Assembly (NCBI GenBank): GCA_016124805.1
Contig: WGND01000012.1
Coordinates: 1 to 64,000, forward strand
Direction: 5' to 3'
DNA length: 64,000 nt
DNA from: Hyphomicrobiales bacterium
GTDB lineage: Bacteria > Pseudomonadota > Alphaproteobacteria > Parvibaculales > Parvibaculaceae
Shown here: positions 1 to 64,000 of the stretch, one piece after another
How the letters are laid out: the number at the start of each line of letters is the position of its first letter
Numbering within the stretch: the stretch's first letter is position 1
Position numbers and translations under genes: made by a program
Notes under the pieces: model-generated
Seen by the model: only the letters and a program-made list of their open reading frames with translations
Told to the model about the DNA's origin: nothing
Database searches by the model: none

Positions 1-1433
1 GCCGCCATGCCTGTGCCGCCGATGGTCAGCCCGTTGATGCGCAGCGTGGCCTGACCCACGCCAACAGGCACGCCCTGGCCGGCCTTGCCGCAGGTGCCGA
101 TGCCCGGATCAAGCTTCATGTCATTGCCGATCATGGCAACGCGCGTCAGCACATCGGGGCCATTGCCGATCAACGTGGCGCCTTTGACAGGGGCGCCGAT
201 CTTGCCGTCCTCGATCATATAGGCTTCGGTGCAGGTGAAGACGAATTTGCCTGAGGTGATGTCGACCTGGCCACCACCGAAGGAAACGGCATAGAGACCC
301 TTTTTCACCGAGGCGAGAATTTCGCCCGGATCCTTGTCGCCAGACAGCATGTAAGTGTTGGTCATGCGCGGCATGGGCTGATGGGCATAGGATTCACGTC
401 GGCCATTGCCGGTCGCCGCCATGCCCATCAGGCGGGCATTGAGCCTGTCCTGCATATAGCCTTTGAGAATGCCGTCTTCGATCAGCACCGTGCGCGAGGT
501 CGGCGTGCCTTCATCATCAATGGAGAGCGAGCCGCGACGATCAGCCAGCGTGCCGTCATCGACCACGGTCACGCCGGGCGCGGCAACGCGCTGCCCGAGC
601 AGACCGGAAAAGGCCGATGTTTTCTTGCGGTTGAAATCGCCTTCAAGCCCGTGGCCGATGGCTTCATGCAGCAGAATGCCTGGCCAGCCGGGCCCAAGCA
701 CCACATCCATTTCACCGGCGGGCGCAGGCACACTGTCGAGATTGACCAGCGCCTGACGCAGCGCCTCATCCACCTGTCCCTGCCAGCGGGCGGGGTCGAT
801 ATAAAGCTCATAGCCCGTGCGACCGCCAACGCCATAGGAGCCGCTTTCCTGACGGTCGCCCTGACCAACAACGATAGACACATTGAGGCGGACCAGCGGG
901 CGGATATCGCGGACAATCATGCCGTCGGCGCGCATGATTTCGACCGCCTGCCATTCGCCGGCAAGCGACGCGGAAACCTGCCGCACCTTGGGGTCGCGCG
1001 AGCGGGCATAAGCGTCGATCTCGGCCAGCAGCTTGACCTTTTCCTCAAAGCTCTGCGCGCCAAGCGGGTTTTCATCCGTATAAAGATGGGTGTTGGTGCG
1101 TGCCGGACCACCCGACAGCGTGAAGTCGCCGCCCTTCTTCACAGCCTGCACGGCATCGCCTGCGCGCGAAATCGCTGCCTCGCTCAGTTCCGAGGCATGC
1201 GCGTAGCCCGTGGATTCACCGGCCACGCAGCGCAGGCCAAAGCCCTGGCTCGTGTCGAAATTCGCCATCTTCAACCGGCCATCATCAAAAGCGAGGCTTT
1301 CAGACTGGCGATATTCCAGAAAGAGTTCGCCGTCATCCGAGCCGGACAGCGCCTTGCCCACCAGACCCTGCACACGATCACGGTCGAGGCCGTTGGCGGA
1401 GAAAAAGAGATCGTCGTGATTGGCGCGGGTCAT
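1..1433 (-). CDS. tldD: TldD family metalloprotease, partial (3' end beyond window start)
   Basis: Reverse-strand translation MTRANHDDLFFSANGLDRDRVQGLVGKALSGSDDGELFLEYRQSES...LHEAIGHGLEGDFNRKKTSAFSG... contains the TldD HExxxH-type motif; absent from the ORF track because there is no stop inside the window. Confidence 0.95.
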   Translation of the reverse strand, partial: MTRANHDDLFFSANGLDRDRVQGLVGKALSGSDDGELFLEYRQSESLAFDDGRLKMANFDTSQGFGLRCVAGESTGYAHASELSEAAISRAGDAVQAVKKGGDFTLSGGPARTNTHLYTDENPLGAQSFEEKVKLLAEIDAYARSRDPKVRQVSASLAGEWQAVEIMRADGMIVRDIRPLVRLNVSIVVGQGDRQESGSYGVGGRTGYELYIDPARWQGQVDEALRQALVNLDSVPAPAGEMDVVLGPGWPGILLHEAIGHGLEGDFNRKKTSAFSGLLGQRVAAPGVTVVDDGTLADRRGSLSIDDEGTPTSRTVLIEDGILKGYMQDRLNARLMGMAATGNGRRESYAHQPMPRMTNTYMLSGDKDPGEILASVKKGLYAVSFGGGQVDITSGKFVFTCTEAYMIEDGKIGAPVKGATLIGNGPDVLTRVAMIGNDMKLDPGIGTCGKAGQGVPVGVGQATLRINGLTIGGTGMA

Positions 1434-1500
1434 GGCGGGTCTTTCTGGTCAGCAGGGGTCGGAAAGTCGATGGAGCATCTCATAGATGGGGTCTGACGGC

Positions 1501-1896
1501 TCAGGTCGCAAGCCATTCAGCCACGGGCACGAGGCGGCGGGGCAGGGCGGAGAGGTCGCAGCGCACCACCTGCGAGCCGCAGCTATAGAGCGGATATTGC
1601 ACCACGCGCAGCTGCATCAGGTCGACAAGGAAGACGCCATTGATGCGCCCGAACCAGTCATCCCATCTGGCAAAGCCCCAATCCTGCCAGCCTTCCGGCG
1701 GCGCATTGGTAATGTCGCCCACCAGTGTGGGATGGGCCGCGCAAAAGCCGACCACGCAGCGACCGGGATCGCGCGGGTCGAGCCAGGGGGCTGCTTCGCT
1801 GATCAGCTCGGGCGCAGCCCCGCCATTGAGAGGCAGTTGCACACCGGCAGAGATCTTTTTGCCGTAGTGGAAATGGATGAGGGCCTCGTCGCGCAT
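1501..1896 (-). CDS. conserved hypothetical protein
   Basis: 131 aa ORF between tldD and coxB with host-like codon usage; family not recognised. Confidence 0.6.
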   Translation of the reverse strand: MRDEALIHFHYGKKISAGVQLPLNGGAAPELISEAAPWLDPRDPGRCVVGFCAAHPTLVGDITNAPPEGWQDWGFARWDDWFGRINGVFLVDLMQLRVVQYPLYSCGSQVVRCDLSALPRRLVPVAEWLAT

Positions 1897-2336
1897 TCGC
1901 CAATCGCCCTTTGTTCTTATCCGGTTGAAGTCGTCATGAGGGACGTTTGATCATGATACTAGGCCAAAATGCCCGATGGAAAAGACTTAAACCCTCGATT
2001 TTCTGAAGTATTTCCCACCAAACTGCTAAGTTTCGATGTTCTCTGTTCTTCAAATAGCCACAAAAGAAATAGGGCTTTGTGCCGGAAGGCAGCTGAGAAG
2101 GAATTTACGGGAATCTTGTGGCAAAACGTCGCAAACCCATGGGCAGCTTGTGGTCCTTTTGAGTGCGGTGTCTATACTCACCTGCACGAGTCGCTCACCT
2201 CATTTGTTGCAAGCGCAAGACTTGCGGTGGGCGCGACTTTATGTTTTCTGGCGCCGAACAAGTTTATGGCGCGGAAGCAGGCGAATCTCCTGTATCAGGG
2301 TCGCCTCAAAGACGAATTGAAGAGCTGGGGAAAAGC

Positions 2337-3197
2337 ATGCGGTTTGTGATCGGTTTCAGCCTGTTCGTAATGGCGATGGCAATGGGGCATTTTGACGGTG
2401 GCTTCGTTTCCGCCGCGCTGGCTGATGGCTTGGCCCATCCGGGTCAGATTGGTCTCCAGACGTCCAATACGCCCGTGATGGACGACATCCACTCCTTCCA
2501 TACCTTCCTGATGTGGATCATCACCATCATCGTCGCCTTCGTGACGCTGCTGCTGGCCATTGTGGCTGTGCGTTTCAACGCCAAGGCCAACCCGACGCCT
2601 TCCAAGACATCACACAACACCATTCTGGAATTTGCCTGGACGATCATCCCCGTGATGATCCTGGTGGTCATCGCGATCCCGTCCTTCCGCCTTCTCTACA
2701 AGGAACTCGTCATTCCGCCGGCCGATCTCACCATCAAGGCGACGGGCTACCAGTGGTATTGGGGTTATGAATATCCCGACAATGGTGACTTCTCTTTTGA
2801 CTCCAACATGGTTGCCGATTCCGATCTCCAGCCCGGCCAGCCGCGCCTGCTGACAGCGGATGCCCCGATGGTTGTGCCCGTGGACACCACCGTGCGCGTC
2901 ATCGTGACCGGTGCCGATGTGATCCATTCCTTCGCTATGCCGTCTTTCGGCGTGAAGGTTGACGCCATTCCCGGTCGTCTGAACGAAACATGGTTCCGCG
3001 CCGAGAACACAGGCACCTTCTATGGCCAATGCTCGGAGCTTTGCGGCCAGAGCCATGCTTTCATGCCGATCGAGATCAAGGTTGTAAGCAAAGAAGAATT
3101 CGCTTCCTGGGCCGAAAGCCAGAAGGAAGCCAATGCGGCGCCTGCGACAGACAAGGTCAATCTTGCCTTGGCTGCCACGACGCCTGCTGCGCAGTAA
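2337..3197 (+). CDS. coxB: cytochrome c oxidase subunit II
   Basis: CuA motif CSELCGQSHAFMPI, two N-terminal TM helices, position upstream of coxA; start moved to MRFVIGFSLF. Confidence 0.97.
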   Translation: MRFVIGFSLFVMAMAMGHFDGGFVSAALADGLAHPGQIGLQTSNTPVMDDIHSFHTFLMWIITIIVAFVTLLLAIVAVRFNAKANPTPSKTSHNTILEFAWTIIPVMILVVIAIPSFRLLYKELVIPPADLTIKATGYQWYWGYEYPDNGDFSFDSNMVADSDLQPGQPRLLTADAPMVVPVDTTVRVIVTGADVIHSFAMPSFGVKVDAIPGRLNETWFRAENTGTFYGQCSELCGQSHAFMPIEIKVVSKEEFASWAESQKEANAAPATDKVNLALAATTPAAQ

Positions 3198-3252
3198 GCG
3201 CGGCCATTCAATCCGGTTATCAGTCAAGACTGAACAGTAAAACGAGGGATAA

Positions 3253-4866
<1,614 letters not shown>

Positions 4867-4876
4867 GTCGATGCGA

Positions 4877-4910
4877 GAAAGCCGGTCGGGCTCAGGTCCG
4901 ACCGGGTTTC
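4877..4910 (+). other. stem-loop in coxA-ctaB intergenic region
   Basis: GAAAg CCGGTCGG gctcaggt CCGACCGG gTTTC: perfect 8-bp stem extended by GAAA/TTTC. Confidence 0.6.
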
Positions 4911-4927
4911 CCTTATCGGTTTGCTTC

Positions 4928-4965
4928 GGGCCTCAGGCTGAACGTCTTCAGGCCCTTTCACTTTT
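4928..4965 (+). terminator. possible intrinsic terminator/attenuator between coxA and ctaB
   Basis: GGGCCT...AGGCCC hairpin (with alternative inner CTGAAcgtcTTCAG) followed by TTTCACTTTT. Confidence 0.45.
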
Positions 4966-4979
4966 GAGTACACGAATAC

Positions 4980-5945
4980 ATGTCGGATACAGCACTGCAT
5001 CAGGATTACCTGCGCGAACATGCCTCCCCCGAGGGCGGCCTGGGATCGGCTGGTGATTTTTTCGAGCTGCTGAAACCGCGTGTCATGTCGCTGGTCATCT
5101 TTACCGCCCTTGTCGGGATTGTCGTCGCGCCGGGCAGCATCCATCCCGTCATCGGTTTCACGGCACTGCTCTGCATCGCTGTCGGGGCAGGGGCCTCTGG
5201 CGCGCTGAATATGTGGTACGACGCCGATATCGACGCGCGCATGACGCGCACCGCATCGCGCCCCATTCCGACCGGCCGCGTGACGCCGCGCGAAGCGCTT
5301 GTCTTCGGCTCAACGCTCTCGGTTTTTGCCGTCATGACCATGGGCGTGCTGGTCAACTGGTTTGCTGCGGGCCTGCTTGCTTTCACGATCTTCTTCTATG
5401 CCGTCATCTACACCATGTGGCTGAAGCGTTTGACCACGCAGAACATCGTTATTGGCGGTGCCGCGGGCGCCTTCCCGCCCATGATCGGCTGGGCTGCCGT
5501 CACCGGTGGCGTGTCGCTGGAATCACTTTCGCTCTTCCTCATCATTTTCATGTGGACCCCGCCGCATTTCTGGGCCCTCGCGCTCAAGCGGTCGGGTGAT
5601 TATGAATCCGTCGGCGTGCCCATGCTGCCGGTCATTTCGGGTGAAGTCGAAACCCGCCGCCAGATTGTCATCTATACCGCCTTGCTGCTGCCCATCACCC
5701 TGCTGCCGGTGGCGCTTGGTTTTGCAGGCTGGCTCTATCTCGTGGTGACGGCGACGCTGGGTCTTGGCTTTGCCGGTCTTGTCGCCATTCTCGCGCGCAC
5801 CCCGGCCGGCCCCGCGCAGGACAAGGCCGCCATGCGCGTCTTCTTCTATTCGATTGCCTATCTGTTTCTGATTTTTGGCGCGCTCTTTGTCGAGCGGGTA
5901 TTCGCACTCTATGCCCCGGTCAATCTTGGCCTGGTTGGACTGTAA
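4980..5945 (+). CDS. ctaB: protoheme IX farnesyltransferase
   Basis: UbiA-type polytopic prenyltransferase with [24 protein letters not shown] motif, in cox cluster. Confidence 0.95.
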
Positions 5946-5958
5946 AGGCGTAAGACCC

Positions 5959-6138
5959 ATGATCGATGACGAAGCCAAACGCCACCAGATTGAAGTCCCG
6001 CAATGGACCGAAGAGCAGCTGATGCGTCGTCGTCAGCGCAACAAGGCCATTGCCTGGGTGCTTGCCGGATTAGTGACCCTCTTCTTTGTGGTGACGATTG
6101 TTAAATTGGGGGGCAATGTCGCAAACCGGCCTTTTTGA
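5959..6138 (+). CDS. small single-TM CoxF-like protein of the cox cluster
   Basis: MIDDEAKRHQIEVPQWTEEQLMRRRQRNKAIAWVLAGLVTLFFVVTIVKLGGNVANRPF; size, single TM helix and position match the small CoxF-type ORF after ctaB. Confidence 0.75.
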   Translation: MIDDEAKRHQIEVPQWTEEQLMRRRQRNKAIAWVLAGLVTLFFVVTIVKLGGNVANRPF

Positions 6139-6256
6139 GGCTGCCCGCGTGATTGCCTTGGACGAACGGATTTGAATTGGGTAAAGATTTTCCAGCAACG
6201 TAACGCTGCTGGATATCCAGAACCCGGATACAGAACGCGAATGGAGATGAGGGGAC

Positions 6257-7096
6257 ATGGCTGACGCTCACGCCAAAAATCACGATTACCACCTGGTGGA
6301 CCCGAGCCCCTGGCCGTTTGTTGGCGCTGTTGGTGCCTTCATTCTCGCCGTTGGTGCGGTCAACTGGTTTCATGGCGCCGCACCCTGGGTGCTCTATCTC
6401 GGCCTTGCCATCGTGCTCTACACGATGTTTGGCTGGTGGCGCGATGTGATCCGCGAAGGCCGCGCAGGCGATCACACGCCGGTGGTTCAGCTTCACCTGC
6501 GCTACGGCATGATTTTGTTCATCGCCTCGGAAGTGATGTTCTTCGTCGCCTGGTTCTGGGCCTTCTTTGATGCTAGCCTTTTCACCGCCGAGCCCATTCA
6601 GGCCGCCCGTGCCGCCTTCACCGGTGGTCATTGGCCGCCCCAGGGCATCGAGGTCTTCGACCCCTGGCACATTCCGCTGCTGAACACACTCATCCTGCTC
6701 ACCTCCGGCACGACCGTCACATGGGCGCATCACGCGCTTCTGGAAGGCGACCGCAAGGGTCTGGTGCAGGGTCTGGTGCTCACGGTCATTCTGGGCCTCA
6801 TCTTCTCGGCCCTTCAGGCTTTCGAATATATGCATGCAGCCTTCTCCTTCGGCGGCAACATCTATGGCGCGACCTTCTTCATGGCGACCGGCTTCCATGG
6901 CTTCCACGTCATCGTCGGCACGATCTTCCTGATCGTCTGCCTGCTGCGCGCGATGAAGGGCGACTTCACACCGAAGGCGCATTTCGGTTTCGAAGCCGCC
7001 GCCTGGTACTGGCATTTCGTGGACGTTGTCTGGCTCTTCCTCTTTGCCAGCATCTATATCTGGGGCTCGCACGGCGCTGTCATTCACGCAGCCTGA
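6257..7096 (+). CDS. ctaE: cytochrome c oxidase subunit III
   Basis: COX3 motifs [49 protein letters not shown]. Confidence 0.97.
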
Positions 7097-7132
7097 GCAA
7101 GCCTGTTGCCTCTGGCAGCAATATGAATAGGG

Positions 7133-7170
7133 GGGCGGAGCTGCAAATGTGGCTCCGCCCTTTTCATTTC
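7133..7170 (+). terminator. intrinsic terminator after ctaE
   Basis: GGGCGGAGC-(10 nt)-GCTCCGCCC perfect 9-bp stem followed by TTTTCATTTC. Confidence 0.8.
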
Positions 7171-7195
7171 CGTCCCGCCTCTGAGGGAGTTCCGC

Positions 7196-7576
7196 ATGAG
7201 CGATAAAGTCTGGCCTGCCCAATCCGCCATCAGTGTGGGTCTGCGGGGCCGCTGCCCGCGTTGCGGCAAGGGTCACCTTTTTTCAGGCGTTGCCACGCTG
7301 AAGCCCGGCTGCGAGAAATGCGGCCTCAGCTATGATTTTGCCGATGCAGGCGACGGCCCGGCCGTCTTTGTCATGCTCATAGCGGGCTTTATCATCGTCG
7401 CCGCCGCCCTCGTCGTGGAGGTCAAATATCAGCCACCCTACTGGCTTCATGCCGCGCTCTGGCTGCCGCTCACCATTCTCCTGCCGCTCGCTTTGTTACG
7501 CCCCCTCAAAGGCTGGCTCGTCGCCACGCAATATACGCACAACGCGAAGCCGGGCGAGCTGGAAGGGCGCGACTGA
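7196..7576 (+). CDS. DUF983 family protein
   Basis: GLRGRCPRCGKGHLFSG...CEKCGLSYDFADAGDGPAVFVMLIAGF typical of DUF983; cox-linked. Confidence 0.9.
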   Translation: MSDKVWPAQSAISVGLRGRCPRCGKGHLFSGVATLKPGCEKCGLSYDFADAGDGPAVFVMLIAGFIIVAAALVVEVKYQPPYWLHAALWLPLTILLPLALLRPLKGWLVATQYTHNAKPGELEGRD

Positions 7577-8319
7577 TGCGCCATTTCACGTTCCGTCCGA
7601 TGCTGGTGCCCACGCTCATGACGCTTGTCATGCTGCCTGTCCTGATCGGGCTGGGTATCTGGCAATTGCATCGTCTGGACTGGAAGCTCGACAAGATCGA
7701 GATGATGGAAAACCGACTTTCGGCCATGCCAGCGCCCATGCCCGCGCCTGAGGTCTGGCCCCGCCTCAATGTCACCGGTCTCGACTTCCGCCAGATGAGC
7801 GCCACGGGTCGTTTCGACAATGCGCATGAGTTCCACTATTTCACGCAGGATGATCAGGGGCAGGCCGGCTATTCCATTTTGACCCCGTTGCTGCTTGATG
7901 GCGGCGGCGCCATCATCGTTGATCGCGGCTTTGTCCCGCAGGCCTTTAAGGACCCCGCCTCGCGCCCGGGCAGCCAGGTCGAGGGCGAGGTGACCATTGT
8001 CGGCGTTGCCCGCGTGCCGGGCCGGCGCGGTTATTTTGATGGCGAGAACGATCTGGCCAAAAACATCTGGTATGTGCGCGATCCAGCCCTCATGGGCCGC
8101 TCTATCGGGCTCTCGCCTGTCGCCCCTTTCCTGCTGGAGGCCGAACCTGTGGCTGGGGCCGACCCGCAGGCCTTGCCGCGTCCGGGGGCCGCGCGCGTCC
8201 AACTGGTGAATTCGCATCTCCAATATGCGATCACCTGGTTTTCCTTCGCGCTGATCCTGATCGTGATCTATGTCGCCTATCACCGCTCAAATGGCCGCTT
8301 CGGGCTAGAAAAACCTTGA
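7576..8319 (+). CDS. SURF1 family cytochrome oxidase assembly protein
   Basis: GIWQLHRLDWKLDKI near N-terminus, IIVDRGFVP and NSHLQYAITWFSFAL near C-terminus; overlaps upstream stop. Confidence 0.93.
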   Translation: MRHFTFRPMLVPTLMTLVMLPVLIGLGIWQLHRLDWKLDKIEMMENRLSAMPAPMPAPEVWPRLNVTGLDFRQMSATGRFDNAHEFHYFTQDDQGQAGYSILTPLLLDGGGAIIVDRGFVPQAFKDPASRPGSQVEGEVTIVGVARVPGRRGYFDGENDLAKNIWYVRDPALMGRSIGLSPVAPFLLEAEPVAGADPQALPRPGAARVQLVNSHLQYAITWFSFALILIVIYVAYHRSNGRFGLEKP

Positions 8320-8422
8320 TATTGCTTGGATTTGCAGGCTCATTTGCCAGCATTCGAACAGGCAGCTAGGTTTGGCGCCGGCCTTGTCCCGGCACGACAG
8401 AGACGGGTTATAATCGGAGAAC

Positions 8423-9829
8423 ATGGTGAAATACGTCAGCACGCGGGGGCAGTCCCCCGAGCTTGGTTTTGAGGATGTGTTGCTCGCAGGGCTTGCGCGT
8501 GATGGCGGCCTCTATGTGCCGGTTGAATGGCCCCATTTCACCGAGCGCCAGATTCGCGCCATGTCTGGCCAGAGCTATGAGGAAATCGCCTGGCGCGTCA
8601 TGTCGCCCTTCATTGGCGAGGCCATAGCTGAAGCCGACCTGCGTGGCATGATTGCCGAGGCCTATGCGAGCTTCAATCATCGTTCCGTCGCGCCGCTGGT
8701 CCAGATCGGACCCAATGACTGGCTGCTGGAACTTTTCCATGGGCCGACGCTCGCCTTCAAGGATGTGGCGATGCAGATCCTCGCCCGTCTTTTCGATCAC
8801 GTGCTGGCCGCGCGCGGTCGCCGCGTCACCATTGTCGGTGCCACTTCGGGCGACACGGGCTCGGCCGCCATCGAGGCTTTCAAGGGCCGCGACACGACCG
8901 ATATTTTCATTCTTCATCCGGCAGGCCGCGTCTCGGAAGTGCAGCGCCGCCAGATGACGACGGTGCTGGACGAGAATGTCCACAACATCGCCATTGAAGG
9001 TTCCTTTGATGATTGCCAGGCGTTGGTGAAGGCGCTTTTCAATGATCATGGCTTTCGTGACGAGGTGGCGCTTGCCGGCGTGAATTCGATCAACTGGGGT
9101 CGCGTCATGGCCCAGATCGTCTACTTCTTCACATCAGCCCTGGCACTTGGCGGACCGGAACGGCCTGTCTCCTTCGCCGTGCCCACAGGCAATTTCGGCG
9201 ACATTTTCGCGGGCTATGTTGCCGGTCGTATGGGGCTGCCGATTGCGCGCCTGCTCGTCGCCACCAATGTGAACGACATTCTCCAGCGTACGCTCACAAG
9301 CGGACGCTATGAAGTGGGTAAGGTCACCCAGACCATCAGCCCCAGCATGGATATTCAGGTCTCGTCCAATTTCGAGCGCCTGCTTTTTGATGCCTATGGC
9401 CGCGATGGCGATGCGGTGCGCGGCCTCATGGGCAGCCTCAGCCAGTCCGGCGGTTTCGAGATCGATCCTCATCGTCTGGACATCATGCGCGCGCAGTTTG
9501 GCGCCCATCGCGCTGACGAAGCTGAAACCTCGGCCATGATGGCGCAGATGCTGAAAACAACAGCTGAGCTTGTGGATCCACATACGGCGGTCGGCCTTGT
9601 CGCCGCACAGGCCGAACGCGGTGATGAAGCCACGCCCATGGTGACGCTGGCAACCGCTCATCCGGCAAAGTTCCCCGCCGCCGTGGAAGCCGCCACAGGC
9701 GTCCATCCGGCATTGCCGCCGCGCATGGCCGATCTCTTTGACCGAGAGGAGCGTCTCACGCAGCTTCCAAATGATGTGGCCGCGATTGCCAAATTCATCC
9801 GCGCTCATGCGCGCGCCCATGCCGCTTGA
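8423..9829 (+). CDS. thrC: threonine synthase
   Basis: MVKYVSTRGQSPELGFEDVLLAGLARDGGLYVP...FHGPTLAFKDVAMQ...GATSGDTGSAA. Confidence 0.97.
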   Translation: MVKYVSTRGQSPELGFEDVLLAGLARDGGLYVPVEWPHFTERQIRAMSGQSYEEIAWRVMSPFIGEAIAEADLRGMIAEAYASFNHRSVAPLVQIGPNDWLLELFHGPTLAFKDVAMQILARLFDHVLAARGRRVTIVGATSGDTGSAAIEAFKGRDTTDIFILHPAGRVSEVQRRQMTTVLDENVHNIAIEGSFDDCQALVKALFNDHGFRDEVALAGVNSINWGRVMAQIVYFFTSALALGGPERPVSFAVPTGNFGDIFAGYVAGRMGLPIARLLVATNVNDILQRTLTSGRYEVGKVTQTISPSMDIQVSSNFERLLFDAYGRDGDAVRGLMGSLSQSGGFEIDPHRLDIMRAQFGAHRADEAETSAMMAQMLKTTAELVDPHTAVGLVAAQAERGDEATPMVTLATAHPAKFPAAVEAATGVHPALPPRMADLFDREERLTQLPNDVAAIAKFIRAHARAHAA

Positions 9830-9879
9830 CTACCAAGTCGCTCGAATATTTTGTGTCTGCGTTTTGAAAGGTTTCCTGT

Positions 9880-11154
9880 ATGGCAGTTGAAGTCAGTCGG
9901 TTGAGTAATGGTTTGACGATTGTCACCGACAGCATGCCCCATCTTCAGACGACATCCGTGGGTGTCTGGGTTGAGACGGGCGCGCGCCATGAAGATGAAT
10001 CCATAAACGGCATTTCGCACATGCTGGAACACATGGCCTTCAAGGGGACTCAGCGCCGCTCTGCCCGCGACATTGCCGAGGAAATTGAAACCGTGGGCGG
10101 GCATCTCAATGCGCATACCACGCATGAGGCAACCGCTTATCATGCCCGCGTGCTGATGGGCGATCTGCCGCTTGCCGTCGATATCATTGCCGACATTCTG
10201 CAGAACTCGGCTTTCGATGCAGAAGAGCTCGAGCGCGAGCGCGGCGTTATCGTGCAGGAAATCGGGCAGGCACAGGACACGCCCGATGAAATGGTTTTCG
10301 ACTATCTGATGGGCGCCGCCTTTCCGGGTCAGGCGCTTGGCCGCCCGATCCTTGGCACGGTTGAAACCGTGGCAAGCTTTGGCCGCGCCCAGCTGCGCGA
10401 CTATATGCAGGAGCGCTATCTGGCATCGGGCATGGTGTTGGCCGCAGCCGGTGGCGTCGACCATCAGGCCCTTGTGGCACTGGCGCAGGATCGTTTCGGC
10501 AATCTGGCAACAGCGGAAAACAAGACCCATGAGCCGACACGATTTATCGGTGGCGAGCACCGCGATGATCGCGAGCTTGAGCAGGTGCATCTGACACTGG
10601 CCTTTGAGGGGCCGCGCTACAGCGATCCGGATTTTCACACCGCGCAGGTTTTTGCCGGTGTGCTGGGCGGCGGCATGTCTTCGCGCCTCTTTCAGGAAGT
10701 GCGTGAAAATCTCGGCCTCTGCTATTCCGTCTTTGCCTATTCATGGTCCTTTGCCGACACCGGCATGTTCGGTGTCTATGCCGGCACTTCGCCCGATGAT
10801 GTCGCCGCCCTCGTGCCGGTGCTGGCGCGCGAGATCAAGCGGCTGGGAGAGGATGCGACCGAAGCCGAAACCGCCCGCGCCCGTGCCCAGATCAAGGCCG
10901 GTCTGATGATGGGGCTGGAATCATCTTCCGCCCGCGCCGAACAGATTGCCCGCCAATATATGATCCATGGCCGCGTCGTGCCGGTGGAGGAAATCGTGGC
11001 CCATATCGAGGCGGTTGATGCCGAGGCGATCCGCCGTTTTGCCCGCCGAATCGTTGCCAATGCGCCGCATATGGCGCTTGCCGCCGTCGGGCCGCTCTCC
11101 GGTGCCAATGGGGGCCTTGAATCTTATGAGGCCATTGTCGCAAAATTTGCCTGA
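9880..11154 (+). CDS. M16 family zinc metallopeptidase (mitochondrial processing peptidase-like)
   Basis: HxxEH motif HMLEHMAFKGTQRRSA plus GGGMSSRLFQEVRENLGLCYSVFAY. Confidence 0.95.
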   Translation: MAVEVSRLSNGLTIVTDSMPHLQTTSVGVWVETGARHEDESINGISHMLEHMAFKGTQRRSARDIAEEIETVGGHLNAHTTHEATAYHARVLMGDLPLAVDIIADILQNSAFDAEELERERGVIVQEIGQAQDTPDEMVFDYLMGAAFPGQALGRPILGTVETVASFGRAQLRDYMQERYLASGMVLAAAGGVDHQALVALAQDRFGNLATAENKTHEPTRFIGGEHRDDRELEQVHLTLAFEGPRYSDPDFHTAQVFAGVLGGGMSSRLFQEVRENLGLCYSVFAYSWSFADTGMFGVYAGTSPDDVAALVPVLAREIKRLGEDATEAETARARAQIKAGLMMGLESSSARAEQIARQYMIHGRVVPVEEIVAHIEAVDAEAIRRFARRIVANAPHMALAAVGPLSGANGGLESYEAIVAKFA

Positions 11155-11236
11155 GGCATCACGAGATGTCACAACTTGGGGTGCCCTGGGGCAAATCACC
11201 CAAGGCAAATGAATCCTAACGGAGCGGCGGCTCGCC

Positions 11237-11824
11237 ATGGCCTTCATGCGCTCAATATCCCGGCCGGATACCGTGCCCGTTCTTTCCGGCAAGGATATCT
11301 ATCTGCGTGCCCCGCAATGGTCCGACTATCGCGAATGGGCCGATCTGCGCAGCCGCAGCCGCGAGTTTCTCACGCCCTGGGAACCGACCTGGGCTTCGGA
11401 TGATCTGACGCGCCATGCGTTCCGCCGTCGCCTGCGCCGCTATCTCACGGAGGTCCGCAGCGATCAGGCCTATCCCTTCTTCATTTTCCGCCAGCATGAC
11501 GGAGCGCTTGTCGGCGGCATTACGGTTTCCGGCGTGCAGCGCGGCGTTCAGCAATATGCCTCGCTGGGCTATTGGGCAGGACAGCCCTTTGCCGGTCGGG
11601 GCCATGTGAAGGCAGCCGTGCGCACCATCATTCCCTATGTTTTTGAGGATCTGCGTTTGCATCGTCTACAGGCGGCCTGTCTGCCCGACAATGAACCCTC
11701 AAAAGCTGTATTGTTGAGCTGTGGTTTTCACCAGGAAGGCTATGCGCGGGGCTATCTTCGCATTGCCGGTGTCTGGGCTGATCATCTTCTGTTTGCCATT
11801 TTGCGCGATGATCCCAGACCATAG
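11237..11824 (+). CDS. GNAT family N-acetyltransferase (RimJ-like)
   Basis: GALVGGITVSGVQRGVQQYASLGYWAGQPFAGRGHVKAAV...LHRLQAACLPDNEPSKAVLLSCGF. Confidence 0.9.
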   Translation: MAFMRSISRPDTVPVLSGKDIYLRAPQWSDYREWADLRSRSREFLTPWEPTWASDDLTRHAFRRRLRRYLTEVRSDQAYPFFIFRQHDGALVGGITVSGVQRGVQQYASLGYWAGQPFAGRGHVKAAVRTIIPYVFEDLRLHRLQAACLPDNEPSKAVLLSCGFHQEGYARGYLRIAGVWADHLLFAILRDDPRP

Positions 11825-11833
11825 AGCTGAGAC

Positions 11834-14800
11834 TTGCCGCCCAACCAAGAATATGCCTCCTGCCGATCGGACCTTGCTTTGACTCTTCGCCTGACCTTGC
11901 CCGCCTTTCTGCCCCGGCTTTGCCTGGCTCTGGGCGCGAGCCTGATTGCGCTGCCACTCCTCCTCGCGGCGCCACATAAGGCCTTTGCGCTGGATGCCGT
12001 GGCGCTGGATGATCCCCGTGCGGTGGTGGACCTCACCCCCTATATCGAGACTTATGAGGAAGCCGGACAGAAGCTCTCCATTGCTGTGCCCGACAATGGT
12101 GCCGTGGATAGTGACGCCGATCAGGCCGCCACAGATGACGCGCCGCCGCCGGATGCATCCGGCGATGATGTGCATGCCGATGGCGGCGAGATCGAGGATA
12201 ACGGGTCGATCCTGCTCTCAGACGGCAATGCCCAGGCAAAGGGTGTCTGGCTGGCAGCCGCCTTGCGCAATCGCAGCAGCGACCCCGTGCAGCGCTATCT
12301 TGTTCTGGACAAGCGCGGCCATGGCTTTCTGAATATTTTCTGGCCGCACCCCTCCGAGGGGATCGACAGGGCCTATGCTGCCGGTGGCGACGATCCCGAG
12401 CCGCGCCCGGATGAAAGTCGGCAGGACTTTGCCGTTTTCAATCTTGATGTCGGACCGGAAACCAGCATCACGGTGGCGCTGCATTCTGAAAAACCGGCAC
12501 CCTCCGCACTCTATCTCTGGCAGGCAGGCGCCTGGCAGTCCTTCCATCAGCGTCTGGCGTTGGTGCAGGGCGCGCTGATTGGCGTGGTGGCCGCGCTCGG
12601 CGTCTATCTCGCCGCCCTTGCCGTGCTCACGCAGGCCCCTGCCGCCCGCGCCACCGCCATGATGCTTGGGGCAGGGCTTCTCGTATTGCTCGCCGAGTTT
12701 GGTTATCTGGGGTCGGCCTTTGGCGCGTCGGTCTATGCCAACGAGGTCATCCGCATATCCGCCATGGCGCTCTTTGCTGCGTCGGTTTTTGCGCTGGAGC
12801 GTTTCTTTCTCGATCTCCAGCACCATTTCGAGATGCCGGCGCGTCTTGCCCGCCTCATGTGCTTTGTGGTCTTCATCGCCATTCCGCTGGCTTTGTTCAT
12901 GCCGCCGCTGGGCGCCCTTTTTGTGCGGCTCTGCCTGCTGCTTGCGCTTCTGGGCGGCGCGCCACTGGTGGTTGCGGCGGCGCTGCGCGGTGTGCGGCCC
13001 GCCCAGCTTCTCATTCCCGGCGCGGTGCTTTTCGGCCTCACCGGTCTGATCGCGGCCCTTCATGCGGCAGGCTGGATGCCGGGCACCTTTGCCGGCACCA
13101 CGCTCACTGGCGGCTTCTTCACATCGGCGCTGGCGCTCTTCGCTTTCGCCGCGGCCTATCACGCGCAGGGCGGGCGTCGTCGCGCCAATATCGGCACATT
13201 GCGCAGCGAGCAGCGTCAGGCCTTTGCCCTCTCCGGTGCGCGTCAGGGCGTCTGGGACTGGGACATCCTCACCGACACGCTTTATGTCTCGCCCTCGGTC
13301 GAGGCCATGCTGGGGCTGGACCCCGGCACTTTCTCAGGCAATGAGGTGGCCTGGCGCGAGCATATGCATCCGGCTGATCGCGAAACCTATCGCAATGCGC
13401 TCAATGCCTATATTGATCGCGGCAATGTCGCCTTCACCCTTGAGTTTCGCATGCGCCACACCGATGGCGCCTTTCGCTGGCTCTCGCTGGCCGCGAGCTG
13501 CATTGCCACAACGCAGAGCTATGCGGAACGCTGCATCGGCACCATCACCGATATTTCGGGCCGCAAGCTCGCCGAAGATCGCCTGCTCCATGATGCCGTG
13601 CATGACAGCCTGACAAGCCTGCCCAACCGCCCGCTCTTTATGGACCGTCTGGAACGCGCCATCCATCGCACCGGGCTGATGGACCGTCCGCGCGCCGCGC
13701 TGCTGCTGATTGATCTGGACCGTTTCAAGACCGTCAATGACAGCCTCGGCTTCTCCGGGGGCGATGCCCTGCTGATCGCGCTTGCCAGGCGTCTGGAATC
13801 GCTGGTCACGCAGGAAGATACCGTCGCGCGTATCGATGGTGACAGCTTTGCCATTCTGCTGACAACGCGTACCAGCCGCGAAGACGCCATGGCTTTTGCC
13901 GAGCAGCTGACCGAGTTTCTGAGCCAGCCCATCATGCTCTCGGGCATGGAGGTTTTTCCGAGCTGTTCGGTGGGTGTGGCCATCTGCGAAGATGCGCATG
14001 AAAAGCCCGAGGAGCTTTTTACCGAAGCCGATATCGCGATGTATCGGGCCAAGAAGGATGGCAAGGCGCGCATCATCCTGTTTGAGCCCTCCATGCGCAG
14101 CGATGCCGACAGCCATCTCAGTGTTGAAACGGATTTGCGCCACGCGCTGGAGCGGCGTGAGCTGGAAGTCTATTACCAGCCCATCATGTCGCTGCATGAC
14201 GGCAGCGTGCGCGGCTTTGAGGCGCTCTTGCGCTGGAACCATCCCCAGCGTGGTCTGGTTGGACCGGATGAATTTATTCCGATTGCGGAGGAACTGGGCC
14301 TCATTGCCGAGATCGGCCATTTTGCGTTGAGAGCGGCGAGTGAAGAACTGGCGACATGGCAAAAGCTTTTCCCCCAGCAGGTTCCCCTCTTTACCAGCGT
14401 CAATGTGTCGAGCCGCCAGTTGCTCCGTCATGACCTGATTGATGACGTCAAGCGCGTGCTGCAGCGAATCGACATCATCCCCGGCACATTGAAAATTGAG
14501 GTCACCGAGTCCCTGATCATGGAGAACCCGGAATTTGCAGCCCAGGTTCTCAGCCGCATCAAGGCGCTGGGCGCGGGGCTGTCCATGGATGATTTTGGCA
14601 CAGGTTATTCGAGCCTCAGCTATCTCCAGCGGTTTCCCTTCGATACGCTCAAGGTGGATCGCTCCTTTGTCGCCCGCATGTCGGTCGACAGGGAAACGCC
14701 GCTTATTATCCGCTCCATCGTTTCGCTCGCCCACGACCTCAACATGGAGGTGGTGGCAGAAGGAACCGAAAACGAGCAACAAGCTATCGACCTGGCGGCC

Positions 14801-14893
14801 ATGGGGTGTGACTATGGTCAGGGCTATTATTTTGGCCAGCCCATGCGGTCGACACAGGCGCTCGATTTCATCGCCCATTACTGGCGTGAATAG
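11834..14893 (+). CDS. membrane PAS-GGDEF(degenerate)-EAL protein, predicted cyclic-di-GMP phosphodiesterase with 7TMR-DISM-like N-terminus
   Basis: Signal peptide, acidic periplasmic region, about 7 TM segments, PAS domain, GGDEF domain carrying DGDSF, and EAL domain with [40 protein letters not shown]. Start uncertain (TTG 11834 or 11879). Confidence 0.9.
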
Positions 14894-15092
14894 TTACAAC
14901 GGATAAGCGGGCGCGTGGCGCGTCGGGGAACAATCCATTGCTGAAAATGGGGTCCCGTCAGGGGGTAATATTTTTGGTGCACCGGAAAAACTGCGGGAAC
15001 TGAGTAGCAGCGAAACAATTCTCTCTGTCCTCGATTACTGGCTCTCGCTGAGAGCCGAGCGTCCCTATCCTTCACGCGCTGACTTCAATCCC

Positions 15093-15440
15093 ATGAAGCT
15101 GCCAAAAGTGCTGTCATGCATCTTTCTGGTGGATGCCCTGGCCGATGGAACGTTCCGCTATCGCGTGGTGGGAACTGCCGTTGAGGAATTCTATCAGGTC
15201 GGCAGTTTTGCAGGCCATACGCCTGAGGAAAAATTCGGGGACACAGCCGAAAGGGCTCTTATTCCCTATCGCCATGTCCGTGACACCGGTGAAGCCTTTC
15301 TGCGCGGCGCCAATCTCTCATGGGTTCATGATGACCGGCGCTATGTCGCCTATGAAGTCATGCTGCTGCCCCTGAGTGACGATGGCAAGGCCGTCAACAT
15401 GCTGCTGGGCGTACATGACTTTGTGAAGGATCCGGCCTAG
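15093..15440 (+). CDS. PAS-domain (PAS_5-like) protein; true N-terminus probably upstream
   Basis: [15 protein letters not shown]-type PAS_5 fold; frame is open from 14907 and encodes LDYWLSLRAERPYPSRADFNP before the first ATG, but has no ATG/GTG/TTG there. Confidence 0.7.
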
Positions 15441-16048
15441 GCGTGCCCGGCCTCGCCTGACAGCAGCGAAATCGAGACCCCGAGTTTGTTGAGCGCGGCG
15501 GTATATTTTGCTTCCAGATTATCGCCAAACAGGAGTTCGGGATCAGGATCGCAATGCAGCCAGCCATTGGCCTGTATCTCGCCCTCAAGCTGGCCCGGTG
15601 CCCATCCGGCATAGCCAAGCGCCAGGAGCGCGCGCTTCGGCCCGCAGCCCGTCGCAATCGCGCGCAATATATCGACCGTCGCCGTCAGGCCGACATCGGC
15701 ATCGACTGGCAGTGTGGAATCCTCAGAGAAATAATCAGGCGTATGCAGTACGAAACCGCGCCCGCCCTCCACTGGCCCGCCGCTGAGCACGGGGCAGGAT
15801 GAAAAATCGATCAGCTCTTTTTCATGCGGTGCCACGATGGAAAGCTGTTCCAGCAGATCGGGCAGGGTGACATCAGGCGCCTGCCTGTTGACGACAATCC
15901 CCATCGCCCCTTCCGCATTATGCACGCAGACATAGATCAGGGTGCGGGCAAAGCGGTCATCGCCCATGCTCGGCATGGCAATCAGCATCTTGCCTTCAAG
16001 ATAACCGTCTGACTTGGATTCATTCTGTTCGCGGGATGCATTAAGCAT
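15437..16048 (-). CDS. YqgE/AlgH family protein
   Basis: [41 protein letters not shown]...[16 protein letters not shown]...[25 protein letters not shown]. Confidence 0.94.
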
Positions 16049-16193
16049 GACAGGCAACCTTTCTGGCCGCGTCGCGCTGTGTGTTCCAGCAGCGCGGGGG
16101 CGGCATTCGAACAAGCATGATTCATTGTCGCGCTGTTGGGCGCTCATGTCACGCATTTGTGTAAGCGCAGCCCCTGCCCAAGACGGGAGAAAC

Positions 16194-17033
16194 ATGTTTT
16201 CATGCGGCATGAAACAAATTATGCCCCGCATTCTTGCGCTTCTCTGCAGCATGGCCCTGCCGCTTGCTGCGACGGCGCAGGCGGCTGCCATTTGGGCAGG
16301 GCGCGACGAAGGGCAGGTGCGTCTGATCGCGGGCGACTCAAAAGCCGAAACAGGCGATCGCCTTGTGGGCGTGGAGATGCAGCTTCAGGCAGGCTGGCAT
16401 ACCTATTGGCGTGTGCCGGGCGACTCCGGCATTGCGCCCCGGTTTGACTGGTCGGCTTCGGACAATGTGGCCGCCATCGACATGAAATGGCCAACGCCCG
16501 AGCGCTTCGAAGCGCCGGACGACAATACCTATGGCTATGCGCATCACGTTATCTGGCCCTTGCGCGTCACCCCGCTTGATCCGGCAAAGCCGGTGGAGCT
16601 GCGTCTCACCATGTTTTACGGCATCTGTTCGGATATCTGTGTGCCGGCAGAGGCTGCCCTCGTCCTTGTCTTGAGCCCCGGCGGGAAAGCTGACCCTGCG
16701 GCGGAGGAACTGCTTGCAGGCGCACTGTCCCGCCTGCCGAAGGAGCTTACGCCACATGATGCGGGCAATGGCCTGCATGTCTGGTGGGCGGTCGGTGATC
16801 CCTCGCTTCTCATGATCGAGAAGGGGGGCCATGAGGCAGGCACCATGCAGCTCACTCTGCAAACACCCGATCAGGTACAGGCGGGCTATGTCGATGGCAG
16901 CGAGGAAGAGGGCCGACATGTTTTCATCGTGCCCCTTGAGGCTGTAACCAAAGACGCCTTTGACGGGGCGCCCATCGCGATGACCTTCACCACCGCCAGC
17001 AAAAGCGAAGATGTGAGCATCACATTGCCATGA
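16194..17033 (+). CDS. exported DsbD N-terminal-domain-like protein
   Basis: Signal peptide, then [20 protein letters not shown]...[15 protein letters not shown], typical of protein-disulfide reductase DsbD N-domain proteins. Confidence 0.8.
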
Positions 17034-17142
17034 AAAGATTAGGGTTTTTGACGCCGCATCCGGGGTGGCGGCGTCATGCTTTTGGGTCTTTAATGCCCGG
17101 GAACAAATAACAGACACCCCCTGACAAAACCGGAGGCCGCTT

Positions 17143-17628
17143 ATGACCATCAAGGTCGGAGAAAAAATTCCAGACGCCGTTCTCATGAAACTCACTGACA
17201 AGGGGCCTGAGCCGATCAAGACGGCTGACTTCTTCAAGGGTCGCAAGATTGCCGTTTTCGCGCTGCCCGGCGCCTTCACGCCGACATGCTCCAATCAGCA
17301 TCTGCCCGGCTTCATCCAGAAGGCGGACGAGTTCAAGGGCAAGGGTGTTGACGAGATCGTTTGCCTGTCGGTCAATGACGCTTTCGTCATGGGCGCCTGG
17401 GGCAAGCAGCAGGGTGCTGAGGGCAAGGTCACCATGCTCGGCGATGGCAATGGCGACTTCACCAAAAAGCTCGGCCTTGATTTTGACGGGTCGGGCTTTG
17501 GCATGGGCACGCGCAGCCTGCGCTATTCCATGCTGGTCGATGACGGCGTGGTGAAAAGCCTTAACCAGGAACCCAATCCGGGCGAGGCCAAAGTGTCTGG
17601 TGCGGAAAACCTTCTGGCCCAGCTTTAA
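17143..17628 (+). CDS. peroxiredoxin (Prx5-type)
   Basis: VFALPGAFTPTCSNQHLPGF peroxidatic Cys motif, NDAFVMGAWGK. Confidence 0.95.
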   Translation: MTIKVGEKIPDAVLMKLTDKGPEPIKTADFFKGRKIAVFALPGAFTPTCSNQHLPGFIQKADEFKGKGVDEIVCLSVNDAFVMGAWGKQQGAEGKVTMLGDGNGDFTKKLGLDFDGSGFGMGTRSLRYSMLVDDGVVKSLNQEPNPGEAKVSGAENLLAQL

Positions 17629-17629
17629 G

Positions 17630-17668
17630 CGAAGTGTCACCCCGGATTTGTTCCGGGGTCCATCTTCG
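17630..17668. terminator. hairpin between convergent prx and rnhA; possible bidirectional terminator
   Basis: CGAAG-TGTCA-CCCCGGA-TTTGT-TCCGGGG-TCCAT-CTTCG: two perfect stems separated by a symmetric internal loop. Confidence 0.55.
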
Positions 17669-17676
17669 TTGCAGCG

Positions 17677-18126
17677 CTACTTGCTGGCCTGATAGGGTGC
17701 CATGCCCTGTCGGGCCAGCGCGTCCGCGCGTTCATTTTCCGGATGGCCGGAATGGCCCTTGACCCAGTGGAAACTCACCTCATGGGTTTCAAGGGCAAGC
17801 TCCAGCCGCTGCCAGAGATCGGCATTCTTCACCGGTTTCTTGTCTGCCGTGCGCCAGCCATTGAGCTTCCAGTTGTGAATCCATTTGGTGATGCCGTCGC
17901 GCAGATAGACACTATCCGTATGCAGACGGATCGGCAGCTTCTTTTTCATGGTCTCCAGCGCCTGAATGGCCGCCATCAACTCCATGCGGTTATTGGTGGT
18001 CAGTTCTTCACCGCCACAAATTTCCTTTTCATGATCGCCATAAAGCATCAGGGCGCCCCAGCCGCCGGGCCCCGGATTGCCCGAGCAGGCGCCATCGGTA
18101 TAGATCTCAACCGTGTCAGAACTCAT
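17677..18126 (-). CDS. rnhA: ribonuclease HI
   Basis: [24 protein letters not shown]...[10 protein letters not shown]...[18 protein letters not shown]. Confidence 0.98.
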
Positions 18127-19088
18127 GGATCAAGACCATATTCGGTGGGGGAGTGGACGCCGCGATGGAACCGCAGGCAGCGCAGATATTCGAGCGGGTT
18201 CTTGGGCTTCACCAGCGCGCCTTTGGGCGTGTTGAGCCAGTCATAAAGCCGCGTCAGCAAAAACCGCATGGCGCTGCCGCGCGCCAGCAGGGGCAGGGCT
18301 GCGAATTCTGCCGGGCTCAGGGGGCGCTTGGCGCTATAGGCCTGCAACAGCGCGCGCGCCTTTGTCGTGTTGAACGAGCCGTCGGCCTCAAAGCACCAGG
18401 CATTGAGGCAAATGCCGAGGTCATAGGCAAAGGCATCATTGCAGGCGAAATAAAAATCAATCAGGCCTGACAGCTTGTCGCCAATGAAGAACACATTGTC
18501 GGGAAAAAGATCGGCATGAATGACGCCACTCGGCAGGTGGTCCGGCCATTCGGCTTCCAGCGTATCAAGCTCGCGGGCAAGTTCATCGCGCAGGCCGCGC
18601 GCCACCTCATCGGCATGGGCGGCACTGGCCTCAAACAGCGGTCGCCAACCATGCACATCAAGCGCATTGGGCCGCCTGATGGCAAAGTCCGCCCCCGCCA
18701 GATGCAGCGCGGCAAGCCCCCGGCCCACTTCGCCGCAATGAAGTGTCGTCGGGCGGCGGACTGAAACCCCTTCCAGAAAACTGATGATCGCGGCAGGTCG
18801 GCCCGCGAGTTCGCCAAGCGCTACGCCCTTGCGATTATGGATCGGTGTCGGACAGGCAAGGCCCTTCTCGGCCAGATGATCCATCAGCCCCAGAAAAAAG
18901 GGCAGGTCGCCTGCATCCACCCGCTTTTCATAAAGCGTCAGAATGAAACTCGCCTGATCGGTGCGCAGCAGATAGTTGGAATTTTCCACGCCCTCGGCAA
19001 TGCCCTTGAGCGAGCGCAATTCGCCAATGTCATATTCCGCCAGAAAGGCTTCAAGCTGGGCATCATCAACTTCCGTATAGACCGCCAT
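18123..19088 (-). CDS. thrB: homoserine kinase
   Basis: [41 protein letters not shown]...[14 protein letters not shown]. Confidence 0.96.
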
Positions 19089-20062
19089 CAGCGCGCCTCG
19101 TCCATCAGGGCGCGCGGCAGCTTGAACTGAACGGACTCAGCACTCACCATCACTTCTTCCACGCTTACCTCGAAGCGTTCACGCAGCGCTGCGATGACTT
19201 CATCGATCAGCACATCGGGTGCGCTTGCCCCGGCGGTCAACCCGAGCGTCGCCGGTGTGCCCAGCGCTTCCCAGTCAATATCGGCGGCGCGCTGCACCAG
19301 CGCGGCATAGCGGCAGCCCGCGCGTTCGGCTACTTCCACCAGCCGCATCGAGTTGGACGAGTTGGGTGCGCCGATCACCAGCACGGCATCGGCGCGCGGC
19401 GCAATCGCCTTCACCGCATCCTGCCGGTTGGTCGTTGCATAGCAGATGTCTTCCTTGCGGGGCGCGCTGATATCGGGAAAGCGCGCGCGCAACACACCCA
19501 CGATTTCAGCCGTGTCATCCACAGACAGCGTTGTCTGCGTGATGAAGGAAATTTTCTTGTCGTCGCGCGGGGTAAAGGCGCGGGCATCTTCGACCGTTTC
19601 GATCAGCGTCACCGCGCCCTCGGGCAGCTGGCCCATCGTGCCGATCACTTCCGGATGGCCATCATGCCCGATCAGAATGATTTCGCGTCCCTGCGCATGC
19701 AGCCGCTCGGCTTCCACATGCACCTTGGAGACGAGCGGGCAGGTCGCATCCAGATAGAAGAGCTTGCGGGACTGGGCCGCCGCCGGGACAGATTTGGGCA
19801 CGCCATGGGCTGAAAAGATCACCGGCGCATCGGCGGGCACCTCGTCGAGCTCTTCGACGAAAATGGCCCCCTTGGCCTCAAGCCCTTCGACCACATAGCG
19901 ATTATGAACAATCTCGTGGCGCACATAGACCGGCGCGCCATATTTCGCCAGCGCCAGCTCCACAATCTGGATCGCACGGTCCACCCCGGCGCAAAAGCCG
20001 CGTGGGCTCGCCAGAAGCAGTGTCAGCTTGGGGTGGGCATCGGTCATTTGCTGTTCAATCAT
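19088..20062 (-). CDS. ispH: 4-hydroxy-3-methylbut-2-enyl diphosphate reductase
   Basis: [22 protein letters not shown]...[26 protein letters not shown]...[11 protein letters not shown]; start trimmed to [12 protein letters not shown]. Confidence 0.97.
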
Positions 20063-20279
20063 GCTCTTGTCGGCGCTCGCGCGCTTGTCGCAGCCGGAAC
20101 ACTCCGTTAGAGTTTGCGCGCTGCCGGGACCCCCGTCATGACCTTGCTTAAACATATGATTTGCAAGGTTTTCGTGACGGTCCTTGGCCGTATATAGAGG
20201 GGCCCTGTCCGCGAATGTCAAGAAAGCCAGCCACTCAGGTCATGGCGCCAATTTGCAGACTTTATCCGGAACGAGTGAC

Positions 20280-20906
20280 ATGACAATTCAGCTTCGCACA
20301 GCCACATCCCTGATGGCCCGCCGCAACCGCTTTGCCATGGCAGGCATGCTGATGTCGGCCCTGGCGCTCACCGGCTGCACCTCCGAACAGGCCTTCAGCG
20401 CCATCGGCCTGGGTGGCAGCACCACGGAAGAGGGCGGCACGGCAGATCGCCCCTGTCCGACTGTCGGTGTTCTGGCTGAAACGGATCACATCACGGTGTT
20501 TAACGGTCGCGGCAATGACCTGACCGATGTGGTGCTGCGCGCCGAGACCGGCAAGGCTGTGACCCAGTGCACCTATAATCTCACCGATTCGACGATTTCC
20601 TTTGATATCGCCTTTGATGGCCTGGCCGAGCTTGGGCCTGCCGCCACTTCGCGCACCCAGACGGTCACGACCTATGTCGCCGTCATGCGCCGTTTCGGCA
20701 AGAAGGTGAAAAAGCAGCTTTATGAAGTGCCGCTGGTTTTTGACGGCAATACCCGTCGTATCCAGTTCCTCAAAACGGTCGATGGCACCGTGGTGCCCTA
20801 TGGCGGTGATGCCGATGGCCGCATTTACGAGATTCTCGTTGGATTCCAGCTCACACCCGAGCAGCTGGCCTATAATCGCCGTGTGCCCCGCGTCCCGATC
20901 CGCTGA
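20280..20906 (+). CDS. conserved hypothetical lipoprotein
   Basis: Start MTIQLRTAT..., signal peptide ending in lipobox LTGC; divergent from ispH. Confidence 0.7.
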   Translation: MTIQLRTATSLMARRNRFAMAGMLMSALALTGCTSEQAFSAIGLGGSTTEEGGTADRPCPTVGVLAETDHITVFNGRGNDLTDVVLRAETGKAVTQCTYNLTDSTISFDIAFDGLAELGPAATSRTQTVTTYVAVMRRFGKKVKKQLYEVPLVFDGNTRRIQFLKTVDGTVVPYGGDADGRIYEILVGFQLTPEQLAYNRRVPRVPIR

Positions 20907-21030
20907 GGCGGGCCTGAATCTTTTATATTTGAACTGAATCCAGTGGATAACTCGGCCCGCGCGCTGAGTCCGCGCGTCGCGGCGTTGACTCTGCTGCGCC
21001 GCCACATATTATCAGTCGACATACAGATGA

Positions 21031-21236
21031 TCCCTGCGGGAGAGTCTGTGGCAGGGTCACCTGCGCACAGCGCCGAAGGAGCAACCGCCCCGGAAACTCT
21101 CAGGCAACCGGACCGCAGGGGGATGAATCTCTGGAAAGCAGTCAGATCTTCGGGTCTGCCTCACCGACGGGCGTAAGTGGACGGGCCTCTGGCTCCACCC
21201 CATGAAATCTCTCAGGTTCCGCGACAGAGGGGGCAC
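21031..21236 (+). ncRNA. tandem glycine riboswitch upstream of gcvT
   Basis: Aptamer 1 (about 21031-21120): GCGGGAGAGTC...GCGCCGAAGGAGCAACCGCCCCGGAAACTCTCAGGCAACCGGACCGCAGG; aptamer 2 (about 21126-21235): ATCTCTGGAAAGC...CACCGACGGG...GAAATCTCTCAGGTTCCGCGACAGAGGGGG. Confidence 0.92.
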
Positions 21237-21317
21237 TATCGATCGGTCGTTTCGACCATGGATAGTGGATTCCCACGAGTCGCGTGCCGTTCGCAAGTTG
21301 AACGCGCAGGAAACCTG

Positions 21318-22466
21318 ATGACGCAAGCCGCTGCCCATGACGATCTGAAAATCACCCCGCTTCATGCCCTGCATATCGAGCTCGGCGCGAAAATGGTGCC
21401 CTTCGCCGGCTATGACATGCCGGTGCAATATCCCATGGGCGTGCTCAACGAGCATCTGCACACGCGCGCCAAGGCCGGCCTTTTCGATGTCTCCCATATG
21501 GGGCAGGCCTGGATTGAAGGCCCGGATTTTGAAACCGTCGCCGGGGCGATGGAGGCCCTTGTGCCCGGTGACCTGCTGGCGCTTGCCCCCGGTGCGATCC
21601 GCTACACACAGCTCACCAATAATGGCGGCGGTATTCTCGATGACCTCATGATCACGCGCCCAGCCGAGGCTGACCGCGCCAACAGCCTGTTCATCATCGT
21701 CAATGCGGCCTGCAAGGACGAGGATTTCAAACATATCGCCGCCAACATGCCGACAGGCGTTGCACTGAAACCCATCACGGATCGTGCCTTGATCGCGCTT
21801 CAGGGCCCAACTGCCGCCGATGTTTTCGCAGGCTTTGCGCCTGAGGCAGTCGAGATGAACTTCATGACGGCCCGCGCCATGAATGTGGCCGGCATACCCT
21901 GTCTCGTCAGCCGCTCGGGCTATACCGGCGAAGATGGTTACGAGATTTCGGTGCCGGAAAAAGACGCCGTCGCGCTGACGCAAAAACTTCTCGCCCATGC
22001 AGATGTTGCGCCCATCGGTCTTGGCGCGCGGGACTCGCTGCGTCTTGAGGCCGGTCTCTGCCTTTACGGGCATGACATCAATCATCAGACATCGCCTGTC
22101 GAGGCCGCACTCCTCTGGTCGATCTCCAAGCGCCGCCGCGCCGAAGGCGGCTTTCCCGGCGCGGCTATCGTGCAGAAGCAGATTGCCGAGGGCGTGACCC
22201 GCAAGCGCGTCGGCATTCTGCCCGAGGGCAAGGCACCTGCGCGCGAAGGCACAGGCATTGCCGATGAGCAGGGCAATGTGCTCGGCATCATCACCAGTGG
22301 CGGCTATGGCCCCACCGTGGGTGGTCCCATCGCCATGGGCTATATCGACATTGCCCACGCCAAGCCGGGCACAAAGATTTTTCTCGCCGTGCGCGGCAAG
22401 GATCGCCCCGCGCAGGTCGTCACCATGCCATTCATCGAGAAACGTTTTCACCGGACCAAACCGTAA
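21318..22466 (+). CDS. gcvT: glycine cleavage system T protein (aminomethyltransferase)
   Basis: LHALHIELGAKMVPFAGYDMPVQY...GLFDVSHMGQ...SRSGYTGEDGYEI; start set after the riboswitch. Confidence 0.97.
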   Translation: MTQAAAHDDLKITPLHALHIELGAKMVPFAGYDMPVQYPMGVLNEHLHTRAKAGLFDVSHMGQAWIEGPDFETVAGAMEALVPGDLLALAPGAIRYTQLTNNGGGILDDLMITRPAEADRANSLFIIVNAACKDEDFKHIAANMPTGVALKPITDRALIALQGPTAADVFAGFAPEAVEMNFMTARAMNVAGIPCLVSRSGYTGEDGYEISVPEKDAVALTQKLLAHADVAPIGLGARDSLRLEAGLCLYGHDINHQTSPVEAALLWSISKRRRAEGGFPGAAIVQKQIAEGVTRKRVGILPEGKAPAREGTGIADEQGNVLGIITSGGYGPTVGGPIAMGYIDIAHAKPGTKIFLAVRGKDRPAQVVTMPFIEKRFHRTKP

Positions 22467-22499
22467 CAGGGTCGGCATCAGCATCATCAGGGGAACCAC

Positions 22500-22877
22500 A
22501 TGAGCGAAATTCGATATACAGACCAGCATGAATGGGTGCGCGTGGAAGGCGATATCGCCACCATCGGCATCACCGACTATGCGCAGGAACAGCTGGGCGA
22601 TGTTGTCTATGTCGAGCTGCCCGAAGTCGGCACGCAGATTGCGGCAGGCGATGAGGCCGCTGTTGTCGAAAGCGTCAAGGCGGCAAGCGAAGTGTATGCC
22701 CCCGTCAGCGGCGAGGTGATCGAGGTCAATGAGGATCTCGACGGATCGCCCGCCGGTGTCAATGAAGACGCCATGGGCAGCGGCTGGTTCATCAAGATGA
22801 AAATCGAAGACATGGATGAACTCGACAAGCTCATGGATGAAGACAGCTACAAATCCTTCGTCGAAGGGCTCGACTGA
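22500..22877 (+). CDS. gcvH: glycine cleavage system H protein
   Basis: [39 protein letters not shown]...[17 protein letters not shown] lipoyl-lysine motif. Confidence 0.98.
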
Positions 22878-22926
22878 ACCGGGCCTGCCGACACGTCACA
22901 AGCATTCACTCAACGAGGCATTTTAT

Positions 22927-24291
22927 ATGCGTTATCTCCCACTGACAGAGGCAGATCGCACCGACATGCTCCAGGTCATCGGGGCCGGTCTTGCCGGTGT
23001 CAAATCCGTCGACGATCTGTTCCGCGATGTGCCAACCCATGCCCGCCTTGACGGGCCGGTCGATCTGCCGAGCCGCATGGGGGAACTGGAAGTGGAGCGT
23101 GCGCTCTCGCGCATGGCCGCCAAAAATGTCTCGGCAGGGTCAGTGCCCTTCTTTGTCGGGGCAGGCGCCTATCGCCATCATGTGCCTTCCGCTGTGGATC
23201 ATCTGATCCAGCGTTCGGAATTTCTCACCTCTTACACGCCCTATCAGCCCGAAGTGACGCAAGGCACACTGCAATATCTCTTCGAGTTCCAGTCGCAGGT
23301 CGCCATGCTCACCGGCATGGATGTCGCCAATGCCTCCATGTATGACGGCTCCACCGGTTGCGGCGAGGCCGTGCTCATGGCCCATCGCATCACCAAGCGG
23401 CGCAAGGCGATCCTGTCGGGCACGCTCCATCCGCAATATCGCGCGGTGGTGGAAAACCTCTCCGACTTTGCCGGCGACATTGTCGAGGCCCTGCCGCCCG
23501 CTCTGCCGGACCGGACCGAAGACATCATTTCCCGCATCACCGATGACACAAGCTGCGTGGTCGTACAGACGCCGGGCATCTTTGGCGGGTTGCATGATCT
23601 CAGCGCCATTGCGGACGCCGCCCACGCCAAGGGCGCGCTTCTCATTGCCGTTGTCACCGAAGTCGTCTCGCTCGGCCTTGTCACGCCCCCCGGCGAAATG
23701 GGTGCCGACATCGTCGTCGGCGAAGGCCAGTCCATCGGCAACGGGCTTAATTTCGGCGGGCCTTATGTCGGCCTCTTCGCCACGCGCCAGAAATATGTCC
23801 GCCAGATGCCGGGCCGCCTGTGCGGCCTGACGAAGGATGCCGAGGGCAAGCGCGGCTTCGTGCTGACGCTCTCGACGCGCGAGCAGCATATCCGCCGTGA
23901 GAAGGCGACATCCAACATCTGCACCAATTCCGGTCTCTGTTCGCTCGCCTTCACCATCCATCTTTCGCTTCTGGGCGAGGAAGGTTTCACCCGGCTGGCC
24001 CGCATCAATCACGCCAATGCCGTGGACCTGGCGACCCGTCTGGGCGCGGTGCCCGGCGTTGAAGTGCTGAACGAGGCCTTCTTCAATGAATTCACGCTCC
24101 GCCTGCCGCGTCCGGCAGCCGACATCGTGGATGCGCTCGCCGACAGGCATGTGCTGGGCGGTGTGCCCGCCTCGCGTCTCATGCCGGGCGTTGCCGGGGT
24201 TGAAAATCTGCTTCTCGTCGCCTCGACCGAAATCAATACCGATGAAGATCGCGCCGCCTTTGCAGCCGCGCTCAAGGAGGTGCTCGCATGA
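22927..24291 (+). CDS. gcvPA: glycine dehydrogenase (decarboxylating) subunit 1
   Basis: [21 protein letters not shown]...[39 protein letters not shown]. Confidence 0.96.
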
Positions 24292-25865
24292 CTGCCATGA
24301 ACAATCAGGGTCGCCCCACAGGCACTGGCATGTCCTCAAATCGTGAAACGCCCACCTTCACCGGCAACCGCGCCCTGCAGCTGGAAGAGCCGCTGATCTT
24401 CGAACGCGACAATCCCGGTGCCTGCGGCGTGGACTTCGATGAGCCGAAGGCTTTCACGCCCCGGCTCGGCAAGCTCGCGCGCAAGGGCAGCATTGGTCTG
24501 CCCGGTCTCTCCGAGCCTGAAGTCATCCGCCATTATGTGCGTCTGTCTTCGAAAAACTTTTCCATTGATGCCGGGCTTTATCCGCTTGGTTCCTGCACCA
24601 TGAAGCATAATCCGCGCCTCAACGAGAAGATGGCGCGCCTGCCGGGCTTTGGTGATGTGCATCCCCTTCAGCCGGTCAAGACCGTGCAAGGTGCGCTTGA
24701 ACTCATGGATACGCTCAGCCATTGGCTCAAAGTGCTGACCGGCATGCCCGCCGTGGCGCTTTCGCCCAAGGCAGGCGCCCATGGCGAGCTTTGCGGCATG
24801 ATGGCCATTCAGGCCGCGCTGAAAGCACGTGGCGAAGACGCCACCCGCAAGCGCGTGCTGGTGCCTGAGTCAGCCCATGGCACAAACCCCGCCACGGCAG
24901 CCCTCATCGGCTACAAGGTCGATGCCATTCCGGCAACAGAAGATGGCCGCGTTGATCTTGCCGCCTTCAAGGCAAAGCTCGGGCCCGATGTTGCCGCCAT
25001 CATGCTCACCAATCCCAACACATGCGGCCTCTTCGAGCGCGATATCATCGAAATTGCCGATGCTGTGCATGAGGCAGGCGCCTTCTTCTATTGCGATGGC
25101 GCCAATTTCAACGCCATTGTCGGGCGTGTGCGCCCCGGCGATCTCGGCGTTGATGCCATGCATATCAATCTGCACAAGACCTTCTCCACGCCCCATGGCG
25201 GCGGTGGCCCCGGTGCCGGGCCGGTGGTGCTTTCCGAGGCGCTCGCGCCCTTCGCGCCGCTCCCCTATGTCACTCATGGCAAGGATGGTTTTGATCTTGT
25301 GGAGTCTGAAGCCGCCGCGGCCGCCGATGGCCAGCAGCCTTTCGGCCGCATGACGGCCTTCCACGGCCAGATGGGCATGTTTGTCCGCGCGCTTGCCTAT
25401 ATGATGAGTCATGGCTCCGATGGCCTGCGCCGCGTCGCCGAGGATGCCGTCCTCAATGCCAATTACATTCTGGCCTCGCTCAAGGACGATCTTTCTGCGC
25501 CCTTCGAAGGCCCTTGCATGCATGAGGCGCTATTCGATGACCGCTTCCTGAAAGGCACCGGCGTTGAAACGCTCGACTTCGCCAAGGCCATGATCGATGA
25601 GGGCTATCACCCCATGACCATGTATTTCCCGCTGGTCGTGCATGGCGCCCTGTTGATCGAGCCGACGGAAACCGAATCCAAGATGACGCTCGATCTCTTC
25701 ATCGCCACGCTGAAGGATCTCGCCCGCGCGACTAAATCCAACGACAAGGACCGTTTCCTCGGGGCGCCGCATTTTGCCCCCCGCCATCGACTGGACGAAA
25801 CAGCCGCCGCCCGTTCGCCCGTCCTGCGCTGGGGTGTCGACGTGCCGCGTCAGGCCGCCGATTAA
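24288..25865 (+). CDS. gcvPB: glycine dehydrogenase (decarboxylating) subunit 2
   Basis: [16 protein letters not shown]...[28 protein letters not shown]-lysine motif. Confidence 0.97.
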
Positions 25866-25901
25866 AAAAGTCCGTCATTGCCGGGCTATCGCAAAAACAG
25901 A

Positions 25902-25945
25902 CCTCACCCTGAGGAGGCGCATCAGCGCCGTCTCGAAGGGTGAGG
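25902..25945. repeat. palindromic intergenic repeat unit
   Basis: CCTCACCCT gagga GGCGC atca GCGCC gtctcga AGGGTGAGG, between convergent gcvPB and dienelactone hydrolase gene. Confidence 0.7.
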
Positions 25946-25960
25946 CATCCCGTCTTCGGT

Positions 25961-26743
25961 TTACACGCTCAGCAGCCGTTCCTGAAAAAAGCTGATGACG
26001 CGGTTGGCGGCGGCCTTGGTGGGTTCGCCCTCGCGGTCGATCAGGTCCTCGGTCAGCACCGAATGGGGATTGGGGGCAAGTGAATCCGGATTGGCATCCT
26101 TGTCCTCCAGCTCAATGCCTTCAAAGCCATCGCCCAGTTCGCGGCGCAGCGTGTCGAAGCGATCACCCGGCGACATCTTATCGCCCTTGAAGCGCAGGCC
26201 GAGCACCTTGTCGCCCTTGGCGCAGCGGGCTTTCACGCAGGCCAATTCTTCCGGGCTCACATGCAGCGCCGCCTTGCGCGCCTTGCCGATGGGGAAGGGG
26301 AGCGAGGGCTGCGCCAGCACCGGCGCCATCAGGATCGGGTCCATCATCATCGACAGCGCGAAATTGCCTGAAAAACACATGCCGACCGCGCCCACGCCCT
26401 TGCCGCCGGCTTCCTCATGGGCGTGGCGGGCAAGGGCCCGCAGCCAGTCCGTCACCGGGCTTGATCTGTGGCTTGCCAACACGTGGAATTCGCGGCTGAT
26501 GCAGATTTTGCTCATCGAGGAGAGCACATAGGGAATGCTCGGGTCGCGACCGGCCTCGCCCACCAGAAGTGGCATATAGACCCGGAACCCGGCAGCAGCC
26601 ACCCAGTCGGCAAAGCGCGTCACCTTGGGTGTGATGCCCGGTATCTCATGCATCACGATGACGGCGGGGCCGCGCCCGCGCACATAGACGGGCCTGGTTT
26701 CGCCCGCATGGGTGAATTCGGTCGGCGTATAATTGGAAAGCAT
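25961..26743 (-). CDS. dienelactone hydrolase family protein
   Basis: MLSNYTPTEFTHAGETRPVYVRGRGPAVIVMHEIPGITPKV...GKGVGAVGMCFSGNFALSMM. Confidence 0.92.
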   Translation of the reverse strand: MLSNYTPTEFTHAGETRPVYVRGRGPAVIVMHEIPGITPKVTRFADWVAAAGFRVYMPLLVGEAGRDPSIPYVLSSMSKICISREFHVLASHRSSPVTDWLRALARHAHEEAGGKGVGAVGMCFSGNFALSMMMDPILMAPVLAQPSLPFPIGKARKAALHVSPEELACVKARCAKGDKVLGLRFKGDKMSPGDRFDTLRRELGDGFEGIELEDKDANPDSLAPNPHSVLTEDLIDREGEPTKAAANRVISFFQERLLSV

Positions 26744-26800
26744 GCTGGTTCCTCCCCGCGATGTCATCCAAGGCTAGCCAATGGTGGCAGGGGGCGCCAC

Positions 26801-26830
26801 AAACAAAAACCCCGCCGGTGAGGGCGGGGT
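26801..26830 (-). terminator. intrinsic terminator after the atp F0 genes (minus strand)
   Basis: On the minus strand ACCCCGCC-loop-GGCGGGGT stem followed by TTTTTGTTTG. Confidence 0.85.
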
Positions 26831-26857
26831 CATGTGAGGGCGACAGATGCCGGGAAA

Positions 26858-27343
26858 TCAGTGCAGCTTGGAGCCCAGATCGCCGATCGCGCTTTCAATC
26901 AGCTTGGCATCGCGCGAGGCATCAACCTTCTCGGCAATCAGCAGGCGGGCAGCAGCCACGGCCACATCGGCGGCAGCGGCCTGAACATCCTGCACAGCCT
27001 GTGCTTCGGCCTGGGCAATCTTGTCATTGGCCATTTTCGTGCGGCGTTCGACCATCAGCTTCAGGGCATCACGTGTTTCCACCGCCAGGCTTTCGGCTTC
27101 AGCCTTGGCCTGCACCAGAATGTCTTCGGCTTCCTTCATCGCTTCGCGCTGCTTGCGCTGATAGGAGGCGAGCAGCTGCTGGGCTTCCTCGCGCAGGCGG
27201 CGGGCTTCTTCCAGCTCATCGGCAATGGCCTGGCGGCGCTTGTCCAGCGAGCCCGTCACCATGGCCGGCACCTTCATATAGAGGGCGATGGCGATGAAGA
27301 TGAGAAGGCCCGACAGGACCCAGAATTCACCAGTGGCTAACAT
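26858..27343 (-). CDS. atpF: ATP synthase F0 subunit b
   Basis: Single N-terminal TM helix and long charged helix ADELEEARRLREEAQQLLASYQRKQREAMKEAEDIL; adjacent to b', c and a. Confidence 0.94.
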   Translation of the reverse strand: MLATGEFWVLSGLLIFIAIALYMKVPAMVTGSLDKRRQAIADELEEARRLREEAQQLLASYQRKQREAMKEAEDILVQAKAEAESLAVETRDALKLMVERRTKMANDKIAQAEAQAVQDVQAAAADVAVAAARLLIAEKVDASRDAKLIESAIGDLGSKLH

Positions 27344-27906
27344 CAGGCGTCTCCCCGTCTGAGCGAGGCGGCAACGGCTTTTTCGACCGCGGCCTTGTCG
27401 CTGTCTTCGCCCAGCAGGCTGGACATGATGGCGCTGGTCACTTCGGTCGCGACACCGGCGACATTGGCAAGCGCGGCGGTCTTGCTCGCCTGGATTTCGG
27501 CTTCAGCGGCTGTCGCCTTGTCGGACAGTTCGCTTTCAATTTCATGGCGCTGACGATCCGTCTCGGCGGTCAGTTCGTCGCGTGTCTTCTGGGCAATCTC
27601 ATGGGCCTTGGCGCGGGCATCAGCAAGGGCTGCTTCATACGCGGCAATGGCTTCATCCGTCTTGGCCTTGGACTGGGCGGCCTGATCAAGATCATCGGCA
27701 ATCCGGTCGCGGCGTTCTTCCAGAACGGTCGCAATACGTGGCAGGGCCACACGCGAGAGCAGCATGTAGAGAAGGCCGAATGTGATCGCGAGCCAGATCA
27801 GCTGCGATGCAAATGTCTCGGCATTGAACGGCGGAAACCCCGTTTCATGCCCGGCTTCAGGGACGTGGACTTCTTGAAAGACGTCCGTATGCGCCTCGTT
27901 GGCCAT
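27343..27906 (-). CDS. ATP synthase F0 subunit b'
   Basis: TFGLLYMLLSRVALPRIATVLEERRDRIADDLDQAAQSKAKTDEAIAAYEAALADARAKAHEIA. Confidence 0.94.
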   Translation of the reverse strand: MANEAHTDVFQEVHVPEAGHETGFPPFNAETFASQLIWLAITFGLLYMLLSRVALPRIATVLEERRDRIADDLDQAAQSKAKTDEAIAAYEAALADARAKAHEIAQKTRDELTAETDRQRHEIESELSDKATAAEAEIQASKTAALANVAGVATEVTSAIMSSLLGEDSDKAAVEKAVAASLRRGDA

Positions 27907-28009
27907 GTCAGCCTCCAGTTAGTGCCTCAGGGGACACCGCAAGACGATCGATAAATCGGATACCGGCCAGGCGCGAGGCCCAGCCGGTCTCCACAAACTC
28001 GGGTTTCGC

Positions 28010-28234
28010 TTACGCGAAGAGCAGGATCAGAGCGACGAGCAGCGAGAAGATGCCCAGAGCTTCTGTCACGGCGAAGCCGAAAATCAAACGGCCGAACTGG
28101 CCATCGGCTGCCGACGGATTGCGCAGCGCGCCCGCCAGATAGTTGCCGAAAATTGTGCCGAGGCCGATGCCTGCGCCGCCCATGCCGAGGCAAGCGATAC
28201 CAGCGCCAATATATTTCGCTGCTTCTGCTTCCAT
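28010..28234 (-). CDS. atpE: ATP synthase F0 subunit c
   Basis: 74 aa proteolipid [40 protein letters not shown]...[18 protein letters not shown]. Confidence 0.97.
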
Positions 28235-28338
28235 AACCAGTGCTCCTTAAGCTTCTTTGTAATGTTCAAGCGACCTGCCTCGTGCAGATCCGGACTTGTT
28301 CGTTGATGAGGTCGTACCGCGCCTTGGTCCTGGAAAGA

Positions 28339-29121
28339 TCAATGCGAGGGGTGCAATGCATCGTGAAGATACATGCAGGTGAGAATGGCGAAGACATAGG
28401 CCTGCAATGCCGCCACCAGCAGTTCAAGTGCCGTCAGGCCGACGATCATGGCCAGCGGCAGAACAGCCCCGGCAATGCCGATGCCGCCCATGGCGCCAAT
28501 CGAGATCACGAAGCCGGCGAAAACCTTCAGCGTGATGTGACCGGCAAGCATGTTGGCGAACAAACGAACCGAATGGCTGATTGGACGCGAAACATAGGAA
28601 ATCACTTCAATCATCACGACCAGTGGCAGCAGCAGCATGGGCACGCCGCTCGGCACGAAAAGGCCGAGGAATTTGGGGCCGTGCAGGACAAAGCCGATAA
28701 TGGTGACGCCAAGGAACACGGTCGCGGCCAGCGCGAAGGTCACGATGATATGGCTCGTCACGGTGAAGGCGTAAGGGAAGAGGCCGATCAGGTTCGCAAA
28801 CAGGATGAACATGAAGAGCGAGAAGATGAAGGGAAAGAAGCGCTGGGCATCATGGCCTGCACTGTCGCGGACCATGTCGGCAATGAACTGGTAAACCATC
28901 TCCACGGCGGACTGCATCCGACCGGGCACCATGGCGCGTGAGCGCACGGCGAAGAAGGAGAAGGCAAACACGGCAACTGCCGTCACCACCATCCAGAGGC
29001 TGGAATTTGTGAAAGAGGCGTCGATCCCGCCAATGTGGATAGGGATGATCGGGTGCACGATAAACTGGTGCAATGGATCGACGGGAAAACCCCCGCCTGC
29101 CTGTTCAGCGCCTGATGCCAC
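28339..29121 (-). CDS. atpB: ATP synthase F0 subunit a
   Basis: [35 protein letters not shown] contains the conserved Arg helix. Confidence 0.97.
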
Positions 29122-29195
29122 GACTGTGCCTCTGCCTTGCTACTTCTGCTTGGGGCTTGCGCCCCCTGAAATCTTTCCGCCGCGCCATCAAAGGG

Positions 29196-29534
29196 CTATT
29201 GGCCCATTTTATTTGTCGCCCGCAGCACATTCTTTACACCGGCCACAAACCCCAATCCCGTGAAGATCACGAGAAAAAGAGGGCCCGTGCCCGCCAGCCA
29301 GTCAATCGACCAGCCGATCCCCGCACCGACCAGAATGGCCGCCACGAATTCGGAGGACATGCGCATCGCCACGGCCATATCCGAGGCATCACCCGTCTCT
29401 CCAGGCCCTTCGGCCTCACCCGTCTTCACCGCCCTTGTCCGCTTGGCATCGGCGATGCGGCGGCCAAGATCGCTCAGTCGGTTCTTTTCTGCCTCTGGAA
29501 GACCCTTTTCAGGGCCGGAGCCGGATGACGTCAT
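29196..29534 (-). CDS. AtpI/AtpZ-like F0F1 assembly protein
   Basis: EFVAAILVGAGIGWSIDWLAGTGPLFLVIFTGLGFVAGVKNVLR two-TM protein upstream of atpB. Confidence 0.9.
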   Translation of the reverse strand: MTSSGSGPEKGLPEAEKNRLSDLGRRIADAKRTRAVKTGEAEGPGETGDASDMAVAMRMSSEFVAAILVGAGIGWSIDWLAGTGPLFLVIFTGLGFVAGVKNVLRATNKMGQ

Positions 29535-29669
29535 GATCCGATAAACTCCTGTGCCAGTGCACGAAAACAGCCCTGTGAGGAAGTTAATTTCCACCCCAAG
29601 CCGCGCGCACCCTACTTGCGGTGCGTTTGGCTGTCAAGAACAGCAATGAAGCTTGTAAGCAACTGATAT

Positions 29670-29691
29670 AAAAGGATTTTTCAATCCTTTT
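29670..29691. terminator. perfect A/T-flanked hairpin between smc and atpI
   Basis: AAAAGGATT-TTTC-AATCCTTTT: 9-bp perfect stem with 4-nt loop. Confidence 0.5.
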
Positions 29692-29749
29692 CGCGGCTGC
29701 GGCATTAGGTCCCGAAGTGAGTCTTGCTTATGTGACCTCCAAGGGCCCG

Positions 29750-32700
29750 TTAAGAGGCCTCGCGAAGCCCCTCCGCCGCGTCCAGATCGACCGAAACCAG
29801 CGTCGAAACACCGCGTTCCTGCATCGTCACGCCAAACAGGCGGCTCATCCGCGCCATGGTCAGCGCGTGATGGGTGATGATGAGGAAGCGCGTATCGGTT
29901 TCGCGCGTCATTTCGGTCATCAAGTCGCAGAAACGCTCGACATTGGCATCGTCCAGCGGCGCGTCGACCTCGTCCAGCACGCAGATCGGCGACGGATTGG
30001 TCAGGAACACGGCAAAAATCAGCGACATGGCGGTCAGGGCCTGTTCGCCACCCGACAGCAGCGACATCACCTGCAGGCGCTTGCCCGGCGGGCGGGCATA
30101 GATTTCGAGACCGGCTTCCAGCGGATCATCCGATTCGGTGAGCTTGAGATGGGCCTCGCCGCCGCCAAAGAGATGGCTGAACAGCCGCCCGAAATTCGCA
30201 TTCACCTTCTCGAAGGCTTCCAGCATGCGCTCGCGGCCTTCGCGGTTGAGGCTGCCAATGCCCTGACGCAGCTTGGCAATGGCGCTCACCAGATCTTCGC
30301 GCTCGCTGGTCATGGTTTCGAGCTGCTCGGTCAGTTCGCGTGATTCCTCCTCGGCGCGCAGATTGACGCCGCCCAGGCTCTCGCGTTCGCGCTTCAGCTT
30401 TTCGAGCTTGGCATCAATCTGGTCATGCTCGGGCAGGGCCGCGCCTTCTTCCAGATTGGCCAGCGCCAGAGCCGCTTCGGGTTCCACTTCCAGCACTTCG
30501 CGAATGCGTGCTTCGGATTCGGCGCGGCGCTCGCGACAGCCGGTCACCAGGCCATCAATGCGGGCGCGGTCTTCGCGTGATTCCGCAAGCTGGCTCTGTA
30601 CGAGTTTCAGATGCTTGCTGCATTCGCCCAGCAGGCTTTCAGCCTGTGCCAGCGCGTCGGCTGCTTCGCTGCGACCGGTTGTTGCCTGCGTGATGTGGTC
30701 GAGCAGGGCATGGCGCTTTTCTTCGATCTGGGCGGGCACACCGCGCAGTGTTTCCAGTTCGGCACTGGCTTCCACACGACGTGTCTCCAGCGTTTCGATC
30801 TGGCGTTCGGCATTCGTCGCCCGCAGATCCCAGGCCGCGCGTTCTTCCGTGATGGTGTTGAGGCGACGCGCACGGGCATCAGCTTCGCGACGCAGGCTTT
30901 CATGCTGGGCACGGGCCTCGGAAAGTTCCAGACGCAAGGCACCGACAATTTCGCGCATATCATGCGCCTGCACGCGCAAATCTTCATCGGGCTGCAGGGC
31001 CGAAATCGCGATCTCGGCTTCTTCGAGCGCGCGGGCAGCTTCCGTCAGATCACCTGTCAGGCGTTCATGGGCTTCATTCAGCGCATTGAGGCGCGAGAGC
31101 TGCGCGGAGACAGCACGTTCGGCGGCGGCCAGCGCATCACGAATGCGGTTATGCTCGCCCTGTGCTTCGCGCTGGGCGCGGCGCATCTCCTGCTCGCTGC
31201 TGCCAGCTGCTTCGGCGCGCACACGGGCAGCCTCAAATTCATTGCGGGCCGTGGCCACACGCTCGCGCGCGCCGACCAGTTCATTCTCGATATCGGTGAG
31301 TCTGTTGCGCTGTTCCAGACGACGGGCAGCGGCTGTCTGCGCGTCGGCAGCTTCCGTATAGCCATCCCAGCGCCACAGGGCGCCTTCGCGCGTGACAAGA
31401 CGCTGGCCGGGCTTCAGCAGGGCCTGCAGCCGTTTGCCTTCCGTGTCGGAGACAACAATGCCGATCTGCGACAGGCGACGACCAAGAGCCTCGGGGCCTT
31501 TGACGAAATAGGCAAGCGGCGTGGCGCCTTCCGGCAGCTCGGGCACGGGATCGAAATCAGGCAGGCGGTCCCAATGGACCGGCGCGGCGACATCGCCGGG
31601 CACCGAAAGATCATCGCCAAGCGCGGCGCCCAGCGCTGTCTCATAGCCATGTTCCACATCCACCGCGTCAATCATCGGCGGCCAGAGATCGCTCTCATCC
31701 ATGGCGAGCATTTCAGTCAGCGCCTTGGCCTGTCCGGCCAGATCACCTGCGGCGCGTTCGGCCTGCTGCATGGGTTCACGCAGACGGCGTTCTTCTTCCT
31801 GCGCGGCGCGGCGGGCTTCTTCGGCATTCACGGCAGCCGTTTCAGCATCGCGCATGCGCTGCGCGGCGGTGTCGAGTTCGGCAGACTGAAGCACAATGGC
31901 TTCCTGCTTGGCTTCGGCATCGGCAAGCGATTCACGTTCGCGATCAATGTCGCCGATCTGCTGCTTGAGTTTTTCAACGCGGCCACGGCCCGTGTCGATC
32001 TGGCGCTGCAGGCTCTGGCGTTCGGCCGTGAGACGCGCAATTTCCTGATTGAGCTGATCGAGTTCGCGCTCGCGCGTTTCAAGGGAGCTTTTGGCTTCCG
32101 CCACGCGGGCTTCGGCAGCGCTTTGCGTTTCGGCCTGGCCTTCCTGCGCGGAAACGAGGTCCGCCGTTTCAGCATCAAGTCGTGTGATCGCGCCGCGCGT
32201 GTCATCAATCAGATGGCGCTCGCGCGCAAGATCATTGCCGATCTGTTCCAGACGGGCCGAGAGGCGCTCGGCCTGGTCCTTGGCGCGGGCTTCTTCTGCA
32301 TCCAGATTGTCGCGTTCAATATTGAGGCGATGCAGGCGGGCAGCCGCTTCGGCTTCCTTCTCGCGCAGCGGCGGCAGATGTTCGGCTGCTTCGGCTTCCG
32401 CCGTAATGGCGAGTGCGGCCTCGCGTGTGAGATCGGCCACGCGCTGGTCGGTTTCGCTCAGGCGCGTCTCTTCCTGTGCCAGCTGTTCCACCGCATGGGT
32501 CCAGCGCAGATGCAGCAGGATCGCTTCGGTCTCGCGGATCTGGCCCGAGAGATTGCGATAGCGCACGGCCTGACGGGCCTGGCGCTTGAGGCTCGCAAGC
32601 TGGGATTCAACCTGCGCCACCACGTCATCAAGACGGGTGAGGTTTGTTTCCGCGGCCTTCAAGCGAAGCTCGGCCTCGTGGCGACGCGTATAGAGACCCG

Positions 32701-33223
32701 TAATGCCGGCGGCTTCTTCCAAGATGCGCCGACGATTGATCGGCTTGGAGGAAATCAGCTGCGAAATCTGGCCCTGACGGACAAGCGCGGGCGAATGCGC
32801 ACCTGTCGAGGCATCGGCAAAAAGAAGCTGCACATCGCGCGCCCGAACTTCGCGCCCGTTGATGCGATAGGTCGAGCCTTCGTCGCGTTCAATCTTGCGC
32901 GAAATCTCGATCACATCATGCTCATTATAGGCCGATGGCGCCGTGCGATCCGCATTGTCGATATAGAGAACCACCTCGGCGTGATTGCGCGCAGGCCGCC
33001 CCGATGTGCCCGCGAAGATCACGTCTTCCATGCCCGAGCCGCGCATGTTCTTGAAGGAATTCTCGCCCATCACCCAGCGCATGGCTTCCAGCAGGTTCGA
33101 CTTGCCGCAACCATTGGGGCCGACAATACCGGTCAGGCCGGGCTCAATGATGAGATCGGTCGGATCGACAAAGGACTTGAAGCCGGAAAGGCGGAGGCGG
33201 TTGAACTTCACTTTGGGTCTCAA
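29750..33223 (-). CDS. smc: chromosome segregation protein SMC
   Basis: 1157 aa; LRLSGFKSFVDPTDLIIEPGLTGIVGPNGCGKSNLLEAMRWVMGE Walker A, coiled coils, LLSGGEQALTAMSLIFAVF signature, CVLDEVDAPLDDANV. Confidence 0.98.
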   Translation of the reverse strand: MRPKVKFNRLRLSGFKSFVDPTDLIIEPGLTGIVGPNGCGKSNLLEAMRWVMGENSFKNMRGSGMEDVIFAGTSGRPARNHAEVVLYIDNADRTAPSAYNEHDVIEISRKIERDEGSTYRINGREVRARDVQLLFADASTGAHSPALVRQGQISQLISSKPINRRRILEEAAGITGLYTRRHEAELRLKAAETNLTRLDDVVAQVESQLASLKRQARQAVRYRNLSGQIRETEAILLHLRWTHAVEQLAQEETRLSETDQRVADLTREAALAITAEAEAAEHLPPLREKEAEAAARLHRLNIERDNLDAEEARAKDQAERLSARLEQIGNDLARERHLIDDTRGAITRLDAETADLVSAQEGQAETQSAAEARVAEAKSSLETRERELDQLNQEIARLTAERQSLQRQIDTGRGRVEKLKQQIGDIDRERESLADAEAKQEAIVLQSAELDTAAQRMRDAETAAVNAEEARRAAQEEERRLREPMQQAERAAGDLAGQAKALTEMLAMDESDLWPPMIDAVDVEHGYETALGAALGDDLSVPGDVAAPVHWDRLPDFDPVPELPEGATPLAYFVKGPEALGRRLSQIGIVVSDTEGKRLQALLKPGQRLVTREGALWRWDGYTEAADAQTAAARRLEQRNRLTDIENELVGARERVATARNEFEAARVRAEAAGSSEQEMRRAQREAQGEHNRIRDALAAAERAVSAQLSRLNALNEAHERLTGDLTEAARALEEAEIAISALQPDEDLRVQAHDMREIVGALRLELSEARAQHESLRREADARARRLNTITEERAAWDLRATNAERQIETLETRRVEASAELETLRGVPAQIEEKRHALLDHITQATTGRSEAADALAQAESLLGECSKHLKLVQSQLAESREDRARIDGLVTGCRERRAESEARIREVLEVEPEAALALANLEEGAALPEHDQIDAKLEKLKRERESLGGVNLRAEEESRELTEQLETMTSEREDLVSAIAKLRQGIGSLNREGRERMLEAFEKVNANFGRLFSHLFGGGEAHLKLTESDDPLEAGLEIYARPPGKRLQVMSLLSGGEQALTAMSLIFAVFLTNPSPICVLDEVDAPLDDANVERFCDLMTEMTRETDTRFLIITHHALTMARMSRLFGVTMQERGVSTLVSVDLDAAEGLREAS

Positions 33224-33269
33224 TCGTTAGAGCGTGGGCCAATACAATACGTATCTTGTGGCGGAAGCC

Positions 33270-34022
33270 TCAGGGCGTTTCGGTTTCCACCGGCGTGTCA
33301 TGATCATCATGTTCAGGCGGCGTCGATGGCGAGGCATCCCCACCCAGCTTCTTTTTCAGGATGGCGTCGAAATCCTCATAGGGCAGCGCGCCTTCGATTT
33401 TTTCGCCATTGATGAAAAAGGTCGGGGTGGACTGCACACCAAATTCCTTGGCGCCGCGCATCGCGTTGAACTTCACATGTTCAAATATTTTCTCGTTCTT
33501 CATGCAGGCATCGAAAGCCTCCGACGAGAACCCGCCCTGTCGGGCAAATTTCTTCAGGTCGTCCATCGGCGTTTGCGTGAAAGCCCAGTTCGGCTGCTCG
33601 GCATAGAGCACCTCGATGAAGCCGAAATAGCGATCCGCGCCTGAGCAATGGGCCAGCATGAAAGCGGCCGTCGCAATCGGGTCAAAGGGGAAATCGCGCA
33701 GGATGTAATAGACCTTGCCCGTGTCGATATAATTCTCTTTGAGCTTGGGGAAGGTGTGGTTTTCGAAATCGGCACAATGCGAGCAGGTCAGCGAGGCATA
33801 TTCGATGACCGTGATCGGCGCATTCTTGTCGCCCAGCGTCATGTCGCCGAGCGGACCCGGCACCATCAGTTCAGCCTCAAAGGCGCTCATGTCGCGTGTG
33901 CTGGCCTCATCGGCCGCACTGATCACGTCGTTCGAACGGAAGCTCTGATAGCCGAAATAGCCAAGGCCAATCAGCACAAGAAGGCCCGCAACGGCCAGGA
34001 TAGCTACTCTATTTTGATTCAC
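33270..34022 (-). CDS. DsbA family thioredoxin-like protein (CSHC motif)
   Basis: N-terminal TM anchor, ITVIEYASLTCSHCADFENHTFPKLKENYIDTGKV, STPTFFINGEKIEGALPYEDF. Confidence 0.93.
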   Translation of the reverse strand: MNQNRVAILAVAGLLVLIGLGYFGYQSFRSNDVISAADEASTRDMSAFEAELMVPGPLGDMTLGDKNAPITVIEYASLTCSHCADFENHTFPKLKENYIDTGKVYYILRDFPFDPIATAAFMLAHCSGADRYFGFIEVLYAEQPNWAFTQTPMDDLKKFARQGGFSSEAFDACMKNEKIFEHVKFNAMRGAKEFGVQSTPTFFINGEKIEGALPYEDFDAILKKKLGGDASPSTPPEHDDHDTPVETETP

Positions 34023-34132
34023 GATCGTTCATTCCCACTAGATGTTGAGGCATTATGGCGGCCAAGGGCCTCGCCCTCAACCAAACCTTTCTATTGCGCG
34101 ATACGCAGAATCGCGACTCACAAACCCTGTTT

Positions 34133-34660
34133 TCAGCGGCGGCCCAAAACCCGCTCTCCCAGACGTTCCAGCGCCTTTTTCAGGTCCGGTTCGTCAATTT
34201 TCTCAAGTCCTTGTGAAAGCTTTGCTTTTTCCTCCACTTTCAGGGGCCTGAAGCGCCTTTTCCGGTCCACCGGCTTGCGGGGCAGGGGACCTTGCGTGAT
34301 TTTCAGCCGCGCCACCGCCGGATAGCCGTAATAGGCATTGATGCGCTCGATAATCTGCGGCTCCAGATGGCGCAGCTCCAGCGCCACCGGCCCATCCACC
34401 CGGATGGCGAGAATGGCCCGATCACGTTCCCTATTATCGCCTGCCCCGATAGAGCGGGGATAAGTCAGACGTTCAGGGGCACAGAATTCCGCCATGGTCG
34501 CCCCCACAATATCGGGCCAATGGGCCAGAATATGGGCCTGCGCAAAGCCGCGCTGGCGAAAGGCGTCGCGCGCCACGGCCATCACCTGCGCGCCGATGGG
34601 CGGCAGGCTGAAGCGGCGGCTCGCCATATGCGGGCCTATAGGGTCGTAGCGATTGCTCAT
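34133..34660 (-). CDS. DUF721/DciA family protein (DnaB helicase-loading type)
   Basis: FAQAHILAHWPDIVGATMAEFCAPERLTYP...AILAIRVDGPVALELRHLEPQIIERINAYYGYPAVARLKITQGPL. Confidence 0.88.
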   Translation of the reverse strand: MSNRYDPIGPHMASRRFSLPPIGAQVMAVARDAFRQRGFAQAHILAHWPDIVGATMAEFCAPERLTYPRSIGAGDNRERDRAILAIRVDGPVALELRHLEPQIIERINAYYGYPAVARLKITQGPLPRKPVDRKRRFRPLKVEEKAKLSQGLEKIDEPDLKKALERLGERVLGRR

Positions 34661-34758
34661 CAGGCCATACTGACTCGAAACCGGGCCCCGTGACAGGTGA
34701 CTCACGGCAACAGCAGAGACGAATTGACCTCGGCCCCGTTTTCGCGCCATCTGGGCAA

Positions 34759-35877
34759 ATGATGAAAGACAGCGGAAAACGGCGCAAAAAGCCTCTCGCC
34801 CCGCCTTCGGGTGAGGCGCTCGCGGGCAAATTGCTGGCCTGGTATGACATTCATGCTCGCCATCTGCCATGGCGTGCGCGGCCCGGCACGCCTGCCGACC
34901 CCTATGCCGTCTGGCTGTCGGAGATCATGCTGCAGCAGACAACCGTGGTGACCGTCGGGCCCTATTTCCGCGATTTTCTGGCCCGCTGGCCCCGCGTCAC
35001 CGATCTTGCCGCCGCGCCGGTCGAGGATGTCATGGCCGCCTGGGCGGGCCTTGGCTATTACAGCCGCGCCCGCAATCTCCATGCCTGCGCACAGACGGTC
35101 GCCACTGAATATGGCGGCATTTTTCCCGACACCGAGGAAGGCCTGATCAAACTGCCGGGCATCGGCCCCTATACCGCCGCCGCCGTCGCCGCCATCGCCT
35201 TTGGCAAAAGAGCCGTCGTTGTGGATGGCAATATTGAGCGCGTGGTCGCGCGGCTCTTCTCTCTGGAGACGCCGCTGCCGCTCGTGAAAAAGGAAATCAA
35301 GGTCTGCACCGATCTCATCACGCCGGAACGCCGCGCGGGTGATTTCGCGCAAGGGCTGATGGATCTCGGTGCGACGATCTGCACCCCGCGGTCGCCATCC
35401 TGTTCGCGCTGTCCGATCATTGATTTTTGCACCGCGCAGGCGACCGGCATTGCCGAAACCCTGCCGCGCCGGGCGCCGAAGAAAAAACGGCCAACGCGTT
35501 TGGGGGCCTGTTTCTGGATGACCCGGCCCGATGGTGCCGTGCTGCTGCGCCGCCGTCCGCCCAAGGGCTTGCTGGGCGGCATGATGGAAGTGCCGACCAC
35601 AACATGGCTAGAAAATCAGTCAACGGAAGATCAGTGGCTTGCCCAAGCGCCGGCGTCGGTGACATGGAAAAAGCGTGGCGGTCTTGTCAGCCACGGCTTT
35701 ACGCATTTTGAATTGCAGCTTGTCGTTTATGAAGCCCGCGTCTCGGCAACCATTGCCAAAAAGGCAGAGGGCATATGGGTCCCCGTCGATCAGCTTGATG
35801 GCGAGGCGCTGCCCACCGTCATGCGCAAGGTTGTTGCCCATGCCATGTCCGATGCGGGTCCGTTGTTCAGCAAATAG
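34759..35877 (+). CDS. mutY: A/G-specific adenine glycosylase
   Basis: HARHLPWRARPGTPADPYAVWLSEIMLQQTTVVTV...LPGIGPYTAAAVAAIAFGKRAVVVDGNIERV...C-terminal FeS cysteines CTPRSPSCSRCPIIDFC. Confidence 0.98.
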   Translation: MMKDSGKRRKKPLAPPSGEALAGKLLAWYDIHARHLPWRARPGTPADPYAVWLSEIMLQQTTVVTVGPYFRDFLARWPRVTDLAAAPVEDVMAAWAGLGYYSRARNLHACAQTVATEYGGIFPDTEEGLIKLPGIGPYTAAAVAAIAFGKRAVVVDGNIERVVARLFSLETPLPLVKKEIKVCTDLITPERRAGDFAQGLMDLGATICTPRSPSCSRCPIIDFCTAQATGIAETLPRRAPKKKRPTRLGACFWMTRPDGAVLLRRRPPKGLLGGMMEVPTTTWLENQSTEDQWLAQAPASVTWKKRGGLVSHGFTHFELQLVVYEARVSATIAKKAEGIWVPVDQLDGEALPTVMRKVVAHAMSDAGPLFSK

Positions 35878-35888
35878 AGGCGTGCCCC

Positions 35889-37102
<1,214 letters not shown>

Positions 37103-37121
<19 letters not shown>

Positions 37122-37738
37122 AATATATTGCGTATGGGGGCAAAGCTTTTGCGGTGGTGGGGGCAGGGGCCGAGCCGTGAAATCGCATCAAGATGCGCCG
37201 CCGTCCCATATCCCTTGTGTTTGGCAAAGCCGTAGCCGGGATGAAGCCGTTCCATTTCCTGCATCATCGCATCGCGTGCCACCTTGGCGATGATCGAGGC
37301 CGCCGCGATTGAAAGGGAGCGGGCATCACCACCGACAAGGGCCTGCGCCCTGATATCGAGACGGGGCAGCCTGTTGCCGTCAATCAGCGCCAGGGCCGGC
37401 GCGCTCGGCAGTTTGGCGCAGGCCCGCGTCATGGCGAGCAGACTTGCCTGGAGAATATTGAGGGTGTCGATTTCTTCCACGCTGGCCAGACCAATGCCGA
37501 CAGCGGCGCGCGCCATGATCATCGTGTAAAGCGCGTCCCGTTTTTTCTCGCTGAGTTTCTTTGAGTCATTCAGGCCCGGCGGCACATCGTCATGATTGAG
37601 AATGACAGCTGCGGCCACCACAGGCCCGGCCAGCGGCCCGCGCCCGGCTTCATCAATGCCACAGACCAGCATGTCGGGCGCACCGGCCTCACGCTCGAAA
37701 TGGAAATCAGGTCCGGATGATGTGGCACAGCGACTCAT
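37103..37738 (-). CDS. rnhB: ribonuclease HII
   Basis: [23 protein letters not shown]...[16 protein letters not shown]...[18 protein letters not shown]. Confidence 0.97.
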
Positions 37739-37776
37739 GACCCGAGTGTGCCTGAACCCGCACCGCCCGTCATGCC

Positions 37777-38979
37777 TCAGAGCAGATCAAGCTGCCTGCC
37801 GGTACCGGGCACCAAAAAGGCGGAACAATCCAGCGGCCGACGTGTCGTGTTCAGGCCGAGCCTGCGGGTGGCGATTTCAAAGCGGCGCCCGATCTGCCAG
37901 GCATAGGGGCCCTTGCCACGCTGGCGATGCCCCCATTCGGCATCATAATCCTTGCCGCCATGCATGGCGCGGATCAGCGAAATCACATGGGCGGCCTTGT
38001 CGGGCACATTTTCTTCCAGCCAGTCGCGGAAGAGATCCTTGATCTCGATCGGCATGCGCAGAACCACAAAGCCCGCCGTGCCGGCACCGGCATAGCTGGC
38101 ACCGGCGAGAATTTTCTCGATCTCCATGTCGTTGAGCGCGGGAATGACAGGCGCCACCATGACACCGACAGGCACACCGGCATCCGACAGCAGCTTGATG
38201 GCTTCCATGCGTTTTGACGGCGTCGAAGCACGTGGCTCCATCGCGCGCGCAAGCCTGGCGTCAAGCGTCGTCACGGACATGGCGACCCGCACCAGATTGC
38301 GCCGCGCCATATCGGAAAGAATATCGAGGTCGCGCACAATGCGCGCCGATTTGGTGACAATGGTAACGGGATGGTTGAAGGCCGAGAGCACCTCAAGCAG
38401 GGACCTTGTGATGCGATAGCGCTGTTCGATCGGCTGATAGGGATCGGTGTTTGTCCCCATGGCAATGGGCGCAACCTCATATTTGGGGCGCGAGAGTTCG
38501 CGCGTCAGCAGCGCTGCCGCATTGGGCTTGGCAAAAAGCCGGGTCTCGAAATCAAGTCCCGGCGACAGCCCCATATAGGCGTGCGTAGGTCGGGCAAAAC
38601 AGTAAGAACAGCCATGCTCGCAGCCCCGATAGGCATTGATGGAACGGTCAAAGGGCATGTCGGGCGAGTCATTGCGGGTGATGATCTGCCGCGCCGTCTC
38701 ATCCGTCACCTCGGTCTTGAGGGCGGGCAGGCTGTCGAGGCTGTCCCAGCCATCATCGATGAATTCCCGGTCCAGCGGCTCAAAGCGGCCGCTCTGGTTT
38801 GTTAACGCGCCCCGGCCACGTCGGCCCTCTTTGGGCAGGCGCAGCTCTGAACGCCTCGGGGGTACGAGGGCGGACGGGTCCAGGAGCTGGTGGGGCCGAG
38901 CAGCCGCTGACATGACCGTCGGGGAACGGGTATCTGTCGCGGGGTGGCCGGAGCGCGTTATGGGCGTTGTCACTGTCAT
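37777..38979 (-). CDS. radical SAM protein, PA0069/SplB-like family
   Basis: [43 protein letters not shown]3CX2C radical SAM motif and family-typical flanks. Confidence 0.93.
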
Positions 38980-39002
38980 GCCGGAATTTTACCAAACAAT
39001 TA

Positions 39003-39017
39003 GAACAAAACAAGAAC
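39003..39017. promoter_or_regulatory. alphaproteobacterial LexA-box-type direct repeat
   Basis: GAAC-AAAACAA-GAAC (GTTC-TTGTTTT-GTTC on the minus strand), 24-38 nt upstream of the radical SAM ATG. Confidence 0.75.
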
Positions 39018-39067
39018 AATTTTATAGGCCGTTCCGAAAAGCGACAGGGCGCTGTATATAAATTGGC

Positions 39068-39763
39068 ATGTTGAGTGTGATCATCCCCACCTTGAACGCT
39101 GAAAAGAGCCTGGCAAAAGCAATGCTGCCACTGGTCACGGCGGCTGTGCGCGGTGTGGTGACGGAAGTCATCGTGGTCGACGGCGGCTCAAGCGATGCCA
39201 CGCTGGAGATTGTTGATTCGGCGGGCGCCAAGCTTGTGACGGCACCGCCCGGGCGTGGCAGCCAGCTGGCCGCCGGGGCGCGGGAAGCCAAGAGCGACTG
39301 GCTGCTTTTTCTCCATGCCGATACCGTTCTTGACGCGGGCTGGGATGACGAAATCAACAAGCTTTTCGAGCAGATCGAGTCAGGCCGTTTCCGCAACCGG
39401 GATATGGCGGCAGCCTTCCGTTTTGCGCTGGATGATTTTTCCAGTTCAGCCCGCTGGCTGGAGCGCATGGTGGCGCTGCGCTGCCTCGTCTTCCGCCTGC
39501 CTTATGGCGATCAGGGCCTGCTCATCAGCCGCCGTCTCTATGACAGGCTGGGCGGCTTCCGCGAATTACCCCTGATGGAGGATGTCGATCTCGTGCGCCG
39601 CATTGGCCGCAAGCAGCTCATCCTGCTGCGTACCGCTGCTGTCACCAGCCCGGAGCGCTATCTCCGCGATGGCTTCCTGTTGCGTGGTTTGCGCAATCTG
39701 GCCTGCCTCACCCTTTATTATCTCCGCGTGCCGCCGCGCGTCATCGCCCGCATCTATCAATAG
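39068..39763 (+). CDS. TIGR04283-type family 2 glycosyltransferase
   Basis: LSVIIPTLNAEKSL...VIVVDGGSSDATLEI...APPGRGSQLAAGAREA...LLFLHADTVL...YGDQGLLISRRLYDRLGGFRELPLMEDVDLVRRI. Confidence 0.93.
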   Translation: MLSVIIPTLNAEKSLAKAMLPLVTAAVRGVVTEVIVVDGGSSDATLEIVDSAGAKLVTAPPGRGSQLAAGAREAKSDWLLFLHADTVLDAGWDDEINKLFEQIESGRFRNRDMAAAFRFALDDFSSSARWLERMVALRCLVFRLPYGDQGLLISRRLYDRLGGFRELPLMEDVDLVRRIGRKQLILLRTAAVTSPERYLRDGFLLRGLRNLACLTLYYLRVPPRVIARIYQ

Positions 39764-39782
39764 ACAGATCGGTCAGCCCGCC

Positions 39783-40379
39783 GTGAGTGACCCCCAACTT
39801 GTCGTCATGTCCAAGGCCCCCTTGCTGGGGCAGGTCAAGACACGTCTGGCCAAAGGCATCGGCGCGGCGGAGGCAACACGCTTTTTTCGCACAACCAGCC
39901 AGACCATGCTGCGCCGGATGGCGCGCGATCCGCGCTGGCAATTGCTGCTGGCGCTCTCGCCCGACAGGGCCGTGCATGATCAGGGTATCTGGCCTGCGGG
40001 CATTCCCCGCATTGCGCAAGGGGGTGGCGATCTTGGTGCACGCATGGGCCGCCTCATGCGCGATCTGCCGCCCGGCCCCGTTGTCATGATCGGTGGCGAC
40101 ATTCCCGCCATCCAGCCCCATCACATCGCCTCGGCCTTCAAGGCGCTGGGGCGGGCAGATGTCGTTTTCGGTCCGGCAGAAGATGGCGGCTATTGGCTGG
40201 TGGGGCTCAAACGCCTGCCGCGCGTGCCCGATATTTTCGCGGATGTGCGTTGGTCAAGCCCGCATGCGCTGGCAGACACGCTGGCCAATGTGAAACGGGC
40301 AGGATTGCGCCATGAGATGCTGCAGACCCTCCCCGATATCGACACGGCAGAAGATTACTGGCGCTGGCGCAAGCCCTAG
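39783..40379 (+). CDS. TIGR04282/DUF2064 glycosyltransferase-like protein
   Basis: GTG start; [27 protein letters not shown]...[19 protein letters not shown]...[18 protein letters not shown]. Confidence 0.92.
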
Positions 40380-40801
40380 CGTTTGGCGAGCAGGTCGCGG
40401 ATTTCAGTCAGCAGAAGGATGTCAGCCGCTGGTGCGGCCGGCGGCTCGATTTCTTTGGCCTTCTCAAACCGGGCCTGCACTTTGTTCATCTGCCGGATCA
40501 TCATGAAGACGGCAAAGGCGACAATGAGGAAATTGATTACCGCATTGATGAATTTGCCATAGGCGAGAACGGGAATGCCGGCTTCCTTGGCAGCAGCAAG
40601 CGATGTAGGCGCATCTGCCATGCTCAAGGTCAGAAAGTAGTTTGAAAAATCGACACCACCGAGCAGCACGCCAATGGGCGGCATCAACACATCATTGACC
40701 AGCGACTGGACAATGGTCGTGAAAGCAGCACCGATGATGATGCCGACGGCCATGTCGAGCACATTGCCGCGCAGCGCGAATTTCTGGAATTCCTTGAGCA
40801 T
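40376..40801 (-). CDS. mscL: large-conductance mechanosensitive channel
   Basis: [56 protein letters not shown]. Confidence 0.98.
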
Positions 40802-40896
40802 GTTTCCCTCCTGCCGGCGTGATTCGCCGGAAACTCAGGAAGAAAGAATTGCCCTTCATTGCAGTGGCGACAAGTCTCTTTCTTATGCGACAGGTT

Positions 40897-41451
40897 TCAG
40901 CGCGCCAGATGTTCCCGCAGGCGCGGCATGATTTCGACGAAATTGCACGGGCGATAGCGCGAATCCAGCTGATATTTCAGGATTTCATCCCAGCCATCCT
41001 TGCAGGCGCCCGGCGAGCCTGGCAGGGCGAAGAGATAGGTGCCGCCGGCGACACCGGCCGTTGCGCGTGACTGAATGGTGGAGGTGCCGATCTTGTCAAA
41101 GCTGATGCGATGGAAAAGCGCCGAGAAACCATCGATCTCTTTTTCATAGAGCGACTGAAAGGCTTCAGGCGTCACGTCCCGTCCCGTCAATCCCGTGCCG
41201 CCTGTTGAAATCACGGCATCGACGTAAGGGTCGCTGATCCATATCTGCAGCTGATTGCGGATCTGGTTCACATCATCACTGACAATATTGCGGGCAGCGA
41301 CTTCATGCCCGGCTTCCTTGATACGCGATTCAAGCACATCACCTGATGTGTCGTCCGCGCGGGTCCGCGTGTCTGATACCGTCAGCACAGCCAGATGCAG
41401 CGGAATGAATTCACGCGAAGGGTCGATGCCAGCCATGGGGGGCTCCGTCAT
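40897..41451 (-). CDS. moaB: molybdenum cofactor biosynthesis protein B
   Basis: LAVLTVSDTRTRADDTSGDVLESRIKEAGHEV...VDAVISTGGTGLTGRDVTPEA...LFALPGSPGACKDGWDEIL. Confidence 0.95.
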   Translation of the reverse strand: MTEPPMAGIDPSREFIPLHLAVLTVSDTRTRADDTSGDVLESRIKEAGHEVAARNIVSDDVNQIRNQLQIWISDPYVDAVISTGGTGLTGRDVTPEAFQSLYEKEIDGFSALFHRISFDKIGTSTIQSRATAGVAGGTYLFALPGSPGACKDGWDEILKYQLDSRYRPCNFVEIMPRLREHLAR

Positions 41452-41481
41452 ATATGTGTAAGCGGTCGTCTCTAGAGGCGT

Positions 41482-43299
41482 TTATTTGAACGCATCGGAA
41501 AGCGAAGCCGTCGTCGTGTCATAGACGGGCCAGCTGCCGGCAGCCGACGCATCAAGCGAGGACAGATCATGTCCCAGACGTTCGCTGTAAATCCAGTAAT
41601 TGCTGAGCACGCGTTCAATATAGCCCCGCGTTTCAGGTGCTGGAATGCTTTCGATGAAAAGGAACGGGTCGCCCTTGAACTCGATGCTGTTGACCCAGCG
41701 CAGCAGATTGCCGGGGCCGCCATTATAGGCCGTGGTCAGCATGAAAAGATTGCCATAGGGCTCGCAGCTCGTCATCAGCTCGCTCAGATAGTCCTGCCCC
41801 AGTGAGATGTTGAAGGTGGGATCAAGCAGCTTGTCCTTGTTCTTGCGCGCAAGCGAGGAGTCATTGGTGATGTGCATGGCGGTCGCCGGCATGATCTGCA
41901 TCAGGCCGCGTGCGCCGGCATAGGAAAGCGCATCAGGGCGGAACTTGCTTTCCTGCCGCATGAAGGCAAAAAGAAGCGCGGGTTCAACCTTGAACCCGTC
42001 GCGCGGCCGATAATCCGGCACTGGAAAAAGCCCGGCATTGAGTGTCATGATGCCGTTATGGGCGCGCCGCGAAGAGGGCAGCGAGGCGGCGCTGGCGACC
42101 TGCAGTTCCACGGCGGGCAGTTCGAAATTGGCGGCAAGCGCAATCAGCGCCTGATCGAGGCTCGGGTCAATCCAGGCATGGGCGCGCACCAGTTCCTGCT
42201 CGGCCATTTCCCGCTTGCCGATCTGGGCAAGGGCCACCGCGCGTGCCGTCGCCTCATCCTTGACAAGCTGATTGAAGGAGGCGGCATCCAGTTTGGGTTC
42301 AACCCATTTCACATTGATGTCGCGTCCAAGCTGGCGCGTGGCGACAAGGCCGTAAAATGTGGCGCCGGTATTGGCCGCCATTTCGAGCATTTCAGCCACG
42401 CGCCCTGGCTGCTGATCGGCAAGATAGGCACGCGCCGCCCAGAAGCCGCCCGCCGCCCTGGTCCAGTCGCTGACCTTGCTTGATTTTGCCAGCCGCTCGA
42501 AATGATGGGCCGCTTCGCCATTATTGCCCATGCGCCAGGCCGCGAGACCGGCATACCAGTCCGAAAGCGGCACATCACGGGCATGCGAATCTGCAATTTC
42601 CTTGGCGAGCAGATAGGCCTGCTCATTCTTGTTTTCCAGAAAGAGCGAGGCGGCAATGCGTTCACGCACCTTGTCGAACTCAACCGAGGTCAGTTGATTG
42701 CGCGCCGTGGTGCCATGCAGAAAACTGAGCGCCGCGCTGGCTGTGTCCTTGCGCACAATCTGGCGCACCTTCGCGTCGATTGCCTTGAAACGCGCCGACA
42801 CAGGCTCGCTCTCGCCATCATCCACGGCATAATTGGCATGTACTGCCCCGCGATAACGTCGTGCAGCCGGACGATCCGGCCTTGCTGCCGACGAGGGCCG
42901 CTTGCGCAGGGCCAGCTTGTAAATGCGCTCGGCCCCTGGCAGGTCATTATATTTGGCCATCCAGTCGCGCAACTCGGTGTAGCTGCTGCGGTAATGGGCC
43001 GACATATATTTGTTGAAAAGCACATAGCCCATCAGCCGCTTGTCGTTGAGCTTTGCGGCAAGCCTGTCGGCAGTCTTGATGTCACCGCGCTTGTCGGCGG
43101 CAAAAATCTTGATATAGAGCTCGCGGTCGCTGCCGGTCAGAACTTCGGGGCTCCAGATTTTGGCAGTCGGGACGGGATTGGTGTCGGCAAGCAGCGGGGA
43201 GGTGGCAAGGCTCATGCCCGCCCAAGCCAGGCAGGCCATCAGGCACATGCGCGTGGCACGCGTAAAGCCTGCGCGGAAAACTGGCGCAATTGCCGTCAT
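41482..43299 (-). CDS. soluble lytic murein transglycosylase
   Basis: SLT domain LLFAFMRQESKFRPDALSYAGARGLMQIMPATA...LTTAYNGGPGNLLRW after a long helical superhelical region. Confidence 0.93.
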   Translation of the reverse strand: MTAIAPVFRAGFTRATRMCLMACLAWAGMSLATSPLLADTNPVPTAKIWSPEVLTGSDRELYIKIFAADKRGDIKTADRLAAKLNDKRLMGYVLFNKYMSAHYRSSYTELRDWMAKYNDLPGAERIYKLALRKRPSSAARPDRPAARRYRGAVHANYAVDDGESEPVSARFKAIDAKVRQIVRKDTASAALSFLHGTTARNQLTSVEFDKVRERIAASLFLENKNEQAYLLAKEIADSHARDVPLSDWYAGLAAWRMGNNGEAAHHFERLAKSSKVSDWTRAAGGFWAARAYLADQQPGRVAEMLEMAANTGATFYGLVATRQLGRDINVKWVEPKLDAASFNQLVKDEATARAVALAQIGKREMAEQELVRAHAWIDPSLDQALIALAANFELPAVELQVASAASLPSSRRAHNGIMTLNAGLFPVPDYRPRDGFKVEPALLFAFMRQESKFRPDALSYAGARGLMQIMPATAMHITNDSSLARKNKDKLLDPTFNISLGQDYLSELMTSCEPYGNLFMLTTAYNGGPGNLLRWVNSIEFKGDPFLFIESIPAPETRGYIERVLSNYWIYSERLGHDLSSLDASAAGSWPVYDTTTASLSDAFK

Positions 43300-43394
43300 A
43301 AAATGCCCCCGGTACGAAACTGTCGGTATCTTATCGCCCGAGCGACATCCCACAAGCATCAATCGCCCCCTGAGCGGATCAATATTCAATATGA

Positions 43395-44270
43395 TTAATG
43401 GGCGTCGGGAAGAAGCCCGTCTGCCTGCAACCGCGCCCTCAGGGCCTGAAGATCATGCCAGGCGAGCTTTTTCTGCGCCGGCTGCCGGAGCAGATAGGCC
43501 GGATGGAACAAAGGCAGCACAGACACCTCGCGGCCATTCAGCGCATAGCTCATCCAGCGCCCCCGAAGTTTCATAATCCCCAATTCGGTCTGCAGCATCT
43601 GCTTGGCGGCAACCCCGCCCAGACAGACCAGAATGGCTGGATCGACGAGCTCGATCTGGCGTTGCAGGAAGGGCTGGCAGAGGATGATTTCGGCTGGCGT
43701 GGGCGTGCGGTTGCCCGGCGGACGCCATGGCAGCGTATTGGCGATATAGACATGGCGGCGGTCAAGACCGATGGCAGCCAGCATCCGGTCCAGCAATTGT
43801 CCGGCAGGGCCGACAAAGGGCTTGCCCTGAAGATCCTCCTCGCGACCGGGGGCTTCCCCGATCAGCATGATCCGCGCGGCTGGATTGCCATCGGCAAAAA
43901 CGAGATTTTTGGCCGTATGTTTCAGGGAGCAGCCGTCAAACTTGTCCAGAGCGGCCCGCAATTCATCGAGTGTCTGGCAGGCCTGCGCAATGTGGCGGGC
44001 AGCCTCCGACACCTGGCTTTCTTCGAGCGGGATAGTGACGGGCGCCCGCGCCGCCGGCGCTTCGGCAAATCCGGGCGCGGCCACCGGACGCAAAGGCGCG
44101 CGCTTTGTCGCCACGATCTCGGCAGGTGCCACCTCGTTTTCCGGCGCGGCTTCATAACGATTGACGGCATCCTCGCCCATGGGGTCGCTGATGCCGGACT
44201 CCACCATCAGCGCCAGACGGGCATAGGCCTCTTGCGGTGTCAGGCTTGCCTGCGTCACTGGCTCATCCAT
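43395..44270 (-). CDS. uracil-DNA glycosylase (family 4-type)
   Basis: [38 protein letters not shown]...[21 protein letters not shown]...[20 protein letters not shown]. Confidence 0.95.
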
Positions 44271-44554
44271 GGTCGTTTCAAATCCGGTCGCATTCGCGGG
44301 CTTGTCGTGGCGTCAGTCGTCGGGTCACATGCCATGCTGGTCTGCTTTTGGGCAGATGCGGTCCAAAATTGATCGGGCCAAGCTCGGAAATGCGACCTAT
44401 ATGATAGGGTAGCATGGTCAAAGCTCGGATCGGGAGCCCAATCTTGAGCATGTTGACCCCAACTGCCAATGGCACCATAAGTGTGGTTCTATATTGACGA
44501 ATCTGATGCCGCCATGGGGCCATGGCGCGGCAAATCAGATGAAGAGAGGAAATC

Positions 44555-46231
44555 ATGAGCGACCAGTCGGCGGCGCCCGAGCGCGAATTTATGGAATATG
44601 ATGTCGTCATCGTCGGTGGCGGCCCGGCAGGTCTATCGGCTGCCATCCGGCTTCGCCAGAAAGCGGCCGAAGAAGATTTCGACATCTCGGTCTGTGTGCT
44701 GGAAAAAGGCTCGGAAATCGGCGCTCATATTCTTTCAGGGGCGGTCATTGATCCGATCGGCCTGAGTAGCCTTATTCCCGACTGGAAGGAAAAGGGCGCG
44801 CCGGTTGAAACACCCGTGACCGCCGACCAGTTCCTCATGCTTGGGCCCTCGGGCGCGCTGCGCATCCCCAATTTCCTGATGCCGCCTCTCATGAACAATC
44901 ACGGCAACTACATCGTCAGCCTTGCCAACGTGACCCGCTGGCTGGGTGAACAGGCCGAAGCGCTGGGCGTTGAGGTCTATCCCGGCTTTGCTGCGGCTGA
45001 AATCCTTTACAATGAAGACGGTTCGGTACGCGGTGTGGCCACCGGCGACATGGGCGTTGCCAAGGATGGCAGCCACAAGCCCGGCTTTGCGCAGGGCATG
45101 GAACTGCGTGGCAAATATACGCTTTTTGCTGAAGGTGCCCGTGGCTCGCTCACCAAGGAACTTACGCGCCGCTTCAAGCTCGATGAAGGCCGCGATCCGC
45201 AGAAATATGGTATCGGCCTGAAAGAACTTTGGCAGGTCGACCCCAAGAAGCATCGCAAGGGGCTGGTGCAGCACACGCTCGGCTGGCCGCTGGACGATGC
45301 GACGGGTGGTGGCTCCTTCCTCTATCATTTCGGTGAAGACCTCGTGGCCGTTGGCTTCGTGGTGCATCTGAACTACAAGAATCCCTATCTCTCGCCATTT
45401 GACGAGTTTCAGCGTTACAAGCAGCATCCGGCCATCCGCGACACCTTCGAAGGCGGCAAGCGCATCGCCTATGGCGCGCGCGCCATCACCGAAGGCGGGC
45501 TGCAGTCCGTCCCCAAGCTGACATTCCCGGGCGGCGCGCTGATCGGCTGCGCAGCCGGTTTCGTCAACGTGCCGCGCATCAAGGGCAGCCACAACGCCAT
45601 GCTCACCGGCATGATGGGCGGCGAAGCGGCCTTCAATGCCGTCAAGGACGGTCGCCAGAGCGACGAACTTGTCGCCTATGCGGAAGCCTATGAGAAGAGC
45701 GCCGTCCACAAGGACCTCAAGCGGGTTCGCAACGTGAAGCCCTTGCTCTCGCGCTTTGGCACCATGCTCGGCATGGCCATTGGCGGCATCGACATGTGGA
45801 TGAACCAGCTCGGCATCGGGCTGCCGATCACCCTCAAGCATGGCAAGCCGGACTATGCCACGCTCAAGCTCGCCAAGGATTGCAAGCCGATCGACTATCC
45901 CAAACCGGATGGCAAGATTTCCTTCGACAAGCTGTCTTCGGTTTTCATTTCCGCGACCAATCACGAAGAAGACCAGCCCGTCCATCTCAAGCTCAAGGAC
46001 GATGCAATTCCGATTGCCTATAACCTGCCCAAATATGACGAGCCCGCGCAGCGCTATTGCCCGGCCGGCGTCTATGAAGTGGTGCGGGACGATCAGGGCA
46101 ATAATCCGCGTTTCCAGATCAACGCCCAGAATTGCGTTCACTGCAAAACCTGCGACATCAAGGATCCGTCCCAGAATATCAACTGGACGGTGCCGGAAGG
46201 TGGCGGCGGCCCGAACTACCCGAATATGTAA
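44555..46231 (+). CDS. electron transfer flavoprotein-ubiquinone oxidoreductase
   Basis: [25 protein letters not shown]...[18 protein letters not shown]...C-terminal FeS motif [36 protein letters not shown]. Confidence 0.98.
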
Positions 46232-46408
46232 GACGGGTCACTCGGAACGCATTTGGATGTTGCGCGCTTTGGTGTTCGGCTAAGCTTGCCCTCCCGGACC
46301 GAGTCTCCGGGTGGCAGGCGACGACCGCTCGGGACCCGACATTCTGTCTCGATCCCTTGTGCGGCCCTTCAGGCAGCCGTCAGAAATGACGGCAAAGCGA
46401 GAGTTCAA

Positions 46409-48163
46409 ATGGCGTTCCTAGTTGATGCGTGCAGGCGTTTGGTGACGGTGAGTATGCTCGCTTTCGCCCTCGCGTCCCTTGCCGGTTGTGCCTCATTGCA
46501 GGACCTCGCAGGCGGCAGCCGTGAAACGCCATATGGCACCTATCTCTCCGCCCGCTTTGCGGCAGCCAATCATGAAACCGAAAAGGCCGCCGATCTTTTC
46601 GCCAAGGCCCTGCGCGACAATCCCGATGATCCCGACGTGCTCGATCGTGGTTTCATGCTTTATGCAACAGCGGGCGATCTTGATCGTGCCGCGCCGCTGG
46701 CCCGCCAGATCATCAAGGTAAAACCGGGCCATCGCCTGGCCCGTCTGGTGCTGGGCCTCGTGGCCATGAAAGATCGCGACTACAAGGAAGCCAAGTTCCA
46801 GTTCGCTTCCGCCGAACCCGGTCCCTTTACCGCCCTTGTCGGCGCATTGGCGGCTTCCTGGGCCGAAGCTGGCCTGAAGGACAAGGAAGCAGCCCTTCTT
46901 CGCCTCTCGACATTTGACGGCCGGGCCTCTTTTGATCTGTTCCGCTATTTCCATCAGGGCCTGATACTGGACCAGCTTGATGACGCCGCCGGCGCGGAAG
47001 CAGCCTATCGCAAGGCCAATGATGTCAGCACCGGCGCCAGCATCCGTGTCGTACAGGCCTATGCCTCCTTCCTGATCCGCCACGACCGCAAGGATGAGGC
47101 CCGCGAGTTGCTGACCCATTATCTCTCGCTGGCACCTGATCACCCGCTGGTCGGGGATGATCTCGAACGTCTGGATCGCAACAAGCGCTTCCGGCCATTG
47201 GTGACGACCCCCGCGCAGGGCGTGGCCGAAGTTCTCTATGGCCTGGGCAGTGCGCTGTCGCAAGACTCCAACAGCGAGATGTCGGCGCTCTATCTCAACA
47301 TGGCGCTCTATCTGCATCCTGATTTTGATGTCGCGCGGATGCTTCTCGCTGCGACCTATGAACAGGCCAAGCGCTATGATGAGTCGATCAGGCTCTATAA
47401 GGAAATCGGTTCCAGCTCGCCGCTTTATAAGACAGCGCGCATTCAGGCGGCAACCGATCTTGATCGCATCGGCAAACAGGATGAGGCCATCAAGGAGCTC
47501 TCCCGCCTGACGGGTGCCAATGCGACAGATGCCGAACCGGTCATCGCACTGGGCGACATTTATCGCAGCAAGGAAGACTTCGCCATGGCGGCGGAAACCT
47601 ATGGTCATGCGCTGGAAATTGTCGGTACGCCGACAGAGCGCGACTGGACGCTGCTTTATGCGCGCGGCATCTGTTTTGAGCGCATCGGCGAATGGAGCAA
47701 GGCCGAGGCCGATCTGAAAAAGGCGCTGACGCTTTCCAATGATCATCCGCTGGTGCTGAACTATCTTGGCTATTCATGGATTGAGCAGGGCATACATCTT
47801 GAAGAAGCTGTGAGCATGATCGAGCGGGCCGTGCAGCAGCGGCCGAATGACGGCTTCATCATTGATAGTCTCGGCTGGGCGCGGTTCCGCCTCGGTGATT
47901 ATGAACAGGCGGTCGAATATCTGGAGCGCGCCGTTGAGCTGGAGCCCGGTGACCCCACGATCAACGAGCATCTGGGGGATGCCTATTGGCATGTCGGCCG
48001 TCATCTGGAAGCCCGCTTTCAATGGACCCATGCGCTGGACATGAATCCGGAGGAAAAGCGCATTCCGGAATTGCGCAACAAGATGGATTTTGGCCTGAAG
48101 CCCGGCACCGATGAACCGGCAGGCAATGCGCATCGTGTCGCGCTGCCTGGAGGCGGTTCCTGA
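46409..48163 (+). CDS. TPR-repeat lipoprotein
   Basis: Signal/lipobox ASLAGCASL; multiple TPRs, LNYLGYSWIEQGIHLEEAVSMIERAVQQRPNDGFIIDSLGWARFRLGDYEQAVEYLERAVEL. Confidence 0.92.
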   Translation: MAFLVDACRRLVTVSMLAFALASLAGCASLQDLAGGSRETPYGTYLSARFAAANHETEKAADLFAKALRDNPDDPDVLDRGFMLYATAGDLDRAAPLARQIIKVKPGHRLARLVLGLVAMKDRDYKEAKFQFASAEPGPFTALVGALAASWAEAGLKDKEAALLRLSTFDGRASFDLFRYFHQGLILDQLDDAAGAEAAYRKANDVSTGASIRVVQAYASFLIRHDRKDEARELLTHYLSLAPDHPLVGDDLERLDRNKRFRPLVTTPAQGVAEVLYGLGSALSQDSNSEMSALYLNMALYLHPDFDVARMLLAATYEQAKRYDESIRLYKEIGSSSPLYKTARIQAATDLDRIGKQDEAIKELSRLTGANATDAEPVIALGDIYRSKEDFAMAAETYGHALEIVGTPTERDWTLLYARGICFERIGEWSKAEADLKKALTLSNDHPLVLNYLGYSWIEQGIHLEEAVSMIERAVQQRPNDGFIIDSLGWARFRLGDYEQAVEYLERAVELEPGDPTINEHLGDAYWHVGRHLEARFQWTHALDMNPEEKRIPELRNKMDFGLKPGTDEPAGNAHRVALPGGGS

Positions 48164-48183
48164 TCCCGCTCGGGGAGTTGAGC

Positions 48184-49077
48184 ATGACGAATGATCAGGC
48201 TTCCATCACCTGCGCGGCCCCGGCCAAGGTCAATCTCTCTCTGGAAGTTCTGGGCCGTCGCACAGACGGCTATCATGTGCTGCAAAGCTTCGTCGTTTTT
48301 ACCCGGCTGGGCGATGTCGTCACCGTTGAAGCGGCAGCCGATATCTCGCTCACAATTACAGGTCCCTTTGCCGAGAGCTTGAGTGGCGAGGGCGACAATC
48401 TTGTGTTGCGGGCCGCGCATGCGCTTCGGGCCGTATCCGGCAGTTCCGCCGGGGCCCGGATCACGCTTGAAAAAAACCTGCCCGTTGCATCCGGCATCGG
48501 GGGCGGGTCGGCAGATGCCGCCGCCACATTGAAAGCCTTGTCGCAACTCTGGAAGACCCGCCTCTCCTCAGCCGAGACATTCAGGCTGGCCCTGAGCCTC
48601 GGTGCGGACGTGCCTGTGTGCATGGCAGGCGCACCCAGCATGATGGGCGGCATCGGCGAGACGCTGGTGCCCCTTGAGATGTTGCCATCCTTTGCGTTGC
48701 TGCTTGTGAATCCCAACAAGCCCGTTTCGACAGGGGATGTCTTTTCGCGGCTGGCGGCAGCGCCCGTTTCGTTGCCACTGCCGGAACTCGTCGCACCACA
48801 ATTTGAGGGCATGGAAGAGCTTGTGACCTGGCTCAAGGGCCATCCCAATGATCTGGAGCGGCCGGCCCGTCAACTCGCCCCGGATATTGCCGAGGTGATC
48901 ACGGAAATCGGCAACGCCCCGGAGGTCATGCTTGCGCGCATGTCGGGATCAGGCGCCACCTGCTTCGGCATATGCCGCGACAGGATTGACGCCAATGTCA
49001 TCGCCCATCAAATCAGAAAACGCTATCCCGGCTGGTGGGTTGCGACAACGGATGCTCTCACATCAGCCGCTGATTGA
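48184..49077 (+). CDS. ispE: 4-diphosphocytidyl-2-C-methyl-D-erythritol kinase
   Basis: APAKVNLSLEVLGRRTDGYHVLQSFVVF...LEKNLPVASGIGGGSADAAATLKAL...MARMSGSGATCFGI-like C-terminus. Confidence 0.97.
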   Translation: MTNDQASITCAAPAKVNLSLEVLGRRTDGYHVLQSFVVFTRLGDVVTVEAAADISLTITGPFAESLSGEGDNLVLRAAHALRAVSGSSAGARITLEKNLPVASGIGGGSADAAATLKALSQLWKTRLSSAETFRLALSLGADVPVCMAGAPSMMGGIGETLVPLEMLPSFALLLVNPNKPVSTGDVFSRLAAAPVSLPLPELVAPQFEGMEELVTWLKGHPNDLERPARQLAPDIAEVITEIGNAPEVMLARMSGSGATCFGICRDRIDANVIAHQIRKRYPGWWVATTDALTSAAD

Positions 49078-49082
49078 ACGGT

Positions 49083-50153
49083 CTAGTGATTGCGGTTGAT
49101 GCAGAACTCGACCAGTGCCGTCAGCGCGTCGCGATAGGGGCTTGCCGGGAAGATGGCCAGTGCATCAATAGCGATAGCACCATAATGCCGGGCGCGGGCG
49201 ATGGTATCGGTCAGCGCCTCATGTCGCGTCATCAGGCCGAGCGCATGTTCGAGATCGCCCTCGCGACGATCACCATCCTGTAGCACGCGCTGCCAGAAGG
49301 CGCGTTCTTCGTCATTGCCGCGCCGGAAGGCGAGTACGACGGGAAGGGTGATCTTGCCTTCGCGGAAATCATCGCCTGTGTTTTTGCCAAGCGTGGCCGC
49401 ACGACCGCCATAATCGAGTGCGTCATCGACAAGCTGGAAAGCGATGCCAAGATTGCGGCCATAGGATTCAAGCGCGGCGGCCTCATTGCCATTGCGTTCG
49501 GCAATGACGGCGCCAATTTCGGTTGCGGCGGAAAAGAGCGCCGCCGTTTTTGCCTGAATGACGCGCAGATAGGCGTCTTCAGTGGTGCTGGTGTCCTTGG
49601 CAGCGGCGAGCTGCATGACTTCGCCTTCGGCAATGACAGCGGCGGCATTGGACAGGATTTCAAGGCAGCGCAATGAGCGCGTCTCGACCATCAGCTTGAA
49701 GGCACGCCCCAGCAGAAAGTCGCCCACAAGCACGCTCGCCTGATTGCCCCAGAGCATCCGCGCCGTTTTGGTGCCGCGGCGAAGATCGCTCTCATCCACG
49801 ACATCATCATGGAGCAGGGTGGCGGTATGCATGAATTCGACAGCGGCAGCGAGCTTGATGTGGTCATGCCCGACATAGTTGCACATCTGGGCAGACGCCA
49901 GCGTCAGCATCGGGCGCAGGCGCTTGCCGCCTGAATTGATAAGATGGCTGGCCAGCTCGGGAATCATCGGGACCTCAGAACCCATCCGTTCACGGATGAA
50001 TTCATTGACCGATTCCATATCCTTGGCAACGAGCGACTGAAGCTGGGTGACAGCATTCTTGCTCCTGCCTCGATCATCTTCGAGTGGAATGACAGCTCCC
50101 AACTTATGCTCCTGAAATACGCCTGCAGCTTGTGTTATATCTGTCATGAGCAT
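49083..50153 (-). CDS. trans-isoprenyl (octa-/decaprenyl) diphosphate synthase
   Basis: GGKRLRPML...TATLLHDDVVDESDLRRGTKTA...FQLVDDALDYGG: two Asp-rich motifs. Confidence 0.96.
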   Translation of the reverse strand: MLMTDITQAAGVFQEHKLGAVIPLEDDRGRSKNAVTQLQSLVAKDMESVNEFIRERMGSEVPMIPELASHLINSGGKRLRPMLTLASAQMCNYVGHDHIKLAAAVEFMHTATLLHDDVVDESDLRRGTKTARMLWGNQASVLVGDFLLGRAFKLMVETRSLRCLEILSNAAAVIAEGEVMQLAAAKDTSTTEDAYLRVIQAKTAALFSAATEIGAVIAERNGNEAAALESYGRNLGIAFQLVDDALDYGGRAATLGKNTGDDFREGKITLPVVLAFRRGNDEERAFWQRVLQDGDRREGDLEHALGLMTRHEALTDTIARARHYGAIAIDALAIFPASPYRDALTALVEFCINRNH

Positions 50154-50295
50154 AGGTGGCACCTTCCCATGCGACAAGGGGCTAGCCCATGGCAAATCAT
50201 CGCGGGGGCGCAAATGCCGATTGAAAACAAGGACTTCAGGCTTAAGTCGGATATTATGGTGCCCTTGATGAAGCCACAGGAAGGTCGACAGGGAC

Positions 50296-50511
50296 ATGAT
50301 TGAACTGATCCGCACCAATGACCCGGTTCTCCTGTCATTTCTGGAGCATTTGCTGGGCGAGGCGGGGATCGGCTTTGTTGTCCTTGATCTCTATACGAGC
50401 TCTGTTGAAGGCTCGCTCGGCATGCTGCCGAGGCGTATGATGGTTGCCGAAGACGGATTCGATGCCGCGCGACTTATTCTGGATGATTTGCAGCAGGATG
50501 AGACCTCATGA
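50296..50511 (+). CDS. DUF2007-type small protein
   Basis: 71 aa MIELIRTNDPVLLSFLEHLLGEAGIGFVVLDLYTSSVEGSLGMLPRRMMVAEDGFDAARLIL. Confidence 0.85.
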   Translation: MIELIRTNDPVLLSFLEHLLGEAGIGFVVLDLYTSSVEGSLGMLPRRMMVAEDGFDAARLILDDLQQDETS

Positions 50512-51290
50512 CCGCCTTGATGAATGAAAAAGACCTCACCGATGACGGCTTTCTCGGGGGACGTGTCAATCTGCTCCAGCCGGCAAAGGGCTACAGGGCA
50601 GGGCTTGATGCCGTTCTGCTGGCCGCCTCGATTCCGGCGCGCACCGGTGAACGCATTCTTGAGGCGGGTCTCGGTGTTGGTGTGGCCAGCATCTGTCTTG
50701 CCGCGCGTGTCGCCGGACTGGAAATCATCGGCGTTGAACTGCGCGAAGAGATCGCCGAGCTTGCCCGCCAGAACGCTGCCCGCAACCAGATGGAGGAGGT
50801 GCTGACCGTCTGCGAGGCCGATATCGGCCTGCCGGTGCGCGATTTCATGGCCATGGGTCTGGAGCCCAACAGCTTCGACCACGTCTTTTCAAACCCGCCC
50901 TATCATGATCCAGCCGCCGCTGCCGCTTCACCGGATGACGGCAAGGCGCAAGCCCATCTCACGCTTGGCTCGGATCTGGATGACTGGGTGCGCTTTGCCT
51001 GTGTCATGGCAAAGCCCAAGGGCACCGTGACCTTTGTGCACAGGGCCGACGCGCTGCCCCGCCTGCTTCAGGCCATGACGGGCCATCTTGGCGGCATTGA
51101 GGTCTTTCCACTCTGGCCCGCACAGGACAAGCCGGCCTCCCGCGTCATCATTCGCGGGCGACGGGGCAGCAAGTCACCGCTCACCCTTCGCCAGGGCCTG
51201 GTGCTGCATGGCCGCGATGGCCGCTTTACCGATCGTGCTGAAGCAATCCTGCGCGAAGGCGCCTCCCTGCTGCTCGATCAGGCCGCCTGA
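50508..51290 (+). CDS. tRNA1(Val) adenine-N6-methyltransferase-like (TrmN6-type)
   Basis: LLQPAKGYRAGLDAVLLAASI...ILEAGLGVGVASICLAARV...FDHVFSNPPYHDP. Confidence 0.92.
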   Translation: MTALMNEKDLTDDGFLGGRVNLLQPAKGYRAGLDAVLLAASIPARTGERILEAGLGVGVASICLAARVAGLEIIGVELREEIAELARQNAARNQMEEVLTVCEADIGLPVRDFMAMGLEPNSFDHVFSNPPYHDPAAAAASPDDGKAQAHLTLGSDLDDWVRFACVMAKPKGTVTFVHRADALPRLLQAMTGHLGGIEVFPLWPAQDKPASRVIIRGRRGSKSPLTLRQGLVLHGRDGRFTDRAEAILREGASLLLDQAA

Positions 51291-51469
51291 GTCCCGTCGC
51301 GCCGACAATGGCCGGGACGAATAACCACGTCGCCACAAGGGTCTAACCTCTCCACGCGCGCGGATTTTTGTGCTATTTGTCACTTCGCTTCCGCGCAGAT
51401 AGAAATAGCAGCATCGCTTCCCATATTAGAGCGGTGACACGATGCTTCCCTTGTTGAAAGGATACTCCA

Positions 51470-53332
51470 GTGCCTCCCTATCGTTCCCGCACGACGACCC
51501 ATGGCCGCAATATGGCTGGTGCCCGTGGTCTCTGGCGCGCCACAGGCATGAAAGACGGCGACTTTGGCAAACCGATCATTGCCATTGCCAACTCCTTCAC
51601 GCAGTTCGTGCCCGGCCATGTCCACCTCAAGGATATGGGGCAGCTCGTGGCGCGCGAGATTGAGAAGGCAGGCGGTGTCGCCAAGGAATTCAACACGATT
51701 GCCGTCGATGACGGCATCGCCATGGGGCATGACGGCATGCTTTACAGCCTGCCGTCCCGCGATCTCATTGCCGACAGCGTTGAATATATGGTCAATGCCC
51801 ATTGCGCCGACGCGCTGGTCTGCATTTCCAATTGCGACAAGATCACGCCCGGCATGTTGATGGCTGCCATGCGCCTCAATATTCCGGTGGTCTTCGTCTC
51901 CGGTGGCCCGATGGAAGCGGGCAAGGTTGTCTGGGAAGACCAGACCCGCGCTGTCGATCTGATTGACGCGATGGTGGCTGCTGCCGACGACAATATTTCC
52001 GATGAGGAAGTGGCCGTCGTCGAGCGTTCCGCCTGTCCGACATGCGGGTCCTGCTCGGGCATGTTTACCGCCAACTCAATGAACTGCCTGACAGAAGCGC
52101 TCGGCCTGTCGCTGCCCGGCAATGGCTCGACGCTCGCCACCCATTCAGACCGCAAGGAGCTCTTCCTTGAGGCCGGTCGCCTGATCGTTGAAATCACCCG
52201 CCGCCATTATGAGACGGATGACGAAAGCGTTCTGCCGCGCAACATCGCGACCTTCGATGCCTTTGAAAATGCCATGTCGCTCGACATCGCCATGGGCGGT
52301 TCGACCAACACCGTGCTGCATCTGCTCGCGGCGGCATATGAAGGCGAAGTCAACTTCACCATGAAGGATATCGACCGCCTTTCCCATCATGTCCCGAACC
52401 TGTCGAAAGTTGCGCCTGCGCGCAGCGACGTGCACATGGAAGACGTTCATCGTGCCGGTGGCGTCTTCGCCATCCTGGGCGAGCTCGACAAGGGTGGCCT
52501 CATCCATCGCGATGTGGCAACCGTTCACAGCCCGACCATGGGCGAGGCGATTGATTACTGGGATATCGGTCGCTCGAAGAGCGATCATGCGCATGAGTTT
52601 TTCCGTGCTGCCCCAGGCGGCGTACGCACGACGGAAGCCTTCTCGCAGTCACGCCGCTATCCCGAGCTAGATCTTGATCGCGAAAATGGCGTCATCCGCG
52701 ATATTGAACATGCCTATTCCAAGGATGGCGGCCTCGCTGTGCTCTATGGCAATCTTGCCGAGGATGGCTGCATCGTGAAGACGGCAGGCGTTGATCCCTC
52801 AAACCTCGTCTTCTCTGGCCCGGCCCGCGTCTTTGAAAGTCAGGACAGCGCCGTCTCCGACATTCTGACCGGTCGCGTGAAGGCAGGCGATGTGGTGCTG
52901 ATCCGCTTTGAGGGCCCTCGCGGTGGCCCCGGCATGCAGGAAATGCTCTACCCGACGAGCTACATCAAGTCGAAGGGGCTCGGCAAACTCTGCGCGCTGG
53001 TCACCGATGGCCGTTTCTCGGGTGGTACCTCAGGCCTCTCCATCGGTCATGTTTCGCCCGAAGCGGCAGAGGGCGGCACCATCGGCCTTGTTGAGACCGG
53101 CGACATGATCGAGATCGATATCCCCAACCGCAAGATCCATCTCGACGTGCCGGATGATGTGTTGGCCGCCCGCCGCGAGCAGGCCGAGAAGGATGGCTGG
53201 ATGCCCAAGGAAGTGCGCACACGGCGCGTGTCGCCCGCCCTGCAGGCCTATGCCGCCATGTCCACCAGTGCCGCACGCGGCGCGGTGCGCGATGTCTCGC
53301 AGCTGACGGTGCACAAGCGCGGCCAGAAATAG
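51470..53332 (+). CDS. ilvD: dihydroxy-acid dehydratase
   Basis: GTG start; [53 protein letters not shown]...[31 protein letters not shown]. Confidence 0.98.
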
Positions 53333-53452
53333 AATCGGCCGGAAGATCAAATGCGGCGGTCCGGGATCTCTCGGGCCGCCGTTTTTCGTTTCAGGCCCTC
53401 ATTCGGCCTCAGGTGCCTTGCCGCATGCCATCGGGCTTCATATCTATATCAG

Positions 53453-54346
53453 ATGAAAAACATTCTCGGACGTATCCTCCCCGCCACCGCCATGAAACGC
53501 ATCGCGCCCGACTGGGAGCCCAAGCCCCGCGTGGCTGTGGTGCGCCTGTCAGGTGTCATCGGTGCCAGCCAGCCTTTGCGCGGCGGGATCAATCTCGCCG
53601 GCATTGAAGAGACGCTGGAATCAGCCTTCACCATGAACCACGCCAAGGCGGTGGCGCTGGTCATCAATTCGCCGGGCGGCTCACCCGTCCAGTCCTCGCT
53701 CATCTTCAAGCGTATCCGGGCTCTTGCGGCCGAGAATGAGCTTCCCGTCTATGTCTTTGCCGAAGATGTGGCCGCCTCTGGTGGTTATATGCTGGCCTGC
53801 GCAGGCGATGAAATCTATGCCGATGACAGCTCGATCATTGGCTCCATCGGCGTCATTTCGGCAGGCTTCGGCTTTACCGGCGTCATGGAGAAACTCGGCG
53901 TTGAACGCCGCGTTCACACAGCCGGCGAAAACAAGGGCATGCTTGACCCCTTCCAGCCCGAGGACCCTGAGGATGTAAAGCGCCTGCTAGCGCTCCAGGC
54001 CGAGGTCCATGAAAGCTTCAAGGCGCTGGTGCGCGGCGCCCGCGGCGACCGTCTCAAAGGCGGCGATGAACTCTTCACCGGCGAGTTCTGGGCCGCCAGT
54101 GGCGCGCTGGCGCGCGGCCTCATCGACGGGCTGGGCGATCTGCGTTCGGTCATGCGCGCCAAATTCGGCGAGGATGTGCAGCTTAAAAAAATCGGCAGCC
54201 GCAAACCCTGGTGGCGCCGGGCGGGCCTTGGCGCACGCGCCGAGCTGCCAAATACGCTTCTGGGCAGGGATTTTTCGCTGAATCTGGCCGAAGGTCTCAT
54301 TTCTGCCATAGAGAAGCGTTCCATTTGGCAAAGATTTGGACTTTAA
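53453..54346 (+). CDS. S49 family peptidase (SppA/SohB-like)
   Basis: VAVVRLSGVIG...ALVINSPGGSPVQSSLIFKRIRAL...VYVFAEDVAASGGYMLACAGDEIYADDSSIIGSIGVI. Confidence 0.95.
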   Translation: MKNILGRILPATAMKRIAPDWEPKPRVAVVRLSGVIGASQPLRGGINLAGIEETLESAFTMNHAKAVALVINSPGGSPVQSSLIFKRIRALAAENELPVYVFAEDVAASGGYMLACAGDEIYADDSSIIGSIGVISAGFGFTGVMEKLGVERRVHTAGENKGMLDPFQPEDPEDVKRLLALQAEVHESFKALVRGARGDRLKGGDELFTGEFWAASGALARGLIDGLGDLRSVMRAKFGEDVQLKKIGSRKPWWRRAGLGARAELPNTLLGRDFSLNLAEGLISAIEKRSIWQRFGL

Positions 54347-54389
54347 TAGAGGTTCAAACCGCACGCCGCCCTGTTGAGAGGGATAGTCC

Positions 54390-54590
54390 ATGACGAAAAT
54401 CGTATTTGCCGCCCTGCTGATCTGTGCCTGCTATTCTGTCTATCGTGCCATGGCGACCGCCGCTGAAAAACAGCGCGAAATCTTCGCCCGTGCCCGCGCC
54501 AGCCAGAAAAGCGTGGAGCCGCGTGATCTGGGCACCCTGCGCGAGCAGAACGGCATTTACGTCCCGGAGGACCGCTGGGACGCTCGCTGA
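54390..54590 (+). CDS. small hypothetical protein with N-terminal TM segment
   Basis: 66 aa MTKIVFAALLICACYSVYRAMATAAEKQREIFARARASQKSVEPRDLGTLREQNGIYVPEDRWDAR. Confidence 0.6.
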   Translation: MTKIVFAALLICACYSVYRAMATAAEKQREIFARARASQKSVEPRDLGTLREQNGIYVPEDRWDAR

Positions 54591-54764
54591 ACCCGACACC
54601 GGGTCCGACCTGATGGCAGCCTCCATGCGGTGCGGGGCTGCCCGTCCATTTCCCATTTGATTGAACCGGTTGGCCTTGCTTGACCCTGACGGGGTGGGCG
54701 GTTAATTTGCGCCCGCCTTGTCTGGGGCAGCTTCCGCCCCAACCCCTCTTATGTCTCAGGCGCC

Positions 54765-55652
54765 ATGACCGCTAAGCGCGACCATTCGTTTCAGTCCCTC
54801 ATCCTCACGCTGCAGGATTTCTGGGCGCGGCAGGGCTGTGTGATTCTGCAGCCCTATGACATGAGTATGGGCGCGGGCACCTTCCATCCGGCCACCACCC
54901 TGCGCGCGCTCGGCCCCAAGCCCTGGAAGGCGGCCTATGTGCAGCCTTCGCGCCGCCCCACCGATGGCCGCTATGGCGAGAACCCGAACCGCTTCCAGCA
55001 TTATTACCAGTTTCAGGTCATTCTGAAGCCGAACCCGGACAATCTGCAGGAACTCTATCTTGAGAGCCTCTATGAGCTCGGCATTGATCCCAGGAACCAC
55101 GACATCCGCTTTGTCGAGGATGACTGGGAAAGCCCGACGCTGGGGGCCTGGGGTCTGGGCTGGGAAGTCTGGTGCGATGGCATGGAAGTCTCGCAGTTCA
55201 CCTATTTTCAGCAGGTCGGCGGTTTTGACTGCAGCCCCGTCTCGGGCGAGCTGACCTACGGGCTTGAGCGCCTCGCCATGTATATTCAGGGCGTCGACAA
55301 TGGCTATGAGCTGGATTTCAACGGCGGCAAGGGTGAAGACAAGGTCACTTATGGCGAGGTCTTCCATCAGGCCGAGGTTGAATTCTCCGCGCATAATTTC
55401 GAATTCGCCAATACCGACATGCTGTTCCGCCATTTCGAGGATGCCGAGAAGGAATGTGCCGCGCTGCTTGAGCAGAATCTTGCGCTGCCGGCCTATGACC
55501 AGTGCATCAAGGCAAGCCACAATTTCAATCTGCTTGATGCCCGTGGCGTCATCTCAGTGACCGAACGCCAGGCCTATATCGGCCGCGTCCGTGCGCTCGC
55601 CAAGGGCTGCGCCGAGAAATGGCTGCTGAGCCAGGCGGGAGACGCCGCATGA
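54765..55652 (+). CDS. glyQ: glycyl-tRNA synthetase alpha subunit
   Basis: [82 protein letters not shown]. Confidence 0.99.
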
Positions 55653-55668
55653 ATTCTGTGATGCAGCA

Positions 55669-55758
55669 CCCCTCACCCAACCCTTTCCCTCTGGGAGAGG
55701 GCCGAGAACAGGATTGCCTTATTGAACCCTCTCCCTCTGGGAGAGGGCAGGGTGAGGG
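55669..55758. repeat. nested double-hairpin palindromic repeat in glyQ-glyS gap
   Basis: Outer arms CCCTCACCC (55670-55678) / GGGTGAGGG (55750-55758) enclosing two hairpins CCCTTTCCC..GGGAGAGGG and CCCTCTCCC-TCT-GGGAGAGGG. Confidence 0.85.
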
Positions 55759-55767
55759 TTCTGCTTG

Positions 55768-57900
55768 ATGTCTGAATTTCTCCTCGAACTCTTCTCCGAA
55801 GAAATTCCCGCCCGCATGCAGAAGCGTGCGTCCGAAGATTTGCAGCGCCTTATGACAGATGCGTTGAAGACCGCTGGTGTTGAACCGACGAGCGCCCGCG
55901 CTTTCGCCACACCGCGCCGCCTGGCGCTCGTTGTCGACGGCCTGCCGGACAAGACGCCGGATGTGAAGGAAGAGCGCAAGGGCCCCAAGGTCGGCGCGCC
56001 GGATAAAGCGATTGAGGGTTTTCTGCGCGCTGCCGGTCTCGCCAGCATCGATCAGGCGCAGGTGCAGGAAGACAAGAAGGGTGCCTTCTATGTGGCGCTC
56101 ACCGAAAAGAAGGGGCGCCCGACAGCTGATCTCATGGCCGAGATCGTGCCACAGGTCATCCGCACTTTCCCCTGGCCCAAATCCATGCGCTCAGGCCGTC
56201 ATGAATTGCGCTGGGTGCGCCCGCTTCATTCGATTGTCGCGCTGATGGATGGCGTGGTGGTGCCCTTTGATGTCGATGGCATCGCGTCGGGCCATTCGAC
56301 ACGCGGCCACCGCTTCATGGCACCTGATGCCTTCACCGTCACGGGCTTTGCCGACTATGAGAAAAAGCTGCGCGCTGCCTTTGTCATTCTGGATGCGGAT
56401 GAACGCGCCAAAATCATTCATGACGGCGCGATGAAACTTGCCGCTGAGGCCGGACTCAAACTCTTTGAGGATGACGCCCTGCTGCATGAGGTCTCTGGCC
56501 TTGTGGAATGGCCGGTGCCGCTCATCGGCAAGATTGACGACCAGTTCATGGAAGTGCCGCAGGAAGTGCTGACATCGACCATGCGCGCCAATCAGAAATA
56601 TTTTGCGCTGACAGATGCGAAGGGCAAACTCGCCCCGCGCTTCATCGTCATTGCCAATCTCATCGCGGAAGACGGCGGCAAGGCGATTGTGAACGGCAAT
56701 GAGCGTGTGCTGCGCGCCCGCTTTGCCGACGCCCGCTTCCTTTGGGATCAGGACAGGAAGCACACGCTTTCAAGTCGCCTGCCGAAACTCAAGGAAGTTG
56801 TTTTTCACGCCAAGCTTGGCTCCGTGCATGACAAGGCCATGCGGATTGGCAAGCTGGCGCGTGAGCTCGCTGCCTTCGTGCCTGGTGCCGATGCCGACAA
56901 AGCTCAGATCGCGGGCGAACTGGCTAAAGCCGATCTCACCACCGGCATGGTCGGCGAGTTTCCCGAATTGCAGGGCCTGATGGGCGCTTATTATGCGCGC
57001 AATGACGGGCTGGGCGATGACATTGCCGACGCCATCGCGGAACATTATTCACCGCTCGGGCCGACGGACTCTGTGCCATCGACGCCGCTCGGCAAGGTCG
57101 TCGCACTGGCCGACAAGCTCGATACGCTGGCGGGCTTCTGGGCGATTGACGAAAAACCGACAGGATCGAAAGACCCGTTTGCGCTGCGCCGCGCGGCACT
57201 GGGTGTTATTCGGATTGTACTAGAGGAGGGTATGCGTCTTTCTCTCAATAAAGCTATCCGTGACGCTCTAGTTCCATTGAGGGGAAAAATGGCTCGCGAG
57301 ATCACGCAAGCTGAGTTGGAAAATGCGCCGGAAAATGCTGCTATATTCCCCGTCTCCGATCCGACAGGCATTCGTCAAAGTCTTTTGTCATTTTTTGCGG
57401 ATCGCCTTTCAATGCAACTTCGCGCTGACGGGCGTCGCTTTGATCTGGTCGATGCTGTCTTTGCGCTGGGGGGGCAGGACGATCTCGTGCTCATCGTCAA
57501 GCGAGTCGAAGCCCTCTCCGATTTTCTCGGCAGCGATGACGGCAAGAACCTGCTTGCAGGCTATAAGCGCGCGGTGAACATCCTCCGTATTGAAGAGAAA
57601 AAAGACGCCACCACTTTCGAAGGTGAACCCGACGCGAGCTTGTTTGTCGAGGCAGAGGAAAAGACACTGGCCTCCGCCATCATCAAGGCCGCCCATGAGG
57701 CGACAAAGGCCGTCGTGGTGGAGGACTTCGCCGCCGCCATGTCGGCGCTTGCGGCTCTGCGCGCGCCGGTCGACGCCTTTTTTGACAAGGTCACCGTCAA
57801 TGCCGACGATGCGGCCACACGCATCAACCGTTTGAAGTTGCTGGCGCAGATCCGCGCCGCGCTCCACACGGTTGCTGATTTTTCAAGGGTCGAGGGCTAA
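55768..57900 (+). CDS. glyS: glycyl-tRNA synthetase beta subunit
   Basis: [28 protein letters not shown]...[20 protein letters not shown]...[24 protein letters not shown]. Confidence 0.98.
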
Positions 57901-57901
57901 T

Positions 57902-58000
57902 CCCCTCACCCACCCCTCTCCCCGTCGGGGAGAGGGCAGGCAAGGCAGGCGCCTCAAATCAATTTACCCTCTCCCCCTGGGGAGAGGGCAGGGTGAGGGG
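57902..58000. repeat. nested double-hairpin palindromic repeat in glyS-ppdK gap
   Basis: Outer arms CCCCTCACCC (57902-57911) / GGGTGAGGGG (57991-58000) enclosing CCCTCTCCCC-GTC-GGGGAGAGGG and CCCTCTCCCC-CT-GGGGAGAGGG. Confidence 0.85.
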
Positions 58001-58045
58001 GACGGCGTTCGTATCGAGTAAGTGGTTCCGACCAGAGGCGTGAGC

Positions 58046-60727
58046 ATGGCTGAGACGAAGTGGGTTTATTCATTCGGTGACGGCAAGGCAGATGGCGATG
58101 CCCAGCTGCGCAATCTGCTGGGTGGCAAAGGTGCCAACCTCGCGGAGATGTCAAACATTGGCCTGCCGGTGCCGCCCGGCTATACCATCACCACCGAAGT
58201 CTGCACCGCCTTCTACGCCAATAACCGCGAATATCCGGCTGGTCTGAAAGAGCAGGTTGAAGCCGCCCTTGATGCCGTCGCCAAGAGTGTCGGCATGGTC
58301 TTTGGCGATGCCGCCAATCCGCTGCTTGTCTCTGTGCGCTCGGGTGGCCGCGCCTCCATGCCCGGCATGATGGATACGGTCCTCAATCTCGGTCTCAATG
58401 ATGAAACGGTTGAAGGTCTTGCCACCAAATCCGGCGACAAGCGTTTTGCCTATGACAGCTATCGCCGCTTCATCCAGATGTATTCCGATGTGGTGCTGGA
58501 GGTGGACCACCATAATTTCGAGGACATTCTGGAATACTACAAAGAGGAGCATGAATATGCCCTCGACACCCAGATGACATCGGATGACTGGATCGATGTG
58601 ATCGACCGCTACAAGAAATGCGTTGTCGAGCATCTCGGGTCGCCCTTCCCGCAGGATGTGCATGAGCAGCTCTGGGGCGCGATTGGCGCGGTCTTCGGCT
58701 CGTGGAAAAACACGCGCGCTGAAATCTATCGCCGCCTGCACGACATTCCCGACAGCTGGGGCACGGCGGTCAATGTGCAGGCCATGGTCTTCGGCAATAT
58801 GGGCGAGACCAGCGCAACAGGCGTGGCCTTCACGCGCAATCCATCGACCGGCGAGCGCGCCCTTTACGGCGAGTTCCTTGTAAACGCCCAGGGCGAAGAC
58901 GTGGTCGCGGGCATCCGCACGCCGCAATCTCTCACCGAGGCCGCCCGCGTGGCGCAGGGTGACAAGCTTCCCTCGATGGAAGAAGCCATGCCGGATGCCT
59001 TCAAGGAACTCTCGGCCGTCTTTGCCCGCCTCGAAAGCCATTATGCCGACATGCAGGATGTGGAATTCACCGTGCAGGAAGGCAAGCTCTGGATGCTCCA
59101 GACGCGCAATGGCAAGCGCACGGCAAAGGCTGCCATCCGCATGGCCGTCGACATGGTGGCTGAAGGTCTCATCAGCGAAGAGACCGCGATCAGCCGCGTT
59201 GATCCCGCCTCGCTTGACCAGCTGTTGCATCCGACACTCGATCCGGATGCCAAACGCGACGTGATCGCCACCGGTCTGGCCGCCTCACCGGGTGCGGCCT
59301 CGGGCGAGGTTGTCTTCAATTCCGATGAAGCCGCCGCGCTCAAAGCCGACGGGCACAATGTCATTCTGGTGCGCGTGGAAACGAGCCCGGAAGACATCAA
59401 GGGCATGCATTCAGCCTCCGCCATTCTGACCGCACGTGGTGGCATGACAAGCCACGCCGCCGTGGTGGCGCGCGGCATGGGCCGTCCCTGCGTCTCGGGC
59501 GCCGGTACGCTGCGCATCGATTACAAGGCCGAGCAGTTCACGGCGACCGGCGTGACAGTGAAGAAGGGCGACATCATCACCGTTGATGGCTCCACCGGTC
59601 AGGTCATTCTCGGCGAAGTGCCGATGCTGCAGCCGGAGCTTTCCGGCGATTTCGCCCAGCTCATGGTCTGGGCCGACAAGCATCGCCGCATGCGCGTGCG
59701 CACCAATGCCGAAACGCCAATGGATGCCGAAACCGCGCGCAAGTTTGGTGCCGAAGGTATCGGGCTTTGCCGCACCGAACACATGTTCTTCGATGAAAGC
59801 CGCATCGTCGCCGTGCGCCAGATGATCCTGGCCGATGATGAAAAGGGCCGCAAAGCGCCGCTGGAAAAAATCCTGCCCATGCAGCGCGATGATTTCCGCC
59901 AGCTGTTCGAAATCATGTCGGGCCTGCCCGTCACCATCCGTCTGCTTGATCCGCCACTGCATGAATTCCTTCCCAAGACCGAGGAAGAAATCGAGATCGT
60001 GGCAAAAGACACCGGCATGTCGGCCGACAAGCTGCGCCACCGTCTGCATGAGCTTGCCGAGTTCAACCCGATGCTGGGGCATCGTGGTTGCCGTCTGGGC
60101 ATTTCCTATCCGGAAATCTACGAGATGCAGGCCCGCGCCATTTTCGAGGCCGCGCTTCTTGCTGCCGAAAAGACCGGCGCCCCTGTCATTCCGGAAATCA
60201 TGGTGCCGCTTGTCGCCATGAAGAGCGAGCTTGACTGGCTCAAGGCGCGCATTGTGGCGGTGGGCAATGCGGTCGAAAAGGAAAAGGACCAGAGCCTGAC
60301 CTATAGCATTGGCACCATGATCGAGTTGCCGCGGGCCGCGCTGATGGCCGCCGAGATTGCGGAAGCTGCCGAATTCTTCTCCTTCGGCACCAATGACCTG
60401 ACGCAGACGACATTCGGCATCAGCCGCGATGATGCGTCGAATTTCCTTGGCACCTATCTCGGCAAGAAGATCATCACGCAGGACCCCTTTGTGTCGCTGG
60501 ATCGCGACGGCGTGGGCGAGCTCGTCCGCATTGCTGCTGAACGGGGTGCCAAGACACGTCCCGACATCAAGCTCGGCATTTGCGGCGAACATGGCGGTGA
60601 CCCGGCCTCCATCGCCTTTTGCGAGGAAGTCGGCTTGAGCTATGTCTCCTGCTCGCCTTATCGTGTGCCAATTGCCCGTCTTGCCGCCGCACAGGCCGCC
60701 ATCAACAACGCCAACAAGGCAGGATAG
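58046..60727 (+). CDS. ppdK: pyruvate, phosphate dikinase
   Basis: MAETKWVYSFGDGKADGDAQLRNLLGGKGANLAEMSNIGLPVPPGYTI...ILTARGGMTSHAAVVARGMGRPCVSG...FFSFGTNDLTQTTFGISRDD. Confidence 0.98.
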   Translation: MAETKWVYSFGDGKADGDAQLRNLLGGKGANLAEMSNIGLPVPPGYTITTEVCTAFYANNREYPAGLKEQVEAALDAVAKSVGMVFGDAANPLLVSVRSGGRASMPGMMDTVLNLGLNDETVEGLATKSGDKRFAYDSYRRFIQMYSDVVLEVDHHNFEDILEYYKEEHEYALDTQMTSDDWIDVIDRYKKCVVEHLGSPFPQDVHEQLWGAIGAVFGSWKNTRAEIYRRLHDIPDSWGTAVNVQAMVFGNMGETSATGVAFTRNPSTGERALYGEFLVNAQGEDVVAGIRTPQSLTEAARVAQGDKLPSMEEAMPDAFKELSAVFARLESHYADMQDVEFTVQEGKLWMLQTRNGKRTAKAAIRMAVDMVAEGLISEETAISRVDPASLDQLLHPTLDPDAKRDVIATGLAASPGAASGEVVFNSDEAAALKADGHNVILVRVETSPEDIKGMHSASAILTARGGMTSHAAVVARGMGRPCVSGAGTLRIDYKAEQFTATGVTVKKGDIITVDGSTGQVILGEVPMLQPELSGDFAQLMVWADKHRRMRVRTNAETPMDAETARKFGAEGIGLCRTEHMFFDESRIVAVRQMILADDEKGRKAPLEKILPMQRDDFRQLFEIMSGLPVTIRLLDPPLHEFLPKTEEEIEIVAKDTGMSADKLRHRLHELAEFNPMLGHRGCRLGISYPEIYEMQARAIFEAALLAAEKTGAPVIPEIMVPLVAMKSELDWLKARIVAVGNAVEKEKDQSLTYSIGTMIELPRAALMAAEIAEAAEFFSFGTNDLTQTTFGISRDDASNFLGTYLGKKIITQDPFVSLDRDGVGELVRIAAERGAKTRPDIKLGICGEHGGDPASIAFCEEVGLSYVSCSPYRVPIARLAAAQAAINNANKAG

Positions 60728-60764
60728 GCGGAAGGTGGCAGGCTCGACCCGCAAGGCCGCAGCT

Positions 60765-61694
60765 ATGCCCGATTTTGAGGCCCTGATCTCGGGTCGCAAG
60801 GTCGAAATGTCCCGTGCGCTGGCCGCCATTGAAGCCCGGCCCGAGGACGCCGATGTTCAGGCGCTGCTGGCCAAGGCCTGGGAAAACCCCCGTGCCGCTG
60901 TTGCGGGGCTCACCGGGCCGCCGGGCGTGGGCAAATCCACCCTCACAAGCGCGCTGGTCGCCTATTGGCGCGCCAAGGGCGAAACGGTCGGCGTCGTCGC
61001 CGTCGATCCCTCCTCCCGCCGCACCGGCGGGGCCCTTCTGGGTGATCGCACCCGCATTCTCACCGATCCGGCCGATCAGGGCGTCTTCATCCGCTCCATG
61101 GCTGCGCGCGACAGGCTGGGCGGTCTGGCGGACCTAACCTTTCCGGCCCTTGTCGCCATGCGCGCCGTCTATGACCGCGTGCTGGTGGAAACGGTCGGCA
61201 TCGGCCAGTCCGAGACCGATATTGCCGACATGGCCGACACGGTCATTTTCTGCGTCCAGCCGGGGTCTGGCGACAGCCTCCAGTTCATGAAGGCCGGCAT
61301 CATGGAGGTGCCGGATATCGCCGTGGTCACCAAGGCCGACATGGGCGCGGCGGCCTCGCGCGCGGTGGCGGATGTGAAGGGCGCTCTGGGTCTTTCCATG
61401 GCTGGTGACACGGCTTGGGATATCCGTGTACTGAGCGTATCCTCAAGCAGGGGGCAGGGGATTGAAGACCTTGCAGAGGCAATAGACGTACACGGAGAAT
61501 ATTTGCGCCATGAAAATCGTCTGCATACGGCGCGACGCAGGCAAGCCGTGATGTGGCTGCGCAACGTCATTCATGATCGTTATGGGCGTGACGGGTTGCA
61601 GCGTGTCGCCGCAGCATTAACTATTTCTGCGGATGAATCGCCGTTTCAGAAAGTTGAAATCCTGGCCGAAAAAATTCTCGCCTCACGCGCCTAA
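60765..61694 (+). CDS. meaB: MeaB/ArgK-type P-loop GTPase (methylmalonyl-CoA mutase-associated)
   Basis: AVAGLTGPPGVGKSTLTSALVAYWRAKGETVGVVAVDPSSRRTGGALLGDRTRI...VLVETVGIGQSETDIADMAD; start uncertain (GTG 60735 possible). Confidence 0.93.
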   Translation: MPDFEALISGRKVEMSRALAAIEARPEDADVQALLAKAWENPRAAVAGLTGPPGVGKSTLTSALVAYWRAKGETVGVVAVDPSSRRTGGALLGDRTRILTDPADQGVFIRSMAARDRLGGLADLTFPALVAMRAVYDRVLVETVGIGQSETDIADMADTVIFCVQPGSGDSLQFMKAGIMEVPDIAVVTKADMGAAASRAVADVKGALGLSMAGDTAWDIRVLSVSSSRGQGIEDLAEAIDVHGEYLRHENRLHTARRRQAVMWLRNVIHDRYGRDGLQRVAAALTISADESPFQKVEILAEKILASRA

Positions 61695-62048
61695 AGACTC
61701 TGTGGCGCATGCATTATTTTGCATTGCACCTGAGTCGTAATTACCCGAAATCAGCTGATTTTCCAATATGTCGCAGGCTAAAAATGCTTGTGTGACAATG
61801 ACATAGAAGATTCTCGTCGACTGTGTGACGTCTGAGGATTGTCGATGCTTGATCTCTGTGTTAGTTCCCGCATCACGATTGATGAAAGATTAACGCCCTG
61901 CGGCCTTGTGGCCCCGGGCTTGGCAGGCATCTCGGTGCCATTCTGTGTTCAAGTTAACGCTCCGGCGACGGAGTATGGAAAACGAACCGTTAAATACGGA
62001 ACGACTTGAATTCTGACGGAACGACCATCGCAGTCGGTTTGGAATAAG

Positions 62049-62729
62049 ATGAGAAGATTGATTCAGTGGCTCGACCTCGGGCCTATCATTTCCGGTGTGT
62101 CCCATGTCGCCTTTGGCGCCATGTGCCTTGGTATTGTCTCGACGGCATTGATTTCTGCCGTGGAAACACGCACCCCCCTTCTTCTGGCAGACCAGGCCGA
62201 CGCCGCGACAGTGACGACCGGCACCACACTTGCGTCCAGCTCCAAGGCCATTACGGCAACGGTCCAGCAGGCGAGCGTTGCAGCAGACTATTCCGCTCCG
62301 CTGATCCGCCTTCAGGAGAAGGCCATGGAAGCCGAGCGCCGCTGCCTGGCGGCCGGCATCTATTTCGAGGCGCGCGGTGAATCCAGCATGGGCCAGATCG
62401 CCGTGGCTGAGGTGATCCTTAACCGCGTTGAATCGGCCGACTATCCAAACAATATCTGTGGCGTCGTCTATCAGGGGGCTCACCGCCTCAACAGCTGCCA
62501 GTTCTCCTTTGCCTGCGATGGCAAGGAAGAAGTGCCTCATAACCGTCTTGCCTGGCGCAAGTCGGAACGGCTCGCCCGCTATATGATGTCAGGCCAGCTG
62601 CGCCGCGACATTGTGGGGCCGTCGCTGTTCTATCACGCCGATTATGTCCGCCCGACCTGGAGCCGCCATATGGTGGAAGTCGCCAAGGTCGGCAAGCATA
62701 TCTTCTATCGCAAGCGCGAGAGCTCTTGA
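62049..62729 (+). CDS. SleB-type cell wall hydrolase
   Basis: N-terminal TM segment; CLAAGIYFEARGESSMGQIAVAEVILNRVESADYPNNICGVVYQGAHRLNSCQFSFACDGK. Confidence 0.93.
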   Translation: MRRLIQWLDLGPIISGVSHVAFGAMCLGIVSTALISAVETRTPLLLADQADAATVTTGTTLASSSKAITATVQQASVAADYSAPLIRLQEKAMEAERRCLAAGIYFEARGESSMGQIAVAEVILNRVESADYPNNICGVVYQGAHRLNSCQFSFACDGKEEVPHNRLAWRKSERLARYMMSGQLRRDIVGPSLFYHADYVRPTWSRHMVEVAKVGKHIFYRKRESS

Positions 62730-62755
62730 GCTCTCGCCAGCCGCGATCCGGGATA

Positions 62756-63568
62756 TCAGGACCCTGCTTCCTCTTTGAAAAAATCTGCCAGCGGCCCGAT
62801 TTTGGCCACGAGATCGCGTGTGCCTTCCGGGTCATTGCCGGCAGCCTTGTCGAGATCGCCGATTTCGGGCGGCACGAACCAGTGCAGCTGGTTGGAGCCA
62901 TAGGCTTCAAAAACAGCCTTGGCGACCTCTGAGGGCGGAATGGCGCGGAACATGCCTTCCTTGGGGGCGTTCGCCGCCGTGCCCTCGGGCAGGATGGCGG
63001 TGTCGATCAGGCCGGGCAGCACATCGGCGACCCGGATGCCATAAAGCCTGAATTCAATCGACAGCGCCTCTGTCAGGCCCTTCACGGCATGTTTGGTCGC
63101 CGAATAGACGGCAATGCCTGGCATGCCATAGGTGGCCGATGACGATGAGGTGGTAAAGCACATCGAATTTTTTGTGGCTTTGAGGAGCGGCAACGCGGCA
63201 TAGATACCATGCAGCACACCAATGAAATTCACCTGCACGACGCGCAGGGAATCTTCCAGCGATACCATGTCGAACAGGCCGCCCGTGCCGATGCCGGCAT
63301 TGTTGTAGAGCATGTCCATCTTGCCATCGGTCGCCGCACTGAAGACAGCGATCGCATTGTCATAATCGGCCTTGTCCGTGACATCGAGGCGGCGCGTCAC
63401 GCAGTTTTGGCTGCCAATCTCCTGCTCAAGTGAGGCAAGACCTTCGGCATTGAGGTCAAAGGCACCAACAAACCAGCCCTTCTCATGGAAGAGCCTTGCT
63501 GTTGCCCGCCCGATGCCTGAGGCGGCACCGGTAATGAAGATGGATTGGCAACCGTCTGCGATACCCAT
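62756..63568 (-). CDS. SDR family oxidoreductase
   Basis: QSIFITGAASGIGRATARLFHEKGWFVGAFDLN...NNAGIGTGG...YSATKHAVKGLTEALSIEF. Confidence 0.95.
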   Translation of the reverse strand: MGIADGCQSIFITGAASGIGRATARLFHEKGWFVGAFDLNAEGLASLEQEIGSQNCVTRRLDVTDKADYDNAIAVFSAATDGKMDMLYNNAGIGTGGLFDMVSLEDSLRVVQVNFIGVLHGIYAALPLLKATKNSMCFTTSSSSATYGMPGIAVYSATKHAVKGLTEALSIEFRLYGIRVADVLPGLIDTAILPEGTAANAPKEGMFRAIPPSEVAKAVFEAYGSNQLHWFVPPEIGDLDKAAGNDPEGTRDLVAKIGPLADFFKEEAGS

Positions 63569-63647
63569 GGTGTTTTTCCTTTTTGTTCTTGTTGCGATCA
63601 GTCTAGCAACCGATCCGGACAAGCGGAGAAAATTTTGGGTCTTTTCG

Positions 63648-64000
63648 TCAGGAGGTAGAGAGCATGTCGAAGTCGAGGCCGAGATCAAGGCAGGGGGCGG
63701 AGTGGGTGATCCAGCCGCAGGAGATGAGGTCGACACCGGCTGCCGCAATGGCGGGGGCCGTTTTCACGGTCACGCGCCCCGAGGCTTCGGCAATGGCGCG
63801 GCCATCAATCATTTTTACAGCCTCGCCCAGCATATCCGGCCCCATATTGTCGAGAAGCACGACATCGACCCCGATCGCCAGGACCTCGCGCAACTGATCG
63901 AGCGTATCGACTTCCACCTCGATCTTGACCATGTGGCCCGCCATCGCCTTGGCGCGCTCAATGGCAGGCTTCACGCCACCGGCAACGGCAATGTGATTGT
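63648..64000 (-). CDS. nadC: nicotinate-nucleotide pyrophosphorylase (carboxylating), partial (5' end beyond window)
   Basis: [53 protein letters not shown]...[23 protein letters not shown]; frame stays open to the window end. Confidence 0.95.

Follow-up and report, generated by a model that had tools for sequence, protein, structure and literature searches.

The window analysed here, a stretch of 64,000 nucleotides, contains a direct repeat of the form GAAC-N7-GAAC at positions 39003-39017, in the intergenic region between a minus-strand radical SAM gene (37777-38979) and a plus-strand glycosyltransferase gene (39068-39763). The first-pass annotation read this repeat as a LexA operator placing an uncharacterised, SplB-related radical SAM enzyme under SOS control. 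The locus thus raises two questions, namely whether the repeat is a functional operator of the radical SAM gene, and what kind of enzyme such an operator would control.

The repeat, the predicted promoter and the LexA boxes of the host genome

Direct reading of the DNA bears out the position and context of the repeat as originally described. On the plus strand positions 39003-39017 read GAACAAAACAAGAAC, and the operator on the minus strand, in the orientation of the radical SAM gene, reads GTTCTTGTTTTGTTC, with a TTGTTTT spacer that is A-rich on the plus strand. It lies 24-38 nt upstream of the ATG at 38979 and overlaps a predicted minus-strand promoter, whose -35 element TTGTTT (39013-39008) is situated within the operator and is followed after 16 nt by a -10 element TAAAAT (38991-38986), which in turn ends 6 nt before the ATG. 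A search of the intergenic region against Rfam gave no match.

Taken as a bare pattern, GAAC-N7-GAAC shows no enrichment in either the window or the genome: the window contains two matches against 1.06 expected, and the 3.2-Mb genome contains 51, against 71 for the reversed control pattern. As these counts are close to chance, the repeat taken alone proves nothing and other evidence is needed. The second match in the window, GAACGCCATTTGAAC on the minus strand, spans 46403-46417 within a predicted reading frame; its spacer is GC-richer, it falls outside the 20 best-scoring sites, and it is probably a chance occurrence.

Kinship with related genomes assigns the window to Parvibaculaceae (Alphaproteobacteria), and the genome encodes the LexA repressor that SOS control would presuppose. 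The lexA gene (C19:85859) matches TIGR00498 with 167 bits, contains both the DNA-binding and the S24 peptidase domains, and is directly preceded by a box of its own, GAACCAAACTAGAAC. Other exact boxes are found before imuA, comM/yifB and dnaE, the last as a tandem pair, and in the divergent region between ssb and uvrA. A matrix was trained on six of these sites (lexA, imuA, comM, the two of dnaE, and ssb/uvrA), with the repeat at 39003-39017 held out; recA, whose sole exact match is low-scoring and GC-rich in the spacer, was left out of the training. In a genome-wide ranking that covered the 51 exact-pattern matches only, the held-out repeat scored 22.5 bits and ranked third of 51, ahead of the boxes of lexA and ssb/uvrA; the next site in the window scored 7 bits lower. 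The check proposed in the first-pass annotation, namely scoring the site against the SOS boxes of its own genome, hence returned a high score.

Certain other boxes in this genome deserve mention in their own right. The tandem LexA-like boxes upstream of the replicative polymerase gene dnaE (C19:110950-110990; L041) are 11 nt apart, and dnaE has been reported as an SOS gene of Caulobacter (PMC3323433). With rank 7 among the 51 matches, the high-scoring LexA-like box GAACATAAGAAGAAC (G000:C7:467149-467163; L015:1501-1515) precedes mraZ-mraW by about 213 nt; these genes head a division and cell-wall gene cluster, and the site raises the possibility of SOS control of division genes. A further site, GAACAAACAAAGAAC (G000:C12:220571-220585; L023), is located 75 nt before a gene for a C5-cytosine DNA methyltransferase.

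Conservation of the box in Alphaproteobacteria and across Pseudomonadota

The radical SAM gene is present in all 29 Parvibaculaceae genomes, in which the DNA upstream of it has diverged apart from a single island, aaTGTTCTTGTTnTGTTCt. In a wider set of 85 distinct alphaproteobacterial upstream regions of 600 nt, 77 contain an exact box; dinucleotide shuffles of the same regions yielded on average 1.9 and at most 6, and control stretches gave 2/85 and 0/82. The expected conservation upstream of orthologues is thereby observed. At three Ruegeria loci (L136, L139, L158) the box is reversed, in keeping with a repressor site able to act in both orientations.

The conservation extends to the arrangement of the promoter. 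Among 50 aligned promoters, 42 have a TAnnnT 16 or 17 nt downstream of the TTGTTN that forms the centre of the box, with other spacings accounting for 0-2 cases, and the start codon comes approximately 6-7 nt after the TAnnnT. In Parvibaculaceae and Hyphomicrobiales the distance from the start of the box to the start of the radical SAM gene is 38-40 nt and the -35/-10/ATG geometry is fixed. This geometry suggests that the operator contains the -35 element, and predicts an mRNA that is leaderless or nearly so. It is not a universal feature, as the box in Rhodobacterales is situated nearer to the start codon.

Beyond the alphaproteobacteria, we examined a phylum-wide sample of 299 Pseudomonadota genomes, related to each other, of which 144 contain the radical SAM gene above the family cut-off. 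GTTC-N7-GTTC or its complement is found in 74 of the 81 alphaproteobacterial upstream regions, most of the misses being boxes with one mismatch, and CTGT-N8-ACAG is found in none. The situation is reversed in the other classes, the labels of which rest on kinship and motif: here CTGT-N8-ACAG is present in 31 of 46 upstream regions and the alphaproteobacterial motif in none. Two upstream regions from these classes contain instead TTAG-N6-TACTA, a form known for the LexA of Xanthomonadales. No recognisable box was detected in the upstream regions of L250, L258 and about a dozen non-alphaproteobacterial orthologues. A LexA match was obtained in 275 of the 299 genomes, and one sampled genome (G142) has the gene but lacks both a LexA match and a box. 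Thus, the type of box upstream of the gene tracks the LexA type of the host across Pseudomonadota. A regulatory link that has outlived a change in the DNA code of its repressor constitutes strong evidence for function. The gene also co-occurs with the SOS polymerase DnaE2, in 88 of 95 alphaproteobacteria and 35 of 49 genomes elsewhere, with odds ratios of 33 and 14, respectively, which are uncorrected for relatedness or genome size.

These observations bear on two simpler accounts of the repeat. That it is a chance occurrence devoid of any regulatory role might be entertained from the unenriched counts of the bare pattern in the window and genome; its position, A-rich spacer and matrix score, and most of all its conservation, greatly exceed what chance would give, and together with the promoter geometry they leave this account a negligible probability, the conservation having refuted it for all practical purposes. 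Alternatively, the operator might chiefly serve the divergent glycosyltransferase gene of the TIGR04283 family, with control of the radical SAM gene being incidental, given that both genes share the same 88-nt intergenic region and the box lies 51 nt before the glycosyltransferase ATG. This is highly improbable: the box overlaps the -35 element of the radical SAM gene, retains its 38-40 nt distance from the start of that gene in Parvibaculaceae and Hyphomicrobiales, and remains with it across the phylum. In view of the maintained distance, the glycosyltransferase is probably not the target of the operator. This gene is the first of a divergently transcribed TIGR04283/TIGR04282 glycosyltransferase pair labelled 'arsenosugar biosynthesis' (39068-40379), and a TATATA shortly before its ATG possibly marks another near-leaderless promoter.

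Taken together, the presence of LexA in the genome, the matrix score, the boxes upstream of orthologues and the motif switch strongly support LexA control. Thus, judging from these sequence comparisons, the repeat is very probably a LexA operator that holds an SOS-inducible radical SAM gene off, in agreement with the regulatory part of the original proposal. LexA represses by covering promoters, and this repression is lost after RecA activation. At this locus, LexA dimers bound to GTTC-N7-GTTC would cover the -35 element of the only evident promoter of the gene; DNA damage would activate RecA and thereby trigger LexA self-cleavage, upon which RNA polymerase would gain the promoter and produce a near-leaderless mRNA for the radical SAM enzyme.

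Family, fold and probable role of the radical SAM protein

The gene encodes a protein of 400 residues, which scores 537.5 bits on the NCBIfam PA0069 family model (NF033668; cut-off 360) and 67 bits on the radical SAM domain PF04055, substantiating its earlier assignment to the PA0069-like group. The whole of the NF033668 model is matched, and the N-terminal 53 residues of the protein lie outside it. The previously noted CEHGCSYC is indeed present at residues 120-127 (codons at 38599-38622, minus strand), and forms the CX3CX2C motif for the [4Fe-4S] cluster and SAM, the three cysteines of which are the sole invariant cysteines among 34 aligned orthologues. PA0069 itself is a member of the LexA regulon of P. 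aeruginosa; our search for literature on the function of PA0069 or Rv2578c found no papers.

An AlphaFold model of the protein provides a usable barrel (pTM 0.71), with weak stretches at residues 1-75 and 120-146. In the PDB, the first six places among its fold matches are taken by spore photoproduct lyase (SPL) structures (E ~3e-7, TM 0.53 on the target, 15% identity), followed by NifB and RiPP maturases. Comparison with a viral fold library recovered distant radical SAM proteins and a single short fragment from a phage, annotated as DNA repair photolyase. A PDB sequence search with the family profile recovered no SPL match, the relationship emerging from the fold comparison alone.

The claimed relationship to SplB thus holds at the level of the fold, and does not extend to the family or its catalytic residue. 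The best fold match, SPL (PDB: 4FHC), shares with the window protein the radical SAM barrel and the CX3CX2C motif, but the window protein, at 15% identity, lacks a cysteine at the position of the hydrogen donor Cys140 and scores only 18.8 bits against the SPL family model (TIGR04070), far under its cut-off of 400. No SPL match above this cut-off was found in any of the 299 Pseudomonadota genomes, including the host. A profile comparison of the PA0069 family with two SPL-like proteins aligned the second half of the barrel only and fell short of the TDP motif; hence, the column corresponding to Cys140 was matched by means of this motif. In the SPL-like protein of L290, Cys176 aligns with Cys140 of 4FHC, whereas the matching position in the PA0069 family is Thr176, with threonine or alanine in 34 of 34 orthologues. 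The low SPL score, the lack of matches above the cut-off in the phylum sample and the threonine at the Cys140 position make known SPL chemistry unlikely, and the label 'SplB photolyase' is unsafe as a statement of function, given that the catalytic cysteine is absent. One genus of the phylum sample (g12; L290, L291) carries a real SPL-like gene, in which Cys140 falls within the motif FEASCYTDP, in addition to a PA0069-family gene, and so lends itself to a comparison of the two functions.

Three readings of the enzyme have to be weighed against this background. A true SplB under SOS control, reversing 5-thyminyl-5,6-dihydrothymine directly, is suggested by the six best fold matches, by the CX3CX2C motif and the tyrosine common to both proteins, and by the name splB given to the gene in an earlier study (PMC3323433); yet the SPL model score, the confinement of the profile comparison to the second half of the barrel, the phenylalanine that replaces the tyrosine after the cluster in 28 of 34 orthologues, and the invariable threonine or alanine at the Cys140 position, with no cysteine outside the cluster being invariant, render this improbable. 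An SOS-controlled enzyme with a substrate other than DNA, be it RNA, protein or a small molecule, is a possibility to which we attach appreciable, if minor, weight: many radical SAM enzymes function outside DNA repair, and NifB and the RiPP maturases are the next fold matches, but the best match is a DNA-repair enzyme, and the strict retention of the gene in LexA regulons and its co-occurrence with DnaE2 argue in the opposite direction. We favor a role in SOS-induced radical processing of a lesion, which is the likely function of the enzyme. It would bind SAM through its [4Fe-4S] cluster and most probably direct a 5'-deoxyadenosyl radical at damaged nucleic acid, by a chemistry other than that of classical SPL; that the substrate is specifically a DNA lesion has about even odds.

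Viewed more broadly, we tentatively suggest, at somewhat under an even chance, that Pseudomonadota have in the PA0069 family a core SOS enzyme, held by LexA through at least one change of motif, which repairs or processes a DNA lesion by a non-SPL radical reaction. If true, this would represent a direct-repair activity hitherto undescribed. To our knowledge, few SOS genes are held by LexA phylum-wide through a change of motif, and such genes are usually central ones, for instance recA, lexA and the mutagenic polymerases. A radical SAM enzyme in such company is a good target in the search for a new repair reaction.

Comparison with reported or predicted LexA-controlled radical SAM genes

The alphaproteobacterial LexA box has been described as GTTCN7GTTC in Caulobacter (PMC12700426), and its architecture is identical to that of the GAAC-N7-GAAC repeat, which was correctly recognized at the outset as being of this format. 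The form GTTCTTGTTATGTTC, found upstream of many Parvibaculaceae orthologues, is also the box of two early SOS genes in Caulobacter (PMC12700426), from which the box in the window differs by its TTGTTTT spacer.

A 2012 study of species with several chromosomes already predicted LexA boxes in front of 'splB' in alpha- and beta-proteobacteria; it took the gene to encode a photoreactivation enzyme, and did not see the trait in the gamma-proteobacteria it covered (PMC3323433). The gene kind, the alphaproteobacterial motif type and the proposal are the same as those considered here. Our analysis differs in placing the gene in the PA0069 family, with the catalytic cysteine missing, and in finding CTGT-N8-ACAG boxes widely in the non-alphaproteobacterial sample, which probably includes Pseudomonas. 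As the phylum sample has no SPL match above the cut-off, we infer that the alpha- and beta-proteobacterial genes of the earlier papers are likewise PA0069-family members. Elsewhere, a COG1533 SplB radical SAM gene has been reported as SOS-regulated in several species (PMC8565304), and a radical SAM gene is part of LexA regulons reconstructed in Gram-positive bacteria and Balneolaeota (PMC7739468). The Streptomyces venezuelae gene vnz_31145, which is bound by LexA in ChIP and induced by mitomycin C (PMC9380542), resembles the present case as a LexA-controlled radical SAM gene, but belongs to a different phylum with a different LexA motif. In light of these predictions and reports, the LexA link itself is not new; what is added here is the switch of motif across the phylum, the conservation of the promoter geometry and the absence of the catalytic cysteine.
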